DNA of 64,000 nt from Bryobacteraceae bacterium. GTDB lineage: Bacteria > Acidobacteriota > Terriglobia > Bryobacterales > Bryobacteraceae. The notes under the pieces are model-generated. The model was not told the DNA's origin and did not search any database. It saw only the letters and a list, made by a program, of their open reading frames with translations. Location: positions 1-64,000 of the forward strand of contig JAIEMJ010000004.1 in the NCBI GenBank assembly GCA_019752335.1. The letters run 5' to 3'. The position numbers and the translations under genes are program-made. Positions 1 through 64,000 of this stretch are shown in pieces (positions within the stretch are counted from its first letter, which is position 1; each line of letters begins with the position of its first letter).

Positions 1-266
1 ACGATGGAGATCCCGCCCAGCAGGTCAGAACCGAACTCACGTTTCACGAGCTTGACGAGCAAGTCAGAGAGCATCGGCAGCCCACCAGCCACCAGGATGA
101 CCAGCAGCGGGAGGCGGGACGCGCTCGCTGAACTGTCGAAGCCGAAGCGCAAGACCAAATGGACGACGATACCCAACAGCGACAGAACCGCGATGATGGC
201 CGGCTTCCAGCCGGCCCAGTTAGGCCTGGGCCGCTCGGTGTTGGCGTTGAGGCCAGTTACGGGCAC
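1..266 (-). CDS. Heavy-metal P-type (P1B) ATPase, N-terminal fragment
   Basis: Only the first 88 codons are present; the gene runs off the left edge. The reading frame opens with GTG directly after the TAG stop of the anti-sigma gene, so no earlier in-frame start is possible. The product has two hydrophobic stretches (about residues 23-44 and 54-76), the second with a GGLPMLSDLL pattern, followed by REFGSDLLGGIS. This resembles the beginning of P1B metal ATPases that lack an N-terminal HMA domain, which pump transition metals out across the inner membrane. The catalytic DKTGT and CPx motifs lie outside the window, so the metal cannot be told. It is the third gene of a sigma / anti-sigma / ATPase operon. 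Confidence 0.72.
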   Translation of the reverse strand, partial: MPVTGLNANTERPRPNWAGWKPAIIAVLSLLGIVVHLVLRFGFDSSASASRLPLLVILVAGGLPMLSDLLVKLVKREFGSDLLGGISI

Positions 267-548
267 CTAAACACCCGACTCCTTCCGGCCCGCGATCATC
301 GTCTGGTAGGCATCCAGCAATTGATTCCTGGCCGCGTGCCCTAGCGGCTCCGGGAGTTCGGAGGGCCGGTACCGGCGGCACAGCTCGACGGTCTTGCGCA
401 AACTCTCATTGAATTCGATGCAGGGAGAGCAATCTGCTAAGTGCGCTTCAATCTGCGCGCACGACTCAGGAGGGAGTTCCAGATTCAGGTACTCGGAAAG
501 CAGGGAGAAGATCTCCTTGCATCTCTCATCATGCCGATGCATGGCCAT
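267..548 (-). CDS. Anti-sigma factor, zf-HC2-like
   Basis: A soluble 93-residue protein with an N-terminal Cys followed by an HLADCSPC motif (H-x3-C-x2-C), the zinc-binding signature of ZAS/zf-HC2 anti-sigma factors. No membrane segment is visible, so it would be a cytoplasmic zinc-dependent or redox/metal-responsive anti-sigma. The start at 548 is chosen because a good ribosome site (GAAGGGAG) lies about seven bases upstream; an upstream ATG at 584 would give a deeper overlap with the sigma gene. It overlaps the sigma gene by about 20 bases, suggesting translational coupling and 1:1 production. It presumably holds the adjacent ECF sigma factor. Confidence 0.8.
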   Translation of the reverse strand: MAMHRHDERCKEIFSLLSEYLNLELPPESCAQIEAHLADCSPCIEFNESLRKTVELCRRYRPSELPEPLGHAARNQLLDAYQTMIAGRKESGV

Positions 549-1158
549 CGCCGGCTCCCTTCGTGGCGGTCCGCAGGTAACCATCCAAAGTCTGCCGGAC
601 CGCTAAGCGGGCCCGATGCAGCCGGGTCTTCACGGCATCGGGGGATAAATCGAGAATCTGGGCGGTCTCCTGCGTCGAAAGGTCTTCAACGTCGCGCAGC
701 AGCAACACTGATTTATACGTTTCGGGTAACTCGCCAATGGCCGTTTGAAGCACCTGTTTCATTTCTGAATCGAGAACCTGCCGGTCCGGTAGCCGGGTCC
801 AATCGGCGATCTGAAGTTTGCGGTGCTCCCCTTCCTGGTCCGTCGAAGGTAAGAACTCGTCCAGGGATAGCTCCCGCGCCGGAGCGAAGACGCTCTTACG
901 CCGTTTCATCAGGCAGGCATTGCGGGCGATGCGGAAGACCCAGGGGCGAACCTGTTCCGGCTGGCGTAACTGATCGAAGTTTTCGAAGATCTTCAACAAG
1001 GCATCCTGCGCGACTTCCTCGGCGTCTTCACGCTGGCCGCACAACAGCCAACTGTAGTGGAAGATCTTGGCGCGAAAGTGGTCGACGAAATGGTCGAACG
1101 CCCGCGCATCCCCCGTGAGCAGCTGCCGCGCGAGTTCTGTTTCTGCTTGCCTTTCCAA
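529..1158 (-). CDS. ECF-type RNA polymerase sigma factor
   Basis: 209 residues. Sigma region 2 spans about residues 19-88 (FDHFVDHFRAKIFHYSW, DAEEVAQDALLKIF and the WVFRIARNACLMKRRK stretch) and region 4 about 136-190 (ELPETYKSVLLLRDVEDLS, then AVKTRLHRARLAVR, the helix-turn-helix). The start is TTG, with AAAGGCG a few bases upstream. It is the first gene of an operon with an anti-sigma factor and a metal ATPase and is divergent from an RND efflux operon, so it likely drives a metal or envelope-stress response. Target promoters are unknown. Confidence 0.9.
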   Translation of the reverse strand: MERQAETELARQLLTGDARAFDHFVDHFRAKIFHYSWLLCGQREDAEEVAQDALLKIFENFDQLRQPEQVRPWVFRIARNACLMKRRKSVFAPARELSLDEFLPSTDQEGEHRKLQIADWTRLPDRQVLDSEMKQVLQTAIGELPETYKSVLLLRDVEDLSTQETAQILDLSPDAVKTRLHRARLAVRQTLDGYLRTATKGAGDGHASA

Positions 1159-1170
1159 GTTCGCCTTTGA

Positions 1171-1232
1171 TTGTAGCTACTCCTACGACAGCCAGGATGC
1201 ATGCGAGAGAAAAAGGTGACAAAGGCTGTCAC
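1171..1232. promoter_or_regulatory. Candidate operator region between divergent efflux operons
   Basis: The short gap between the sigma gene and the TolC gene holds an inverted repeat GTGACA-N5-TGTCAC (1216-1221 and 1227-1232), and a second dyad in which GTAG (1173-1176) faces CTAC (1177-1180 and 1183-1186). Both sit where the two divergent promoters must be. A shared repressor, or autoregulation by the ECF sigma, is inference. Confidence 0.4.
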
Positions 1233-1266
1233 TTTGACGATGAAAGTGCATCTCCGTGCCAGAAGC

Positions 1267-2631
1267 ATGAAAAACGTTTTCCTACTGGCGGTGATTGGCG
1301 TGCTGCCAGATTCAGCGCAGATGCCGCCCCCTGACCCGCTTTCGCTAAAGGACGCAGTTCGGATGGCGATGGACAAGAATCCGTCGTTGGCCGCGGCATT
1401 CGCGGCCGGGCAAGCCGCGGAAAGCCGGATCGCTCAGGCGCGCGCCGGCCACTTGCCGAAGGTGAACTACGCCGAGTCCTGGAGCCGAAGCGACAATCCG
1501 GTTTCTGTTTTCTCCTCCCTCCTGACGCAACGGCGATTCGGGGCCAGTAATTTCCAGATCGAGAGCCTGAACCGTCCCGGCTTTTTGAATAACTTCCAAT
1601 CGCAAGTGACCGCCGACCAAACGCTCTACGACGCCGGCCAAGCAAAGCACGCCATGCGCGCAGCCGAGCTACAGAAGGGTCTCACCCGCGAGGATGGCCG
1701 CCGCATGCAAATGGAGGTTACGGCCACCGTTGTCCGCGCCTACTACGACGCACTGTTGAGCATGGAGCAATTGAAGGCGACCGCACAGGCCATGCGCTCC
1801 GCGCAAGCAGATCTTGAACGGGCCCAAGCCATCCGGGCGGCAGGGATGTCCACGGAGGTGGATGGGCTGTCGATCCGCGTTCATCTCTCGATGCTGCGTG
1901 AGCAGCAGATCCGCCGGGAAGCCGACCTCGAAGTGGCGCGCGCCGCCTTGAATGACGCACTCGGCTTGCCGCTCGATACGGCGCATGAGCTTACCGCCAG
2001 TCTGGCTACGATGGCCACCGCGCCGAGAAAACTGACGGACCACGAACGAAGCGCCCTCGACGAACGCCCGGAAGCGCGGCAAGTGAAGCTCGCCATCAGC
2101 CTCGCCCAAAACCAAGCCGCGGCCGCGCGCAGCAGCCTTTTGCCGCAGATTGGCCTGCGCGCCGCCTTCGAGGCTGACCGGCAGCGCCTTTACGATCGCG
2201 GTGGAATCAATTGGCTCGTGTCAGTTGGACTGCGTTGGAATCTGTTCAACGGCTTCGGCGACCAGGCGCGCCGTGACGAGAGTAAGTTTGCTCTGCGCCG
2301 AAGCGAGGCCGAAGCGGCCCAAGCCGGCTCTGCCATCCGTATGCAGGTACGCCGTGCTTTCGCCGATCTGCGAGCCGCGCAGCAGCGCATTGAGGTGGCC
2401 GGCGCCTCGGTCGACGAGGCAACCGAAAGCCTGCGGATTACTCAGGACCGTTATGCCGCCGGCCTCAGCAGTGTGACCGACCTGCTGCGTACCGAGACCG
2501 CCGTGCTCGAAGCCCGCACCCGGCACCTGGGCGCGATTCATGATTCCCGGATCGCGGCCATCATGCTGGAACTGGCGGCCGGCACGCTGTCCGTAGACTC
2601 AGAAGCGTTGAACGAGGGGGCACGACCATGA
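1267..2631 (+). CDS. TolC-family outer membrane efflux protein
   Basis: Outer-membrane channel of a tripartite efflux pump. The start at 1267 gives a signal peptide (MKNVFLLAVIGVLPDSAQ); an ATG at 1240 would add nine residues. The mature part begins with the usual OEP lead-in (PLSLKDAVRMAMDKNPSL) and shows two long alanine- and glutamine-rich helical repeats, with the repeat 2 pattern SITDLL-like (RYAAGLSSVTDLLRTETAVLEA) near the C-terminus. Length is typical. It is the first gene of a four-gene operon and its stop overlaps the adaptor start (ATGA). Confidence 0.9.
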   Translation: MKNVFLLAVIGVLPDSAQMPPPDPLSLKDAVRMAMDKNPSLAAAFAAGQAAESRIAQARAGHLPKVNYAESWSRSDNPVSVFSSLLTQRRFGASNFQIESLNRPGFLNNFQSQVTADQTLYDAGQAKHAMRAAELQKGLTREDGRRMQMEVTATVVRAYYDALLSMEQLKATAQAMRSAQADLERAQAIRAAGMSTEVDGLSIRVHLSMLREQQIRREADLEVARAALNDALGLPLDTAHELTASLATMATAPRKLTDHERSALDERPEARQVKLAISLAQNQAAAARSSLLPQIGLRAAFEADRQRLYDRGGINWLVSVGLRWNLFNGFGDQARRDESKFALRRSEAEAAQAGSAIRMQVRRAFADLRAAQQRIEVAGASVDEATESLRITQDRYAAGLSSVTDLLRTETAVLEARTRHLGAIHDSRIAAIMLELAAGTLSVDSEALNEGARP

Positions 2632-3764
2632 AACGGTTGGCGATACCGGCCATGCTATGTCTGATCGGGTGCGGGCCATCACCGAAGGAGCGGCCGGCTA
2701 CTGTCTCTACGCCCGTGGCCGTGGAGACGGTGACGGTTTCCTCAAAAGAGTGGCCCTTGATTTACGAGGTTACCGGCACGGTGCGAGCCCGCACCACCAC
2801 CAACATCTCCGCGAAGTTCATGGGTTACGTACGCGAGGTGAAGGTGCAAGCGAGTGATCGCGTGCGGGAGGGCCAGTTGTTGGTGGGTTTGGATTCGCGT
2901 GATTTGGACATCGGTTCACGGCGCGCGGAGGCCGCCCGCGAGTCAGTTCGCAGCGCCATGCCGGAAGCCGATAGCGCCATGGCGGCTGCCCAGGCCAACC
3001 TCGATCTGGCCCGGGTGACCTTCGGCCGCATGCAGGAGTTGTTCCAGAAGAAGTCCATCTCAAACCAGGAGTTCGACGAAGCAGCGGCGAAGTTGAAATC
3101 GGCGCAGGCCGCCCAAGAAATGGCCCGTGGGCGGCGCCTGCAGTTAGACGCGAAGCTGGCCGAGGTGGATCAGGAGGTAAGTTCTAACTTGGTGAGCCGC
3201 AGTTACGCCAACCTACGGGCGCCCTTTGCGGGCGTCGTGACGGCGCGATCCGTTGAGCCCGGTGTCTTGGCCATTCCCGGAACGCCGCTGCTGACGTTGG
3301 AACGCGAGGGTACGTATCGGTTGGAGGCGCCGGTGGATGAGTCTCGCCTGGGAGCGATCCGGGTGGGTCAGGCAGTTTCGGTGACATTGGACAACATCGA
3401 TCAGCCGGTGGAGGCCCGTGTCTCCGAAGTTGTCCCCTCCGTGGACGCGGCTTCCCGGTCCTACCTCATCAAGATCGACCTGCCCTCGCTCGCCCTTTTA
3501 CGCTCTGGAGTTTTTGGACGCGCCGCGTTCCGCCTGGGAAGCCGCAGCGTCCTAGAGATTCCCGCGGCGGCGGTCATGGACCAAGGTCAGTTGCAATCGG
3601 TGATGGTTGCAGAGAGCGGCGTTGCCCGGACGCGACTCATCACCGCTGGGCAACGGAGTGGAGCGCGACTCGAGGTGCTCTCGGGCCTGTCGCCCGGAGA
3701 GCGACTGATCTTCCCGCTGCTGCCGGGCATGGCCGACGGAGCGAAGATCGAGGTGCGCCCGTGA
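2628..3764 (+). CDS. RND efflux periplasmic adaptor (membrane fusion protein), lipoprotein
   Basis: Links the inner-membrane RND pump to the TolC channel. The N-terminus has a lipobox (LIGC, Cys about 15), so it should be lipid anchored. Then come a barrel-sandwich part ([20 protein letters not shown]), a coiled-coil hairpin with [18 protein letters not shown], the second lipoyl half ([20 protein letters not shown]) and beta-barrel/proximal domains. The LFxKKSISxQEFD hairpin tip is typical of adaptors for AcrB/HAE-type pumps. Overlaps both neighbours by four bases. Confidence 0.92.
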
Positions 3765-6700
3765 AACCGGGCCTGGGCGTCGCGGGAAAGTTCGCTGGAG
3801 TTTGGATTGGCTCCAAGCTGACGCCCCTCGTCATCATTGGCTCGATGCTACTGGGGTTGCTGGCCGTCTGGAAACTGCCCAGGGAAGAAGAGCCGCAAAT
3901 CAATGTCCCAATGGTGGATGTCTTCGTCCAAATGCCCGGTGCCTCGGCCCGGGAAGTGGAGGAACGCGTGACGAAGCCGATGGAGAAGTTGCTCTGGGAG
4001 ATTCCTGGCGTCGAGTACGTCTACTCCACCTCGAGTCCTGGACGGGCCGTCGTCATTGTCCGTTTTCTCGTCGGACAGGAGGAAGAGAAAAGCCTGGCGC
4101 GTCTGACGCAGAAGCTCAACGCCAACCTGGATCGCATTCCGCCCGGCGCATCGTTGCCGCTGGTGAAGCCGCGCTCCATTGACGATGTGCCGATTCTCGC
4201 GCTCACTTTTTGGAGCGGCCGTTACGGCGACCGCGACTTGCGGCGCATCGCCGCTCAAGTGGAAGATACGGTGAAGCAGACGCCGGACGTCTCGGCGGTC
4301 GCCCTGATCGGGGGACAGCGCCGGGAAATCACGATTGCTCTCGACCCTGCTCGTCTCGCTGCCTACCAGGTAAGCCCGCTGCAAGTAACTGGCGCCTTCG
4401 GATTCACGAATCGCCGTCTGCCGGCCGGTGAATTCGCGAGCGGCAATCGCCAGTACATCCTGGAGGCCGGTTCGTTCCTCCGCACCGCGGCCGACGTCAG
4501 CAACGTCATCGTGGGCGTCAACCACGGCCGGCCGGTTTTTGTTCGCGACATCGCACAAGTTGCCGATCATGGTGAAGAGCCGTCACAGTACGTGCGCTTC
4601 TCCCAGGGCCAAGGCTTTTATCCCGCCGTGACGATGGCCGTCTCCAAGCGCAAAGGCACCAATGCGGTAACCGTCGGCGAAGAAGTCTTGCGGCGCTTGG
4701 AGCCATTGCGCGGTACAGTTATCCCCTCCGGCGTTGAGGTGACTCTCACACGAAATTATGGCGACACAGCCAGGGATAAAGCGAACGAGTTGCTGTGGCA
4801 CATGCTGATTGCTGTAGTGTCGGTGAGCCTGCTGATTGCCCTCACTCTCGGGTTCCGTGAATCCCTCATTGTATTCACGGCGATTCCCGTTACGCTGGCG
4901 CTGACGCTGACGGTCTTCTACCTCTATGGCTACACACTGAACCGCATCACGCTTTTCGCGCTGATCTTCTCCATCGGCATTCTGGTGGATGACGCGATCG
5001 TCGTGGTGGAGAACATTGTACGGCATTGGCGAATGGCGGCTAACCAGCAGCGGCCGCCGTATGAGGTGGCGTTGGAGGCGGTGGACGAGGTGGGGAATCC
5101 GACGATCCTCGCCACGCTAGCCGTCGTGGCGGCGATCCTGCCGATGGCCTTCGTGGGAGGACTGATGGGCCCTTACATGCGGCCCATTCCGGTAGGTGCT
5201 TCCGCGGCCATGCTCTTCTCGCTGCTGGTGGCGTTCATCGTCACTCCGTGGGCGGCGGTGCGACTGCTGAAGCCTGGCGGACACCACGCCGACGAACGGG
5301 AAGGATTTGTCACCCGGGCCTATCGCGTCTTCATGGGCGCCCTGCTGCATCGGCCCACGCGGCGCTGGGCCTTCCTCGGCGGTGTCGTGGCCCTGTTGAT
5401 CGCTTCGATATCTCTCTTTTACTTCGCCCTGGTGAAAGTAAAGATGTTGCCCTTTGACAATAAAAGCGAGTTCCAGGTAATCGTTGACATGCCCAACGGC
5501 ACAACGCTGGAGGAGACGGCAAGAGTTACTCAGTTACTGGCCACCGAGATTCAACAGCAGCAAGAAGTGGTCAACGTCCAAACTTACACGGGTACGGCGT
5601 CTCCTTACAACTTCAACGGACTGGTCCGTCACTCCTACCTGCGCCGCGGACCAAACGTGGCTGACATCCAGGTGAATCTCCTTCCGAAGGAGCAACGGGA
5701 TCGGCAAAGCCATGAGATCGCCAAACAAGTTCGTTCGCGAATCGGGGCCCTGGCGGCTCGCCATGGCGCCCGGCTCAAGGTTTCCGAAGTGCCGCCCGGA
5801 CCTCCGGTGCTGCAGACGCTAGTGGCGGAAGTGTACGGGCCGACCCTGGACGGCCGGGTGGCGCTGGCCCGTCAAGTGCGCGATCTCTTCCGGAGAACCG
5901 CTGGCGTGGTGGACGTCGATTGGTATGTAGAGGACGACCAAACTAAGTACAGGTTGTCGGTTGACCGCGAGAAGGCCGCCATGAATGGCATCTCCGAGGA
6001 TGATATCGCGCGCACCGTGCAAGTTGCTTCGGCAGGCTATGCGGCAGGCCTACTCCATCAGGATTCAGAAAAAGAGGAGGTAGCGCTAACCGTCCGGCTG
6101 GATCGCGCGAGCCGCTCCGATCTGGAGCGCATCGGGCGTTTGAAGGTGGGTGCGCCACAGGTCGCACTCAGCGAGTTGGTGCGGCGGGAGCCCGCCATCG
6201 AAGACAAGAGTATCTACCACAAGAACCTCATGCCGGTTACGTATGTCACCGCCGATATTGCCGGTGAAATTGAAAGTCCGGTCTACGCGGTGCTGCAGTT
6301 AGGTCCGCGAATCGACGAAGTCAGAATCCCGGCAGGTTACCAAATCGAGCAGCATATGGCCGCGATGCCAACCGATCCGGGACGTTACTCCATGAAGTGG
6401 GATGGCGAGTGGCATATCACGTACGAGGTCTTCCGCGACCTGGGCTTCGCCTTTGGCATCGTCCTCGTCCTGATTTATGGCCTCGTCGTCGGGTGGTTCC
6501 AGTCGTTCCTCACTCCGGTGATCATCATGGCGGCGATCCCGTTTTCGCTGGCCGGCATTCTGCCGGCCCATGGACTGATGTCGGCCTTCTTCACGGCTAC
6601 GTCGATGATCGGCTTCATTGCCGGCGCCGGAATCGTGGTCCGAAACTCGATCATCCTGGTGGACTTCATCGAGCTACGACTCGCGGAAGGCATGCCGCTC

Positions 6701-6919
6701 GACGAAGCCGTTATCGACGCCGGGGCCGTGCGTTTCCGCCCCATGATGCTCACCGCCGCCGCCGTCGTGGTGGGCTCCTCGGTGATCCTTTTCGACCCCA
6801 TTTTTCAGGGTTTGGCCATTGCTCTCATGGCGGGCGAGATTGCCTCGTTGCTCCTCTCCCGCATGACCGTTCCCGTATTGTTCTACCTCTTACACAATTC
6901 CCGGAGAAGACTATCATGA
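3761..6919 (+). CDS. RND multidrug/metal efflux inner-membrane transporter (AcrB/HAE1 superfamily)
   Basis: 1052 residues, the usual RND length, with GTG start overlapping the adaptor stop. Twelve-helix architecture with two large periplasmic loops. Transmembrane helix 4 reads [13 protein letters not shown], with the proton-relay aspartate pair at 410-411 matching AcrB Asp407/408; the pseudo-repeat [15 protein letters not shown] is near residue 960. The VDD motif is that of HAE-type (drug) pumps rather than the CusA heavy-metal type, although the neighbouring P1B ATPase suggests a metal context. Substrate cannot be decided from sequence. Confidence 0.92.
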
Positions 6920-7107
6920 CCGTTGACCGTTACCTACGCCTCATCGCAGGCGCGCTTGTTCTCGTGAGCCTTGCGCTGGGTTACTGGGCCAATCCCACCT
7001 GGTATCTTTTTACCGCTTTCGTCGGGCTCAACCTGTTTCAATCCGCCTTCACCAATTGGTGCCCGATGATGACTATCTTGCGGAAGCTCGGCGTCTCTGA
7101 TCGCTAA
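6916..7107 (+). CDS. DUF2892 (YgaP-like) small membrane protein
   Basis: 63 residues, two transmembrane helices ([16 protein letters not shown] and [17 protein letters not shown]) followed by [15 protein letters not shown]. This FTxWCPM pattern is the DUF2892 family, also found as the membrane tail of YgaP rhodanese. The ATG overlaps the RND stop (ATGA), so it is translationally coupled as the last gene of the efflux operon. Such proteins often ride with metal or sulfur genes; their role is not established. The single Cys could bind metal or thiol (inference). Confidence 0.85.
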
Positions 7108-7189
7108 ACATCCATGCCTCGTTGCGATTACCGCGGTGTGTTCCGGTTGGCAAGCCTGATGCGGCGAAGCTGGCCAACCCGCCGTTCAG

Positions 7190-8548
7190 CTACCGCCGCG
7201 GGCGGGGGCCGAAGCGTTTTACCAGGTAGTCGACGATTTCGTCTTTTTCGTTGGGCTTGACGTTGGCGCCCCAGTTCGTCATCTTGGTGACTTCGCGATC
7301 CCACTGCGCCCGCGTCAGACGCTGCTGCGCGATGGGCTTCTCGTCGTGGCAGGCGAGGCACTTCTCTTTGAAGGCCGCCAGGTCCGGCACATTCGGCGGC
7401 GGGGCCGGGGCGGCTTTCGCAATCGGGGACTCGGTGACGTCCACCGCCACGCGATGGACCACGTTCCAGAGGTAACCCGAGGGGTTCCATTCGGGCTCAA
7501 AGGGTTGGCTATCGCCGGAGACGTCGCGGGCGCGGGCCATCAGGACGTAGTGGCCGGTGGTGGAGGGGGTCCAGGTGTGGCTCCACTGCCGCCAGCCAAA
7601 GATGTGCTTCTCCGCGCCGAGGGCCGCCGGCTGCCAGGTGCGGCCGCGGTCGACGGAGACCTCGACGCGTGCCACGGGCGACAGGCCGCTCCAGGCGACG
7701 CCGGAGATGCGCACCGGCTTGCCCGGGCTCACCGCGCTACCGTCGCGCGGCATGGCGATGACGCTCTTGATGTGCAGATTTTCGACCGGCTTCATCTGCG
7801 CGGGATCGACGGCCACGCCCGGCGTCACTGGCTTGCCCGGATGCCGGTAGGCGGTCTTCATGAAGAAACCGTCGAACTCGGCGTCGAGAATCGTGATGTT
7901 GGTGAGCCACTTCACCCAGCAATCGCCGGCCCAGCCGGGCACGACGACGCGCAGCGGAAAGCCGTGCGACACGGGCAGCGTTTCGCCGTTCATCTCGTAG
8001 GCGAGGAGCGTGTTGGGGTCGAGGGCCTTGGCCAGCGGGATGGTGCGTTGGAAGTCCGGCATTTTGCCGACGGGGGTATCGCCGCCGTTGAAGAGCACGT
8101 ATTTGCCGGCGGCGGTGACGCCGGCCTTCTTGAGGACGTCGGCGAGGCGGACGCCGCGCCACTTCGCGTTGCCGACGGCGCCGTGTTCCCACTGCAAGCC
8201 GACGATGGCCGGCTCATAGAAGGAGCGGCCGTTGCCCGCGCACTCGCAGACGCTTACCAGTTCGGTGGCGGGCATCTTTTTCAGGTCGTCGAGCGACAGC
8301 GTGAGCTTGCTGGCCACCGTGCCGCCCACTTCCAGGCTGAACGTCTCCGCCTTCATATTGGGCGTGTAGTGATGCGTGCGCACGTAGAAACGGTCAATGG
8401 GCGTGAGGTAGTCGGCGAAGCCGTCCAGGTCCATTTCGATGTCGAACGGGCGCGTGGACATCACGCGGCCGTCGCGTTTGGGCGTGTCCGCCGTCCAGAG
8501 AAGAGGGGCGCCAGCGAGGGCGGAGAGGAATAAGCGTCGATTGGTCAT
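7190..8548 (-). CDS. Molybdopterin sulfite oxidase fused to a C-terminal cytochrome c
   Basis: 452 residues. N-terminal twin-arginine leader (TNRRLFLSALAGAPLL), then a sulfite-oxidase molybdopterin domain with the Mo-ligand loop CECAGNGRSF (Cys103 the likely ligand), the HGFPLRVVVPGWAGDCWVKW dimer-domain entry, and a Mo-co dimerisation domain (about 255-370). After a Pro-rich linker a c-type heme site CLACH is at 397-401, followed by about 50 residues including candidate axial Met. Expected to oxidise sulfite (or another oxyanion/S-oxide) in the periplasm and pass electrons to its own heme. Start overlaps the upstream kinase gene stop (ATGA). Confidence 0.88.
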   Translation of the reverse strand: MTNRRLFLSALAGAPLLWTADTPKRDGRVMSTRPFDIEMDLDGFADYLTPIDRFYVRTHHYTPNMKAETFSLEVGGTVASKLTLSLDDLKKMPATELVSVCECAGNGRSFYEPAIVGLQWEHGAVGNAKWRGVRLADVLKKAGVTAAGKYVLFNGGDTPVGKMPDFQRTIPLAKALDPNTLLAYEMNGETLPVSHGFPLRVVVPGWAGDCWVKWLTNITILDAEFDGFFMKTAYRHPGKPVTPGVAVDPAQMKPVENLHIKSVIAMPRDGSAVSPGKPVRISGVAWSGLSPVARVEVSVDRGRTWQPAALGAEKHIFGWRQWSHTWTPSTTGHYVLMARARDVSGDSQPFEPEWNPSGYLWNVVHRVAVDVTESPIAKAAPAPPPNVPDLAAFKEKCLACHDEKPIAQQRLTRAQWDREVTKMTNWGANVKPNEKDEIVDYLVKRFGPRPRR

Positions 8549-10209
8549 TTCTTTTCACTCCAACGAATGCTCAGCCGCGAGATCGCGCCGTCGACCACGT
8601 CGACATCGTGTTGCTGCGAAGCATATCCATCTTTCGAAAAATCGAGTTTGTGCTTGCCGGCGGGCAAAACCAACTGCGTGGGCGTCTTCGCGCTCACCTC
8701 TTTGCCGTCGACGCGAATGGAGGCGCCGGACGGGTTCGAGTCGACAAAGACGGTGCCGGTATTGGCGTCCAGCCGCGACATCACCGAATCCTGGGTGGGC
8801 GTCTCGAAACGCTCTGTGCGTGAGGTGAAGCCCTCGCTGGTAAAGGTAACGGTATGGCGGCCGGCGGGCACTTGAATCTCGCAGGGCGTACGGCAGCCGC
8901 GTCCGCTTTCGAGCACCGCCGTCGCGCCGTCCGGCTGCGACCGCAGGGTGACTTTGTACAACGTCAGGCCACCGGACTGCGGCTGCGTGGCCGGCTCAGG
9001 CTTGGGTTCTGGGGGCTTTACTTCCGCGGGCTTGGCTTCCGCGGGCTTCTGGTCCACTGGCTTTGGCTCGGGCGGCTTGGGTTCTGGGGGCTTCACTTCC
9101 GTAGGCGGTGTGTCGACGACTGGCGCGGGCGCCGGAGGCGGAGCAAAGTCAGTATGCTGCGCCCAGAAGACCACGCCGGCCGCGACGAGCACCGCAATGC
9201 CCGCCGCTGCTCCGGCCAGCTTGAGCAGACGGCCACCCTTCTGCCGCTCTGCCTCTTCGCGCAATTCCTTGATGCGTGGCTCGGGCAAAACCGGCGCGGG
9301 TTCAGGAGGGGGCGGTGGCGTTACTACCGTCGGCGCTGAGTCGCTCGCGCCGCGGGGTAACGCTTGCCACTGCGGTTGACGGGCCAAGCCCAGTTCGAGC
9401 GCCTCCACAAATTCGACGCACGTCGCAAAACGCCGCTCGCGCGGCTTGGCCATGCCGCGCGTGAGCGCTGCCGCCGCTTCCGGATGCAGACTCGCGTTCA
9501 GCCGTTCGGCGGGCGGCGGATCCAGATTCAGAATCTTGTAGATTAACGCCGGAATGCTATCCGCCGTGAAGGGCTTCTCGCCGGTGAGCAACTCGTAGGT
9601 GAGCACGGCCAGCGAGAACTGGTCGGCGCGGCCATCGACGGCCTCGCCCTGAATCTGTTCGGGCGACATGTAATTCGGCGTGCCCAGCAGGGTGCCAGCG
9701 ACGGTCGCGCCGCTCGATACCGAGGCTTGCGCGTTGATGCGGGCGATGCCGAAGTCCGTCACCTTGGCGATGCGCTCGCCCTGGATCATGATGTTGGCGG
9801 GCTTCACGTCGCGATGGACGATGCCCTTCGAATGGGCGAAATCGAGCGCGGCGGCGATCTGCTTCAAGAGGGCGAGCAGCGTGGCTGGGCTGGGCGCGCG
9901 CCGGTCCTGCGTGATGCTTTCGAGCGTCGGGCCGTCGACGAACTCCATGAAGATGTAGGCGGTGTCGCCCTGGTCCTGAATGTCGTAGATGGTGACGATG
10001 TTGGGATGCGAGAGAATGCCCGCCGACTGAGCTTCGCGCTTCAAACGATCATGCATGCGCTCGCGATCCTGCGGATCGGTGAGCGTGCTGAGGTGGATCG
10101 TTTTGATGGCGATGATCCGGCCAATGGCGGGATCGAGCGCGCGATAGACGACACCCATCGCCCCGCGGCCCAACTCGCCCTGAATCTGATACCGCCCAAT
10201 CTGTTCCAC
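8545..10209 (-). CDS. Transmembrane Ser/Thr protein kinase with two PEGA domains
   Basis: 554 residues. The kinase domain (1-270) is complete: glycine loop GRGAMG (15-20), Lys36, Glu59, HRDVKPAN (Asp134), DFG (152-154) and SPE (182-184). One transmembrane helix (329-350) follows, then a Pro/Lys/Glu-rich spacer made of PPEPK-like units (about 358-415), and two PEGA repeats (about 420-480 and 485-548, e.g. SNPSGASIRVDGKE), predicted outside the membrane. PknB-like architecture with PEGA in place of PASTA. Its stop overlaps the sulfite oxidase start, so the two are co-translated. Confidence 0.93.
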   Translation of the reverse strand: MEQIGRYQIQGELGRGAMGVVYRALDPAIGRIIAIKTIHLSTLTDPQDRERMHDRLKREAQSAGILSHPNIVTIYDIQDQGDTAYIFMEFVDGPTLESITQDRRAPSPATLLALLKQIAAALDFAHSKGIVHRDVKPANIMIQGERIAKVTDFGIARINAQASVSSGATVAGTLLGTPNYMSPEQIQGEAVDGRADQFSLAVLTYELLTGEKPFTADSIPALIYKILNLDPPPAERLNASLHPEAAAALTRGMAKPRERRFATCVEFVEALELGLARQPQWQALPRGASDSAPTVVTPPPPPEPAPVLPEPRIKELREEAERQKGGRLLKLAGAAAGIAVLVAAGVVFWAQHTDFAPPPAPAPVVDTPPTEVKPPEPKPPEPKPVDQKPAEAKPAEVKPPEPKPEPATQPQSGGLTLYKVTLRSQPDGATAVLESGRGCRTPCEIQVPAGRHTVTFTSEGFTSRTERFETPTQDSVMSRLDANTGTVFVDSNPSGASIRVDGKEVSAKTPTQLVLPAGKHKLDFSKDGYASQQHDVDVVDGAISRLSIRWSEKK

Positions 10210-10258
10210 AGCTTCTTACCTAGCGTAACTGTTTTCTTTTGATATTCTAGGGGCCGGT

Positions 10259-11485
10259 ATGAAGTTCCTTGCGTTGCTCCCCTTTTTCGTCGTTTCTCTG
10301 GCCGCCCAGCCTGACCTCTTCAAGATGGCGCCCGGCGCCGCCGGATTCGCCGAAGCGCTGACGGCGGCGGTGCCCAAGGGTTCGCTCGAAAAGGGCGAAG
10401 CGTGGGTGGGCCGCGGGCCGGACTTCCTCTTCGCGGTGAAGTCCGAAGCCGCTCCCCTGCTGCTGATCGACGACGCCGCGCCGGTGAAGATGACCAGGGC
10501 CGGCGGCCTTTGGGTCCACAAGACTACCCTGAAGCCGGGCACGGTGCATCGCTTCTTGTACCAAGTGAACGGCAAACCGTTCGGCGGCAAGACCGACGTG
10601 CCGGCCTTCACGCCGGACCATTACGAACAGCCCGGCGTCCCCGCCGGTAAGCTCTCCGCCAAGATGGTGCACACCAGCAAAGTCTATGACGGCATGCTCA
10701 GCGACTATTGGGTGTATACGCCCGCCGCCTACGACGCGGCGCGTCCCGCGGCCGTGATGGTGTGGCAGGACGGTGCGGCTTATACGGCGCGCGAGGGCAG
10801 TACGCGCCTGCAGATTGTGATCGACAACCTGACGCACCAGAAGAAGATCCCCGCCGCCGTGCACATCTTCATCCAGCCCGGCCTGGTGGGCGAGAAGCGC
10901 ATGCGCTCGATCGAGTACGACACGGTGAACGACACCTACGGCCTCTTTCTGATGCGCGAAATTCTCCCGGCGGTCGCCGCGGCTGGCTATAACCTCCGTA
11001 CCGACGCCTATAGCCGCGCGATCGCCGGCAACTCGTCCGGCGGCATCTGCGCCTTCAACGCCGCCTGGTTTATGCCCCACGAATTCGGCCGCGTCCTCTC
11101 CCGCATCGGCAGCTTCACCAGCATCCAGTGGAAGCCCGGCGAACTGGATGGCGGCAACGTCTATCCCTTCAAGATTCGCAAGGAGCCCAAACGTAATATT
11201 CGCGTCTGGCTGCAGGATGGCAGCGAAGACCTCGAAAACACGCACGGGAGTTGGCCGTATCAGAATCTGCAGATGGCCAATTCGCTCAAGATGCGCGAAT
11301 ACGATTTCAAGCTCAGCTTCGGCACGGGCACGCACAACGCGGCCCACGGCAACGCCGAAGCCCCGGCCGCGCTGACGTGGCTGTGGCGCGATTATGACGC
11401 CGCCAAGTCCGCGCAGACTTTTGAGATGGACCCCGCCGAGAAGACGAAGCCTTTCTACCGCGTCAAGACCCTGAACCGCGAGTAA
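10259..11485 (+). CDS. Secreted enterochelin-esterase-like alpha/beta hydrolase
   Basis: 408 residues with a signal peptide (MKFLALLPFFVVSLAA). An N-terminal E-set-like part precedes an esterase D/IroE-type hydrolase domain (from about 135). The nucleophile elbow is GNSSG (Ser259), the acid region is DGSEDLE (about 325) and the His lies in GTGTHNAAHG (about 365). In the family such enzymes hydrolyse siderophore or carbohydrate esters. Its stop overlaps the next ATG by one base (TAATG). The locus is divergent from the Ser/Thr kinase. Confidence 0.85.
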   Translation: MKFLALLPFFVVSLAAQPDLFKMAPGAAGFAEALTAAVPKGSLEKGEAWVGRGPDFLFAVKSEAAPLLLIDDAAPVKMTRAGGLWVHKTTLKPGTVHRFLYQVNGKPFGGKTDVPAFTPDHYEQPGVPAGKLSAKMVHTSKVYDGMLSDYWVYTPAAYDAARPAAVMVWQDGAAYTAREGSTRLQIVIDNLTHQKKIPAAVHIFIQPGLVGEKRMRSIEYDTVNDTYGLFLMREILPAVAAAGYNLRTDAYSRAIAGNSSGGICAFNAAWFMPHEFGRVLSRIGSFTSIQWKPGELDGGNVYPFKIRKEPKRNIRVWLQDGSEDLENTHGSWPYQNLQMANSLKMREYDFKLSFGTGTHNAAHGNAEAPAALTWLWRDYDAAKSAQTFEMDPAEKTKPFYRVKTLNRE

Positions 11486-14214
11486 TGGAATTCCTGTTCT
11501 TCGTCGCGTTGGTGGTGCTTACCGTGGTCGTGTTCCGGCAGCGGTCGCACGTGCGCCAATTGACGGACCGGGTGCAGGACCTCACCGCGCGCATCTACGC
11601 CGCCGAACAAGCCCTCACCGTCCGGACATTTGTCGAGCCAGAGCCAGTCGCCGAGCCTGTGCCGGAGCCGGTAGTCGACGAACCGCCGCCTCTGCCGGCC
11701 TACCTGCCTGTCCCGGACCTGCCGCCACCGGTCATCCCGCCACTGGTCATCCCGCCACTGGTGCTCGAACCCCAGGCTGCCGGACCCTCCTGGCGCGACC
11801 GCTTCCAGGGCGAGGAGTGGGAAGCCCTGCTGGGCGGGAGCATCCTCAACAAGCTCGGCGCCCTGATTCTCGTCATCGGGCTCGCCCTCTTTCTGCGCTT
11901 CTCGCTCGACGCCCTCGGTCCCGCGGGCAAGATCGGCGTCGGCGTATTCACCGGTGGCGCCTTGATCGCCGCTGGCATGTGGCTGGAGCGCCAACCGCGC
12001 TACAAGGTCTTCTCCATCGGCCTACTCAGCGCCGGCTGGGCGATGCTCTACTTCACGGCCTTCGCGGCGCACGGCATTCCGGAGTCGCGGGTGATTGAAA
12101 GCCCGGCGGGCGGCTTGCTCGTGCTGTTGCTGGTGGGCGCCGCCATGGTGTGGCGGTCCTTACGTTACGAAAGCGAATGGGTAACCGGACTCGCCTTCTT
12201 CGCCGCCTTCGCCGCCCTGCAAGTGGACCCCGGCTCGCCCTTTGCCCTGGTGGCCTCCGCCATCCTCGCCGCCGGTTTGCTGGCCATCAGCGCGCGCTTT
12301 GGCTGGCGCATCATGCCGCTGGCTGGCATTCTGCTCGCCTACACCACCATCGCCTTCCTCCCGCCGCGCGAGACCTTCCTGCTCGGCATCGGGCATCCCA
12401 TCCTCTGGGTGTATTGGCTGCTCTTCGAACTCTTCGACCATTGGCGATCCCGGCGCGCGCCGCTGGTTACGCCGCTCGACGCTGTACAGTACGTCCTCAA
12501 TACGCTGGCCTTCATCGCCGCCTCGCTGCTCACCGCGCGGGGCGTGGCGCCGGAGCACTACTCGTCTTTCCTTGGCCTCGCCGCCGTGGCCTTCGCGATC
12601 AGCGCCTTCTTCCGCCGCCATCGTCTGGTGGACCAGGTGGAAGAACGCTGGTGGAACGCCGCCGGACTATCGCTAGCCGCCACGAGCGCGGTCGCCGCCG
12701 CGGCCATTCTGCTGCGCTTCCACGGCCTCTCGGCGACGCTGGCCCTTTTCATTGAAGGCCAGGCGCTCTTCGTCCTCGCCTGGCGGTCGCCGGCGCCGAT
12801 GGCGCGCTGGGTCGCGGTGGCGATCAGCGCGCTGGCGATGGGCAAGCTGCTCTTCGTCGACGACGCCCGCAACGGCCTCATCACTTGGCTCGGCTACCGC
12901 ATGAACGCCGTCACGCCCATGGGCGCGCTGATGGCCGCCGGCTTCTACATCAATCGCTTCCTGCTGCCCCTGCGCGTCTACAGTTGGGCGGCCTCCATTC
13001 TGGCCGCCTTCGTCCTGGCCAGTGAAGTGCCGCACGGCTTCGTCTTCGCCGCCTGGGCCGCGGAAGCCGCCGTGCTTGCCTTCGTCGCCCATCGCCATGA
13101 CCTCCGCGAACTCCGCTACCAGGCCTACGCCCTCACTCCCGGCGTCGTGATGGCGATGAGCTATACCCTCTTCGATCAGCCGCACACCTCCTGGACCGCC
13201 TGGGCCCTCTTCTCCGCCGCTTATGCCTACCTCGGCTGGCGCTGGCGCGTCCTTCGCGAGGGCCACGAACGTCTCGCCGCGCTCTCCGTCTCCTGGCAGT
13301 TTGTTGCCTTCGGCGGCGCCACGCTCCTTTGGACCCTTCTTCCTGGCACGCTTGCCGCGCCCGCCTGGGGACTGCTCGCCCTGGTGATGGTGGAGGCCGG
13401 CGTCCTCACCGAATTCCCCGAGCTGCGCCGCGCCGGCCACACCGCCGCCCTCGCCGCCTTCGGCCGCCTCTTCATGAGCAACTTCCCGGCCCTCGGCTAC
13501 ACCGGACCCTTCTCGCACCGCTTACTCACCGTCGCGCCCTTTCTACCGCTGTATTACTACCTCTGGTCGCGCTCCCGCGCCCGCTTCTATCTGTGGCTGC
13601 CGCCGGTGCTGGCCCTCTTCCTGATGCGCATGGAGATCGGGCGCGCCCACTCCGGCTCCGGCAGTATCGTCGCCAGCCTGTTGCTCCTCTGGTGGGGACT
13701 GCGACTCACCATTCCGGACTTACGCTGGCAAGCTTACCTGCTGGCCGTCGCGGCTTTTCTGCGCGCCTGGAGCCTCAGCTTTTCCCTGGCGGAAGCCCCC
13801 TTCCGCCTCGCCGCTGGCTTACTCGTCGTCGCCGGACTCTTCCTCGGCCACCACCTCGCCAACCGTGACCCGCTGGCCAAATTCGAACGCTGGGCCAAGC
13901 CCATCTACGCCATCCTGGGCGCGGCGCTGCTGGCCGGCATTCTCTACAGCCAGGTCTCCGGCCCCATGCTCACCGTCGCCTGGAGCATCGAAGGCGTCGC
14001 CCTGCTCATCGCCGGCTTCGTCACCGCCGAGCGCGTCATGCGCTTCTCCGGCCTCGGCTTTTTCCTGTTCTGCATTCTGAAGCTCTTCTTTTACGATCTG
14101 GCCTCGCTGCAGGGCCTTCCCCGCATCGCCTCCTTCATCGTCCTGGGCGTGCTCCTGATGGCCGCCAGTTGGCTCTACACCCGTTATCGCGAACAACTGA
14201 AGAGGATCCTCTAA
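11485..14214 (+). CDS. DUF2339 polytopic membrane protein
   Basis: 909 residues. An N-terminal helix and short coiled coil (RQRSHVRQLTDRVQDLTARI) are followed by a Pro/Glu/Val-rich linker and then more than twenty hydrophobic segments. The WEALLGGSILNKLGALILV sequence near residue 110 is the characteristic opening of DUF2339 proteins. The function of this family is unknown. It sits between the esterase (one-base overlap) and the M48 peptidase (stop and GTG start abut), so it is in a compact envelope-related operon. Confidence 0.88.
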   Translation: MEFLFFVALVVLTVVVFRQRSHVRQLTDRVQDLTARIYAAEQALTVRTFVEPEPVAEPVPEPVVDEPPPLPAYLPVPDLPPPVIPPLVIPPLVLEPQAAGPSWRDRFQGEEWEALLGGSILNKLGALILVIGLALFLRFSLDALGPAGKIGVGVFTGGALIAAGMWLERQPRYKVFSIGLLSAGWAMLYFTAFAAHGIPESRVIESPAGGLLVLLLVGAAMVWRSLRYESEWVTGLAFFAAFAALQVDPGSPFALVASAILAAGLLAISARFGWRIMPLAGILLAYTTIAFLPPRETFLLGIGHPILWVYWLLFELFDHWRSRRAPLVTPLDAVQYVLNTLAFIAASLLTARGVAPEHYSSFLGLAAVAFAISAFFRRHRLVDQVEERWWNAAGLSLAATSAVAAAAILLRFHGLSATLALFIEGQALFVLAWRSPAPMARWVAVAISALAMGKLLFVDDARNGLITWLGYRMNAVTPMGALMAAGFYINRFLLPLRVYSWAASILAAFVLASEVPHGFVFAAWAAEAAVLAFVAHRHDLRELRYQAYALTPGVVMAMSYTLFDQPHTSWTAWALFSAAYAYLGWRWRVLREGHERLAALSVSWQFVAFGGATLLWTLLPGTLAAPAWGLLALVMVEAGVLTEFPELRRAGHTAALAAFGRLFMSNFPALGYTGPFSHRLLTVAPFLPLYYYLWSRSRARFYLWLPPVLALFLMRMEIGRAHSGSGSIVASLLLLWWGLRLTIPDLRWQAYLLAVAAFLRAWSLSFSLAEAPFRLAAGLLVVAGLFLGHHLANRDPLAKFERWAKPIYAILGAALLAGILYSQVSGPMLTVAWSIEGVALLIAGFVTAERVMRFSGLGFFLFCILKLFFYDLASLQGLPRIASFIVLGVLLMAASWLYTRYREQLKRIL

Positions 14215-15144
14215 GTGCGTCCCCCTTTCGCCTTCTTCCTGATCGCCTCCCTGCTCCTCGCTGGACTCATCGCGACTTCGCTAGCCCCGGTGGACCGCGC
14301 CGCCAGCTTTAGCGCGGTGCTCGAAATGTGGGGCGACGTGCTGCGCGACGTCGACGCCGTTCCCTTGCAGATGGTCCGTGTGCAGGAGGAGACCGAAATG
14401 GAGTTCGGCGCCGCCCTGGCCGCTTCTCTCGTGCCCGCGAACGCCCCCCTCAGCCCCGACACTCGTTACCTGATTCAGGTGGGGAACGACGTCGCCCGGC
14501 ACGTCAAGCGCACCCGGATCATTTACCACTTCCGCGTGATCGATTCGTCCGAAGTAAACGCCTTCGCCCTGCCGGGCGGCTATGTTTTCGTCCACCGCGG
14601 ACTGCTTGCGGCACTGCGCGACGAAAGCCAGTTAGCGGCCATCCTGGGCCACGAAATCGCGCACATTGACCAGCGCCACTGCGTGGAGCGCTTCCAGTAT
14701 GAGCTGAAGCTGAAGGAACTGCGTCTGCCCGAGGGCGGCGGCGCCCTGACGGATGCCGTCCGGCGCGTGGGCTCGATCTCGTATGCGCCCTACCAGGAGT
14801 ACGAAGCCGATACCGAAGGGCAGTTACTCGCCGCGCGCGCCGGCTATGACCCCGCCGGCGGCAGCAACGCGCTGGCCGCCATCATCGAAAAGCTCGAGCC
14901 CGCCGTGGTGGCCCGCGCCCCCGGCTCGCCCGTCAGCGAAGCCGCTACCGCCACTGCCCAAGGCCTGAGCGACATCTTCCGCACCCACCCTCGTACTGAT
15001 GAGCGCATGCGCCGTCTGCGCCAGGTGGAGCAAGCTTACATCGCCGCCCACCCCAAGGAATTCTTTTGCCGGGGCGCGAAGAATCTCGCAGAACGGGCTA
15101 CTTGCCGTTTTGCGCCGCAGGAAGGGGAGATGGTGGCATACTAA
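14215..15144 (+). CDS. M48-family zinc metallopeptidase
   Basis: 309 residues starting GTG straight after the DUF2339 stop. An N-terminal membrane/signal segment (FAFFLIASLLLAGLIATSL) is followed by an M48 domain: NAFALPGGYVFVHRGLL (115-131), the zinc site HEIAH (146-150), and the downstream EYEADTEGQLLAARAGYDP that supplies the third ligand. This layout matches BepA/LoiP-type periplasmic proteases that look after outer-membrane proteins. No TPR domain follows. Confidence 0.9.
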   Translation: MRPPFAFFLIASLLLAGLIATSLAPVDRAASFSAVLEMWGDVLRDVDAVPLQMVRVQEETEMEFGAALAASLVPANAPLSPDTRYLIQVGNDVARHVKRTRIIYHFRVIDSSEVNAFALPGGYVFVHRGLLAALRDESQLAAILGHEIAHIDQRHCVERFQYELKLKELRLPEGGGALTDAVRRVGSISYAPYQEYEADTEGQLLAARAGYDPAGGSNALAAIIEKLEPAVVARAPGSPVSEAATATAQGLSDIFRTHPRTDERMRRLRQVEQAYIAAHPKEFFCRGAKNLAERATCRFAPQEGEMVAY

Positions 15145-15149
15145 CCCTT

Positions 15150-15422
15150 ATGGAAGAGCGCGCCTTTTTTAACGAGACCCAGGTCGCCAAGCCGGCCACG
15201 CTCAACTGCCCGGCCTGCCGCACCTCGGATACCTACGAGATCAAGTGGATCCTGCGCAAGAAAAAGGACCGCATGCCCAACGGCGGCGACGAGCGCGACC
15301 GTGCCCGCTTCGCCAAGATCCAAAGCTACATGGTCCTGCTCGACACGCACGCCATGTGCAAGAACATTCGCTGCCGCAAGCGTTTCGAGATCTCCGGGAT
15401 CAAAACCACCGCGTTCGTCTAA
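15150..15422 (+). CDS. Small zinc-ribbon-like protein
   Basis: 90 residues beginning six bases after the M48 stop. Cys pairs C20-x2-C23 and C70-x4-C75 suggest one zinc site. No family recognised. The last 57 bases of this gene (15365-15421) recur at 17264-17320, making its 3' end the left boundary of the accessory segment that follows. Confidence 0.65.
   Translation: MEERAFFNETQVAKPATLNCPACRTSDTYEIKWILRKKKDRMPNGGDERDRARFAKIQSYMVLLDTHAMCKNIRCRKRFEISGIKTTAFV
15365..15421 (+). repeat. Direct repeat, left copy (zinc-ribbon 3' end)
   Basis: 57 bases matching 17264-17320 at all but five positions (GAG versus CCC once, T versus C and A versus G near the stop codon). Both copies keep the same reading frame up to a stop (TAA here, TAG there). 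The copies are 1899 bases apart in the same orientation. Confidence 0.85.
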
Positions 15423-15488
15423 AAAGCCATTCTCTGGACGGCGTGCCGGTACATTCTACACTGTGCCGTTTATGTGGATCTAGCCCGA

Positions 15489-15713
15489 TCAGTCGGTCTC
15501 GAAGAGACCTTTGGCGAGCCCTGACTGCCGGATAATGCTCAACAATGTCCCCCGCCTCAGGGGATCATGAAGCGGGACAGGAACCGTTAGCGTAGTGCCT
15601 TCCACACGTTTCTGCATGATCCGGTGGCTTCCGCGCTGGCGGGCCAACACGAAATCATGTTGCTTTAGAATCTCGCACACTTCGGAGCCTGAGAGGACTC
15701 GAAGTCTACCCAA
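15489..15713 (-). CDS. hicA: HicA-type mRNA interferase toxin
   Basis: 74 residues with the compact HicA fold: LSGSEVCEILKQHDF, RQRGSHRIMQKR (catalytic His in GSH), VPVPLHDPLRRGTLLSIIRQSGL. HicA toxins bind RNA with a dsRBD-like fold and cleave mRNA. TTG start overlapping the hicB end by eight bases, so the antitoxin gene comes first, a less common order for hicAB. Lies inside the repeat-bounded segment. Confidence 0.88.
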   Translation of the reverse strand: MGRLRVLSGSEVCEILKQHDFVLARQRGSHRIMQKRVEGTTLTVPVPLHDPLRRGTLLSIIRQSGLAKGLFETD

Positions 15714-15933
15714 CAGGCACCTCGACCTGGGTCACGAATACTTCGCTGTGAAATCGCCGGGAAACCTCGGAAGGAGAGGCGGTTTCAAAGAAAAGTGTAA
15801 GCGCCTCGACGAGATTGGCGCGTGCCTCTTCAATCGACGCGCCTTGACTGGCGATGTCCAACTCCGGGCACAGTGCCACGTATCCGTTGTCCTCGCGTTC
15901 AATGATCGCGGTCATTTGTCGTGCGTCAGGCAT
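15706..15933 (-). CDS. hicB: HicB-type antitoxin
   Basis: 75 residues with the HicB partial RNase H-like domain (TAIIEREDNGYVALCPELDIASQG, then SIEEARANLVEALTLFFETA). GGAAGC just before the ATG supports this start rather than the internal Met7. No separate DNA-binding domain is evident, so autoregulation would have to depend on the short C-terminus. Pairs with hicA. Confidence 0.87.
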   Translation of the reverse strand: MPDARQMTAIIEREDNGYVALCPELDIASQGASIEEARANLVEALTLFFETASPSEVSRRFHSEVFVTQVEVPVG

Positions 15934-16037
15934 GCTTCCAGTTTACGCTCTACGGCGGACCGCCGCCCTCAAGAAGAACACTGCTGCCTCCTCTTCTGGC
16001 GACCCGAATCCGCGACAGCGGCCGCCGTCTGTGAATC

Positions 16038-16739
16038 TCAGGTTCCGGCGACCGGCCTGGTCCAAACGAGCGAGTAGCGACTGTAGAGATGCCGTCTATA
16101 GCGAACACCCGGAAGGATTTCGCCAGCGCTTCGTTTCATTTCCCGATACGTCGCGGGCGGAGGCCACGCCATTGCAGCAGAGTGCTCCCAATAGCCGCGA
16201 GTGACGCTGGCCACGCGGCGCATGAATTGGCCACCTGCCGCGCAAGGTAGGTCCCACCAGTCGTTTGCAGCCAGACCGATTACGCCAACCACGCCGCCGG
16301 GTCGAGCCAGATCAGCAAGATGAGCGAGTCCCGTTGCGGCATCCATGTGGTGAAGGGTGGCGACCGAAAGAACAGCGTCGTATTGCCGGTGCGGTAGAGA
16401 ATCCGGGTTGAGAACATCGCCGTGCACCCACTTGATCGGCAAGCCGGAAAAACGAGTCCTCGCCCGATGCAATACGTCCGCATCCGTGTCGACACCAACG
16501 ACCGATTCCACGCCTCGCTGTACTAGCTGCGCGCATAGAATGCCGTCGCCGCAGCCAACATCGATAACCCGTTTCGCTCCATTCGGGATGGCTCGAAGAA
16601 GCAGTTGGTGATAGTGGATGTTGCTATTCCACGGTGTCTCGGGGACCATATCAGTTAGCCTAACTCGCGCAAAGTCGTCAAAGTGTGGATCGAAACTGCA
16701 AGCTTCCCTCTGCCGTACGCCTGACGACAGCTCAAACAA
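16038..16739 (-). CDS. Class I SAM-dependent methyltransferase
   Basis: Family resemblance begins at DPHFDDFARVRLTD; the SAM motif I is VIDVGCGDGILC, motif II VVGVDTDADVL, with HGDVLNPDSLPHRQYDAVLS and LARPGGVVGVIG further on. The frame is open to 16832, but that would overlap the PIN gene by 100 bases, so a TTG at 16739 (touching the PIN stop) is taken; an ATG at 16649 would cut into the conserved start. Substrate unknown. It is inside the repeat-bounded segment. Confidence 0.75.
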   Translation of the reverse strand: MFELSSGVRQREACSFDPHFDDFARVRLTDMVPETPWNSNIHYHQLLLRAIPNGAKRVIDVGCGDGILCAQLVQRGVESVVGVDTDADVLHRARTRFSGLPIKWVHGDVLNPDSLPHRQYDAVLSVATLHHMDAATGLAHLADLARPGGVVGVIGLAANDWWDLPCAAGGQFMRRVASVTRGYWEHSAAMAWPPPATYREMKRSAGEILPGVRYRRHLYSRYSLVWTRPVAGT

Positions 16740-17124
16740 CCACGAGCGATAGGCCGTCAGAGATTCGTCGCAGGTCGACGGGATCACTAGTGGCCTGACC
16801 GGCTCGCCGGGCGCAAATGACGACGTGAGCATCGACGATATCCGCCGTCGCGGTTCGTGCGAGCAGCAGGCCGACAGCCGTGGCGTCAGGCCTGTCGAGC
16901 GCGATCAGGCCCGAGCCGGCTTGCCGAACCAGCCGCGCGAGTCGAGCTTGCCGCGCGGGATTGCGCATCGCCTGCGCGAGCGCCGTAGCCGGAATCGTCA
17001 GACGCATGCCGCGCTCTCGTGCCCGCGCCAGCAGGGCCAGTACCCGCAGGTCGTTCCGGTCCACTGCAATTAGCCCGCCCGCATCGAGCGTGATCCCGCT
17101 CACGCGGCTTTGCGCTCGAACCAC
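16732..17124 (-). CDS. PIN-domain (VapC-like) ribonuclease toxin
   Basis: 130 residues, GTG start. PIN features: first acidic residue in GITLDAGGLIAVDR, then IPATALAQAMRNPARQARL, and the second acidic cluster ATADIVDAHVVICAR, ending SDPVDLRRISDG. VapC toxins cut tRNA or rRNA. The usual upstream antitoxin is present only as a truncated remnant, so this toxin may be orphaned or inactive. Some core acidic residues differ from the canonical DxSxL start (DAGGL), as in the actinobacterial-type subgroup. Confidence 0.78.
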   Translation of the reverse strand: MVRAQSRVSGITLDAGGLIAVDRNDLRVLALLARARERGMRLTIPATALAQAMRNPARQARLARLVRQAGSGLIALDRPDATAVGLLLARTATADIVDAHVVICARRAGQATSDPVDLRRISDGLSLVVV

Positions 17125-17254
17125 CTGTCTGCCTCAGTGCGTCATCCAGCATCTCTCGCCCCCCCGCCGCATCGGCAAGGGCCACTCCCACGGCATGCTT
17201 CACAAACGCCGAGACGTTGGCGGCCTGTCCAGCGCCGACGATGGCGCGAACTTC
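17118..17254 (-). pseudogene. Truncated antitoxin gene upstream of the PIN toxin
   Basis: The frame encodes VRAIVGAGQAANVSAFVKHA, then VGVALADAAGGREMLDDALRQ, resembling the middle of antitoxins that partner PIN toxins. It is preceded in frame by a stop (17257-17255), only seven bases from the right direct repeat, so the normal N-terminal DNA-binding part is missing. The 3' end also looks disturbed: another frame gives EADRWFERKAA followed by a stop. Best read as an antitoxin cut off by the event that made the segment. Confidence 0.65.
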
Positions 17255-17263
17255 TTATCCAAC

Positions 17264-17320
17264 CATTCGCTGCCGCAAGCGTTTCCCCATCTCCGGGATC
17301 AAAACCACCGCGTTCGCCTA
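17264..17320 (+). repeat. Direct repeat, right copy
   Basis: Second copy of the zinc-ribbon gene's 3' end, 52 of 57 bases matching the copy at 15365. Its frame reads IRCRKRFPISGIKTTAFA and stops at TAG. It is not preceded by the rest of that gene. It lies between the antitoxin remnant and the TPR gene. Confidence 0.85.
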
Positions 17321-17328
17321 GAACCGAT

Positions 17329-18039
17329 TCATCGCGCAAACGGTGGCGGCTTTACGACGTTGTTGTGGCAGCCGATGCAGCCGGTCTCCGCGGGCGCCAG
17401 CTTCTGGCCGGAGAGCCACTTCGCGGCCTTTTTCGCATAGATGGTGCCCTCCATCTGGGCGGCCACTCGTTCGAACCACTCCTTGGCCTCGGTGTTTTTC
17501 CCGAGTTGGCTGTAAGTGGCGGCGATGCCGATCAGCAATTCGCCACGGGAGTGGGCCGTCTTCTTGGCGAGGTAGCTCTTCTGCATCTCGTAGACCACGA
17601 GATAATCTTCGAGTCCCACCTCCAGATCGGCGCGGACGCGCTCGTCGAGCGGCTGATAGCGGGCGCTGGTGAGCAGCGTCGCCCCGCGTGGAATGCGGAC
17701 GCCGATCGACTTGGGCTCGAGCGCCACCGCCCGGTCCATCTCCGCCCGGCCGCGTTCTGCGAGTTCGGTGCCCTCCTTGACCTTGCCGGCTTCAAAGGCC
17801 TTACCGGCCAGATAGTTCAGCGAACTACCGTGCCACACCAACGCCTCGGCGTGGCTGGGATTGGCGCGCAGGATCTCCTCGCATTTGCGCATCCCGCGCT
17901 CCAGGGCGGCGGCGTCGCCGCCGAAGCCGGTAAAGATGTCGTTGCGGACCAGGTCGTCGAAGCGGGGCGAGTCCAAACGCGGTGGCGTTTGGCCCCATAA
18001 ACTCAGCAGGCCCAGGAGGAGTAAGAATCGGAATCTCAT
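17329..18039 (-). CDS. Secreted TPR protein ending in a CxxCH motif
   Basis: The ATG at 18039 is chosen because AAGGAG sits eight bases upstream. Signal peptide (MRFRFLLLLGLLSLWG), then helical TPR-like repeats (ALERGMRKCEEILRANPSHAEALVWHG, GTELAERGRAEMDRAVALEPKS). The last twenty residues hold CIGCHN, a single heme c attachment motif, so the protein may be a small tethered cytochrome or only use the Cys pair otherwise. Function unknown. Confidence 0.7.
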   Translation of the reverse strand: MRFRFLLLLGLLSLWGQTPPRLDSPRFDDLVRNDIFTGFGGDAAALERGMRKCEEILRANPSHAEALVWHGSSLNYLAGKAFEAGKVKEGTELAERGRAEMDRAVALEPKSIGVRIPRGATLLTSARYQPLDERVRADLEVGLEDYLVVYEMQKSYLAKKTAHSRGELLIGIAATYSQLGKNTEAKEWFERVAAQMEGTIYAKKAAKWLSGQKLAPAETGCIGCHNNVVKPPPFAR

Positions 18040-18119
18040 GCGGAATCTCCTTCGCATGAAACTGACGGAGTCGTCCGCAAAGCGTGAGAGGTGTTGGGAC
18101 GAAACGGACTATTTTTCTT

Positions 18120-19406
18120 CTACCGCTTCAGCAGCAAATGCTTCTCATACCGTGCGGCGATGGCGTAGCCGCTGCTGGACGAGACTCTTACCACCACTTG
18201 GAAAGCGGTGGGCCAGTCGCGGTGGCCTTCGCGGGCGAGTCGCGCCCACAACTGGTTGACGGAGGCTTCGCTGGTGAGGTAGTCGAGGCCGGCGCTGGTA
18301 CCGTCCGACGTAATGCCGGAGAAGACAAAGATGCGGCCGCCGCCGTCGTCGGCGACGGTGATGAGTCCGTAGTTGACTTCGTTTGGCGGTTGGGTATTGA
18401 GGTAGTGCTCGGCGGGGTGACTTCGGCGGTAGATCGCATAGCGCCGGATCGAGTTCAGCATACCGACGGTGAAGCCGTTCGCGGCTTCGAGATAACGGTG
18501 GATGACGGGGCTGTACTCCGGACGGCCAAAGGCGAGCACGGCGCGGCCGCGCAGGGCAATATTGCCCTTCAGCGCGGATTCGGGTAGCAACTCGCCGGCC
18601 ACCTGACGAAAGCCCAGAAAGCGGGCCGCGGCGGCGGCGCCGGCGGCGTCTCCCCACAACGTCGCGTTCGGACTGGGATGGAGCACGGCTTTGGTGGGGG
18701 CAGGGAAGCGCCGCCGCAGGTAATCCTGGAAGGCGCGCGAGGCGGGCAGGGGGTCCGGCAGATGGACGTAGTCGAGGGGGTCGGCCTGGCCCTGCACGTC
18801 GCGGACCCACAAATGCACGGGTTGGCCCACCAACAGCACGGGAGGCGAAGCCGGCTTCAGCATCGGGGCCCAAAGCCGGTCGAGCGGCGTCGGGCCGAGG
18901 CTGCGCCAAGCTACGGCGCCGGCGGCCGCACTGGCGACGGCGGCGACACCGGACGCACCGAGTAGCCAGCGCCGTTTGACGGGGGGCGCGGGAGGGGGTG
19001 GCGCGGCCTCGGCGAAGCGCAGGCGGTAGGCTCCCTTCGGAAGCTCAAGCCGCAGGCCGGCGGCGTTGCCCTGGTGATACTCGTCGAGTTTCTGGCGCAG
19101 GCTGTGCATGCGGGTGCGGACTGTCGAGTCAGTATCCGGGGCAAAGGCCGCCGGGCGGCCGAGGGCCCGCGTGCCCAGTTCGTACTCCGTTACCTCGTGA
19201 ATCCGGCCGAGTTCCTCCTGTTCGAATAGATAAGCCAGGAGGCGCTTCAACTGGTCCGACCGGCGAAAGATCTCGCTCGCCAGTACCGCGTCCAGCGCTT
19301 GTCGACGAACATCGGAAGTGAGGGGAGTGGCCAACCTTCCGCACGATATAACGTTTGCGTAACGCTTGGCAAGTGATTCGAAGCAAACGGGATGGGCAAC
19401 AAACAT
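18120..19406 (-). CDS. Membrane-anchored winged-helix regulator-like protein
   Basis: An N-terminal cytoplasmic domain (ASEIFRRSDQLKRLLAYLFE, TEYELGTRALGRPAAFAPDT, VRTRMHSLRQKLDEY, ending LELPKGAYRLRF) resembles a winged-helix domain frequent in acidobacterial regulators. A Pro-rich spacer, one transmembrane helix (RRWLLGASGVAAVASAAAGAVA) and a roughly 270-residue extracytoplasmic domain of unknown function follow, a ToxR-like layout. The start is uncertain: ATG 19406 leaves 33 residues before the domain, TTG 19334 fewer. A TTGCCA-N16-TATATC promoter-like pair lies at about 19373-19346 on this strand. Confidence 0.65.
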   Translation of the reverse strand: MFVAHPVCFESLAKRYANVISCGRLATPLTSDVRRQALDAVLASEIFRRSDQLKRLLAYLFEQEELGRIHEVTEYELGTRALGRPAAFAPDTDSTVRTRMHSLRQKLDEYHQGNAAGLRLELPKGAYRLRFAEAAPPPPAPPVKRRWLLGASGVAAVASAAAGAVAWRSLGPTPLDRLWAPMLKPASPPVLLVGQPVHLWVRDVQGQADPLDYVHLPDPLPASRAFQDYLRRRFPAPTKAVLHPSPNATLWGDAAGAAAAARFLGFRQVAGELLPESALKGNIALRGRAVLAFGRPEYSPVIHRYLEAANGFTVGMLNSIRRYAIYRRSHPAEHYLNTQPPNEVNYGLITVADDGGGRIFVFSGITSDGTSAGLDYLTSEASVNQLWARLAREGHRDWPTAFQVVVRVSSSSGYAIAARYEKHLLLKR

Positions 19407-19454
19407 CCAAATGCTGGCTTCGGTGGCGGGCTGGTGCGCACAATACTCGCTGAC

Positions 19455-20843
19455 ATGAGAACCAATCGACGTACCGCGCTGGCCGCCCTCCTGGGAGCGA
19501 GCCCTCTGGCTGCTCAGTTGCAAACGGGCAACCTGCCCAACGTTGGTCTGAAGGCCGACACGGGACCGGCGCGCTCCGAATGCGGCGTCGGCGCGCTGAT
19601 GCCCTGGGCGGACTCACTCTGGGCCGTCACGTATAACTCCCACACCTCACGCACGGGCACCGGCCTGGGACTCTACCGCATCGGGGACGACCTGAAGGGC
19701 GAACTTGTCCATCTGCATAACGGCACCCACGCCAACCGCTTCGTTCACAAGCAGAGTAACCAGGCCTTCGTTGGCCCCTATGCGATCGACATGAAGGGCC
19801 GGTGGCGCTTTATCGAAGCTTTGAAGGACGTCCGCCTCACCGCTACCTTCACCCACCTGCGCGATCCTGCCAACCTCGTCTACATGCTCGGCATGGAGGG
19901 CGAGTTCTTCGAACTCGACGTCAGCACGCTGAAGCCCCGGCTGATCGAGAACCTTACCAAGACGCTCGCGCTGCCGCGCGTGCCGCACTTCAAGGGCGGC
20001 TACACGGGCCAGGGGCGCGTCGTGGTGGCGAACAACGGTTACTACGGCTTTGGTGAGGAGAACCCGGGGTTGGCGGAGTACGACGGCGCGCGCTGGCGCG
20101 TCCTCAGCCAGAAGCCGCACATGGAGTGCATGGGCCGCGAGAATATGGGCAACGTCATCTTCACGACGGGCTGGGACGAGAGTTCAGTGCTCTTCTCGGC
20201 GCTGGTGAAGGGCCAGTGGCAGCGCTATCGCCTGCCCAAGGGCGGCCACGTCCACAATCAGGCCTGGCAAACCGAATGGATGCGCATTCGCGAAGTGGAA
20301 ACCGAACACTTCCTGATGGACATCCACGGCCTGATGTACGAATTGCAGCCGATCGCTTTTGAAGACGCCATCTGGGGCGTGAAGCCCATCTGTGCGCACC
20401 TGCGGGTGATTCCCGACTTCACCGCCTTCCGCGGACTGCTCGCGCTAGGGGGCAACACCACGTCGCCCAATCAGGACAATAATCTCTATGGCGGCCAACC
20501 GCAATCCGGCATTTGGTTCGGCAAGACCGACGACCTCTGGCAATGGGGCAAGCCCACCGGCTGGGGCGGACCCTGGCGCCGCGCTGCGGTTAAGGCCAAT
20601 GAGCCTAGCGATCCGTTCCTGATGACCGGCTTCGACCGCAAGATGGTGCATCTCAAGACGGACCGTGAGGCCAGGATCAGCATCGAAATCGACTTCCTCG
20701 GCAATGGCTCCTGGGAGCTCTACGAGACCGTCACCGTGAATGGCTACGCCAAGCACATCTTTCCCGAGGGCTTCGCCGCGCATTGGGTGCGGCTCACCTC
20801 CTCGGCGAGTTGCACGGCGAGCGCCGAGTTTATGTACAGTTGA
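19455..20843 (+). CDS. Secreted hypothetical protein, Tat-like leader, probable beta-propeller
   Basis: 462 residues from the ATG at 19455, which gives an NRRTALAALLGASPLAA leader. The rest has many short blades rich in W, G and aromatic residues (DSLWAVTYNSHTSRTGTGLG, GYTGQGRVVVANNGYYGFGE, MGNVIFTTGWDESSVLF), suggesting a beta-propeller. No catalytic motif recognised. Divergent from the membrane regulator with under 50 bases between starts, so regulation by it is possible. Confidence 0.7.
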   Translation: MRTNRRTALAALLGASPLAAQLQTGNLPNVGLKADTGPARSECGVGALMPWADSLWAVTYNSHTSRTGTGLGLYRIGDDLKGELVHLHNGTHANRFVHKQSNQAFVGPYAIDMKGRWRFIEALKDVRLTATFTHLRDPANLVYMLGMEGEFFELDVSTLKPRLIENLTKTLALPRVPHFKGGYTGQGRVVVANNGYYGFGEENPGLAEYDGARWRVLSQKPHMECMGRENMGNVIFTTGWDESSVLFSALVKGQWQRYRLPKGGHVHNQAWQTEWMRIREVETEHFLMDIHGLMYELQPIAFEDAIWGVKPICAHLRVIPDFTAFRGLLALGGNTTSPNQDNNLYGGQPQSGIWFGKTDDLWQWGKPTGWGGPWRRAAVKANEPSDPFLMTGFDRKMVHLKTDREARISIEIDFLGNGSWELYETVTVNGYAKHIFPEGFAAHWVRLTSSASCTASAEFMYS

Positions 20844-20898
20844 CCGCGGAATGTGATACTGTAATTTCAGATTTTAGTCCGACTTCAGGATGCTTACC

Positions 20899-23800
20899 AT
20901 GATGTATAAACTGATCCCCGTCCTCTTGATGGCCTCGTTGGCCGCCCACGCCCAGCAGGGCCGTGGCACGATTTTAGGCACCGTTACGGACGCCAGTGGC
21001 GCCCCCGTGGCTGGCGCCGTTGTGCGCGTGGTGAATACCGCCACCAATGTCGGCGTGGAGACGCAGACCACGGGCGAAGGCCTGTACCAAGCTTCGAACC
21101 TCGCCGTCGGAGAGTATACCGTCACCGTGGAGAAGCCCGGCTTCCGCAAGGTGCTCCGCTCCGGCCTGCAACTGCAGGTGGACCAGCGCGCGCAGATCGA
21201 CGTGAAACTGGACGTCGGCCAAGTGAGTGACTCGGTAGAGGTGAAGGGCGAGGCGCCGCTGGTCGATACGTCGAACACGTCGATCGGCAAGGTGGTCGAT
21301 CAGAAGCGCGTCGCGGAGTTGCCGCTGAACGGGCGCAACGCGCTGGCGCTCACGTTGTTGACGCCGAGCGTGAAGTCGAACGCCGGGTCCACTTCGTCAG
21401 GCTTCGCTGATCGCGGAATTCAGCTCTCGTCGATTTCGATCAACGGCGGTCCGAACGCGATGAACGGCCAGTTGCTCGATGGCGGTAACAACATTCAGAG
21501 CTATATCGGCGAGGTGGCGATCAACCCCGGCGTCGATTCGGTGGAAGAGTTCAAGGTGCAATCGGGCGGCATGTCGGCCGAGTATGGCTTTACGGCGGGC
21601 GGCGTCATCAACATGGTGACGCGCTCCGGCACCAACACGCTGCACGGCAGCCTCTATAACTTCTTGCGCAACGACGCGCTTGACGCGCGTAACACGTTCG
21701 CGGGCACCAAGCCGCCGTTTCGCTACAACCAATTCGGCGCGTCCGCCGGCGGGCCGGTGATCAAGAATCGGACCTTCTTCTTCGGCAATTGGGAGGAGTA
21801 CCGCTATCGCCGCAGCTTCGTGCGCATCAACACTCTGCCGACGGCGGGCCAGCGCACCGGCAACTTCGGCGACTTGCGGGCGGCCGGCACTGGCGCACTG
21901 ATCCCAATCTTCGATCCCTACTCGACCCAAGGCTCGGGCACGGCGGCGACGCGGCAGGTGTACCCCAACAACGTGATTCCCGCCAGCCAGATCGATCCGG
22001 TCTCGCGTGCCATTAACGAGTTCTATCCCTTGCCCAATCGCACGCCCACCGATGCATTTACCAACGCGAACAACTTCCTGAATATCGCGAACGAAATTCA
22101 GCAGATGCGCCAGTACACGTTCAAGGGCGACCACCGCTTCAACGATAAGAACTCCCTGTTCGCCCGCTACTCGTTCTTCAACCACCAAACCAACAACGGC
22201 AGCGGGGCGGCCTACCCGAGCGACGTGGTGACGAAGCGGGACGACAACCTGAAGAATTGGAACGTCGTGCTGAGCGACACGCACGTGATCTCGCCCACCA
22301 TCGTGAATGAATTTCGCGTCGGCGCGACGCGTGGCTACTTCCCCTTCATCGTGCGCAGCTTTGGTGGCGGTTGGCCGCAGAAACTGGGCTTGCCTTCGAT
22401 TGTGCCCGCCGATACTTTCCCGGCGGTGAGCAACGGGACGCCCGGTTTCAATACGGGCACGGCCGGCGTGCGCGGCAGCTTGAACTGGCAGTTCCTCGAT
22501 CAGGTGAACATTGTGCGCGGCGCGCACTCGATGAAGGTGGGCTTTGACCTGCGTTTGCTGCAAGGGCACAACCTGCAGCGCTCGGCGCCCTCCGGCTCCT
22601 ACAGCTTCGCGCAAGGGCTGACCGGCAATCCCACGGCGCCAGCCGGCACGGGCAGCTCCTATGCCACGTTCCTCGTGGGTGCCGTGAGCGGGGCCAGCGT
22701 CTCGACTCACCTTGGCGAGTCCCAGGTGACGCATTCCATCAGCGGCTACTTCCAGGACGACTGGAAGGTGTCGCGGCGGTTGACGGTGAACCTCGGCCTC
22801 CGTTACGACTTCCAATCGCAGGCCGTGGAACGTAATAACGGCGCCACGAATTTTGACCCCGTTTGCAAGCTGCCGAATGGCCTGGCGGGCTGTACGGTCT
22901 TTGCGGGCGTGGACGGACAACCGCGCAACTGGCGCGGCGAGGACTACTCGAATTGGGGTCCACGCGTCGGCTTCGCCTATGACGTCTTCGGCAACACGCG
23001 CACCATTCTGCGCGCCGCCTACGGCATGATGTATCCCTCGCAGATGTGGCGCGAGAATTACGGCAACGCCAACGGCTTTGCGCAAACCAGTACCACCTAT
23101 CCACAAGCGGACCCGAATCGTCCGGCCTTCCAGTTCCGCCAGGGCCTGCCCTCGGCGCCGATTCAGCCGCAGGGCCGGGCGCTCGGCGCGGCGGCCTTCC
23201 TGGGCCAATCGGTCGCTTATGACGAGTCCAACGGCAACATCCCGCGCATTCAGCAGTTCACTCTCAGTTTGCAGCAGCAGGTATGGAGAAGCTGGCTCTT
23301 CGAAGCCTCCTACGCCGGCAATCTCGGCCGCGGCCTGACGGCGGGCAGCTACGACTTGAATCAGCTCGATCCCCAGTTCCTCTCGCTGGGCCAGGGCTTG
23401 CAGCAGCAGGTGCCGAATCCGTATGCCGGCCTGGTGCCGGGAGCGCTCGGCGGCGCGACGATCTCGCGCGAGCAGTCGCTGCGGCCATTCCCCTATTACA
23501 GCGGCATTTCGGTGCGCAATCCCCGCTTGGGTAGCTACAACTCGCACCTCGTGTTGTTGAGCGCGGAGAAGCGGCTTTCGCGCGGCTTGACGATGCTCTT
23601 CTCCTTCACGGGCGGCAAGATCATCAGCGACAGCATCGCCACGCCGGTGAACTTTGGCCCGATTGAGCAGGCTTCGGTGATTGGCTATCAGAATGGCAAG
23701 TTTAACCGCAAGGCGGAACGCAGCACCGATCCTTCCGACGTAGCGAAGCGCGGCACCGTCAGCCTGGTTTACGAGTTGCCCTTTGGCAAGAGCCAGCAGG

Positions 23801-24270
23801 GGCTCAAGCGGCTCTACGGCGGCTGGCAGGTGAATACGATCGGCATCATGCAGACCGGCATTCCGCTCGTCGTGACGGGCGCGAATAATCAACGCGCGAC
23901 ACGGCCGGACTCTACTGGCGTCAGCGCGAAGCTCGACAATCCCACGGCGCAGCGCTGGTTCGACACCACGCAATTTGTGAACCCGGCGCCGTTCACCTTC
24001 GGCAACCTGGGCCGCGTGATTCCGAACGTGCGCACGCCGGGCACCGTGAACTGGGACTTGTCGTTCATCAAGAATACCCGCGTCACGGAGCGCTTCAATC
24101 TGCAGTTCCGTACGGAGATGTTCAACTTCATGAACCACGTGAACCTGTTCGCGCCGGGCACGGGGTTTGTGCCGGGTCCGAATGGGTTGAACCAGTCCGG
24201 CACCTTCGGGGTGATCACGTCGGCGCGCGACGCGCGCACGATTCAGATGGCGCTGAAGTTCATGTTTTAG
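20899..24270 (+). CDS. Oar-type TonB-dependent outer membrane receptor
   Basis: About 1123 residues. Signal peptide (MMYKLIPVLLMASLAAHA), a carboxypeptidase-regulatory-like beta-sandwich (GTILGTVTDASGAPVAGAVV, to about 100), a plug domain (VAELPLNGRNALALTLLTP, about 140-240), then a 22-strand barrel with many Y/W/N-rich loops, ending in Phe (QMALKFMF), the usual barrel terminal residue. The ATG at 20899 follows AGGA by eight bases. This class is greatly expanded in acidobacteria and is associated with polymer or oligosaccharide uptake; the ligand is unknown. Ends 11 bases inside the convergent DUF808 gene. Confidence 0.92.
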   Translation: MMYKLIPVLLMASLAAHAQQGRGTILGTVTDASGAPVAGAVVRVVNTATNVGVETQTTGEGLYQASNLAVGEYTVTVEKPGFRKVLRSGLQLQVDQRAQIDVKLDVGQVSDSVEVKGEAPLVDTSNTSIGKVVDQKRVAELPLNGRNALALTLLTPSVKSNAGSTSSGFADRGIQLSSISINGGPNAMNGQLLDGGNNIQSYIGEVAINPGVDSVEEFKVQSGGMSAEYGFTAGGVINMVTRSGTNTLHGSLYNFLRNDALDARNTFAGTKPPFRYNQFGASAGGPVIKNRTFFFGNWEEYRYRRSFVRINTLPTAGQRTGNFGDLRAAGTGALIPIFDPYSTQGSGTAATRQVYPNNVIPASQIDPVSRAINEFYPLPNRTPTDAFTNANNFLNIANEIQQMRQYTFKGDHRFNDKNSLFARYSFFNHQTNNGSGAAYPSDVVTKRDDNLKNWNVVLSDTHVISPTIVNEFRVGATRGYFPFIVRSFGGGWPQKLGLPSIVPADTFPAVSNGTPGFNTGTAGVRGSLNWQFLDQVNIVRGAHSMKVGFDLRLLQGHNLQRSAPSGSYSFAQGLTGNPTAPAGTGSSYATFLVGAVSGASVSTHLGESQVTHSISGYFQDDWKVSRRLTVNLGLRYDFQSQAVERNNGATNFDPVCKLPNGLAGCTVFAGVDGQPRNWRGEDYSNWGPRVGFAYDVFGNTRTILRAAYGMMYPSQMWRENYGNANGFAQTSTTYPQADPNRPAFQFRQGLPSAPIQPQGRALGAAAFLGQSVAYDESNGNIPRIQQFTLSLQQQVWRSWLFEASYAGNLGRGLTAGSYDLNQLDPQFLSLGQGLQQQVPNPYAGLVPGALGGATISREQSLRPFPYYSGISVRNPRLGSYNSHLVLLSAEKRLSRGLTMLFSFTGGKIISDSIATPVNFGPIEQASVIGYQNGKFNRKAERSTDPSDVAKRGTVSLVYELPFGKSQQGLKRLYGGWQVNTIGIMQTGIPLVVTGANNQRATRPDSTGVSAKLDNPTAQRWFDTTQFVNPAPFTFGNLGRVIPNVRTPGTVNWDLSFIKNTRVTERFNLQFRTEMFNFMNHVNLFAPGTGFVPGPNGLNQSGTFGVITSARDARTIQMALKFMF

Positions 24271-25153
24271 GACGGACAGCCTGGTGGAGCGCGTCGCAGA
24301 GCGCGCCAACGGCCAAGCCCACGACGCCGCTCAGGCTCGCCTGGATCAGCCAGGCCAGCGCGCCCGTTGCGCCGCTCGCCGCGCCTTGCAGGGCCTTCTC
24401 CGGCGCGTGGACGCCGAGTTCGTGCAGACCGTGGATCAGGATCCCGCCGCCCACCCAGAGCATCGCCAACATGCCCAGCAGGCTCAGGCCCTGCAGGAAG
24501 TACGGCATGCCGTGCACCAAGCCTCGCCCGAAGACACGGACCGCGGCGGCGGGTGAATTCGCCAATGCGACCCCCGCGTCGTCCGCCTTGACGATCAGCG
24601 CCACGGCCCCGTAGACGGCCACCGTCATCCCTACGCCCACCACCGCCAGAATTCCAGCTTGCATCCCCAGGCTCGCCGTAGCGACGGTGGAAAGCGCGAT
24701 GGCCATGATTTCGGCGGAGAGGATAAAGTCCGTGCGAATGGCGCTGGCGACGCGCTCGTCCTCCCCGTGGCTTTTGAGGTCCGGCGCGGGCGCATGGGGC
24801 TGAATCAGGTCGCGCACCTTGTGATAGCCCTCGTAGCAAAGGAACGCGCCGCCCACCATCAGCAGCGGCGTAATCGCCCAAGGCGCGGTGTAGCTCAGCA
24901 GCAACGCGCCGGGCAAGAGCCACAGCAGTTTGTTCTTCAGTGACCCCACCGCGATCTGCCGGATGATGGGCAACTCCCGGCTGGCGGCGAGCCCCACCAC
25001 ATAGCGCGGCGTGACGGCTGCGTCATCAATGACGATCCCTGCGGCCTTGCTGCCCGCCTTGGCTGCCTGCGTTGCGGCGTCGTCCAAGGAAGCGGCAGCG
25101 AGTTTGGTGAGCGCGACGACATCGTCGAGCAGGGCGAGGAGTCCGGTGCTCAT
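24260..25153 (-). CDS. DUF808 (YedI-like) inner membrane protein
   Basis: About 297 residues from the ATG at 25153 (MSTGLLALLDDVVALTKLAA, the family's conserved beginning). A first helical region (DDAATQAAKAGSKAAGIVIDDAAVTPRYV) and several hydrophobic segments (LLWLLPGALLLSYTAPWAITP, IMAIALSTVATASLG) follow. DUF808 proteins are multi-pass membrane proteins of unknown role. Convergent with the TonB-dependent receptor, overlapping it by 11 bases. Confidence 0.88.
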   Translation of the reverse strand: MSTGLLALLDDVVALTKLAAASLDDAATQAAKAGSKAAGIVIDDAAVTPRYVVGLAASRELPIIRQIAVGSLKNKLLWLLPGALLLSYTAPWAITPLLMVGGAFLCYEGYHKVRDLIQPHAPAPDLKSHGEDERVASAIRTDFILSAEIMAIALSTVATASLGMQAGILAVVGVGMTVAVYGAVALIVKADDAGVALANSPAAAVRVFGRGLVHGMPYFLQGLSLLGMLAMLWVGGGILIHGLHELGVHAPEKALQGAASGATGALAWLIQASLSGVVGLAVGALCDALHQAVRPKT

Positions 25154-25382
25154 CGCTACATGGTAGCCCAATGCGAGTTCATTATTTTCCTTTAATGGGG
25201 CGAGGCGGTACTCAGCGTGGGCGCGCCCGGGGCTAAACTTGGCTCAACGGTTTCTCTATCACTCTCGCGCCGAGGTCCGCAGTGGCCCGGTTCACTGCGC
25301 TGGTTTTTGTTGCTCAAACCGGCGACACTCGTGGACACCGGGCGAAAGGGTTGGCTGGGAAGCAAGCGGAGGAAGACAACGG

Positions 25383-26018
25383 ATGAGTTCGGGCTTACGA
25401 TGGGCCTTCGGCTGGATGTGCCTGGCGAGCGGTTTGATGGCCGCGCCGGTGAGTTTCAGTGGCACGTTCACGAATGACGGTAACGTCGCATTTTTCAACC
25501 TGACCCTGATCAGCAATGGCGTGATCAACGTCAATACCTGGAGCTATGGGGGACGTACTGCGCCAGCGGTACCAGCGGGCGGCTTTGCTCCGAGCCTGGG
25601 GCTTTACGACGAGGTTACCGGCAATCTGGTCGCGATTGACCCTACGGGGGGGACCGTCGTGGGCGGGGGCTGTTCGCCCAGCGGCCAGCGGGATCCGGTA
25701 ACCGGTTTCTGCCAGGACGCTCATCTCAGCTTTAGTACCACCGCCGGGAACTACGTCCTGGCCCTGGCCGTGCAACCCAACAATCCGCCAGGGTCGCTCA
25801 CTGATGCCTATCTGCTGGCTCCGGGAGCGAACTTCTCGCCCGGCCCGTTTGCCGACCCTGGTGACTTCACCGGGGCCACGCTGCGCACGGGAGCGTGGTT
25901 TTTGGAGATCGATCTCAATGGCACCGCCAGTCAGGCTACCGGAATTCCGGAGCCATCCACCGCGTCGTTGCTGGCAGCCGGCGTGGCGTTGGCGGTGCTC
26001 GCCAAGCGTAAGCGATAA
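25383..26018 (+). CDS. PEP-CTERM secreted protein
   Basis: 211 residues from an ATG with GGAGGAAG upstream. Signal peptide ([16 protein letters not shown]), a beta-rich DVUA-like middle ([20 protein letters not shown]), and a C-terminus [24 protein letters not shown]-type PEP-CTERM sorting signal: PEP, hydrophobic helix, basic tail. Exosortase recognises this and the protein goes to the surface or matrix; no exosortase gene is in the window. The collagen-like gene starts 20 bases on. Confidence 0.85.
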
Positions 26019-26038
26019 CTGATTTTCAAGGATTTTCC

Positions 26039-27376
26039 ATGACTCAAACCCTTCTTCGCCGGGCCACCCCGGCCCTTCCGCTGATGCTGTTTGCCCTCAG
26101 CTATCCAGCCCTTGCGGCCGATGCGCTGCTGACCTCCGATACCTTCATCACGACGACGAACGCGGCCGGGAACTTCGGCACGAACGTCAACCTCGCGGCC
26201 GGCAGTGGCGCGACGGCGCTCACCCAGTTCAGTCTTTCCACGCTGCCGGCCGGCTTACAGGCCAGTAATGTCTCGAAAGCGTCGCTGCTGCTCTACGTGA
26301 ATCGAGTGACCGTGGCCGGCAACGTCTCCGTGGCGCTGCTGAACTCCACCTTTGGAGAGTTGACGGCAACCCAGACCAGTACGGGCGGCGCGATCGGGAC
26401 GACGCTGGCGGGATCGATCGCCGTGGGGCCCGCGCAGGTAGGTACGTATTTGCTGGTGGACGTCACCTCGGCCGTGCAGAACGCCCTGTTGGCGGGCACG
26501 GTGGGATTTGCGGTGGTCTCGGACGGCACCGCGGTCGCGCAGTTTGACTCGAAGGAGAACACCCTCACCAGTCATCCGGCGCGCCTGCAGGTCACGCTGG
26601 TGAGCGTAGGACCTCCCGGGGCGCAGGGTCTGCCGGGGGCGCCCGGAGCGCAGGGCATTCAGGGTTTGCCGGGCGCGCCGGGTGCGCAGGGAATCCAGGG
26701 TCTGCCAGGCGCGCCGGGTGCGCAGGGAATCCAGGGCGTAAAGGGCGACAAGGGCGATACTGGGGCGCAGGGTCCGCAGGGAATCCAGGGTCTGCCAGGC
26801 GCGCAGGGCGCGCAGGGAATCCAGGGCGTAAAGGGTGACAAGGGCGATACTGGGGCGCAGGGTCCGCAGGGAGTGCAGGGAGCCACGGGCGCAACAGGCG
26901 CTTCGGGGGGCGGCGTACTTCGGGATGGGAGTAATAACATTATCGGAAGCGTGATCGGATTCAACGGGCAGGACACCTTCACGGTAAACAAGAACGGCTA
27001 CATTTTCAGCATTAGTGTGGATGGGACGCTCGAACCAGTCGGCTTCAGCGTGCACTATACGGGCGCGAATTGCACCGGAACTCCTTATGTCGTCGATACC
27101 ACCGTGGGGGCGGGAACTCCGCGCTACCCGAAAAGCTTGATCTTCAAGCCTCTGGCGAACAAACTCTTTCAATACGCCAATGTCGTCAACGGGGTCGCGG
27201 CATCGTCCACCACGATCCCGACATTGCTGTCGCGCGAAAGCAGTGCGGGCGTCTGTACGACGCCTTCGACGGGGATTACCGGCGTCTGGCAGGTCGTCGA
27301 GGTTAGCCCGGCGACCGTCGGGATCGTAACCTCCGGCAGCCCGCAGGCGGTCGCTTTGCCTGTTACCTTCCAGTAG
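26039..27376 (+). CDS. DNRLRE-domain secreted protein with collagen-like repeats
   Basis: 445 residues. Signal peptide ([16 protein letters not shown]), an N-terminal DNRLRE domain ([20 protein letters not shown], about 28-185), then about 95 residues of uninterrupted Gly-X-Y triplets (from [16 protein letters not shown]) with a nearly duplicated [16 protein letters not shown] module, and a C-terminal globular domain (about 290-445) with several Cys. The triplets should form a triple helix; the C-domain may be a trimerisation or binding head. Possibly co-transcribed with the PEP-CTERM gene. Confidence 0.85.
26614..26910 (+). repeat. Collagen-type Gly-X-Y tandem coding repeat
   Basis: Nine-base-periodic DNA with larger repeated blocks: GCGCAGGGAATCCAGGG units recur, and an approximately 80-base block encoding [19 protein letters not shown] appears twice (near 26735 and 26825). 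High identity between blocks suggests recent slippage or unequal exchange. Confidence 0.85.
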
Positions 27377-27388
27377 TCGTTGAGCGTA

Positions 27389-27450
27389 AAGCGGGCGGAT
27401 TTTCCGGTCGAAAGACGTCCTCCGCCGGTTCAATCGTGACCCGCTTCGTT
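27389..27450 (+). terminator. Possible terminator after collagen-like gene
   Basis: GGCGGA (27394-27399) faces TCCGCC (27421-27426) and AAGCGGG (27389-27395) faces CCCGCTT (27440-27446), followed by CGTTTTGC. The two stems are mutually exclusive in part, and the T run is short, so this is only suggestive. Confidence 0.35.
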
Positions 27451-27533
27451 TTGCAACCGGGTACCTCCAGTACGAAGAGGCGAAAACTACCAGCACGAAA
27501 CCTGGAATTTCCATGTTAATTTGGGGCATTCCT

Positions 27534-28088
27534 ATGGAAACCCTGAATATTTCGGACCAGACCGCGCGTTCCGAAAGCCGGTGGAAGACCCTCTTCTGGC
27601 CGACGCTCCAGAACGACGTGGATGTCGATACGGTGACGCGCCAGGGCTTCTGGCTCTGCGCGGTGGTGGGCGTGGCGAGCTTGCTGTTCTCGGCCATGGC
27701 CGGCCAACTGGCGGCAGGGATCATCGAAGGCAGCTTTTTCTTCTTGGCCGGAATCGGCGTGCGCCGCCGCAGCATCACCGCGGCCTTGGGTGCGCTCGCC
27801 ATCTACAGCCTCACCACTTTCATTCTGCTGCGGATCGGCCAGTTCGGCGTCGTGCGCATCTTCATGATGGCCTTGCTGCTGGCCAACGTCCGCGGCATCT
27901 GGCTCACCGCGCGCTTCCGTGCCGAAGCGCAGGAGCCGCCGCCCTTGCCCATGGATCGCACCTGGAGCGAACGCCTCTCGGACCGTTTGCCCCTCGCCGT
28001 CTGGCCCTGGGGCCGCTGGCTCTTCTACCTCCTCCTGCCTCTGATGCTGGCGGGTTCCGTCTTCGTCCTGGTGATGCCGCCCAGATAA
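27534..28088 (+). CDS. Hypothetical inner membrane protein
   Basis: 184 residues from METLNISDQTARSE; an ATG at 27513 is also possible. Four to five transmembrane helices (GFWLCAVVGVASLLFSAMAG, AAGIIEGSFFFLAGIGV, LGALAIYSLTTFILL, WLFYLLLPLMLAGSVFVLVM). No family recognised. It precedes two PH-domain membrane genes by 25 bases, suggesting one operon. Confidence 0.7.
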   Translation: METLNISDQTARSESRWKTLFWPTLQNDVDVDTVTRQGFWLCAVVGVASLLFSAMAGQLAAGIIEGSFFFLAGIGVRRRSITAALGALAIYSLTTFILLRIGQFGVVRIFMMALLLANVRGIWLTARFRAEAQEPPPLPMDRTWSERLSDRLPLAVWPWGRWLFYLLLPLMLAGSVFVLVMPPR

Positions 28089-28113
28089 ATCAGCGACAAT
28101 GGCGGGAATAGCC

Positions 28114-28605
28114 ATGGAACCGATACCGCGCCAAATCGCCGCCATCACGCGGCCCGTCGACCAGTTACTCACCTACTACGCGCTCAAGGCCCTCGCCACC
28201 ACCATCGCCTTTCCCGTGACGATGGTGCTGCTCTACTTCCGTTATCACACCATGCGCTACGTCTTTAGCGACGAGGGGATTCGCATGAGTTGGGGCATCC
28301 TGTTTCGCCACGAGATCATGCTCAACTACGCGCGCATCCAGGACATTCATCTGCGCTCGAACGCCGTGGAGCGCGCGCTCGGGCTGGCGCGCATCGAGAT
28401 TCAGACCGCGAGCGGCGGCAGCTCCGAAATGACGCTGGAAGGCCTTACCGACCACGAAGCCATGCGCGACTTCCTCTACTCGCGCATGCGCGGCGCAACC
28501 CATCTCACGCCCGCCACTTCGGAAAGCGCCCGGCTGGCCGGTGTGTTGGACGAGATCGCCGTTGAGTTACGCGCCATCCGCGCGGCCGTGGAAAGGCGCG
28601 CCTGA
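28114..28605 (+). CDS. Bacterial PH-domain (bPH2/YdbT-like) membrane protein
   Basis: 163 residues; the ATG at 28114 has GGGAA upstream. An N-terminal membrane segment (ALKALATTIAFPVTMVLLYF) and then the bPH2 pattern YVFSDEGIRMSWGILFRHEIMLNYARIQDIHLRSNAVERALGLARIEIQTASG, split here as TDEGI-like strands, the R-I-Q-D-I loop and GLARIEIQT. Paired bPH2 proteins are membrane components of unknown function. Its TGA overlaps the next ATG. Confidence 0.82.
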   Translation: MEPIPRQIAAITRPVDQLLTYYALKALATTIAFPVTMVLLYFRYHTMRYVFSDEGIRMSWGILFRHEIMLNYARIQDIHLRSNAVERALGLARIEIQTASGGSSEMTLEGLTDHEAMRDFLYSRMRGATHLTPATSESARLAGVLDEIAVELRAIRAAVERRA

Positions 28606-29333
28606 TGGAAGCCTGGGTGCTGAGTCTGTTGCGCGTACCGCCCGAACCCACGGCGCCGGATGGCTCGCCTGGGTCAGTCCGTATCTTCCGCGCGGGGAAG
28701 AATTACTACCGCTGGCGGCTGGTGATGTGGGCCTGGCAACAACTGCTGCTGATTCTGGTGGCCGCGATGCTGCTGCTGGGCTTCTTCGAATCTGTGATGC
28801 GCACCGTCCCGGCTCCGGTGCGGTCCATCTTGTCGTTTCTTGAACTGGCCGGTGTAGCGCTCGTGCTGGCGGGCGCGCCTTTCACTTTTTTCCTCCAACG
28901 GCTGAACTACCGCCTGCGCTGGTACATCGTGACGGACCGCAGCCTGCGCATCCGCAGCGGCATCTGGAGCGTGGAAGAGCTCACCATGACCTTCGCCAAC
29001 ATCCAGGACCTCGGCGTTACCGCCGGACCCTTGCAAGGCTGGCTCGGACTGGCCGACGTCGAGGTGCGCAGCGCCGGCGGTGGCACTCCCGGTCCGCATG
29101 GTGAGAAGAGTCCTAAGCACGCCGCCCGGTTTGAGGGCGTCGACAACGCCGAGGCCCTGCGCGACCTGATCGTCGAAAGGCTGCGCCAATACCGCGACGC
29201 CGGGCTCGGCGACGGCGATCATCACGCACCCCCGGAAGCGGCGCCGGTGGACGCCGCCCAGCGCGTGCTGGCCGAAGCGCGGGCGCTACGCGCGGCGCTT
29301 ACGGAAGCGCGCCCAGCGTCGCCGGCAGGGTAG
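28605..29333 (+). CDS. Bacterial PH-domain (bPH2/YdbS-like) membrane protein
   Basis: 242 residues with two N-terminal helices (LVMWAWQQLLLILVAAMLLLG and FLELAGVALVLAGAPFTFFL), then bPH2: YIVTDRSLRIRSGIWSVEE, TFANIQDLGVTAGPLQGWLG and LADVEVRSAGGG. Its N-terminus LRVPPEPTAPDGSPGSVRIF is family-like. One-base overlap with the preceding bPH2 gene. The tail overlaps the end of the convergent GlcG-like gene by about 35 bases if that gene's frameshift is corrected. Confidence 0.82.
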   Translation: MEAWVLSLLRVPPEPTAPDGSPGSVRIFRAGKNYYRWRLVMWAWQQLLLILVAAMLLLGFFESVMRTVPAPVRSILSFLELAGVALVLAGAPFTFFLQRLNYRLRWYIVTDRSLRIRSGIWSVEELTMTFANIQDLGVTAGPLQGWLGLADVEVRSAGGGTPGPHGEKSPKHAARFEGVDNAEALRDLIVERLRQYRDAGLGDGDHHAPPEAAPVDAAQRVLAEARALRAALTEARPASPAG

Positions 29334-30034
29334 CCGCCACCACGGCTGTGCCGGCATCGCAGACCGCTGGCGCTGGCGCCCGTGCCGTTCAGATCGTGGA
29401 TGATGTTGTCCTTGCCCGCGCCGGCCGGCCCGGCCGGGACATAGTCCAGATTGAGCCGGTCCCGCACGCGCCACGCGACGACGTGGTCGGTACACGACGT
29501 ATCGCCAGAGACGCCGATCGCGCCGACGAGCGTGCCGTCGGCGCGATAGAGCGCCAGTCCACCACCGAAGACGTTCACCCCGCCGATCTTCTTGCCGTTC
29601 ATTGGATCATTCGGCTGGCCATAGTTCGCGGCGTTGCCGCCGTAAGCGACCTCGGTGTCCACCGGGTTGCTGTGTTGCAGGCCAAAGAGCGTGCCGCCGC
29701 TTTGCGTGGCGTAGTGCAAATTCGCCGTGGAGAGCGCGAAACCGGGCAAGCTAAAGGCGTTCGCCGTGTTGGCCTTCTGCGCCGCGATCACGCGGCTGCC
29801 GGGCCATTGCGCGCCGCGGTCCTTGCCGCTGAAGGCGATGGCGCACACTTCGCCGTCGCGGTTCACCAGCGCGCCCCACATGGGAAAGCCGAGCCCGCCG
29901 TTGGTGGTCTGGCTGACCACGGCGGTCAGGGCGGACTTCAGAAACAGGTGCGACGGCAAGTCGCGGCATTTGTTGTCGTCCTGCGCCGTCAGCGCGCCGC
30001 AGGCCGCGATAAGGAAGAAACAGCTTCGCTTCAT
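29299..30034 (-). pseudogene. GlcG/HbpS-like heme-binding-family protein, frameshifted near its end
   Basis: Signal peptide (MKRSCFFLIAACGALTA), then a GlcG/DUF336 domain (ALTAVVSQTTNGGLGFPMWG, DRGAQWPGSRVIAAQKANTA, GGVNVFGGGLALYRADGTLV, GAIGVSGDTSCTDH). The uninterrupted frame runs on to 29222 with a non-family tail (RCRHSRGGGYPAG). One base over, from about 29364, the family-like ending VCDAGTAVVAATLPATLGAL plus Pro and stop appears (stop at 29301-29299). A one-base insertion or assembly error in the GCCAGCGCCAGCGG tract (29365-29379 region) explains this. If it is an error, the gene is intact at about 244 residues. Confidence 0.7.
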
Positions 30035-30182
30035 GCATCAACTGTACGGGTAGATCATCCAGACAGGTAGTTAACTTTGCCCGCCCAGGGAAGTGTTTGC
30101 GTGGCCTTCGCCGCTTCTTTGCCTGAACGCGTTGGCCTGAACCGATTCGCCTACAATAGGAAGGAACCCCCTTTTACTCGCA

Positions 30183-33100
30183 ATGCCAACTTCCGCCGAA
30201 CCGCTTCACCTTGCTTTTGACCTGCAATTCTCCGACCTCTACGACCGGGACGCCCTCGCGCGCCTCGACGGAATCTTTCTCGAGCACCTGAAAGCCGCCG
30301 ACGTCGAGCTCTTCAACCGTCTGATGGAAGGCCGCGCCCATCCCGAGGGCGTCGAGCGTAAGAAGTACGCCGAATTGCTGATCGCCCTGGCGCCGCACGT
30401 CGAGGACTTTATCGGCGAACTCTTCGGCATCGCGCCGCAAGTGGCCGAGTTGCAGGCCCGCCACCATGCCTTGGCGCCGATGAACGCCTTCAAGCGCAAG
30501 TTCATCACCAAGCGCGCCATCAGCGGCGTCACCAAGGAGCAGGCCATGGCCATCAATGGCCACGCCTTGGCTGATGAGTTGGCCGCGCTCTTCAACGATT
30601 GCTTCACGGAGAGCTGCTTCGTCCACTACGTGTCGCGCTGGCTGGAGCACGAAGAAGAGCACAAGGCCCAGATTGAGACCGCCGCCCGCTACGCCGCCTG
30701 GGCCTGCCTCACCCCGGCCGGCCGCGAGAAGCACCGGCACGATGCGCTTTTCAAAGTGCCTCACAAGCTCGACATGCAGCACCTGGTGCCCGTCGAGACC
30801 GTGATCGTCGACGGCGTTGCGCGCCTCGCGCTCCCCAAGCACGACTGGCGTCACCGCGAAGGCTTCCACCTGACTGACCCCGGCACGAACCTCGCCGGCG
30901 CGCTCGACCAGGCTAACTACTGCATCAAGTGTCACAACCAGGGCAAGGACAGTTGCTCCACCGGTTTGAAAGAAAAGGACGGCGCCTTCAAGCTCTCGCA
31001 GTTCGGCGCCGTGCTGGCTGGCTGCCCGCTCGACGAAAAGATCTCCGAGCTGAATCTCACCAAGCAAAACGGCTACTCCATCGGCGGACTCGCCATCGTC
31101 ACCGTCGACAACCCCACCTGCGCCGGCACCGGCCATCGCATCTGCAACGACTGCATGAAGAGCTGTATCTTCCAGAAGCAGGATCCCGTCGACATTCCGC
31201 AGGTGGAAACGCGCACCTTGAAAGACGTGCTCGACCTGCCTTGGGGCTTCGAAATCTACAGCCTGCTCACGCGCTGGAACCCGCTGCACCTTTCGCGCCC
31301 CATTCCGCGCCCGGACTCTGGCTACAAAGTCCTCGTCGTCGGCCTCGGCCCGGCCGGCTTCACGCTCTCGCACCACCTGATGAACGATGGCCACACCGTG
31401 GTCGCCGTGGATGGCCTGAAGATTGAGCCGCTGCCCGCCGACGTTTGCGGCGTAACGCCCGAAGGCGCGCGGCATGCCTTCCGTCCCATTCGTGACGTGA
31501 ACGAGCTCTACGATTCGTTGAATGATCGCGTGAACGCGGGCTTCGGCGGCGTCGCCGAATACGGCATCACCGTGCGTTGGAATAAGAACTTCCTCAAGCT
31601 GATCCGCCTGCTGCTCGAACGCCGCCAGCAGTTCAGCATGCTGGGTGGCGTACGCTTCGGCGGCACGCTCACCGTGGAAAGCTCCTTCGCCGCGGGTTTC
31701 GACCACATCGCGCTCTGCGCGGGCGCCGGCCGCCCCACCGTGGTGCCGATGAAGAATGGCCTCGTAAACGGCGTCCGCCAAGCGTCGGACTTCCTCATGG
31801 CGCTGCAACTGACCGGAGCGGGCAAAGAAAGCTCGGTCGCCAACCTGCAGGTGCGCCTGCCGGTAGTGGTGATCGGCGGCGGCTTAACGGCCATCGATAC
31901 GGCCACCGAGAGCCTCGCGTACTACGTGGTGCAGGTGGAGAAGTTCCTCCATCGCCATGAGGCCCTGCGGCGCGACGGCGTCGAGGAGCCCCTTTGGACC
32001 CCCGCCGAACGCGAGATCGCCGAGGAGTTCCTCGCCCATGGCCGCGCCATCCGCGCCGAGCGCGAGCAGGCCGCCGCCGAAGGCCGTCAGCCGGACTTTA
32101 TCACCCTCCTGCACTCCTGGGGCGGCGTCAGCATCGCCTACCGCAAACGCTTGATCGATGCGCCCAGCTACACGCTGAACCATGAAGAAGTGTCGAAGGC
32201 GCTCGAAGAAGGCATCTACTTCACCGAGTGCGTCACCCCGCAAGAAGTAGAAGTGGACGCCTCCGGCTCCGCCGCCGCCTTGCACGTGACGCGCCACGAA
32301 TTCGATGCGGCCACCGGCAAGTTCGCCAAGGAAGGCACGCCTCTGCGCATGCCCGCGCGGACCATTCTGGTGGCCGCCGGCACGCAGCCCAACACGGTGC
32401 TCGCCCGCGAGGACTCCAACAACGTCTTCCTCGACGGCCGCTGGTTCCAAAGCGTGAACGAAGAGGGCCATGCCGTGAAGCCCGAGCGCCTGGCTAAGCC
32501 CAGCGCCTCCCACGTGCTGATGTCCATCCGCCCCGATGGCCGCGGCATCAGCTTCTTCGGCGACCTGCATCCTTCCTACAACGGCAACGTCGTCAAGGCG
32601 ATGGCCAGCGCCAAACAAGGCTATCCCGTGGTCTCGCGGCTGCTCGCCAACCGCCCGCCCGCCAATGTGCCGGGCCTGGTGGAGACGATGAACCGCGATC
32701 TGCGCGCCTTCGTCCACGCCGTGTATCGTCTCACGCCGACGATCGTCGAAGTGGTCGTCAAGGCGCCGCTTGCCGCGCGTTCGTTTGAGCCCGGCCAGTT
32801 CTACCGCCTGCAGAATTTCGAGACGTTGGCGGATCGCGTCAACGATACGACGCTCGCCATGGAGGGCCTGGCGCTCACGGGCGCGTCGGTGGACCGTGAG
32901 CGAGGCCTGCTCTCCACGATCGTGCTCGAGATGGGCGGCTCCTCCGACCTCTGCGCGCTGCTGAAGCCCGGCGAACCGGTGATCCTGATGGGCCCCACGG
33001 GCATGCCGACCGAGACCGCGCCTGATGAAACGGCTCTCCTGGTGGGCGGTGGCTTGGGCAACGCCGTGCTCTTTTCTATCGGGCAGCAATTGCGCCAGTC

Positions 33101-33680
33101 CGGCTCGAAGACCATCTACTTCGCCGGCTATAAGAAGATCATCGATCGCTACAAGGTGGACGAGATCGAACGCGCCGCCGACGTCATCGTCTGGTGTTGC
33201 GACGAAGCTCCGGGCATGACGCCCACCCGTCCGCAGGACAAGGCCTTTGTCGGCAACATCGTCGAAGCGATGGCCGCCTTCGGCCGCGGCGACCTCGGCC
33301 CCAGCCCGCTCTCGCTCGCCAACGTGGATCGGGTGATCGCCATCGGCTCAGACGGCATGATGGCCGCCGTCGCCCGCGCCCGCCACACCGTTCTGGCGCC
33401 CTACCTCAAGCACGGCCACCACGCCGTGGGCAGCATCAACTCGCCCATGCAATGCATGATGAAAGAGATCTGCGGCCAGTGCCTGCAGACGCACAAGAAT
33501 CCAGTAACGGGCGAGGAGACGGTCGTCTTCTCGTGCTACAACCAGGACCAGAATCTCGACCACGTCGACTGGAGCAACCTCCGCACCCGCCTGTCGCAGA
33601 ACAGCGTGCAGGAGAAGCTCACCAAGCGTTGGATGGCCCATTGCCTCCGCGAGCTATCGGCCCCGCTGGCGGCGGTGTAG
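30183..33680 (+). CDS. Large iron-sulfur flavoprotein oxidoreductase, NfnB+NfnA-like single chain
   Basis: 1165 residues. Residues 1-240 form a helical N-terminal region of unknown type. C247-x2-C250-x7-C258-x22-C281 and C313-x7-C321-x2-C324-x3-C328 look like two [4Fe-4S] sites of a GltD/DPYD-type domain. A dinucleotide-binding GLGPAG is at 387-392 and VVIGGGLTAIDTATE near 560. From about 845 a ferredoxin-reductase/PyrK-like module follows (FEPGQFYRLQNFE, GPTGMPTE, LLVGGGLGNAVLFSIG) and a C-x5-C-x2-C-x17-C cluster near 1090-1117 that may hold [2Fe-2S]. Probably an NAD(P)H-dependent electron-transfer enzyme; partner unknown. Confidence 0.75.
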   Translation: MPTSAEPLHLAFDLQFSDLYDRDALARLDGIFLEHLKAADVELFNRLMEGRAHPEGVERKKYAELLIALAPHVEDFIGELFGIAPQVAELQARHHALAPMNAFKRKFITKRAISGVTKEQAMAINGHALADELAALFNDCFTESCFVHYVSRWLEHEEEHKAQIETAARYAAWACLTPAGREKHRHDALFKVPHKLDMQHLVPVETVIVDGVARLALPKHDWRHREGFHLTDPGTNLAGALDQANYCIKCHNQGKDSCSTGLKEKDGAFKLSQFGAVLAGCPLDEKISELNLTKQNGYSIGGLAIVTVDNPTCAGTGHRICNDCMKSCIFQKQDPVDIPQVETRTLKDVLDLPWGFEIYSLLTRWNPLHLSRPIPRPDSGYKVLVVGLGPAGFTLSHHLMNDGHTVVAVDGLKIEPLPADVCGVTPEGARHAFRPIRDVNELYDSLNDRVNAGFGGVAEYGITVRWNKNFLKLIRLLLERRQQFSMLGGVRFGGTLTVESSFAAGFDHIALCAGAGRPTVVPMKNGLVNGVRQASDFLMALQLTGAGKESSVANLQVRLPVVVIGGGLTAIDTATESLAYYVVQVEKFLHRHEALRRDGVEEPLWTPAEREIAEEFLAHGRAIRAEREQAAAEGRQPDFITLLHSWGGVSIAYRKRLIDAPSYTLNHEEVSKALEEGIYFTECVTPQEVEVDASGSAAALHVTRHEFDAATGKFAKEGTPLRMPARTILVAAGTQPNTVLAREDSNNVFLDGRWFQSVNEEGHAVKPERLAKPSASHVLMSIRPDGRGISFFGDLHPSYNGNVVKAMASAKQGYPVVSRLLANRPPANVPGLVETMNRDLRAFVHAVYRLTPTIVEVVVKAPLAARSFEPGQFYRLQNFETLADRVNDTTLAMEGLALTGASVDRERGLLSTIVLEMGGSSDLCALLKPGEPVILMGPTGMPTETAPDETALLVGGGLGNAVLFSIGQQLRQSGSKTIYFAGYKKIIDRYKVDEIERAADVIVWCCDEAPGMTPTRPQDKAFVGNIVEAMAAFGRGDLGPSPLSLANVDRVIAIGSDGMMAAVARARHTVLAPYLKHGHHAVGSINSPMQCMMKEICGQCLQTHKNPVTGEETVVFSCYNQDQNLDHVDWSNLRTRLSQNSVQEKLTKRWMAHCLRELSAPLAAV

Positions 33681-33695
33681 GTTTCGATCTGGTAG

Positions 33696-33715
33696 GGCGG
33701 GCTCCCTAGCCCGCC
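33696..33715. terminator. Bidirectional hairpin between oxidoreductase and arsC
   Basis: GGCGGGCT - CCCT - AGCCCGCC, a perfect eight-base stem with a four-base loop between two converging genes. It includes the arsC stop codon. No T run follows, so it may be a terminator, an mRNA 3'-end stabiliser or a member of a small palindrome family (see 38806-38827). Confidence 0.5.
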
Positions 33716-34131
33716 TCACTAATCCGGACGAACTCGCGCAAATACGCCCGAATCTGATCGCGGACCCGCCGGAAGGACGCCAGCCGCTCTTCCGGCGACC
33801 CCTCCACCGCCGCCGGATCCTCAAAGGCATGGTGGATGCGGTTCGTGTGTCCCGGATACACCGGGCAAGCTTCGTTTGCGTTATCGCAGACCGTCAGCAC
33901 GAAGTCGAAGCGTTGATCCGAGAACTCGTCCACCACCTTGGATCGATGCCCCGAAATGTCGATCCCGATCTCCCGCATGGCCAGGATCGCCTCCGGTCGC
34001 ACCGCCGTCGCCCGCGTTCCCGCGCTCTCCACGGTGAACCGGTCCCCGTGGTCGTGGCGTAAGAGCCCTTCGGCCATCTGGCTCCGCGCCGAATTGGCCG
34101 TGCAGAGGATCAATACATGTTGCTTCGTCAT
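33706..34131 (-). CDS. arsC: Arsenate reductase, thioredoxin-coupled LMW-PTP type
   Basis: 141 residues, the normal length. P-loop CTANSARS with nucleophile Cys10, and the redox pair Cys82 and Cys89 (TVCDNANEACPVYPG), the three cysteines of the Staphylococcus pI258/Bacillus-type ArsC. Reduces arsenate to arsenite using thioredoxin. It follows arsM by three bases. No arsenite exporter or ArsR gene is next to it, so methylation is the apparent route of disposal. Confidence 0.95.
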   Translation of the reverse strand: MTKQHVLILCTANSARSQMAEGLLRHDHGDRFTVESAGTRATAVRPEAILAMREIGIDISGHRSKVVDEFSDQRFDFVLTVCDNANEACPVYPGHTNRIHHAFEDPAAVEGSPEERLASFRRVRDQIRAYLREFVRISEAG

Positions 34132-34134
34132 GCC

Positions 34135-34986
34135 CTATTGGCAGCAACCTGGCTGACAACAAGCTGCGGCGGGTTTGGTGGCGCGTACGAAGGCGCTCAA
34201 GAACTTGCCGTCCACCTGCGGTGCGATGGCGTCGACGTCGATGCCCTGGCCGCTTAAGAAGGCGCGCGCATCATCCACACGGTAGATCCGCGTCGGCTCC
34301 AGTTCGACGTTGGTGAAACCGGCGCTGGTGAGGCGCGCGCGATAGTCATTCTCTTCGAGCGCCCCCGCAATGCATCCCACCCACAGCAGGACTTTCTCCC
34401 GGATCTCTGGTAGCATCTCACCGCGCGTCACCACGTCGGAGACGGCGAAGCGCCCGCCCGGTTTCAACACCCGGAAGGCCTCCCGCATTACCTGGTTCTT
34501 GTCGGCGGAAAGGTTGATCACGCAGTTCGAAATGATCACGTCGACGGAGTTATCCGGCAGCGGAATGTGTTCGATCTCGCCCTTCAGAAACTCCACGTTT
34601 TCGATGCCAGACTTCTTCTGGTTCGCCCGCGCCAACGCGAGCATTTCGTCGGTCATGTCGAGGCCAAAGGCCTTGCCCGTGGGGCCTACGCGCTTGGCGG
34701 AAAGCAGCACGTCGATGCCGCCGCCGGACCCCAGATCGAGCACCACTTCACCGGGCTGCAGTTGTGCCAGCGCCGTCGGGTTACCGCAGCCGAGCGAGGC
34801 CAAAACCGCTTCCGCGGGCAAACCCTCTTTCTGCTTCTCGTCGTAGAGGTTGGACGTGATGGGGTCCACGTCGGTGCCGCAAGCCGACGCCGCCCCGCAA
34901 CAGGAACTGCCGCTCGTCGTCACCCGCAGGGCCGCCTGGCCGTAGCGTTCCTTCACTACGTCTCGAATCTCTTGAGTCGTGCTCAT
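34135..34986 (-). CDS. arsM: Arsenite S-adenosylmethionine methyltransferase
   Basis: 283 residues. SAM motif VLDLGSGGGIDVLLSA (83-98) and the three conserved arsenic-binding cysteines Cys67 (LGCGNP), Cys155 (SNCVINLS) and Cys205 (VGCIAG). It also has Cys29-Cys30 and a Cys-rich tail (CCQPGCCQ), which may capture As(III). Makes methylated arsenicals from arsenite. First gene of the arsM-arsC operon, with AAAGGAG upstream and a strong promoter. Confidence 0.95.
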   Translation of the reverse strand: MSTTQEIRDVVKERYGQAALRVTTSGSSCCGAASACGTDVDPITSNLYDEKQKEGLPAEAVLASLGCGNPTALAQLQPGEVVLDLGSGGGIDVLLSAKRVGPTGKAFGLDMTDEMLALARANQKKSGIENVEFLKGEIEHIPLPDNSVDVIISNCVINLSADKNQVMREAFRVLKPGGRFAVSDVVTRGEMLPEIREKVLLWVGCIAGALEENDYRARLTSAGFTNVELEPTRIYRVDDARAFLSGQGIDVDAIAPQVDGKFLSAFVRATKPAAACCQPGCCQ

Positions 34987-35001
34987 GGTGTCGCTCCTTT
35001 A

Positions 35002-35038
35002 TATTTCCATAATACCAGAAATACCGGCGCCACGTCAA
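35002..35038 (-). promoter_or_regulatory. Promoter and ArsR-like operator for arsM-arsC
   Basis: On the minus strand, -35 TTGACG (35038-35033), an 18-base spacer and -10 TATTAT (35014-35009). An inverted repeat TATTTC...GAAATA (35018-35023 and 35002-35007, spacer ten) covers the -10 and spacer, as ArsR/SmtB operators do. No arsR gene is nearby, so the repressor would act from elsewhere. Confidence 0.65.
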
Positions 35039-35143
35039 CCCGCGCACGGAGTCGCGGACGCCGTGGGGCATCATGAGGCATCACGAACCCACCCAATTGC
35101 CGCGCCGGCAAGCCCGGAACGAAGTGACGGGTCCCAGTAGAAT

Positions 35144-37816
35144 TCAAAACCGGAAACGCAGGCCGCTCCACGCCGCGCGAGGCGCACCCGGCGCGAGAAA
35201 CGTTGATCGTACCAGCGGATACTCACCGCTCACCGGCGCGAACGGACGCGCCACAAACGTTCCCTGCGCAGTGAACCCAGCTGGCCCAAGCTGCGCGGCC
35301 GAAACGTAACTCCGGTTGAATAAATTATTCGCCTGCAAAAACCATTCAACACGCCGGTGCAGGGTGAAGCGAACGCCCGCGTTGGTCACGAAATAACCCG
35401 GCGAACTGCCGGCCCCTAAATAGTAAGTGCCGTCCGGTTGGTGCAGATTATTCTCGTTGCCGCGCGCATAGGATCGCGACACCACGAACGAATCAAAATC
35501 CACGGCCACGCGCTGGGCGACTTGCCAACTGACGAAGGCCTTAGCGGTGTGGCGCGGTGATAACGGAATCGTGTTGCCGGGTTGAACCCGGATCAGCCCG
35601 TCCAGTCCGCGCGCGAGCGCCGTATTGCGGCTATTGCTTTCACCCAAAAGCGACTCGGAACTGTCGAACGTCGCCTGCAGCAGCGTGTAGTTGCCGCCCC
35701 AAGTAACTCGCGAGCCGAAGCGTCCGTTTACTCCCGCCTCGAAACCCTGACGCCGCGTTCTTTGGAAATTCTGGAAATATCCGTAACCGGTCTGCGGCGA
35801 AGCCACGAAGAGGATATCGTCGCGGTTCCCGGCGCGAAACCAGCCCAGGTTCCACCGCATGCCGGACTCGCCCAGCCGCCCGCGCAGTCCCGACTCCCAC
35901 GTTCGGGTAATTACCTGGCGCAGCGGAGGGTCGCCGGCCATGGCGTTGGGCAACTTACACGGATTCTCCGGATCGGCGCAGCCCAGCTCAATCGACGTCG
36001 GGGCGCGGCTACCCTCGCTGTAGTTGAAGTACGCCAGCAAATCCTGGCGCAGGGAGTAAGTGGCGCCGGCGGCAGGATTGAAGCGGACAAACACATGCCG
36101 GCCCGTCAAAGAACCCGCGCCCGTGGGTAGAATCCGGTCCAGATTGTTCACCACCGTACGGTTGAACCGGCCCGATACCGTCACGTTCCAGCGGCCTGCG
36201 TTGATGGTGTCGGTCGCGTAGAAGCTGTGCGTGTCTACGTGCCCATCCAGGTCGACCCGCGTATCGTAGGGCGCGCCATCCACGTCGCCGCCGGTGACGC
36301 CATCGCCGTAGGCGCCGGTGCCGGCGACGCTGCGGTCCGGGTTCAGGTAGCCGAGTTCCGAGGATTGCCGGAACTGAACCCAGTTGCGGTCAAAAGCGGC
36401 GCCGCCCGTCAACTGATGGCGTTGCCGCGCGAACTGGCCCAGCCAAGTAAACTGCCCGGCCGCGCCGAAACTGGCTTGGCTGGAGCGCCCGCGGTTGATC
36501 AGCGCGCTGCACTTTTCGGCGGGCTCGTCTCGCAGCAGGACATTGCCGAGGCATCGCCAGAAGGGGAAAGGCGTATTCGCCGCCGTGGCCCCGCTGGTGG
36601 GAAAGCCCGAAAATCCCGCCGCGGCGAGCGCGGCTCTTTCGGCGGCGCTGGGCTGATACACCGACTGGTCGAGTGACCCCTCATTGATATCTCCATTAAA
36701 CGTGCGCGTCCGAATCGAACGGAAGTAAGTATTCCCGGAAACGATCCAAGAGCGCGAGAAGGCATGCTTCCCGCTCAGGTTCACTAACGGCGAACGGTTG
36801 CGCGTCGCATCGTGCAAGGTGTAAGTACTTCGCCGGTCGCGTTCCAACATACGAAACTCCTGCAGGCCGTTTCCGTTGAGTAAGTTGCTTGCATAACCAA
36901 TGGCCAAATGAACCTGCCGCCAACCCAGACGGGCGAAGCCTTGCCGGACGTTCGAAGGCGAATACTGCCGCCAGCCGTCCTCGAAAAAGAAGTTACTCGC
37001 GAGATACCAATTCAATCCTTGCCGGTTACTGCCGCCGTGCTCCAATTCCGCGACGCGCCGCCCAAAGCTGCCGCCGCTCACCTGCAGCGACGTGCCGGGA
37101 TGAGTAACTCCGCTCTTCGTTTCGAGCGCGAGCGCGCCACCCAAGGTATTCAGGCCAAAGAGTGGATTGGAGCCGGGCATCAAAGTCAGTTCGGCGATCG
37201 CCAGCCGCGGGACTAAGTCCCAACTCATCACGTCGCCGAAGGGTTGATTCAGCCGGACCCCGTCCATATAGACCGAGAGACCTTGGGGCGTGCCCAGCAA
37301 CGGCGAAGCTGTGTAGCCACGGTAATTGACGTCGGGCTGAAAGGGATTTCCCTGGATCTCATTGACGAAGATGCCGTTCAAACGCCGCTGCAGAAACTCG
37401 CCCAGGTTGGTCGTGTCGCCGCGACGCAGATCCATTGCGTCGGCCGCCTGCGCCGTAACGGGCAACTCGTCCGCCGTCAAACCGGCGCCAGCCAAAGGCG
37501 TCGTGGCGATGACGGTGACGCTGGTGGGCGAGTCTCCGCTCACGAGATCCACCGTGGCTTCGAGCGGTGTCGACGACACCACCTCCAACGCGAGGACCTT
37601 GGTAACAAAGCCAGGCCGGCTGGCCCGCAGACGATAGCGGCCGAATGGCAGATTGGCGAAGGTATACCTTCCGTCGCGATCGGTTGCGAAGCGCTCCCCA
37701 TTCAGGTCGCCGGTGGCCTGGATTGCCGCACCGCTTGCGTCGCGCACGCTTAGCCGAATTTCGCCCGTTGGCGGCGGCGCGAAACCCAGAAGTAGAGAAG
37801 CGAAGAGCGAGAGCAT
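35144..37816 (-). CDS. TonB-dependent outer membrane receptor with carboxypeptidase-like N-terminal domain
   Basis: 890 residues. Signal peptide ([13 protein letters not shown]), a regulatory-like sandwich ([20 protein letters not shown], 18-95), plug ([20 protein letters not shown] through [16 protein letters not shown], 130-245) and barrel ending in Phe (LRFRF). Unlike the receptor at 20.9 kb it resembles CirA/FecA-type receptors, with RFSG-like plug ending GGALALETK and a final [19 protein letters not shown] segment. Ligand unknown. Divergent from an amidohydrolase. Confidence 0.9.
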
Positions 37817-37837
37817 GAACTCATCCGATTATGCCAT

Positions 37838-37853
37838 GCCGCTCGCGAGCGGC
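37838..37853. promoter_or_regulatory. Perfect 16-base palindrome between divergent genes
   Basis: GCCGCTCGCGAGCGGC lies in the 53-base gap between the receptor and amidohydrolase starts. It is immediately followed by TACAAT (37854-37859), which could be the -10 of the rightward gene. It is well placed to serve as a shared operator. Confidence 0.5.
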
Positions 37854-37869
37854 TACAATTGCGAAAGCC

Positions 37870-38796
37870 ATGGATCGTCGCTCTTTCGTTACCGCCACCG
37901 GCGCACTCGCCTTCACCAATTGTGCGGAGGCGCCCAAGCCCCCCACCGCGGCCACGCCGCCGCCCACCGCCATCATTGACTCGCATCACCACTTCTGGAT
38001 GTATTCCGCGAAGGAGTACGGCTGGATCAGCGACAAGATGCCCGCCATTCAACGTGACTTCCTGCCGGTACATTTGGCGCAGACGCTGCAGGAGTCCGGG
38101 GTGAACGGCGCGATATCTGTGCAGGCCCGGCAGACCCTGGCGGAGACTCGCTTCTTACTCAAGCACGCGAACGAGAACGAGTTTCTCCGCGGCGTCGTCG
38201 GTTGGGTGCCGCTGATCGATGCGAACGTGGGGAAGTCACTGGCGGAATTCGCCGGCGACCGGAAATTGAAAGGCGTTCGCCACGTCCTGCATGACGAAAA
38301 AGACGATACCTACATGCTGCGTCCTGACTTCAATCGCGGCATTCAACAGTTGAAGGACTGGAAGCTACGCTACGATATCCTGATCTTCGAAAAACACCTG
38401 CCGCAGACCCTACGTTTCGTTGACCAGCACCCCGATCAGATCTTTATCGTCGATCATATTGCTAAACCGAAGATCAAAACCCACGAGATGGAGCCGTGGA
38501 AAAAGTACTTACTCGAATTAGCCAAGCGGCCGCGGGTTTATTGTAAGCTCTCCGGCATGGTGACCGAAGCGGACTGGGAAAAGTGGACTCCGGCCGACCT
38601 GCAGCCCTACATCGACACGGTGCTGGCCGCTTTCGGTCCGCGACGGATCATGTACGGCTCGGATTGGCCGGTCTGTCTGTTGGCCTCGCCTTACAAAAAA
38701 TGGTTCGACACGGTCACGGCCGCGATCGCCAGACTGAGCGAAACGGAACGCGCCCGGATCCTCGGCGGTACAGCCATAGAGGCGTACAACCTATAA
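37870..38796 (+). CDS. Amidohydrolase-family (fuconolactonase-like) lactonase, secreted lipoprotein
   Basis: 308 residues from MDRRSFVTATGALAFTNC, a twin-arginine-like leader ending in a lipobox (FTNC). The amidohydrolase 2 domain has IIDSHHHFWM near the start, HVLHDEK, FIVDHIAKP and MYGSDWPV with the catalytic Asp. Closest to the L-fuconolactonase/2-pyrone-4,6-dicarboxylate lactonase group; a sugar lactone or related substrate is inferred. Divergent from a TonB-dependent receptor, so possibly processing what that receptor imports. Confidence 0.85.
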   Translation: MDRRSFVTATGALAFTNCAEAPKPPTAATPPPTAIIDSHHHFWMYSAKEYGWISDKMPAIQRDFLPVHLAQTLQESGVNGAISVQARQTLAETRFLLKHANENEFLRGVVGWVPLIDANVGKSLAEFAGDRKLKGVRHVLHDEKDDTYMLRPDFNRGIQQLKDWKLRYDILIFEKHLPQTLRFVDQHPDQIFIVDHIAKPKIKTHEMEPWKKYLLELAKRPRVYCKLSGMVTEADWEKWTPADLQPYIDTVLAAFGPRRIMYGSDWPVCLLASPYKKWFDTVTAAIARLSETERARILGGTAIEAYNL

Positions 38797-38805
38797 AACC
38801 CCGTA

Positions 38806-38827
38806 GGACCGGCCTCCCGGCCGGTCC
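38806..38827. terminator. Hairpin between convergent genes
   Basis: GGACCGGCC - TCCC - GGCCGGTCC, a perfect nine-base stem with a four-base loop after the amidohydrolase and before the convergent actin-like gene. No T run. Confidence 0.5.
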
Positions 38828-38861
38828 AGCATTTCGCCGCCGCCTGATTAGATCAGAGGGC

Positions 38862-39860
38862 TTAAGCTTCGGCCAGGGCGGCGACCAACGCGCCCTTGGC
38901 CGTAGCCGTCAGGGGATCGCTCGCCATGCGGACTTCCGAAATCGCCAGCGGGAAAGCCGACTCCTTCAGAATCTTTTCAAAGCGCTCGCGGAAACCTGCC
39001 GGCATCACTGTGCCGCCGCTGAGGACGATCGGTACCGGCTTCGCGATGCGCGGCATATTCCGCGTGTTCGCCAACGTGTGATTGAGCCCGTCCACCAAGG
39101 ACTTGATCATGTCGTCGTAGTAGACGCCCAATACCTGCTGCACCTTGTCGGCGTAGTGGCCGTTGATGTGGAAGTTCGATTCCTTGGTGATGCGAATGCG
39201 CGTCGACAATTCGCCGGTAATCTGCGCCGCCGATTGATCAATAAAGTCGCCGGCCTTGGGCACCGCGAAACTCAATACCGGTACCGACAGGTAAGCGAGG
39301 CAAACGTTACAGAGTCCGCCGCCGCAACTAATGCCGATGCCCGAGTAATTCGTCTCTTCCATCTCGCCGTACACCACGGCCAGGCCCTCGTTGATCGCTT
39401 TGGGCGTGTAACCCAAGTCGCGCAGAATTTGGCCCAGCGTCGCCTCGTGATAAGTGACGTTGGCCTCTTCGCCCAGCGGCGCGGCGGGGACGCTGTAGTA
39501 GAGGCTGCGTCCGGCTCCGGCTTCGCCGCCGTTTAGCGACTGGATCAGTTGCCGCATCATTTCGCCGCTGGCCGTTTCGCTCGGATTCAGCACGCCCTTG
39601 GTCATCGGGCGGCGGGCTTCCATTTGTAAGAGGTCGGCGAAGCGCTCGCTCTCGTTCCCGTGTACGATGAGTTGATCGCCTTCCACCTTGTGCGGAATGT
39701 TCTCCTTGCGCAGAACGTTTTCCGTCATTTTCGAATAGGGGAGCGCCACGAAGGCGTTCAGTTGCGAACGATAGTCGTAACGGCCACCTTCACTCTGTTG
39801 CGCCAGGACGACCCGGCTGGTTCCTACGTCGAGCCCGAAAGCTCCTGCCTGCTTGCCCAT
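38862..39860 (-). CDS. Actin-like ATPase (MreB/ParM/Hsp70 fold), divergent
   Basis: 332 residues; ATG 39860 is preferred over GTG 39863 because AAGGAGAG is eight bases upstream. Actin/Hsp70 signatures: phosphate-1 FGLDVGTSRVVLA, phosphate-2 GIGISCGGGLCNVCLAYL, and adenosine motif PVPIVLSGGTVMPAGFRE. It is not MreB (a bona fide MreB is at 44.1 kb), and the identity looks low. Six bases downstream of, and so probably coupled to, a membrane-anchored peptidoglycan amidase. Filament formation or regulation of the amidase is inference. Confidence 0.75.
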   Translation of the reverse strand: MGKQAGAFGLDVGTSRVVLAQQSEGGRYDYRSQLNAFVALPYSKMTENVLRKENIPHKVEGDQLIVHGNESERFADLLQMEARRPMTKGVLNPSETASGEMMRQLIQSLNGGEAGAGRSLYYSVPAAPLGEEANVTYHEATLGQILRDLGYTPKAINEGLAVVYGEMEETNYSGIGISCGGGLCNVCLAYLSVPVLSFAVPKAGDFIDQSAAQITGELSTRIRITKESNFHINGHYADKVQQVLGVYYDDMIKSLVDGLNHTLANTRNMPRIAKPVPIVLSGGTVMPAGFRERFEKILKESAFPLAISEVRMASDPLTATAKGALVAALAEA

Positions 39861-39863
39861 CAC

Positions 39864-41069
39864 TTACTCTCCTTCCGCGGATTTTCCGCCGTGCTCGCCC
39901 AAGGGGGCGCTGAGTTTCTTGTAACGTTCCCGCAGCGCGGCCTTTTGTTCGGCTACGCTGCGGCCATTCTGTTTGGCCTGTTCGCGGATCTGGTCTTCCG
40001 CGGCTAACAGGCCTTTCCACATACGAGCCCCGGTTGACGCCATAAAGGACGGGTCATACGCGAAGCCAAAAATCAGCACGGCCGGCGAGGCGGGCGCATA
40101 ATTGTCCGGCAAGCCCAGCTCTTCATAGGGAAAATTCCCAGCCCAATCGGTGTGATAGCCGATGATCATGTTCTGCGGATTTACCGACACCTGCGCATGC
40201 GTCGGACAGTTCGTCGCGGCGATGTCATACTTCGCCCGCAGCATATCCGTCAACAAACGCCCGGCCACCATTTGTCCGCTGGTGATCCGCGGATTCTCAT
40301 CGCCCTTTACGGTTTGCGTTTCAAACGCGACGCCGATGAAGCTATCATTCAAATTCAAATAGACCCATCGGTCATCCGCCCAGGTGGAATGGCCCGCGTG
40401 AAACGCGACTTCATTCTCTTCCACCACGCGGAAGACGCGGCCAAATCGGTCAATCACGTAGTTATAAGCCTTCTGGTCGCGCACATAGCCAATCAAGGAT
40501 TCGCCATAGCGCCGCAGCGTCCGGTTATTCGCGGGGGTGAATTCCGTCAGATGGCTTTCGGTGGTGTGAAAGACAATGCCCGCCGGCTGATTCCGGATGG
40601 TGAGCGAAATATCCAGGTTCTGGTTGCGGTTGTAAGTGTAGTAGGCGCGCGGACGGTTCGTCGTGGCGAACTTCTTTTCGACGCGCAGGCCGTTGGAGTA
40701 AGTCTCAATCGCGGGCGTCGTATCCACCACCCAGATCTTCTCCAGCGTAGCTGCCTTCGGTGGCGGAACCGGCTTTTCCACGCGCGCCAACTCCGCTGCC
40801 TGCGCAGGTCCGGCTACGGGGCTCGACTTCGTGGAGCGCCAGGTAGCCACGCCGAGAAGACTCACGCCAATCGCGGCGCCGCTTACCAGCACCACCCAAT
40901 AAGGCACGGGAACGGCCGGGCGGGCGCGCAGGTCGTTCAGCGTAACTTGGTGCGTCTGCAGGAAGCGCAAGCGCTCCACCGGACTCACAATCGCCGACGC
41001 GCGACGGCCCACCCACCAGCGCATCAGCGCCGTGGTCGCGAGCCAACGGGTGAAAGCAAGCACAGTCAT
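39864..41069 (-). CDS. Membrane-anchored N-acetylmuramoyl-L-alanine amidase (amidase_2/PGRP)
   Basis: 401 residues. Residues 1-50 form a cytoplasmic lead (FTRWLATTALMRWWVGRRAS), a transmembrane helix at about 55-78 (PYWVVLVSGAAIGVSLLGVA), then a Pro-rich linker and an amidase_2 domain (about 160-335): first zinc His in GIVFHTTES, VIDRFGRVFRVVEENEVAFHAGHS, FIGVAFET and CPTHAQVSVNPQNMIIGYHTDW. It cuts the amide bond between MurNAc and the stem peptide. An unusual C-terminal coiled extension (KGLLAAEDQIREQAKQNGRS) follows. Operon with the actin-like gene. Confidence 0.85.
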   Translation of the reverse strand: MTVLAFTRWLATTALMRWWVGRRASAIVSPVERLRFLQTHQVTLNDLRARPAVPVPYWVVLVSGAAIGVSLLGVATWRSTKSSPVAGPAQAAELARVEKPVPPPKAATLEKIWVVDTTPAIETYSNGLRVEKKFATTNRPRAYYTYNRNQNLDISLTIRNQPAGIVFHTTESHLTEFTPANNRTLRRYGESLIGYVRDQKAYNYVIDRFGRVFRVVEENEVAFHAGHSTWADDRWVYLNLNDSFIGVAFETQTVKGDENPRITSGQMVAGRLLTDMLRAKYDIAATNCPTHAQVSVNPQNMIIGYHTDWAGNFPYEELGLPDNYAPASPAVLIFGFAYDPSFMASTGARMWKGLLAAEDQIREQAKQNGRSVAEQKAALRERYKKLSAPLGEHGGKSAEGE

Positions 41070-41102
41070 CTGCCAAGAGGTACTTCGGCAGACGGGCGCA
41101 CG

Positions 41103-41162
41103 AACCTTAGGGCATCTAGGGCCCCGATCTAAGGTTTCTCAGGAGATTTTCTTAGGACTAAG
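41103..41162. repeat. Palindromes in the amidase-CotH gap
   Basis: AACCTTAG (41103-41110) is mirrored by CTAAGGTT (41129-41136), and CTTAG-GA-CTAAG lies at 41151-41162 next to the cotH stop. These may be a promoter operator for the amidase gene or mRNA end structures. Confidence 0.4.
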
Positions 41163-41163
41163 G

Positions 41164-42357
41164 CTAAATTTGCGGTAGCAGGCTGGAGGGGCGTTGCCGG
41201 ACAAAGGCGGTCAGTCGCTGGATTTGGTCCTCCTGCACACCATTTGTGTAGGGCCGCTTGGGGTCAGCGCGATAGGAGGAGCGAAGCTGGGTGAGCCGGC
41301 TCTGGAGTTGGTTTTCGAGCCAGCCACCGGGCCCCCCGGCCAAAGCGGCGATGCGCTGCAGTTCGCGGCCGTAAAAGGCCCGGTACCTTGGAATCCCCAG
41401 CAAACGCTGCGCCAGACAGTTGGCTTCGACGTTAAAGTACGGCGACCTTTGCGCGTCGAAGAAGCTCCAGTCCTTGTCCCAGGGCAGGAACCAGAACTGC
41501 GTGGTACGGGCGAAGCGGTACAGGTAAAAGCCATTTACGCCCCAGTCGCCGGTCTGGCCGTCGCGTTCGTCGTAGTAGGCTTCCACGGCCAGGAAGGTGA
41601 GGAACTGCTCGGGGTTGAGGTAGCGGTCCAGATGGGCCAGCAGGGCAGACGGGGAGTCCGCGCGCGTCACCCCGGTGATCATCTCGACCAAGGGCTGGTA
41701 GTCCGGATTCTTGGTATTGTTCTTCGGCTCAAAGGGAACCGGCGCGTAGCTAGCGGCTTCGTCGCCACGATCGCCGAAGCCGAAGACGTCGGCCCAGGAA
41801 TACTCGTAGAGGTAACCGGCTTTTTCACCAAAGCGCTGCGTCAGGAAGCGGTCGTCGATCTCCTCGCCGACGCCGTAAACGCCCCAGTATTCGCCATTTA
41901 CCGTCAGCCGGGCGAAGGAGAAGCGCGGGGCAGGGAGGCCGGCGCGGGTGAACAGTTGCTGCGCCAGGAAGTTTTTGAGCATTGTCGGGTCCTGATAGAG
42001 GTTCGTCAGGACGAAGGTATCCAGACCGAGGAACGGGCCGGAGTCGGAGAATTTGGTGAAGCTCAGCTTCAGGCTCGGCTTCACCGGGTTGCGGCTGCCG
42101 TTGCCGCGCGAACGGATGGAGCACTGAGCGTCGACGCCGCTCCAACTCACGCTCGCGCGGTACCAGTTGTTTTCGAGGTAGGTGTCGCGCAGCGTCTGCC
42201 AGTTAGCCGGATCCAGTTCGAGGCGGATGTCGTGGAACTGGTTGCCATCGAAGAGGTCATCGGCGGTCCGCTGGGCCAGGGCCGTCAGTAGCCCGGGTAA
42301 GCCGAACAGCGCCCGGCGCGGAATGGAATGGGAGTACTTCACGGATAACTGACTCAT
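41164..42357 (-). CDS. CotH-like kinase family protein
   Basis: 397 residues with a twin-arginine-like leader (IPRRALFGLPGLLTALAQ). The CotH domain shows QFHDIRLELDPANWQTLRDT, IRSRGNGSRNPVKPSLKLSF, LTNLYQDPTMLKNFLAQQLF, NGEYWGVYGVGEEIDDRFL, and a C-terminal FLPWDKDWSFFDA with the metal-binding Asp residues. CotH proteins are atypical kinases that phosphorylate spore coat proteins in Bacillus; in bacteria without spores their targets are mostly unknown. Exported kinase activity here is inferred. Confidence 0.85.
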   Translation of the reverse strand: MSQLSVKYSHSIPRRALFGLPGLLTALAQRTADDLFDGNQFHDIRLELDPANWQTLRDTYLENNWYRASVSWSGVDAQCSIRSRGNGSRNPVKPSLKLSFTKFSDSGPFLGLDTFVLTNLYQDPTMLKNFLAQQLFTRAGLPAPRFSFARLTVNGEYWGVYGVGEEIDDRFLTQRFGEKAGYLYEYSWADVFGFGDRGDEAASYAPVPFEPKNNTKNPDYQPLVEMITGVTRADSPSALLAHLDRYLNPEQFLTFLAVEAYYDERDGQTGDWGVNGFYLYRFARTTQFWFLPWDKDWSFFDAQRSPYFNVEANCLAQRLLGIPRYRAFYGRELQRIAALAGGPGGWLENQLQSRLTQLRSSYRADPKRPYTNGVQEDQIQRLTAFVRQRPSSLLPQI

Positions 42358-42392
42358 CGTCCAGTTTTCCGGCGCTCCACATAAGGCGATCC

Positions 42393-42420
42393 CTTAGCCC
42401 CGTAGGCAGGCCGGGCTAAG
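42393..42420. repeat. Inverted repeat upstream of Uma2 gene
   Basis: CTTAGCCC (42393-42400) faces GGGCTAAG (42413-42420) over a 12-base loop, between cotH and the Uma2 gene that diverge from it. Could be an operator. Confidence 0.4.
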
Positions 42421-42489
42421 TGAGAACACTGGCGGCTTCGAGAAAGGAGGCGCCGTGGGAAGTGCACGGGTTTTCTATAGTATTAGAGG

Positions 42490-43062
42490 ATGGCGGCTCC
42501 AAACCTACCTTTCGTTTCGGTTGACGAGTTTTTGGATGCGGAGGAACTATCCGAGACGAAGCATATGTATTGTGCGGGTGTTGTTACGGCGATGGCGGGG
42601 GGATCGTTTGAGCACGCGCTGCTGGCCATGAACCTGGGTGGTGAGTTGCGCGAAGCGTTGCGTGGCAGAGGGTGCAGTGTGGTGGGCAGGGACGTGTTGT
42701 TTCAAACGGGGTCGAAAGAGATGTACACGTATCCGGACCTGATCGTGGTTTGTGGACCGGTACAGCGGATGCCGGGGCGGCGGAATGTGATCACGAATCC
42801 CGTGTTTCTGGCGGAGGTCTTGTCGCCGAGCGCGGAGGCGAAAGACCGGGGAGTGAAATCGCACGAGTATCGATTGGGTCCGACGCTGCGGCAGTATGCG
42901 CTGATTTCGCAGGACCGGCCAATGGTGGAGATTCACACGCGGGCCGAGAACGGGCAGTGGTGGATCAGCGAAGTGATCGGATTGGAGGCCGACTGCTCGT
43001 TTTCATCGCTCGAGTGTTCGGTGCCGATGGCGGCGATGTATGAGGGTGTGCTGGATAGGTGA
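42490..43062 (+). CDS. Uma2-family putative restriction-endonuclease-fold protein
   Basis: 190 residues. Uma2/DUF820 pattern: VSVDEFLDAEELSETKHMYC, HALLAMNLGGELREALRG, the PD-(D/E)XK core YPDLIVVCG then FLAEVLSPSAEAKDRGVKSHEY, and LRQYALISQDRPMVEIHTR. The catalytic Asp/Glu set is intact. Uma2 proteins are numerous in cyanobacteria and some soil bacteria and their role is unknown. The gene looks less GC-rich than its neighbours (many TTG, GTG and AAA codons), which may mean later acquisition. AGGAG-like signals precede the start. Confidence 0.85.
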   Translation: MAAPNLPFVSVDEFLDAEELSETKHMYCAGVVTAMAGGSFEHALLAMNLGGELREALRGRGCSVVGRDVLFQTGSKEMYTYPDLIVVCGPVQRMPGRRNVITNPVFLAEVLSPSAEAKDRGVKSHEYRLGPTLRQYALISQDRPMVEIHTRAENGQWWISEVIGLEADCSFSSLECSVPMAAMYEGVLDR

Positions 43063-43132
43063 TGGTTGGCCTTCCGGTCCGGCCGGGAGCGGGGGGATGT
43101 GCTGGCTTAGCTAAGGCGTATGCTGGAGGAAA

Positions 43133-43981
43133 ATGACTTCGATTCGCCTTAGCCTACTGCTCGTAAGTCTAGCTCTCTGGGCCCAGCCGCCCTCCGCCAA
43201 GGTCGACCTCTCCCCGCGTTTGCGCGCCTGGCAACAGGAGATTGAGGCCCGCGGTGGGGGCTCGCTCCTCCCCGTACGCGTCTTTGTGCAGATGAAGGCG
43301 GGCGTTCCCACCTACATTCTTCCCGACGACGCCCCCCAGCGGCCCGTGTTGGCCCGCTTCTTTAGCGACCCCAATTTCCGCGCCCAATTCGTCCGCACGC
43401 ATGCCGTCAGCATCCACGAGGGCGCCTTGGCCTTCATCGTCCTCAACATGGACCGGATGAAGGACATGGGCGGCGACGAAGAGACCCTGCTTTCACACGA
43501 ATTTGGCCACGCCTGGCTGCATGCCCGGGGTCTGCGCGCGCCCACGATACCGCCCGGGCAGGCCGCCTGCCAGGCGATCCACGTCGGCGACATCGTCCAA
43601 CATCTGTTGATTCGCGAGGAACAAAGCCAGCGGGGCTTCGATTTCCGCCCCGGCTGGATCCGGGATCTGGCCACCGCCGCTAGCCAGCTTCGCACCCAGA
43701 AGCCCGAAACCCAACCCACCGCCGACCCCTGCCTCCGCCTCGAACGTCTCGCCCTGCTGGTCGACGTCGAAGCCGGGCTCACCGACGGCGATTGGCCCGG
43801 CCGGCCCGAGTTTTTGGCCCGCCTTCCGGCGGGCGACCCCCGGCTGGCCGAGATGGCGCATCGCCTCGTCAGAATCCTGCGCGCGTACAACTTAAATGAC
43901 CCGATTGAGTACTACCTGGCGCTCAGTACTGTTTTTGGCGCTTCTCACTTGTTATTTCAACCACCTAACGGTACCCCCTAA
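43133..43981 (+). CDS. Secreted zincin-like putative metalloprotease
   Basis: 282 residues with a signal peptide (IRLSLLLVSLALWA). Only a HExxH-type site is recognised: LSHEFGHAWLHARG (about residues 119-132), with AIHVGDIVQHLLIREEQ about 30 residues later as a possible source of the third ligand. No named family. Its stop lies in a CCCCCT/AGGGGG stem just before mreB. Confidence 0.6.
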   Translation: MTSIRLSLLLVSLALWAQPPSAKVDLSPRLRAWQQEIEARGGGSLLPVRVFVQMKAGVPTYILPDDAPQRPVLARFFSDPNFRAQFVRTHAVSIHEGALAFIVLNMDRMKDMGGDEETLLSHEFGHAWLHARGLRAPTIPPGQAACQAIHVGDIVQHLLIREEQSQRGFDFRPGWIRDLATAASQLRTQKPETQPTADPCLRLERLALLVDVEAGLTDGDWPGRPEFLARLPAGDPRLAEMAHRLVRILRAYNLNDPIEYYLALSTVFGASHLLFQPPNGTP

Positions 43982-44019
43982 AGGGGGAATGTGCTACTCT
44001 GAAGCCGTCAACTCCCCCT
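43974..44019 (+). promoter_or_regulatory. Alternating G/C-tract hairpins in the mreB leader
   Basis: CCCCC (43974-43978), GGGGG (43983-43987) and CCCCC (44014-44018) can pair in two exclusive ways: the middle G tract with the upstream C tract (loop TAAA) or with the downstream one. This could tie translation of the preceding gene to mreB expression, or simply act as a terminator/antiterminator. Confidence 0.3.
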
Positions 44020-44048
44020 CATCGGCGGTGACCGGCTAGGCTGGGTGA

Positions 44049-45098
<1,050 letters not shown>

Positions 45099-45134
45099 CC
45101 TCCACGCGGGTGGGTGGGGCCTAGAATAGGACCT

Positions 45135-46229
45135 ATGGAAGCGTTTTTCAATCGCTACCGGCACGTGTCACTTCTGGTGGTGGTGGTCTTTGCGCAGCTC
45201 ATTCTGTTGGCCTGGCAGATCAAAACCAACCAGGAGGCCCATGGCGTGCGCGTCTGGGCGGTGACGGCCGTTACGCCGCTGGCGCGCTTTGTCGAGGAGA
45301 TCCGTTACAAGTCGGTTCACTTCTTCTCGGACTATCTGGCCATGGCTAACGTCCAGCAACGAAATTTACAACTGGTCGCGGAGTCCAACCGTTTGAAGCT
45401 GGAGAACCAGACGCTCCGCAACGAGGTCCAAATGGCGGACCGCGTCCGCGCGATGGCCACCTTCGTTAAGGAGTCCCCCTTCAAGTACTTGGGGGCCAGG
45501 ATTATCAATAATGCGCCGGGAACGAATTCGAAGGTCGTCTACATTGACCGTGGTTCCACCAGCGGCGTCCGCCGTGGCATGAGCGTCCTGACCCCGGACG
45601 GCATTGTCGGCAAAGTCGTCGCCTCTTACCCGACGGCCGCCCAGGTCATGCTCATCAACGACCTGACTTTCTCCGGAGCCGTCATCACCCAGAAGCATCG
45701 TACGCGCGGTGTCGTAAAGGGGCAAGGCCATGTGAAAATGCTGATGGACTACGTGCAGAACGAGGAAAAACTGGAGGTGGGCGAATTGGTCTTCACGTCC
45801 GGTGAGGACCGCATCTTCCCCAAGGGGCTCGCCGTCGGCAAGATCGCGAGCGTGAAGGACGGGCCACAGTTTAAGGAAGTCGTCGTGGTGCCGTCCGGCT
45901 TCCGCGAGGGGCTCGAAGAAGTACTCGTGCTCACCGAAGGCGGCCATCAGCCGCTGCCCGCCGCCGCCACGCCACCCGCCCCGGAGGTGACGCTGCTGCC
46001 GGAGCCGAAGGGCGACGACGGGACCGGCAACAAATTCGAGGCGACGCCGGAAAAGACCAAGACGGAAGCCGACCGGATTCGCGAGCGCTACAAACAGATC
46101 GAGCAATGGAACGGCGGCCAGATGGGGACCAGCGGCCGCATCCCGAATTACAATGTCGTTCCCGTGCCCGCCGCTCCCGCGGCCGCGCCCCCGGGTGCCA
46201 CTCCGCCTGCCACTCCGCCCGCCCAATAG
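45135..46229 (+). CDS. mreC: Rod shape-determining protein MreC
   Basis: 364 residues from MEAFFNRYRHVSLLVVVVFA. One transmembrane helix (SLLVVVVFAQLILLAWQI), a coiled coil (about 65-100) and the two-barrel MreC core (KYLGARIINNAPGTNSKVVYIDRGSTSGVRRG broken into KYLGARIINNAPG and VYIDRGSTSGVRRG, then GIVGKVVASYPTAAQVMLIN, and KGQGHVKMLMDYV). The C-terminal tail is Pro/Ala-rich and longer than in E. coli. Links MreB to periplasmic PBP2. Confidence 0.95.
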   Translation: MEAFFNRYRHVSLLVVVVFAQLILLAWQIKTNQEAHGVRVWAVTAVTPLARFVEEIRYKSVHFFSDYLAMANVQQRNLQLVAESNRLKLENQTLRNEVQMADRVRAMATFVKESPFKYLGARIINNAPGTNSKVVYIDRGSTSGVRRGMSVLTPDGIVGKVVASYPTAAQVMLINDLTFSGAVITQKHRTRGVVKGQGHVKMLMDYVQNEEKLEVGELVFTSGEDRIFPKGLAVGKIASVKDGPQFKEVVVVPSGFREGLEEVLVLTEGGHQPLPAAATPPAPEVTLLPEPKGDDGTGNKFEATPEKTKTEADRIRERYKQIEQWNGGQMGTSGRIPNYNVVPVPAAPAAAPPGATPPATPPAQ

Positions 46230-46232
46230 CCC

Positions 46233-46754
46233 ATGGACTTCGCTGAACGCTACGAACAGAGCCGCCGCAACCGTATCTCGCGCTTCAAGCCGATCGTGCT
46301 CGTGCTCGCCCCGCTGCTGGCGATCCTCTTTCAGCTCTACGTCCCCCGCTTCGCGACCTTTTTCGGCATGTTGAACCTGCCGCTCCTGGTGGTGGTCTAC
46401 TTCTCGTTGATGCGGCGCATGCCCGTGCTGGGGATTCTCTTCGGCGCCTCCGTCGGACTGGTGCAGGATTCGCTCTCCAGCCAGCCGCTCGGCGTCCTGG
46501 GCATCGTGCAGACCCTGGTGGGATACTTTGCCGCTTCTATGAGTCTCCGCGTGGATGGCGAAAACCCCGCGGTCCGGCTCTTCGTCGGCTTTTTCTTCTT
46601 CCTGTTTCATCAGTTTTTTTACTGGCTGCTGGTGCGCGCGCTGCTCGGCGTCGCCATTCCGGCCGAAATTGTGGATAATCTGGTGATGGCGGTGCTGAAT
46701 TGCGCCGTTGGCCTGCCGCTGTTTGCGCTGTTCGATAAACTGAAGATGAAGTAG
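46233..46754 (+). CDS. mreD: Rod shape-determining protein MreD
   Basis: 173 residues, five predicted transmembrane segments (FKPIVLVLAPLLAILFQLYV, GMLNLPLLVVVYFSLM, VLGILFGASVGLVQDSLSSQ, FVGFFFFLFHQFFYWLLVRA, VMAVLNCAVGLPLFALF). GLVQDSLSSQPLGVLG matches the family's conserved middle. Four bases after mreC. Membrane partner of MreC and PBP2. Confidence 0.9.
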   Translation: MDFAERYEQSRRNRISRFKPIVLVLAPLLAILFQLYVPRFATFFGMLNLPLLVVVYFSLMRRMPVLGILFGASVGLVQDSLSSQPLGVLGIVQTLVGYFAASMSLRVDGENPAVRLFVGFFFFLFHQFFYWLLVRALLGVAIPAEIVDNLVMAVLNCAVGLPLFALFDKLKMK

Positions 46755-46762
46755 GCTTTGCG

Positions 46763-48631
46763 TTGACCTTATTCCCCAGTCCGCGGAAACCGGAGCATCT
46801 TACCGAACGGCCCCTCTTTGCCGACGATAAGAAGTTCGCGGAGGCGCAGATTACCGTCTTCCACTGGATCATGGTGGTGGTCTTTTTCTTTCTCGCCACC
46901 GGCTACTGGAGTATCCAGGTGGCCGACAGCGAGTACTACCAGGAACTCGCGCACAGCAATACGGTCCGCAGCCTGCCGCTGCCGGCCGCCCGCGGCCGCA
47001 TCGTCGACCGCGAAGGCCGCGTCATCGTCGATAATCTGTCGAGCTTTTCCTGCCTGCTGTCGCGCGAGCGCCTGAAGGACGAAAATCTTCCGCTCATCGC
47101 GCAGGGTCTGAATCTGGACTTGCAGGACCTGCAGGACCGCCTCCACCGCTTCCGTAAGCAAGCCCGCTACGTCCCCGTCATCATCAAGGAGCACCTCACC
47201 CCGGCCGATGTCGCCTTCGTTGAATCGAATCGCCACGCCGACATGTTTCCCGAGATCGAGCTCATTCACTCCGTCCGCCGCGTCTATCCGAAGGAGAGCT
47301 TCCTCGCGCACGTGCTGGGCTACGTGGGTGAAGCGAGCGAAGCCGAACTCGACCGGCCCGAGTACGCCGCCTTCAAGCCCGGCGACACCATTGGCAAAGA
47401 CGGCATCGAGCGCTACTACAACGACTCGCTGATGGGCAAAGACGGCCAGCGCGTTTCGCTCGTCAACAATCGCGGCAAAGAGTTGCAGCTCTTGAAGAAC
47501 GAGGAGCCCACCGCGGGGAAGCCCCTGAAACTCACCGTCGACCTCGATCTGCAGGCCGTGGCCGAACTCACGCTTCAAGGCAAGCGCGGCGCAGTCGTCG
47601 CCCTCGACCCCCGTAACGGCGACGTTCTCGCCATGGTCAGTCGGCCTGCCTACGACCCCAACAAGTTCTCCACGCGCATTTCGAGTGCCGATTGGAAGGC
47701 GATTTTGGAAGACCCCGAAACGCCCATGTTCAACCGCGCGCTCCAGTCGCGCCTCTCCCCGGGCTCCGCGATCAAGCCGCTCGTCGCTCTCGCTGCTCTT
47801 GAAGAAGGCGTCATCTCGCCGGACTACTCCGCCCAGTGCTCCGGACACTTCTTCTACGTCGACCATGACTTTAAGTGCCACGCACGTTCCGGACACGGCC
47901 GCATCGGGCTGCGCTACGCCTTGGCGCAATCCTGCGATATCTTCTTCTACAACGTCGGGCTTCTCTTGGGGATCGACAAGCTGTCGAAATGGGGCGAGAT
48001 GGCCGGTCTCGGCCGGCGCACCGGCATTGACCTGCCCGGCGAAAGCACCGGCGACATGCCCAGCCGCCCGTGGAAGATGCAGAAGCTTCGCCAGGGTTGG
48101 TTGCACGGCGACATGATCAACGTTTCCATCGGCCAAGGCTACTTAACCACCACGCCCCTGCAACTCGCGCACGCCATTGGCGGCATCGCTTCGGGCGGCG
48201 TCTGGAATCCGCCGCACATGGTGGTGGGCGAGGCTACCAAGGAAAAGCCGCGCGTCGCGAAGGTGAACCTCGACAACGTACAGCGCGTGATTGGCGGCAT
48301 GTATGCCGTCGTGAACCAGGGCGGTACGGCTACCGAGGCCTGGCTCCCCGGCATTGAGGTCTGCGGCAAGACCGGGACCTCGCAACTGATCTCGAACGAG
48401 ACCCTCAAGCGTCGCAATCTGACCGGCATCGTGAAGGACAACGCCTGGTTCGCCGGCTTCGCGCCTCGTTCCAATCCGGAGATCGTGGTGGCCGCGCTGA
48501 TTGAAGGCGGCGAGCACGGCGACCGGGCGTCGATTATTGCGCGCGACGTGATTAAGGCCTACTTCGACAAGAAGGCGCGGGCCAAGCCTGTCGTCCCCGT
48601 TTCGGTAGCCGCGGCGGTAGCCCCGAAATGA
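46763..48631 (+). CDS. mrdA: Penicillin-binding protein 2, elongation transpeptidase
   Basis: 622 residues, TTG start. Transmembrane segment (WIMVVVFFFLATGYWSIQV), PBP dimer domain (LPAARGRIVDREGRVIVDNL, SFLAHVLGYVGEASEAE) and transpeptidase domain with SPGSAIKP (nucleophile Ser335, Lys338), SCDIFFYN and KTGTSQ (Lys536). D,D-transpeptidase that crosslinks lateral wall peptidoglycan with RodA. Overlaps rodA by four bases. Confidence 0.95.
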   Translation: MTLFPSPRKPEHLTERPLFADDKKFAEAQITVFHWIMVVVFFFLATGYWSIQVADSEYYQELAHSNTVRSLPLPAARGRIVDREGRVIVDNLSSFSCLLSRERLKDENLPLIAQGLNLDLQDLQDRLHRFRKQARYVPVIIKEHLTPADVAFVESNRHADMFPEIELIHSVRRVYPKESFLAHVLGYVGEASEAELDRPEYAAFKPGDTIGKDGIERYYNDSLMGKDGQRVSLVNNRGKELQLLKNEEPTAGKPLKLTVDLDLQAVAELTLQGKRGAVVALDPRNGDVLAMVSRPAYDPNKFSTRISSADWKAILEDPETPMFNRALQSRLSPGSAIKPLVALAALEEGVISPDYSAQCSGHFFYVDHDFKCHARSGHGRIGLRYALAQSCDIFFYNVGLLLGIDKLSKWGEMAGLGRRTGIDLPGESTGDMPSRPWKMQKLRQGWLHGDMINVSIGQGYLTTTPLQLAHAIGGIASGGVWNPPHMVVGEATKEKPRVAKVNLDNVQRVIGGMYAVVNQGGTATEAWLPGIEVCGKTGTSQLISNETLKRRNLTGIVKDNAWFAGFAPRSNPEIVVAALIEGGEHGDRASIIARDVIKAYFDKKARAKPVVPVSVAAAVAPK

Positions 48632-49749
48632 TTATCGCGGTCGGGCGGCGCACGGGTATCTCGGCCGTCCGGTCCCTGCGCGACCTCGATTGGCCCTTGA
48701 TGCTCACCGCCCTCATCATCGCGCTGATGGGAGGCCTGCAGATTTACTCGGCTACCCACGGCACCAAGCTCGAATCCGCCTGGTGGAAGCACATGGTGAA
48801 TATCCTGGTGGGCATTGCGCTGATGCTGATCTTCAGCCGCGTGAATTACCATACGCTGCTGGGGCAGGTCCCGTATCTCTATGGCATCAGCCTGTTTCTG
48901 CTGGCCGTCACGCTCTTGTTTGGCAAGAAGATTCTGGGCGCCCGCCGCTGGCTGGTTGTGGGGGGGCAAAGCGTCCAGGTGAGCGAGTTCGTGAAAATTG
49001 TCCTGATCCTGCTGGTGGCGTGGTATCTGGTGGAACTGCGCACCAAACGCCTCGAATTGCCGGACCTGTTCAAGCTCACCGGCCTGCTTCTCATTCCCTT
49101 TCTCCTGGTCCGCAAGCAGCCCGACATGGGCACGGCTTTAACCTTTCTCCCCGCGCTTGCGGCTGGGATCCTGCTGGTCGGAATGCGCTGGCAATACGTG
49201 GTGGCCGTCTGCGGGGTGATCCTGGTGCTGCTGGGCGCGTTCTGGTTCTTCGACGCTGAAGGGTACCAAAAGGACCGGATTCTCACTTTTGTCGACCCCG
49301 GCCGCGATCCGCAGGGCAAAGGCTACCAGGTCCTGCAGTCGCGCATTGCCGTCGGCAACGGCGGTTTGTGGGGCCAGGGCGTCACCCGGGGGTCCCAAAC
49401 GCAGCTGAGATTCCTGCCGATTGCCCCTACGGACTTTATTTTTTCCACGTTTGCCGAAGAACACGGTTTCGTCGGCGTGATAATCGCGCTAGGATTGTAC
49501 TATCTGCTACTAGTACAGATCGTACAAAATGGGCAGACGGCCCCTGATCGGGCCGGAACGATTATTTGCATCGGCGTGGCTGCCACGTTGCTCTTTCACC
49601 TCCTTGTGAATGTAGGGATGGTGATCAACCGTATGCCGGTAGTCGGGATCCCCTTGCCGCTGATGAGCTACGGGGGGACAAGCACATTGTCAGTTTTTGT
49701 CATGTTGGGGCTCGTGATGAACGTCCGGTCCCAGCGATTGTTTAGTTAA
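48628..49749 (+). CDS. rodA: RodA peptidoglycan glycosyltransferase
   Basis: 373 residues, about ten transmembrane helices of the SEDS family. Key stretches: LGARRWLVVGGQSVQVSEFVKI, RKQPDMGTALTF with the catalytic-type Asp, GKGYQVLQSRIAVGNGGLWG split by GQGVTRGSQTQLRFLPIAPTDFIF and FAEEHGFVGV, ending MPVVGIPLPLMSYGGTSTLS. Polymerises lipid II in partnership with PBP2. Last gene of the elongasome operon. Confidence 0.95.
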   Translation: MIIAVGRRTGISAVRSLRDLDWPLMLTALIIALMGGLQIYSATHGTKLESAWWKHMVNILVGIALMLIFSRVNYHTLLGQVPYLYGISLFLLAVTLLFGKKILGARRWLVVGGQSVQVSEFVKIVLILLVAWYLVELRTKRLELPDLFKLTGLLLIPFLLVRKQPDMGTALTFLPALAAGILLVGMRWQYVVAVCGVILVLLGAFWFFDAEGYQKDRILTFVDPGRDPQGKGYQVLQSRIAVGNGGLWGQGVTRGSQTQLRFLPIAPTDFIFSTFAEEHGFVGVIIALGLYYLLLVQIVQNGQTAPDRAGTIICIGVAATLLFHLLVNVGMVINRMPVVGIPLPLMSYGGTSTLSVFVMLGLVMNVRSQRLFS

Positions 49750-50082
49750 CGTTAGATAATTCAGGACCAGCCCGCCCACCGGGCAGGTGCCTTTCAAAAG
49801 ATGTAGCCCGGCCAACAGGGATTCGCCAAGCCGGAGTGACTTAGGTGCGATTTGGTTCGCCACGATTTTTGCGCGTCGAAGGTAAACGGAGCCTTACTTG
49901 TTCGCTTCACCTCCCGGCGTCGCCACGTTTTCGTCAAGAATGCGTGACACGTTGAGTTAGTTTTGAGCTTGGCCCATCCGGCCACCTCCTCAGCGTGGGA
50001 AGAAGATTTAGAACCGCCTCGCCCTGTCCTCGCTTCATGGCTAAGCCGACCCTGCTTCGCCGGAGAAGAAGAGGATTGCCAC
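49750..50082 (+). promoter_or_regulatory. Long leader before RNase E/G gene
   Basis: 333 bases without a gene. A small hairpin follows rodA at about 49773-49786 (GCCCG...CGGGC), possibly a weak terminator. The rest carries several short stems and AT-rich stretches (GATTTTTGCGC, CGTTTTCG, TTAGTTTTGAGC). Long 5' leaders of rne genes are autoregulatory in E. coli; the same role here is inference. AGAGG lies about nine bases before the chosen ATG. Confidence 0.35.
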
Positions 50083-52821
50083 ATGGGCAAAGAGATGGTA
50101 GTTTCCGCCGACCGGCATGAAACCCGGGTCGCGCTGCTGGAAGACGATCAGCTCGTGGAAGTATTTTTCCAACGGGCACAAGAATATTCACTGGCCGGCA
50201 GTATCCACAAGGGCCGCGTAACGCGCGTCCTGCCTGGTATGCAGTCGGCCTTCGTTAATTTGGGGCTCGAGCGGGATACCTTCCTTTACGTCTCCGATTT
50301 TTTTGAGGAGAACGAAGAATTCGCCGACGACAAGCCGCGCTCCGTGGCCGGCGACGGCGAGCGCCCCGAACGTGGCGAACGCCCCGAACGGGCCGAGCGT
50401 CCAGACCGTGGTGACCGTGGCGGCCGGGATCGTGGCCGGGATCGCGGCCGCGACCGCTATCAGAATCGCCCCGTAGCTGCCACCGCCGCTCCCACTGAAG
50501 CGCTGCCCTCCGACGATGGTCCGCCGTTTTCGGTGGCCCCCATTGTGACTACCCAGGCCGCTAATCAGGAGAGCCAGAGCGAAGAAGAGCGCCGCCGCCG
50601 CCGCCGTCGTGGGCGTGGCCGCAGTGGTTTCCCGGACTCGAAGTTCGGTTCCCCCGTCACCAGCGACGACCCCGAAGACGCCGCCATCACCGGCGAAGTG
50701 GACTTGGCCGATGACGACGCGCCGGAGCGCGCGCCTTCCGACGTCGTTCTGCTGCCCGGCGAGTCGCTGCGCAAGTACAGCCAGTTGCAGGCCGCCCCGC
50801 GGGAAGAGAGCGCCCCGGCGCGTCCGCTCCGCTTTCTGGAAGATGCTCCCCCTCCCGCCGCGGAACCGGAACCGGAACCGGAGTCCGAGCCCGAACTGAT
50901 CGCCGAGGAGGAAGTCCGCGTCATCGACACTGGTTTGAACGATCCAGAAGCCGCGCTTGACGAAATTCAGGAATTAGCCGAAGCTGCGCTGGATGGCGAT
51001 GATACCGTCGTCGAGCCCTCAGCGCCGGCCCCCGAAGCCTCTGACGAAGAGGACGACGAAGGCGATGACGAAGAGGAACCTGTCGAAGGCGTCGAACCTG
51101 CGTTGCCCATTGCGGGATCGTCCGCGCACGTGCGTTCTCCGGAGCAAGGGCGCTTCCTGCAGCAGCGCCCCCCCGGCAGTGGCGGTGGTGGCCGTCGTGG
51201 CCGTCGCCGTGGCCGTCGCGGCCGTGGCGAGCGCCCGCCCGTCGTGCCGGTAACCGGTGTCGAAGGCGAAGCGGTTGCGCCCGTGGGCGAAGCGGCCGTG
51301 GTCCTGCCGTTGGCTGAGCCGGAATCTGCCGGCGAAGCCATGCCCATCCCGCCCATGGAGCCGATGGAATTAGCGGAAGGCGAAGCGCCCGCCGCGGTGC
51401 AACTTCTCGATGTTCCGGCCGCGGACGCCCGGCCGGGACGCCCGGAACGGAGCGACCGGGGCGAGCGCGGAGGCCGTGGGGATCGCGGCGGCCGCAATCG
51501 CGGCCGTGATCGTGGTGGTGATCGTGGTGGCGACCGGACTGACCGTCCCGCCGGCGACCGTCCGCCCGCCGAAGGCCGCGAAGCCCGCGGTGGTGGTGAC
51601 CGTCAGCGTCCGCCGCTGCCTTCCATCAGTGACCTCCTCAAGGAAGGCCAGGAAGTGGTCGTCCAAATCGCCAAGGAGCCCTTGGGCCAAAAAGGAGCCC
51701 GCATCACGTCGCACATCGCCCTGCCCGGGCGCTACTGCGTCTACATGCCCACCGTCAACCACACCGGCGTGTCCCGCAAAATCGAAAGCGACGCCGAGCG
51801 TCATCGCCTGAAGCAGATTCTCGTCGCCAACACCGAAGGTATGCCTGGCGGTTTCATCTGCCGCACGGCCGGCGAAGGCCGCACTGAGCAGGACATCGCC
51901 CAGGACATCTCCTACCTCCACAATCTCTGGGTAGAGATCAAACGCAAGGCGGACGCCAAGCCCGCCCCCGCCTTGCTCTACCACGACGTCGAAATCGTCG
52001 AGCGCATTCTCCGCGATCAGCTCACCGAAGACTTCAAGGCGATCTGGATCGATAACGAAGAGGTCTACGAGCAGGTCCTGCGCTTCGTGCAGCGCTTGCA
52101 GCCGAACCTCGTCAACCGCGTGAAAATGTTCACCCGCCCGGTGCCCATCTTCGACTTCTTCAACATCACGACAGAGCTCGAAAAGGCCCTCAAGCCGAAG
52201 GTCTGGCTCAAGTCCGGTGGCTTCATCGTCATCAATCAGACGGAGGCCCTGGTCGCGATCGACATCAACACCGGCAAATACGTCGGCAAAACGAATCGCC
52301 TTGAGGACACCATTGCCAAGACCAACGTCGAAGCCGTGAAGGAGATTGTTCGCCAGATCCGTCTGCGCGACCTCGGCGGCATCATCGTCATCGACTTCAT
52401 CGACATGGACGAGCGCAAGAATCGCCAAAAGGTGATGCAGGCGCTCGAAGACGCCATGCGCGTCGATAAGGCGCCCTACAAGATTCTGCAATTCAACGAC
52501 TTCGGCCTGGTCGCCATCACCCGCAAGCGCGTGAAGCAGTCCTTGGAGCGCACGCTCTGCATGCCCTGCCCGCATTGCGAGGGGGCTGGCTACATCAAGA
52601 GCGTCCACACCGTCATCGTCGAAATCGTCGGAGAGGCCCGCAAGATGGCCCGCGCGCTTCGCCAGAACAAGGACGTCGAGTTGCGGGTGCATCCCGATGT
52701 CGCCAAGGAGCTGAAGAGCAGCGGCAATAGCTACCTCGAAGAGATCGAGGAGATCGTCGGTATCCCCGTGGCGGTGGTGAGCGACGCGACCATTCACCAC
52801 GAGAAGTTCTCGCTGGCCTAG
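50083..52821 (+). CDS. rng: Ribonuclease E/G family endoribonuclease with interrupted S1 domain
   Basis: 912 residues from MGKEMVVSADRHETRVALLE; the frame is open further upstream, but homology starts here. The S1 domain begins at GSIHKGRVTRVLPGMQSAF and FVNLGLERDTFLYVSDFF (to about 75), is broken by about 430 residues of RGD/RGR and Glu/Pro-rich low complexity sequence, and resumes at ISDLLKEGQEVVVQIAKEP (about 515). The DNase I-like catalytic acids are Asp727 (AIDINTGKYVGK) and Asp771 (VIDFIDMD). The zinc-link is in CMPCPHCEG (826-834, Cys829 and Cys832). It lacks the long C-terminal scaffold of E. coli RNase E. Confidence 0.9.
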   Translation: MGKEMVVSADRHETRVALLEDDQLVEVFFQRAQEYSLAGSIHKGRVTRVLPGMQSAFVNLGLERDTFLYVSDFFEENEEFADDKPRSVAGDGERPERGERPERAERPDRGDRGGRDRGRDRGRDRYQNRPVAATAAPTEALPSDDGPPFSVAPIVTTQAANQESQSEEERRRRRRRGRGRSGFPDSKFGSPVTSDDPEDAAITGEVDLADDDAPERAPSDVVLLPGESLRKYSQLQAAPREESAPARPLRFLEDAPPPAAEPEPEPESEPELIAEEEVRVIDTGLNDPEAALDEIQELAEAALDGDDTVVEPSAPAPEASDEEDDEGDDEEEPVEGVEPALPIAGSSAHVRSPEQGRFLQQRPPGSGGGGRRGRRRGRRGRGERPPVVPVTGVEGEAVAPVGEAAVVLPLAEPESAGEAMPIPPMEPMELAEGEAPAAVQLLDVPAADARPGRPERSDRGERGGRGDRGGRNRGRDRGGDRGGDRTDRPAGDRPPAEGREARGGGDRQRPPLPSISDLLKEGQEVVVQIAKEPLGQKGARITSHIALPGRYCVYMPTVNHTGVSRKIESDAERHRLKQILVANTEGMPGGFICRTAGEGRTEQDIAQDISYLHNLWVEIKRKADAKPAPALLYHDVEIVERILRDQLTEDFKAIWIDNEEVYEQVLRFVQRLQPNLVNRVKMFTRPVPIFDFFNITTELEKALKPKVWLKSGGFIVINQTEALVAIDINTGKYVGKTNRLEDTIAKTNVEAVKEIVRQIRLRDLGGIIVIDFIDMDERKNRQKVMQALEDAMRVDKAPYKILQFNDFGLVAITRKRVKQSLERTLCMPCPHCEGAGYIKSVHTVIVEIVGEARKMARALRQNKDVELRVHPDVAKELKSSGNSYLEEIEEIVGIPVAVVSDATIHHEKFSLA

Positions 52822-52835
52822 GTAGGCCGGGCCGG

Positions 52836-52883
52836 TCAAAAAAAAGCCCCGGAGTTGCCCACATGGGGACCCCGGGGCTTTCA
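52836..52883. terminator. Strong bidirectional terminator
   Basis: AAAGCCCCGG (52843-52852) pairs with CCGGGGCTTT (52872-52881), a ten-base stem whose loop can form a small inner CCC/GGG stem. Flanked by A8 on the left and TTT on the right, so it can stop transcription from both the RNase gene and the converging operon. Confidence 0.85.
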
Positions 52884-52949
52884 CCCATCATCCCAGCTTG
52901 CCCTGTCGCCGGATACTTCTAACTTCCACGTGACGGCCAGCCGTTGAGC

Positions 52950-53564
52950 CTAGGGCGGAGGCACTTCGCCTTTCTTGCGCAACGTCGGGGCCTTGCGGGT
53001 TTTGCGCTCCGTCTCGCCCGACTTCTTTTCGGCTGCTTCCTTCTCTTTTTTGTCCTCGGTGGTGAGGAGAGCCTCGCGCTCTTTTTTGAGCGTCGCTTCG
53101 CGTTCCGTGACGGTGCGGCCGCGGTCCTTCAGGTCTTGCTGGGAGGCCTCGAGCGAGTCCTGGGTGGTTTCGATGGCGGTCTTCAGGACGAATTCGTAAC
53201 GGGCCAGGTCCTTGGGCTCAGTGGCGGCGAACTTCTGGAGCTCGGCGAGCATTTTCTCTTCGGCTTTGGCGACTTCGGCGATCCCGAGGGTGAGGTCCTG
53301 TTTGCGGCGGAGGGCATCGTCGGCGACGGTGTCGATGGCTTCGATGATCTTCGTGTACTGGTCGAGCTGGTTGTAGATCAGAATCGACCGGCCAGCTTTC
53401 TCCTTGGCGAAGAGTTGCTTCAAAAGGTCGAGGCGTTGCTTGGCGTAATTGGTGTAGAGCGTCAGGCGCAGATTGGGCTCTTGCGCTTCGCGGATGCGCT
53501 CCACTTCGTCGGGAGTGAGGAAGTCCTTCTGCGCGAGCAGGGCGATCAGGATGAGCGTCTTCAT
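52950..53564 (-). CDS. Secreted coiled-coil hypothetical protein
   Basis: 204 residues with a short hydrophobic N-terminus (MKTLILIALLA). The rest is almost entirely charged helix (KAIET-like heptads; ERIREAQEPNLRLTLYTNYA, EVAKAEEKMLAELQKFA), and a Lys/Glu-rich C-terminus (KKEKEAAEKKSGETERKTRK). No family recognised. Third gene of an operon with two other envelope-type proteins, four-base overlap with the one before. Confidence 0.65.
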   Translation of the reverse strand: MKTLILIALLAQKDFLTPDEVERIREAQEPNLRLTLYTNYAKQRLDLLKQLFAKEKAGRSILIYNQLDQYTKIIEAIDTVADDALRRKQDLTLGIAEVAKAEEKMLAELQKFAATEPKDLARYEFVLKTAIETTQDSLEASQQDLKDRGRTVTEREATLKKEREALLTTEDKKEKEAAEKKSGETERKTRKAPTLRKKGEVPPP

Positions 53565-53980
53565 CCGCGTGGCTTTCTGGACATAACGCCGTCGAGGAGT
53601 TTATCGTGGACGGCTTCCACCCGCTTCTCACACTGCTCCACCAGGGGGCGGACTTCGAGGCCGGCATCGTTGCGCAAGGTCACCAAACGGCGAAGAATTT
53701 CGCGCAGGCGCATCTCTGTCGGTTTGTAATGCCGGACATTGCGCGACGGGTGCTTGCCCATTTCTTCGAGCGTCGCCAGCGCGCACTCCGAAGCATCGGC
53801 GACCTGCGCCAGCGACTTCTTGAGGGCCGCGTCTTCGCCGGCTTCGTAGTGCTTACGCGCTTCCGTCAGGCTCTCCTGCGCGCAATCGAGCGCGCGGACC
53901 ACGCGCTTTTCGAGCACCGGCTCGGCCTTCACGGCGTCCAGGTCAATGGCAAAAAGACTGAAAAGAACGAGGCTGAACAT
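53561..53980 (-). CDS. Secreted helical hypothetical protein
   Basis: 139 residues. N-terminal signal-like segment (MFSLVLFSLFAIDLDA), then helical ALDCAQESLTEARKHYEAGE and ADASECALATLEEMGKHPSR with two Cys. Unknown family. Starts two bases after the TPR gene's stop and overlaps the next gene by four bases, so the three are one operon. Confidence 0.65.
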   Translation of the reverse strand: MFSLVLFSLFAIDLDAVKAEPVLEKRVVRALDCAQESLTEARKHYEAGEDAALKKSLAQVADASECALATLEEMGKHPSRNVRHYKPTEMRLREILRRLVTLRNDAGLEVRPLVEQCEKRVEAVHDKLLDGVMSRKPRG

Positions 53981-53982
53981 GG

Positions 53983-55194
53983 CTAGCGCTTGCTAAGCTC
54001 CTTCTCCAGAATACGCGCCCGTTGGCGGGACTTGAACTCTTCGTCGGGGAATTTTCCTTCCGAGCGCGAGAGGAAACGGCGATAGGCGTCGAGCGCGGGT
54101 TGAAATTGATGATTGCGGTCCAGGATGACGGCGCGGAAGAAATCGTGCGCCGGGGCGTCGTCGCCGAGTTCTTTCAAACGCGCGAAGCAGGCGAGGGCGT
54201 TCTCATCCTGCTTCAGCGAGATGAGCATCGCCGAGAGTTCGCGCCATGCCTGCACGTTCTTCGGTTCCTGTTTGGTGACGAAGTAAAACTGCTGCGCGGC
54301 GGCGTCGAACTTGCGCAGGTCGCGCTGCAGGCGGCCATAAGTCATGCGCAACTCGAGGTTATTGGGCTCCTGCCCCAAGGCGGCTTCGAGCAGCGGCTGG
54401 CTCTTTTCGGGCTCTTTGTTGCGGAGATAGGCCGACGCCAGGGCTAGCCGGTTGGCGACGGTGGGCGAGGCTTTGACGGCGGCTTCGAGCGAGGTGATAG
54501 CGGCGGCGAGTTCACCGGCATCGAGTTGCAGCATCGCCACCCGCTCGCGGGCGGCGGGGCTGTCGAGGGTCTGGTAAAGCGCGATGGCGTCGGCCTTGCG
54601 GCCCGCGGCTTCGAGTTGCGCGGCGAGTTCGCCGGCGGTGTCTTTAAACTGGGGATCCAGCGCGACGGCGCTTTGGTAAGCGGTGATCGCTTCGGGCCAC
54701 TTAGCTTGCTTGGCTAAGGCGCGCCCCAGCCCCAATTGCGACGCGGCGGACTTATCGTCGAGCGTGAGAGCTTCGCGATAAGCGGCTTCGACAGCCGCGG
54801 GCTCCGCGCCGGAAGCTTGCAAGGCGTCGGCGAGGTAGACGCGCGGGCGCGCCTCCTTGGGCTTGGCTTTGGCGGCGTCCTGCAGCGGCGCAACGGCCTC
54901 GGCGGGCTGCTTCGCGCGGAGCAACACCATGCCCAGATTCAGCGACGCTTCGTAGAGGCCAGGCTGCAAGGCCAGCACGCGTCGATAAGCAGCGATGGCG
55001 GGCGCGTCCTGGTTCAGGAAGGTGTGCGCGAGGGCCAGGTTGAACTGCGAGGACAGGTCCTTCGGGTCGGCCGCGATGGCTTTTTCGAGGAGAGCTGCGG
55101 CCTCGGCATACTTCTCGCCTTCCAGCGCCTTCAGCCCCGCGGCGGCGGGGTCCTGTTGCATGAGCAGGGTGGCGAGGATGAGCGTGGCCAGCAC
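53983..55194 (-). CDS. Secreted TPR-repeat protein
   Basis: 403 residues, GTG start; signal peptide (MLATLILATLLMQQ). Ten or so tetratricopeptide repeats (EKYAEAAALLEKAIAADPKD, PAIAAYRRVLALQPGLYEAS, KWPEAITAYQSAVALDPQFK, RKFDAAAQQFYFVTKQEPKN). A protein-protein scaffold, probably periplasmic. TACAAT at 55206-55201 would put the transcription start nearly at the GTG, so a leaderless mRNA is possible. Confidence 0.8.
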   Translation of the reverse strand: MLATLILATLLMQQDPAAAGLKALEGEKYAEAAALLEKAIAADPKDLSSQFNLALAHTFLNQDAPAIAAYRRVLALQPGLYEASLNLGMVLLRAKQPAEAVAPLQDAAKAKPKEARPRVYLADALQASGAEPAAVEAAYREALTLDDKSAASQLGLGRALAKQAKWPEAITAYQSAVALDPQFKDTAGELAAQLEAAGRKADAIALYQTLDSPAARERVAMLQLDAGELAAAITSLEAAVKASPTVANRLALASAYLRNKEPEKSQPLLEAALGQEPNNLELRMTYGRLQRDLRKFDAAAQQFYFVTKQEPKNVQAWRELSAMLISLKQDENALACFARLKELGDDAPAHDFFRAVILDRNHQFQPALDAYRRFLSRSEGKFPDEEFKSRQRARILEKELSKR

Positions 55195-55270
55195 TATTGC
55201 ATTGTATGACGCTGCCCGAGCAGGTTTGGTTTACCGCGTTTCGTGGAGTCGCATGACGAGTGAAGATCAC

Positions 55271-55307
55271 TTGACCCCAAGCATCAGCGTGTATAAAATT
55301 TTATACA
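55271..55307 (+). promoter_or_regulatory. Promoter and palindromic operator of toxin-antitoxin pair
   Basis: The -35 TTGACC (55271-55276) and -10 TAAAAT (55294-55299) are 17 bases apart. A perfect 18-base palindrome TGTATAAAATTTTATACA (55290-55307) covers the -10. It is the likely binding site of the HTH antitoxin encoded downstream, giving autoregulation. Confidence 0.7.
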
Positions 55308-55316
55308 GAGCATGGC

Positions 55317-55661
55317 ATGACGGACGACAAACCGCTTCTTTGGGTGGGGTCTTCCTACAGCGACCTACAGGCATTTCCGAAAGATGCTCGCCGGGAAGCG
55401 GGGTTTCAACTGGGAAAGGTTCAGACTGGGATTGAGCCAGCGGATTGGAAGCCCTTCGACCAAGTGGGAACGGGCACCCGAGAGCTGCGCATCCACGAGG
55501 CAGGCGGCACGTATCGCGTAATGTATGTCGCCAAGTTCGAGGAGGCCATTTACGTCCTGCACTGCTTTCAGAAGAAGACCCAGGCGACTCGCAGGCAGGA
55601 CCTAGCCATTGCGGAAGCGCGCTATCGAGCCGTAGCGAGTGCGAGAAAGGAAACGAAATGA
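55317..55661 (+). CDS. RelE/HigB-type toxin (phage Gp49-like)
   Basis: 114 residues, with the Gp49/HigB-like pattern PLLWVGSSYSDLQAFPKDAR, ELRIHEAGGTYRVMYVAKF, IYVLHCFQKKTQATRRQDLA. RelE-superfamily toxins cut mRNA on the ribosome. Toxin-first order, four-base overlap with the antitoxin gene. Just 10 bases beyond a palindromic operator. Confidence 0.87.
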   Translation: MTDDKPLLWVGSSYSDLQAFPKDARREAGFQLGKVQTGIEPADWKPFDQVGTGTRELRIHEAGGTYRVMYVAKFEEAIYVLHCFQKKTQATRRQDLAIAEARYRAVASARKETK

Positions 55662-55993
55662 AGAAGATTGATACCGAAATCCGCCACGTGACCCCTCCCG
55701 GCGCGAACCTTTTCTTGGAGTTAGGTTTTCCGCCCGGAGAAGCGAAGCGTTTGCATGCCGCGTCCCGGAAGCAAATCAACGACTCCCGCCAATTGAAGCA
55801 GCAATTGATGGAGGAGTTGTCCGTCTGGATTGCGAAACATGACTTGAAGCAAGCAGAAGCCGCCCAGATTCTGATGGTCTCCCGCCCGCGTGTATCCGAC
55901 GTGGTGAACAAGAAGACCGCTAAGTTCACGATCGACACGCTTGTGGATATGCTCAGCCGCGCCGGCAGGCCCGTCAAACTCGCGGTCAGTTAA
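55658..55993 (+). CDS. XRE-family HTH antitoxin (HigA-like)
   Basis: 111 residues. The DNA-binding part is AKHDLKQAEAAQILMVSRPR then VSDVVNKKTAKFTIDTLVDM, a helix-turn-helix common in antitoxins that partner Gp49-type toxins. The N-terminal 40 residues may hold the toxin-binding part. Starts within the toxin stop (ATGA). Confidence 0.87.
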   Translation: MKKIDTEIRHVTPPGANLFLELGFPPGEAKRLHAASRKQINDSRQLKQQLMEELSVWIAKHDLKQAEAAQILMVSRPRVSDVVNKKTAKFTIDTLVDMLSRAGRPVKLAVS

Positions 55994-56008
55994 AGCAAGC
56001 TCTCGCGT

Positions 56009-56305
56009 TTACAACACGCGATGGAGCTTCTGCACCCACGCCGCTTCGGCGACCTTGTCCGCCAATTGCGCGCGGCCGGCGGCGATATGCGCGGACTGGC
56101 CGTGCTTTTCGAGCGCGGCCATCGTGGTCCACTCCTCGACGAAGGTGAAGCGCGTGGGGTCGCTCACGTCGACGAAGAGGTCGTAGCGCAGGCAGCCGTC
56201 TTCCTGCCGCGTGGGGCCGACGTAGCTTTCGAGGACGGCGCGTACGGCATCCTCCTGGCCGGGCTTGGCGTGGATGTGCGCAATGACGTCGATTTGTTCG
56301 CTCAT
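56009..56305 (-). CDS. Antibiotic-biosynthesis-monooxygenase-domain protein (YgiN-like)
   Basis: 98 residues from MSEQIDVIAHIHAKPGQED. Dimeric ferredoxin-like ABM fold: VIAHIHAKPGQEDAVRAVLE, CLRYDLFVDVSDPTRFTFVE, EEWTTMAALEKHGQSAHIAA. Family members include quinol monooxygenases and enzymes of unknown substrate. Follows the M28 peptidase by ten bases, so likely co-transcribed with it. Confidence 0.85.
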   Translation of the reverse strand: MSEQIDVIAHIHAKPGQEDAVRAVLESYVGPTRQEDGCLRYDLFVDVSDPTRFTFVEEWTTMAALEKHGQSAHIAAGRAQLADKVAEAAWVQKLHRVL

Positions 56306-56315
56306 AGGAGTTAGC

Positions 56316-58511
56316 TTAGCGCGTGCGCTCCACGGCCTTCTCAAGCCACTCAGCGTAAGCGGTAAGCGCCTCCGCGGTGAAGCCGATCTGCTCGGTGGCC
56401 TCGGGCCAGAGGCGTTGCTCGATGGCTTCGCGGATGCCGGGCAGGGTCTTCACTCCGTAGCCGGTGTAGAAGCCGGGGGCTTGGAGGACGTGGCGAAACC
56501 AGGGGCGGCGGGGGAGTCCGCCGGTGCGGAGGAAGCGCTGCTCGGCCGCGCGTAGGCTCTCTTCCCAGGCGGCGCGCCGCGGGGCGTCGAGCTTAGCCGG
56601 GTCCACCTTGCTGGCGGCCGTCGCCGCCTGCTCCAGGCGCGCGACCGCGTTCTGCAGGGGCGCGAAGTTGAGGAACGGCACTTCGGCCTCGGGCTCCGGC
56701 ACGATGTAGGTCTTACGCGGATCGGCGGCTAGCCTCAGGGCGCCCGAGCGGATCAGCTCATTCTGGCGGCGCGTCTGGCCGCGCAGATCGTCGGTGAGCT
56801 TGATCACTTCATTCATCCAGCCACGCACGGCCAACGACGTGCCTTCGGCGCGCAACGGCAACCAGTCGGCGTTGGCGAGACGCAGCATCATGCGGCCCCC
56901 CAGTTGCGCGGTGGCCATCACGTATTGGAAGTCGGGATCGGCGAAGCGGACGTAGTGGTCATAGGAGTCGTAATTGGAGTGGTAACTGCCCCCGTTGCCT
57001 TCGCCACCGAAGCCGATGTTCAGGCTGGGGATGCCGAGGTGATGCTGAAAGACGGTATAGTCGCTGCCGGAGCCGAGCGGCGCGATGCGGAACTCGCCTT
57101 CGCCGCCGGTCACTTTGCGGGCGGCGGCCAAACGGTCGAGCACCGGGACGCGCGTTTGCGGATCGAGCATATCGCGCGCCGTTTGCGACGTGAACAGTTC
57201 GAGCGACGCCGCGCCGCCGACGCGCAGGAAGCCGCGCGAGGTGCCATCCGAATTGACGTAAGCGACCGCGTGTTCCTGCAGTTCCTTCGCGTGCAACTCG
57301 CCCCACTCAGTGGAGCCCAGCAGCGCCGGTTCTTCGCCGTCCCAGGCGAGAAACACGAGCGTCCGGGCGGGGCGCCAGCCGCCCTTGGCCAATTCGCCGA
57401 TCATGCGCGCCTCTTCCATCACCGATATCATGCCCGAAAGCGGATCCGCCGCGCCGAAGTTCCAGCCGTCATGATGATTGCCGCGCAACACCCACTGGTC
57501 CGGCTTTTCGGCGCCCTTCATCTTTGCGACGACGTTGTAAGTGGGCGCGAGCTTCCAATCGAATTCCAGCTTCAAGCGGACCTTGGCCGGCCCGGGGCCG
57601 ACGTGATAAGTGAGCGGCAAGCCGCCGCGCCAGGAAGCCGGCGCGACGGGGCCAGTGAGGGCGCGCAAGAGCGGCTCGGCGTCACCGTAGGAGATCGGCA
57701 TCACGGGAATTTTGGTGACCGTGGGCGCCTGTTTGGGGTCGGGTTTGCGATTCGGGTCAGTGGCGGCTTGGAACGGCGTCAGGGGATCGCCAGGGTAGAC
57801 GGGCATGTCCATCACGCTGCCGCGCTGCGCGCCTTGGGCGGGGCGGTAAGGGCCTTGCGGGTAAACGTCGCCCTGCACGTAGCCGTCGTCTTGCGGATCG
57901 GAGTAGATCAAGCAGCCGGCGGCTCCGTTTTCGGCCGCCACCTTAGGCTTGATGCCGCGCCAGGAGGCGCCGTAGCGCGCGAGGACGATCTTGCCGCGAA
58001 CATCAATGCCCATTTCGCGCAGCTTGCGATAGTCGTCCGGCAGGCCGTAGTTGACGTAGACGAGGTCGGCGGTGACGTCGCCGTCGGTGGAGTAGGCGTG
58101 ATAGACGGGCAGGTTGCCGTCCTTGATGGCGCTGGTTTCGTCGCCGGCGACGGGCGGCTCTTCGATCTTGGCCGTAAAGCGCGTCGGGGCCACCATTTCG
58201 AGCAGACGCGTCTTGGGGGTGGGGAACAACGGATAGAAGGTCTCGATCTGCGTCTCGTAGCCCCACTCGCGGAACTGGGCGGCGATAAAGTCGGCCACGG
58301 CCTTGCTGCCGGGGGAGCCGACATGGTGCGGCTTGGAAGAGAGACGCTTCAGCCACTGCTGGAAGTTCTCGCGCTTCAGGCCCTGGTCAAACTTAGCTTC
58401 GAGGGCGATTTCGCGGGCGGCGGAGTCGGCGGTGAAGCCGGCGATGGGGCGGGTAGGAGTCTGAGCGGTGAGGCAGAGCGCGGCGAGCAAGACGGCGAGA
58501 GTCTTTTTCAT
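56316..58511 (-). CDS. M28 zinc aminopeptidase/carboxypeptidase, PSMA-like
   Basis: 731 residues with a signal peptide (MKKTLAVLLAALCLTA). A PA domain insert (about 115-300; KIVLARYGASWRGIKPKVAA, GCLIYSDPQDDG), an M28 catalytic core (LRGNHHDGWNFGAADPLSG with first zinc ligands, LVFLAWDGEEPALLGSTEW with Glu-Glu, GSGSDYTVFQHHLGIPSLN) and a C-terminal transferrin-receptor-like dimerisation domain (to LTAYAEWLEKAVE). It resembles glutamate carboxypeptidase II. Probably degrades peptides outside the cytoplasm. Confidence 0.93.
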   Translation of the reverse strand: MKKTLAVLLAALCLTAQTPTRPIAGFTADSAAREIALEAKFDQGLKRENFQQWLKRLSSKPHHVGSPGSKAVADFIAAQFREWGYETQIETFYPLFPTPKTRLLEMVAPTRFTAKIEEPPVAGDETSAIKDGNLPVYHAYSTDGDVTADLVYVNYGLPDDYRKLREMGIDVRGKIVLARYGASWRGIKPKVAAENGAAGCLIYSDPQDDGYVQGDVYPQGPYRPAQGAQRGSVMDMPVYPGDPLTPFQAATDPNRKPDPKQAPTVTKIPVMPISYGDAEPLLRALTGPVAPASWRGGLPLTYHVGPGPAKVRLKLEFDWKLAPTYNVVAKMKGAEKPDQWVLRGNHHDGWNFGAADPLSGMISVMEEARMIGELAKGGWRPARTLVFLAWDGEEPALLGSTEWGELHAKELQEHAVAYVNSDGTSRGFLRVGGAASLELFTSQTARDMLDPQTRVPVLDRLAAARKVTGGEGEFRIAPLGSGSDYTVFQHHLGIPSLNIGFGGEGNGGSYHSNYDSYDHYVRFADPDFQYVMATAQLGGRMMLRLANADWLPLRAEGTSLAVRGWMNEVIKLTDDLRGQTRRQNELIRSGALRLAADPRKTYIVPEPEAEVPFLNFAPLQNAVARLEQAATAASKVDPAKLDAPRRAAWEESLRAAEQRFLRTGGLPRRPWFRHVLQAPGFYTGYGVKTLPGIREAIEQRLWPEATEQIGFTAEALTAYAEWLEKAVERTR

Positions 58512-58567
58512 GGGAGGAAGGATAGCACGGTGGGCCGCACGTCCGCCATTGGCGTATACTAAGAGGG

Positions 58568-58903
58568 GTGGAGTTCGCAGAAACCGCCGTCTTCACTCGG
58601 CAAGTGCTTGAGTTGCTAACCGATGAAGAGTACTTAAAGCTTCAGATGGACCTGGCGGCAAACCCCGCCATGGGCGCGGTGATTCGAGGCGGAGGTGGGA
58701 TCCGGAAAATCCGTGTTTCTGTGGGCAACCGCGGAAAGCGCGGAGGAGCGCGCGTGATCTACTGTTGGGCGGTTCGGCGGAGTCTGATCTTGCTGCTGTT
58801 GGCCTATCCCAAGAACGCCACTGCCAGCTTAACGCCAACGCAGACCGCGCAATTGGCGAATGCGGTAAAGGAGGAATTCGGGAATGAAAGCAATACTTTT
58901 TGA
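58568..58903 (+). CDS. RelE-type toxin (HigB-2/NadS partner-like)
   Basis: 111 residues, GTG start. Family pattern FTRQVLELLTDEEYLKLQMD, NPAMGAVIRGGGGIRKIRVS, KRGGARVIYCWAVRRSLILL, LLLAYPKNATASLT. Basic RNA-binding residues are preserved, so it seems active. Twenty-base overlap with the antitoxin gene. A TATACT -10-like sequence lies about ten bases before the start. Confidence 0.9.
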   Translation: MEFAETAVFTRQVLELLTDEEYLKLQMDLAANPAMGAVIRGGGGIRKIRVSVGNRGKRGGARVIYCWAVRRSLILLLLAYPKNATASLTPTQTAQLANAVKEEFGNESNTF

Positions 58904-59177
58904 CGAGCTGATCCAGAGCGTTCGGGAGGGAGGCGCCATTCTGCGGGGCCAAAAGCGGGCGTCGCGCCGCTTCGTGATTGAGGCCTCCGGCGTCCGCGCG
59001 ATCCGGGAAAAGACAGCTCTTTCGCAACCCGAGTTCGCCCACTTGATCGGCGTGAGCGTGAAGACACTGCAGAATTGGGAGCAAGACCGTCGCAGCCCAA
59101 CCGGCCCCGCCGCCGCCCTGCTGCGCATTATCTCGAGTGAGCCTCAGCTCGCAATCCAAGCCATCCACCGGCCATAG
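58884..59177 (+). CDS. HTH antitoxin, NadS-like
   Basis: 97 residues. ASRRFVIEASGVRAIREKTAL precedes an XRE helix-turn-helix (SQPEFAHLIGVSVKTLQNWE then QDRRSPTGPAAALLRII), the usual arrangement in NadS antitoxins paired with RelE toxins. Overlaps the toxin gene. Confidence 0.9.
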   Translation: MKAILFDELIQSVREGGAILRGQKRASRRFVIEASGVRAIREKTALSQPEFAHLIGVSVKTLQNWEQDRRSPTGPAAALLRIISSEPQLAIQAIHRP

Positions 59178-59185
59178 ATCAAGAA

Positions 59186-59566
59186 CTACTGGATGGGCAG
59201 GTCCCCGGCTTCTGACAAAACAAAGCCAATTTTCTCCACCTGGGTGGGGTCCGCTAACGGAAGAACTTTTAGCTTCTTTGGGTTAGCGAGCCGTTCGCGG
59301 ATTTCGCGGGCGGTCTGTTGGTCTTTCAGTTCGTCGAGGGAGCGGTAGAAAGCGTCTTCGTGCTGAGCACGCTGGCCGGAAAGGCGATCCAGTTGGTCAA
59401 AATCGAGGGCGGCCAGCGCCTCTGACTCTAGGGTGTCGAGCCGCTGTAACTCCCAGGCGGCGGTGACGAATTGCTCAAACAAGGCCTCTTCCTCGGGGCC
59501 GGAGGGTTCCATGGCCTCCCGGTGGCTGCGGGCGAATGCGGCGAAATCATCGTCGGGCGGGGGCAT
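59186..59566 (-). CDS. Small acidic coiled-coil hypothetical protein
   Basis: 126 residues from MPPPDDDFAAFARSHREAME. Predominantly helical and acidic (EEEALFEQFVTAAWELQRLD, ERLANPKKLKVLPLADPTQV). No family recognised. Starts two bases after the MFS gene stop, so it is the last gene of the VOC-MFS operon. Confidence 0.65.
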   Translation of the reverse strand: MPPPDDDFAAFARSHREAMEPSGPEEEALFEQFVTAAWELQRLDTLESEALAALDFDQLDRLSGQRAQHEDAFYRSLDELKDQQTAREIRERLANPKKLKVLPLADPTQVEKIGFVLSEAGDLPIQ

Positions 59567-59568
59567 CG

Positions 59569-60774
59569 TTACAACTGGGGAATACGGCGTTGGACTACCA
59601 GGAACCACAGGCCCATCAACGCCAGCAAGGTGCCGCAGCCGGCGAGGACCGTGGGGGCGGAGGTGAATTCGATGAGTTCGCCGCAAAGCAGCGCCCCGAT
59701 GGGTCCGCCGCCGCGGAAAGCGACGTTGTAGAGTGACATCACGCGACCGCGCATTTCGTCCGTGGCTTCGCTCTGCACCAGCGAGGCGATCAAAGCGAAG
59801 GTGCCGATGAGGGCGCCGCTGGCCAGGAACAGAATGCCGTAGGAGAGGTACAGGATGCGCGAGAAGGAGAAACCGACAATAAGGGTGCCGAGGGCGATCA
59901 GATTGAAGAGCGCGTAGCGGCCCTTCTTCTCCGAATGGCTGAGCCCGGCGACGATCAGGCCGCCGACGATGGAGCCGGCGCCGGAGACGGTGAGCATGCG
60001 CGTGTAACCGGCGGCGCCCTGGCCGAAAACGTCCTTCACCATCACGGGCAGGAAGACCATCATGGGGAAGCCGAAGAAGGTCATGAAAAAGGCGAGGGCG
60101 ATCAGCGGCACCATGCCGGGGCGGGCGCGGACGAAGTCGATGCCGCCGCGGATGCTTTGGAGGACGGTCTCGCCGCGATTGCCGCCGCCGCGTTTCGGCG
60201 TCATCGCGAGCAGCGCGAAGATCACCGCCAAGAATGAGAGCCCATTCAGCGAGAAGCACCAGGCCGGCCCGAGCGAAACCAGAGCCCAGCCGCCCAGCAT
60301 CGGTCCCAGGACACGCGCGATGTTGAACTGGATGGAGTTCATCGCGATGGCGTTCTGTACTTCGGCCTTGGGCACCATCATGGGCAGGATGGCCTGGTAG
60401 GCGGGCCCGCCAAAGGCTTGTACGCAGCCAGTGAAAAAAGAGAGGGTGAGAATATGCCACACCTGCACCTGGTTCGTGGCGAACAGGAAGGCCAGGGTGA
60501 GCGCGGTGGTCATTTGGCCTACTTGCGAGGCGATGAGCAGTTTCCGGCGGTCAAACCGGTCCGAGGCGACGCCGCCGAAGAGCGACAGCAGTAGAATGGG
60601 GATTTCGCCGAGGAAACTATCGAGCCCAAGCAGGAACTTGGACTGTGACAGCTCCAACACCAGCCAGCTTTGCGCGGCCTTCTGCATCCACGTGCCGATG
60701 GTGGACGTGCAAGCGCCCAGCCACATCAGGCGGAATTCTCGATATTTGAAGGCAGCAAAAACCCGTCGGAACAA
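59569..60774 (-). CDS. MFS transporter (enterobactin exporter-like / MFS_3)
   Basis: 401 residues, 12 transmembrane helices. N-terminal RVFAAFKYREFRLMWLGACT, then QKAAQSWLVLELSQSKFLLG and LSLFGGVASDRFDRRKLLIA (the A-motif-like loop of this group), with IALGTLIVGFSFSRILYLSY in the second half. Members of this family export siderophores, drugs or unknown metabolites. Lies between VOC and the small acidic gene in one operon. Confidence 0.85.
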   Translation of the reverse strand: MFRRVFAAFKYREFRLMWLGACTSTIGTWMQKAAQSWLVLELSQSKFLLGLDSFLGEIPILLLSLFGGVASDRFDRRKLLIASQVGQMTTALTLAFLFATNQVQVWHILTLSFFTGCVQAFGGPAYQAILPMMVPKAEVQNAIAMNSIQFNIARVLGPMLGGWALVSLGPAWCFSLNGLSFLAVIFALLAMTPKRGGGNRGETVLQSIRGGIDFVRARPGMVPLIALAFFMTFFGFPMMVFLPVMVKDVFGQGAAGYTRMLTVSGAGSIVGGLIVAGLSHSEKKGRYALFNLIALGTLIVGFSFSRILYLSYGILFLASGALIGTFALIASLVQSEATDEMRGRVMSLYNVAFRGGGPIGALLCGELIEFTSAPTVLAGCGTLLALMGLWFLVVQRRIPQL

Positions 60775-60786
60775 AGTGTGGTGGCC

Positions 60787-61170
60787 TTAGGGCAGCGGTT
60801 TTTCGCGGGCGATGAGGTGGAGGATGTTGCCGTCCAAATCCTCGAAGAAGACCAGCCGATTGCCCTGGTTCTCGTACGGCGCGCCGAGGAACTTCACGCC
60901 CTTGGCCTGGAGGTCGGCATAACCGGCGTCAAAGTTGTCGAGGGCGATGGCCAAATGCCGGATGCCGCGAGTCTTCATCTGATTCTCAACGGGGTCGCCC
61001 ACGCTGGGGATGATTTCCAGCATGGAGCCGTTGGGGGCCTTGACGAAGAAAAAGACGTCGTAGGAAAAGTTGATGTGGAAACCGAGCGTCGCCACGTACC
61101 AGTCGGCGAGAGCCTTGGGGTTGGGCGAGGCGATGGCGGTATGTTCAAGTCCGTGATAGGTGGCGGCCAT
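60787..61170 (-). CDS. VOC-family (glyoxalase/dioxygenase-fold) protein
   Basis: 127 residues with paired beta-alpha-beta-beta-beta modules: LEHTAIASPNPKALADWYVA, MKTRGIRHLAIALDNFDAGY, PYENQGNRLVFFEDLDGNIL. Metal-ligand candidates are His10, His74 (IRHLAI) and a Glu in FFEDLDGN. Metal-dependent small-molecule enzyme or binding protein; substrate unknown. First gene of a three-gene operon. Confidence 0.85.
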   Translation of the reverse strand: MAATYHGLEHTAIASPNPKALADWYVATLGFHINFSYDVFFFVKAPNGSMLEIIPSVGDPVENQMKTRGIRHLAIALDNFDAGYADLQAKGVKFLGAPYENQGNRLVFFEDLDGNILHLIAREKPLP

Positions 61171-61235
61171 AAGACATCAGGATAGCAGCCGCGGAGGCGA
61201 ATAAAAAAAGGAAACGGAAATCGCACTTCTCGGAG

Positions 61236-61241
61236 TAGAAT
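61236..61241 (+). promoter_or_regulatory. -10 element of 6S RNA gene
   Basis: TAGAAT, seven bases before the predicted 6S RNA 5' end at 61248. No convincing -35 was seen. Confidence 0.5.
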
Positions 61242-61247
61242 GGGGCT

Positions 61248-61459
61248 GGGAGTGGGTCTGCGGAGTTCGTGGAAGCCTCTAATAAATTGATCCTATAGTC
61301 AATGTCATGGGATCCGACTCGAGCATAGTGCCGGTGTGCATGCTCCCGTTAGCTTCGGCTGACGACGGAGAAGTCTAAAGGCGCGCGGGGGGTCCCCCCC
61401 TCAGCTGTTAGGGGTCAATGACGGAGGTGGAGCCGGCTTTGGTGGATTCGCTCCCATTT
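61248..61459 (+). ncRNA. ssrS: 6S RNA (RNA polymerase-binding regulator)
   Basis: The segment GGTGTGCATGCTCCCG (61334-61349) followed by GGAGAAGTCTAAAGGCGCG (61367-61385) matches the core of E. coli 6S RNA (GGTGAGCATGCTCGG ... GAGAAGCCTTAAAACTGCG). The ends close by a 14-pair stem: 61248-61261 with 61442-61455, followed by TTTT. 6S RNA mimics an open promoter and holds housekeeping-sigma RNA polymerase in stationary phase. It lies 14 bases before ymdB, recalling the ssrS-ygfA pairing of Proteobacteria. A GGGGGG/CCCCCC stem (61387-61399) gives an inner hairpin. Exact ends are inferred. Confidence 0.75.
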
Positions 61460-61473
61460 TCTCGCTCTTTGTC

Positions 61474-62253
61474 ATGCGTATCTTCTTCATTGGTGACATC
61501 TTTGCGTCCGTGGGCCGGGGAATCGTCTTAGAGAACTGCCAGCGGATCGTCACCGAGGAAAAAGTGGACCTGGTGATCGCCAACGGCGAAAACTCCGCGG
61601 GCGGCTTTGGCATCAATCCGAATATCGCCGACGAGTTGTTTTCCGTCGGCGTCGACGTGATCACCACCGGCAACCACGTTTGGGATAAGCGCGAAATCTA
61701 CGATTATCTAGCTCGCGATTCTCGCGTGCTTCGTCCGGCCAACTACGCGCCGGACCTGCCGGGCAGGGGCCTGCACATCGCCCGGGCGCGCAATGGGGTG
61801 TCGTGCGCCGTGCTGAACCTGCAAGGGCGGGTACACATGGCCCCCACCGATTGTCCCTTTCGCAAGGCCGACGAGTTACTGGCGGGGCTCGACGAGGCAG
61901 TGCGAGTCCGTTTCGTCGACTTTCACGCCGAAGCGACCAGCGAAAAGATGGCGATGGGCTGGTATTTGGATGGACGCGTCTCCGCCGTTGTGGGGACGCA
62001 TACCCACATTCCCACGGCCGATACCCGCATTCTGCCCAAAGGGACGGCTTACCAGACCGACTGTGGCATGACCGGCCCCTACGATTCGATCATCGGCGTG
62101 GAGAAAGACGCCGTCTTGCGCAAGTTTCTCACCTCCATGCCGGTGCGCTTTGAACCGGCCCGCGAAATGGTGGAGTTGCATGGCGTGCTGATCGACGTCG
62201 AAGAGTCCTCGGGCCGGGCGACCGCGGCGCGACGGGTCGAAGTACGCCGGTAG
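61474..62253 (+). CDS. ymdB: YmdB-type metallophosphoesterase (TIGR00282)
   Basis: 259 residues. Motifs: RIFFIGDIFASVGRG (Asp metal ligand), VIANGENSAGGFGINP, ITTGNHVWDKREIYDYL (Asn-His), VDFHAEATSEKMAMGWYLDG and VVGTHTHIPTADTRILP. In Bacillus YmdB is a 2',3'-cyclic nucleotide phosphodiesterase controlling biofilm and nanotube formation. Full length. Directly downstream of the 6S RNA. Confidence 0.93.
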   Translation: MRIFFIGDIFASVGRGIVLENCQRIVTEEKVDLVIANGENSAGGFGINPNIADELFSVGVDVITTGNHVWDKREIYDYLARDSRVLRPANYAPDLPGRGLHIARARNGVSCAVLNLQGRVHMAPTDCPFRKADELLAGLDEAVRVRFVDFHAEATSEKMAMGWYLDGRVSAVVGTHTHIPTADTRILPKGTAYQTDCGMTGPYDSIIGVEKDAVLRKFLTSMPVRFEPAREMVELHGVLIDVEESSGRATAARRVEVRR

Positions 62254-62288
62254 GCGAAGCGTAGTAAAAAACCACTCTTCACTTTTTT

Positions 62289-62340
62289 CTAAGCCCTGTC
62301 GATAGGACAGACTAAGGAACTTCACTTAGGACTGTCTATG
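62289..62340 (+). promoter_or_regulatory. Alternating hairpins over the histidine kinase start
   Basis: ATAGGACAG-A-CTAAG (62302-62316) can pair with CTTAG-GA-CTGTCTAT (62325-62339) over an eight-base loop, covering the TAGGA ribosome site and the ATG. An upstream CTGTC (62296-62300) and CTAAG (62289-62293) could take part in competing stems. Translational control is inference. Confidence 0.4.
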
Positions 62341-64000
62341 CGCAAGATACTTACCTCTTCGGCCTGGAACTGGATCACCTTAGGTGTGGCCTTGGTGGGC
62401 ATTCTCTCGGTAGGCAACCTGATCGGCCAGGTGACGGCATTGCAGGCGCAGTTCGACCGCGATGCCAACTGGATCTCCGGACTCAAGAGCCTGGAACGTT
62501 CGATTTGGGACCTGCAAATGGCGGCGCTGCGGCCGAAGGAAGAGCGGGTGGCGTGGATTCAGGCGGAATCCGCCTACCGGAATCAGATTGAGATTCTGAG
62601 CAGGCGGGCGCAAGAGTCAATGGAACTGGCTGGGCTGCTGACGAATGTGAGCGGGCAAGTGAATTCGATCTGGAGCATCCATATGGAGATGGCCGGGACG
62701 GAGACGGCGCGGGTGGCGGCGGCGCAGCAACTGCAAACCGTGGGCGGCTCCGCGCGGGGGCAGATTCACGCGGCCGTGGACCAGATCTGGGGACGGCAGA
62801 GCGAAGCGGCGCATCAGGTGGCCGAGAAGTGGCTCAGCGTGAAGAATCAACTCATCCTGTGCTGCCTGTTCGCCGGCTTTCCGGCCTTGCTCCTGCGGAT
62901 TCACCATCTGCGGGTGGCCGAAAAGAAGCGCGTGGAAGGGGCGCTCGAAGAGAGCGAGGACCGCTATCGCAAACTGGTAGACCTTCTGCCGGACGCGGTG
63001 CTGGTGCATCGGGGCGGCAAGATCATCTTTGGGAACCAGGCGTTTGCGCGGCTGATGCGGGAGGAGTCGCTGGACCGGCTAGTGGGCAAGAGCATCCTCG
63101 ACCTAATGCATCCCGACGACCACTGGGTGGCCTGGCGCAACTGGGAACAATTCCGCGAGACGCAACAGCATACGCCCCTGATGGAGCAACGCATGATGCG
63201 CGAGGACGGGCAGACCTTTGACATCGACTTCATGGCGACGTCCTTCCGCCTGGACGATCAGCCTGCCGTACTGGTGGTGATTCGCGACATCTCCGAACGC
63301 AAGCGCTCCGCCGACGCGGTGCGCAAGACGGAGGCGCGTTTCCGCACGCTCTTTGAGAGCGTGCTGGAAGGTGTCTATCGTGCGTCGCCGGACGGGCAGT
63401 TGCTCGAGGCGAATCCGTCGCTCGTGAAGATGCTGGGCTACAATTCTCTGCAGGAGTTGCGGCTGGCCGGCGCTGATCCCATCGCGGACCCGGCGCAGCG
63501 GCAGGCCTGGCTCGCGGGCCTGCACCGCGAAGGCGAGGTCACCAATCAGGAGGTGTCGCTGCGGCGCCGCGACGGCGGCTTGCTGGTGGTGCTGAACCAC
63601 GCGCGCGCGGTGAAGGACGAGCAAGGCAGCCTGCTCTACATTGAGGGCACCGTCACCGACGTCACGGCGATGAAGGTGACGGAGGAGCGTCTGCGCGAGT
63701 ACACGCGGGAGCTCGAAGAGACTCGGGGCCGGCTGGAAGAGCAGGCCAAGCAACTCGAGCGCACGCGCGACGAAGCGCTGGAAGCCTCGCGCTTGAAAAG
63801 CGAATTCCTGGCCAACGTGAGCCATGAGATTCGTACCCCGATGAACGCGGTGATCGGCATGACCCAACTGCTGCTCGATAGCCGGCTGTCGGCCGAGCAG
63901 CGCGACAATGCCGAAACCGTGCGCGGGCAAGCCGACTTCCTCCTGGGTCTGATTAACGACATTCTGGATTTCTCGAAGATCGAAGCCGGCCGGCTTTCGT
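62338..64000 (+). CDS. PAS-domain sensor histidine kinase, 3' truncated by window edge
   Basis: 554 residues are visible. Two transmembrane segments ([19 protein letters not shown] at 8-26; [17 protein letters not shown] near 185) flank a helical periplasmic sensor (methyl-accepting-like). Two PAS domains follow ([20 protein letters not shown], to about 320, and [20 protein letters not shown], to about 445), a coiled coil, then HisKA with [20 protein letters not shown] (His496). The ATPase and any receiver domains lie outside the window. Confidence 0.9.

Follow-up and report, generated by a model that had tools for sequence, protein, structure and literature searches.

A bacterial volactin paired with a predicted membrane-anchored peptidoglycan amidase in many Acidobacteriota may steer wall cutting from inside the cell

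How the cytoskeleton controls the hydrolases of the cell wall, as opposed to its synthases, is a long-standing question for which there is one well-worked example. In Hyphomonas neptunium and Rhodospirillum rubrum, the bactofilin BacA is paired with LmdC, an M23 endopeptidase whose tail (residues 1-38) binds BacA (PMC10945521). This two-gene unit, made of a cytoskeletal polymer and a bitopic hydrolase whose N-terminus forms a short tail in the cytosol, is the closest precedent for the locus described here. A further likeness is with the elongasome (MreB-MreC-RodA-PBP2), where an actin-fold filament steers bitopic peptidoglycan enzymes, as we propose here for a different actin and, unlike in the elongasome, for a hydrolase rather than a synthase. 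The actin in question belongs to the Volactin family, named after VolA (HVO_2015), a dynamic shape-determining actin of Haloferax volcanii (PMC10869688). VolA forms dynamic filaments whose tips are attached to the membrane, is required for timely disk formation, and does not need the division site in order to assemble (PMC10869688). The family has previously been studied only in salt-loving archaea, and our literature searches found no report of an acidobacterial volactin, of an actin-amidase pair or of a bacterial volactin-amidase pair.

We analysed a window of 64,000 nucleotides from a Bryobacteraceae bacterium (contig JAIEMJ010000004.1 of assembly GCA_019752335.1); "the window" means this whole stretch of DNA. 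Positions 38862-41069 hold exactly what an initial annotation had placed there: two abutting minus-strand ORFs, an amidase gene and then an actin-like gene. The former (39864..41069, minus strand) encodes 401 aa, the latter (38862..39860, minus strand) 332 aa from its ATG or 333 aa from a GTG at 39863. The junction (39858..39876, minus strand), read directly from the sequence, consists of a ribosome-binding-like AGGAG inside the final codons of the amidase, ahead of the actin-gene start, then the TAA stop and GTG ATG, so that the ATG lies 3 nt past the stop. The AGGAG and the abutting stop and start suggest translational coupling. The joint inheritance of the pair, described below, suggests an undescribed machine that would steer wall cutting from inside the cell.

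The surroundings of the pair are less telling. The nearby mreBCD cluster, to which the initial annotation had drawn attention, is indeed on the opposite strand, with the start of mreB 3 kb from that of the amidase (mreBCD being 3-4 kb off), but this closeness does not belong to the module: it is not conserved across related loci, and we rejected a link between the pair and the cluster. Between a Uma2 gene and mreB, the window encodes a 282-aa protein (43133-43981, plus strand) with a signal-like start, a metalloprotease-like HEFGHAWLHA motif and no Pfam match. A CotH-kinase-family protein (41164-42357, minus strand; 164 bits) adjoins the amidase in the window and is not kept at other loci.

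The actin-like protein is a volactin. It scores 265 bits (cut-off 35) on the Pfam Volactin profile (PF25216), over positions 2-321 of 321, and is about 35% identical over its full length to the haloarchaeal volactins of Haloarcula and Natrinema. What had been called a divergent actin-fold protein can thus be named, and its fold is borne out by an AlphaFold2 model built from 25 homologues (pLDDT 93.6). The nearest solved folds are the filaments of MamK (VIA Z of 28.7) and BeeR (28.6), with MreB at 27.0, the best match extending over 296 residues; a Foldseek search for solved relatives was also run on the model. Membership of better-known families was rejected on scores below their cut-offs, for MreB (16 bits against 27 for PF06723, 20 against 366 for TIGR00904), for MamK (35 bits against 400 for NF040964) and for salactin. 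Unlike with MamK, the neighbourhood of volactin has no conserved magnetosome gene, nor any other conserved gene apart from the amidase. Searches of PDB sequences with a single volactin or amidase gave weak or chance matches only.

The nucleotide site is largely conserved. Residues D11, G13, T14, G180, G182, G282 and G283 are invariant in the homologue alignment and E158 is kept in at least 90% of the sequences; these include the Asp and Gly residues of phosphate-1 and the GG of the adenosine loop, all invariant, and the Glu of the hydrolysis site, nearly so. The initial annotation had named the loss of ATP-binding residues in homologues as an argument against the proposed device. Such a loss concerns a single position: the phosphate-2 Asp found in MreB is replaced by Ser in at least 90% of the aligned acidobacterial homologues and in both archaeal ones, whereas phosphate-1, the adenosine loop and the Glu are kept. 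The whole pattern (LDxGT, Ser at phosphate-2, GG adenosine loop, catalytic Glu) is the same in Haloarcula and Natrinema, and the Haloferax volactin, of the same Pfam family as the window protein over its full length, makes dynamic filaments all the same (PMC10869688). We therefore rejected loss of ATP binding, since the only missing residue is missing nearly family-wide, archaeal members included. This near-universal absence suggests that the ATPase cycle of volactins may be unusual.

The upstream protein is a predicted wall-cutting N-acetylmuramoyl-L-alanine amidase of the inner membrane, with intact catalytic residues. Its catalytic domain (residues 160-292; 40194..40592, minus strand), supported by Pfam, alignment and fold matches, is an Amidase_2 (PF01510, 50.5 bits against a cut-off of 26, E=3e-13), and its fold relatives include AmpD, AmiD, T7 lysozyme and also sensor-like PGRPs. 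An alignment of 22 homologues shows no variation at six residues (H168, Y202, E250, H291, H306 and D308). H291 and E250 align to AmiD, and we take H168, Y202 and D308 to fill their usual Amidase_2 active-site roles, by position and from knowledge of the family. The zinc ligands (H168, H291, D308) and the catalytic Y202 and E250 are then all present in the family. Fold and active-site pattern are common to AmiD, AmpDh2 and AmpDh3, but this family is extended by a cytosolic tail, a transmembrane helix, a pre-domain (YSNGLR) and a C-terminal helical hairpin (residues 340-394; 39888..40052, minus strand; AF2 helices 340-367 and 372-394). The N-terminal membrane anchor and the extra C-terminal region that had been read from the ORF both appear in its computed architecture.

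The predicted membrane topology places the two ends of the protein on opposite sides. A single hydrophobic helix lies at about residues 57-77 (40839..40901, minus strand; hydropathy 1.99), in agreement with the helix at 57-77 in the model, and in 37 of 39 homologues its N-terminal side is the more positive one (net charge +9.0 versus +0.5 on average), from which the N-terminus should be cytosolic. The resulting tail is short and positively charged and carries, near the membrane helix, the conserved motif AxxIxDPVxRLR[FY]LR (in the window protein ASAIVSPVERLRFLQTHQ, residues 24-41; 40947..41000, minus strand), identified by alignment and motif search. The motif is present in 100 of 106 amidase homologues, most of the 6 exceptions having the close variant PDSVxKLRFLR; the search pattern itself fixed some of its positions, and in a pattern-free alignment of 22 homologues P30 and L34 are invariant. 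This makes the tail motif a candidate link to the volactin filament and a candidate docking site, although it could serve some other partner.

The two genes form a conserved two-gene module that is inherited together in many Acidobacteriota. In 79 of 80 loci from named genomes, the amidase gene is directly upstream of volactin in the same orientation, usually no more than 100 bp away. The contig scan of relatives concerned the best 80 of 460, all of them Acidobacteriota by sequence. Volactin-amidase pairs resembling those of Bryobacterales also occur in two MAG records (L114, L121) filed under Bordetella parapertussis and Acidimicrobiia, whose labels are probably wrong. We then find the co-occurrence that the initial annotation had proposed to look for, and it is strong: among 396 Acidobacteriota genomes, 21 encode the volactin (above the Pfam cut-off), 18 the amidase (at least 330 bits, the best match in any other genome reaching 54) and 17 both (Fisher, 4e-25, shared ancestry ignored). 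One genome, G317, has a volactin 60% identical to the window protein and 5% contamination; it may hold a Bryobacteraceae contaminant. Among 61 close relatives, volactin is found in 30, the amidase in 31 and both in 29, and two of the three discordant genomes (G006, G024) end at a contig edge where the partner is expected, the other (G022) being 87% complete.

The pair is also gained and lost jointly at short evolutionary distances. Within the window's own family, 28 genomes have both genes, 1 volactin only, 2 the amidase only and 6 neither (p=8e-5, shared ancestry ignored). Volactin was not found in 8 of these genomes, 6 of which also lack the amidase, while the other 2 have it. In G022 and G208, each 87% complete, the amidase is present and volactin was not found. 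Conversely, the two genes are jointly present in 1 of 19 genomes of the sister family. These patterns within single families, together with the adjacency, argue strongly against the random pairing that would have spoken against a connection. The protein trees of volactin and amidase are congruent (r=0.85, for these two trees alone). The pair survives rearrangement: inverted head-to-head and swapped orders occur, and in G326 and G405 the genes are on different contigs and both kept. One genome (G036; contigs C302, C404 and C406) encodes two volactins and two amidases, the order being reversed, volactin first, on C404. No other gene of the window recurs in at least 4 of 100 related loci, and we rejected a larger operon around the pair for want of a third conserved neighbour.

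Volactins in other contexts suggest a recurring theme, namely a volactin gene next to one for a membrane protein that has a part in the cytosol, although the cases are few. Four of the 21 volactins of the phylum screen (G122, G206, G325, G349) lack the amidase; they form one clade with haloarchaeal volactins (support 0.84), and the amidase-linked volactins are set apart from them and from the archaeal clade on the tree. The bacterial volactin seen in G349 (L061:6205-7305) and G325 (L062) is 43% identical to the haloarchaeal one and sister to it with a support of 0.999, and its neighbourhood contains no amidase. In two different families, G206 (L066:3371-7009) and G464 (f55; L219:3421-6653, its volactin read in broken frames), the gene directly after volactin encodes a class A PBP, and no linked amidase is seen at the locus. 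At its N-terminus this PBP has an additional cytosolic region that resembles a receiver domain by eye, for which Pfam makes no call in G206. In G122 (L074:4772-7358), volactin carries a fused response-regulator receiver domain and is followed by the gene of a MinD/ParA-type ATPase, and in G468 (L212:3-1187) a bactofilin-like ORF, recognised by eye, comes 10 bp after a divergent, contig-truncated volactin. The archaeal hosts have no peptidoglycan, and at the two haloarchaeal loci covered, both on plasmids (Haloarcula, L191:4917-7020; Natrinema, L192:4977-7032), the neighbour is not an amidase but a multi-pass membrane protein. The product of each upstream gene has, by prediction, 3-4 membrane helices, and its long tail is acidic, of cytosolic type and with shared motifs; the Haloarcula copy is a Pfam DUF7139; a protein of this type is a possible membrane anchor for archaeal volactin.

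We propose that the cytoplasmic volactin would assemble into nucleotide-dependent filaments or patches, that the bitopic amidase would dock on them through the conserved tail AxxIxDPVxRLR[FY]LR, and that the filament would thereby set the place or the time at which the peptide is cut off the glycan strand by the periplasmic Amidase_2 domain. The best-supported reading is that a volactin filament positions or times the amidase through its tail, to which we give a probability of about 0.6; physical docking through the tail is likewise somewhat probable. The initial annotation had imagined a filament guiding local wall cutting across the membrane, and this agrees with an amidase that spans the membrane and has a conserved tail in the cytosol. 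A functional link of some kind between the two proteins is close to certain. That their order should instead be coincidental or simply inherited was already strongly disfavoured and is scarcely credible: the sampled genomes are all from one phylum, so that many observations are not independent, yet the pair is kept in shuffled neighbourhoods and is jointly absent or present within families as described above. A weightier alternative is that the two proteins serve the same envelope process without contact, paired for co-expression, while the tail motif is bound to something else in the cytosol or the membrane, for instance a protein of the elongasome. The junction, with its signs of translational coupling, would suit such an arrangement, but the genes are retained together on separate contigs and after inversion, and they have no third conserved neighbour, which makes it unlikely in our view.

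Other alternatives concern the purpose of the pair. Amidases split septa in many Gram-negative bacteria, and the filament might recruit this one to the division site for the same task. However, an Amidase_3 gene, of the division-amidase family, is found in 56 of the 61 relatives with or without volactin, so that the septal role seems filled, and Haloferax volactin, as noted, does not depend on the division site to assemble (PMC10869688). A division-site device is therefore improbable, and we rejected a replacement of the division amidase by this one. Information could also flow from the outside in, with the amidase sensing or recycling wall fragments and its tail signalling to a volactin that reshapes the cell interior or the membrane. 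This would find echoes among the fold relatives, which include AmpD, a recycling amidase, and sensor-like PGRPs, and in the receiver domain fused to the volactin of G122; it too is improbable given that every catalytic residue of the amidase is invariant and that, in the two bacterial cases where another partner is seen, that partner is a wall-acting penicillin-binding protein. We retain the filament-guided amidase. Since Amidase_3 is encoded in nearly all these genomes, the process it serves would probably be cell-shape adjustment or local wall opening, not septum splitting, alongside the MreB elongation and Amidase_3 division machineries.

The logic is like that of bactofilin-LmdC: here too, a predicted bitopic hydrolase with its N-terminus inside (37 of 39 homologues) is encoded next to a member of a polymer-forming family (79 of 80 loci). 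The parts, by contrast, are unrelated. The presumed polymer has an actin fold instead of being a bactofilin, the hydrolase is an Amidase_2 instead of an M23 peptidase, and the tail motif is a helix in the model, whereas the LmdC tail is a beta-hairpin. With polymer and enzyme both drawn from other families, this would be a different version of a cytoskeleton-hydrolase module. More tentatively, bacterial volactins could be a second wall actin system beside MreB, scaffolding bitopic peptidoglycan enzymes by their cytosolic tails (the amidase in most volactin-bearing Acidobacteriota, a class A PBP in two families), of which the archaeal shape actin would be the wall-free member, tied to the membrane by DUF7139-type proteins. 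A short peptide motif and a pair of genes are now open to direct testing. If the proposal is true, volactin, the shape protein of archaea, would gain a place in bacteria beside a partner that can be named, and the control of wall hydrolases would have a second and independent solution, this one based on an actin.
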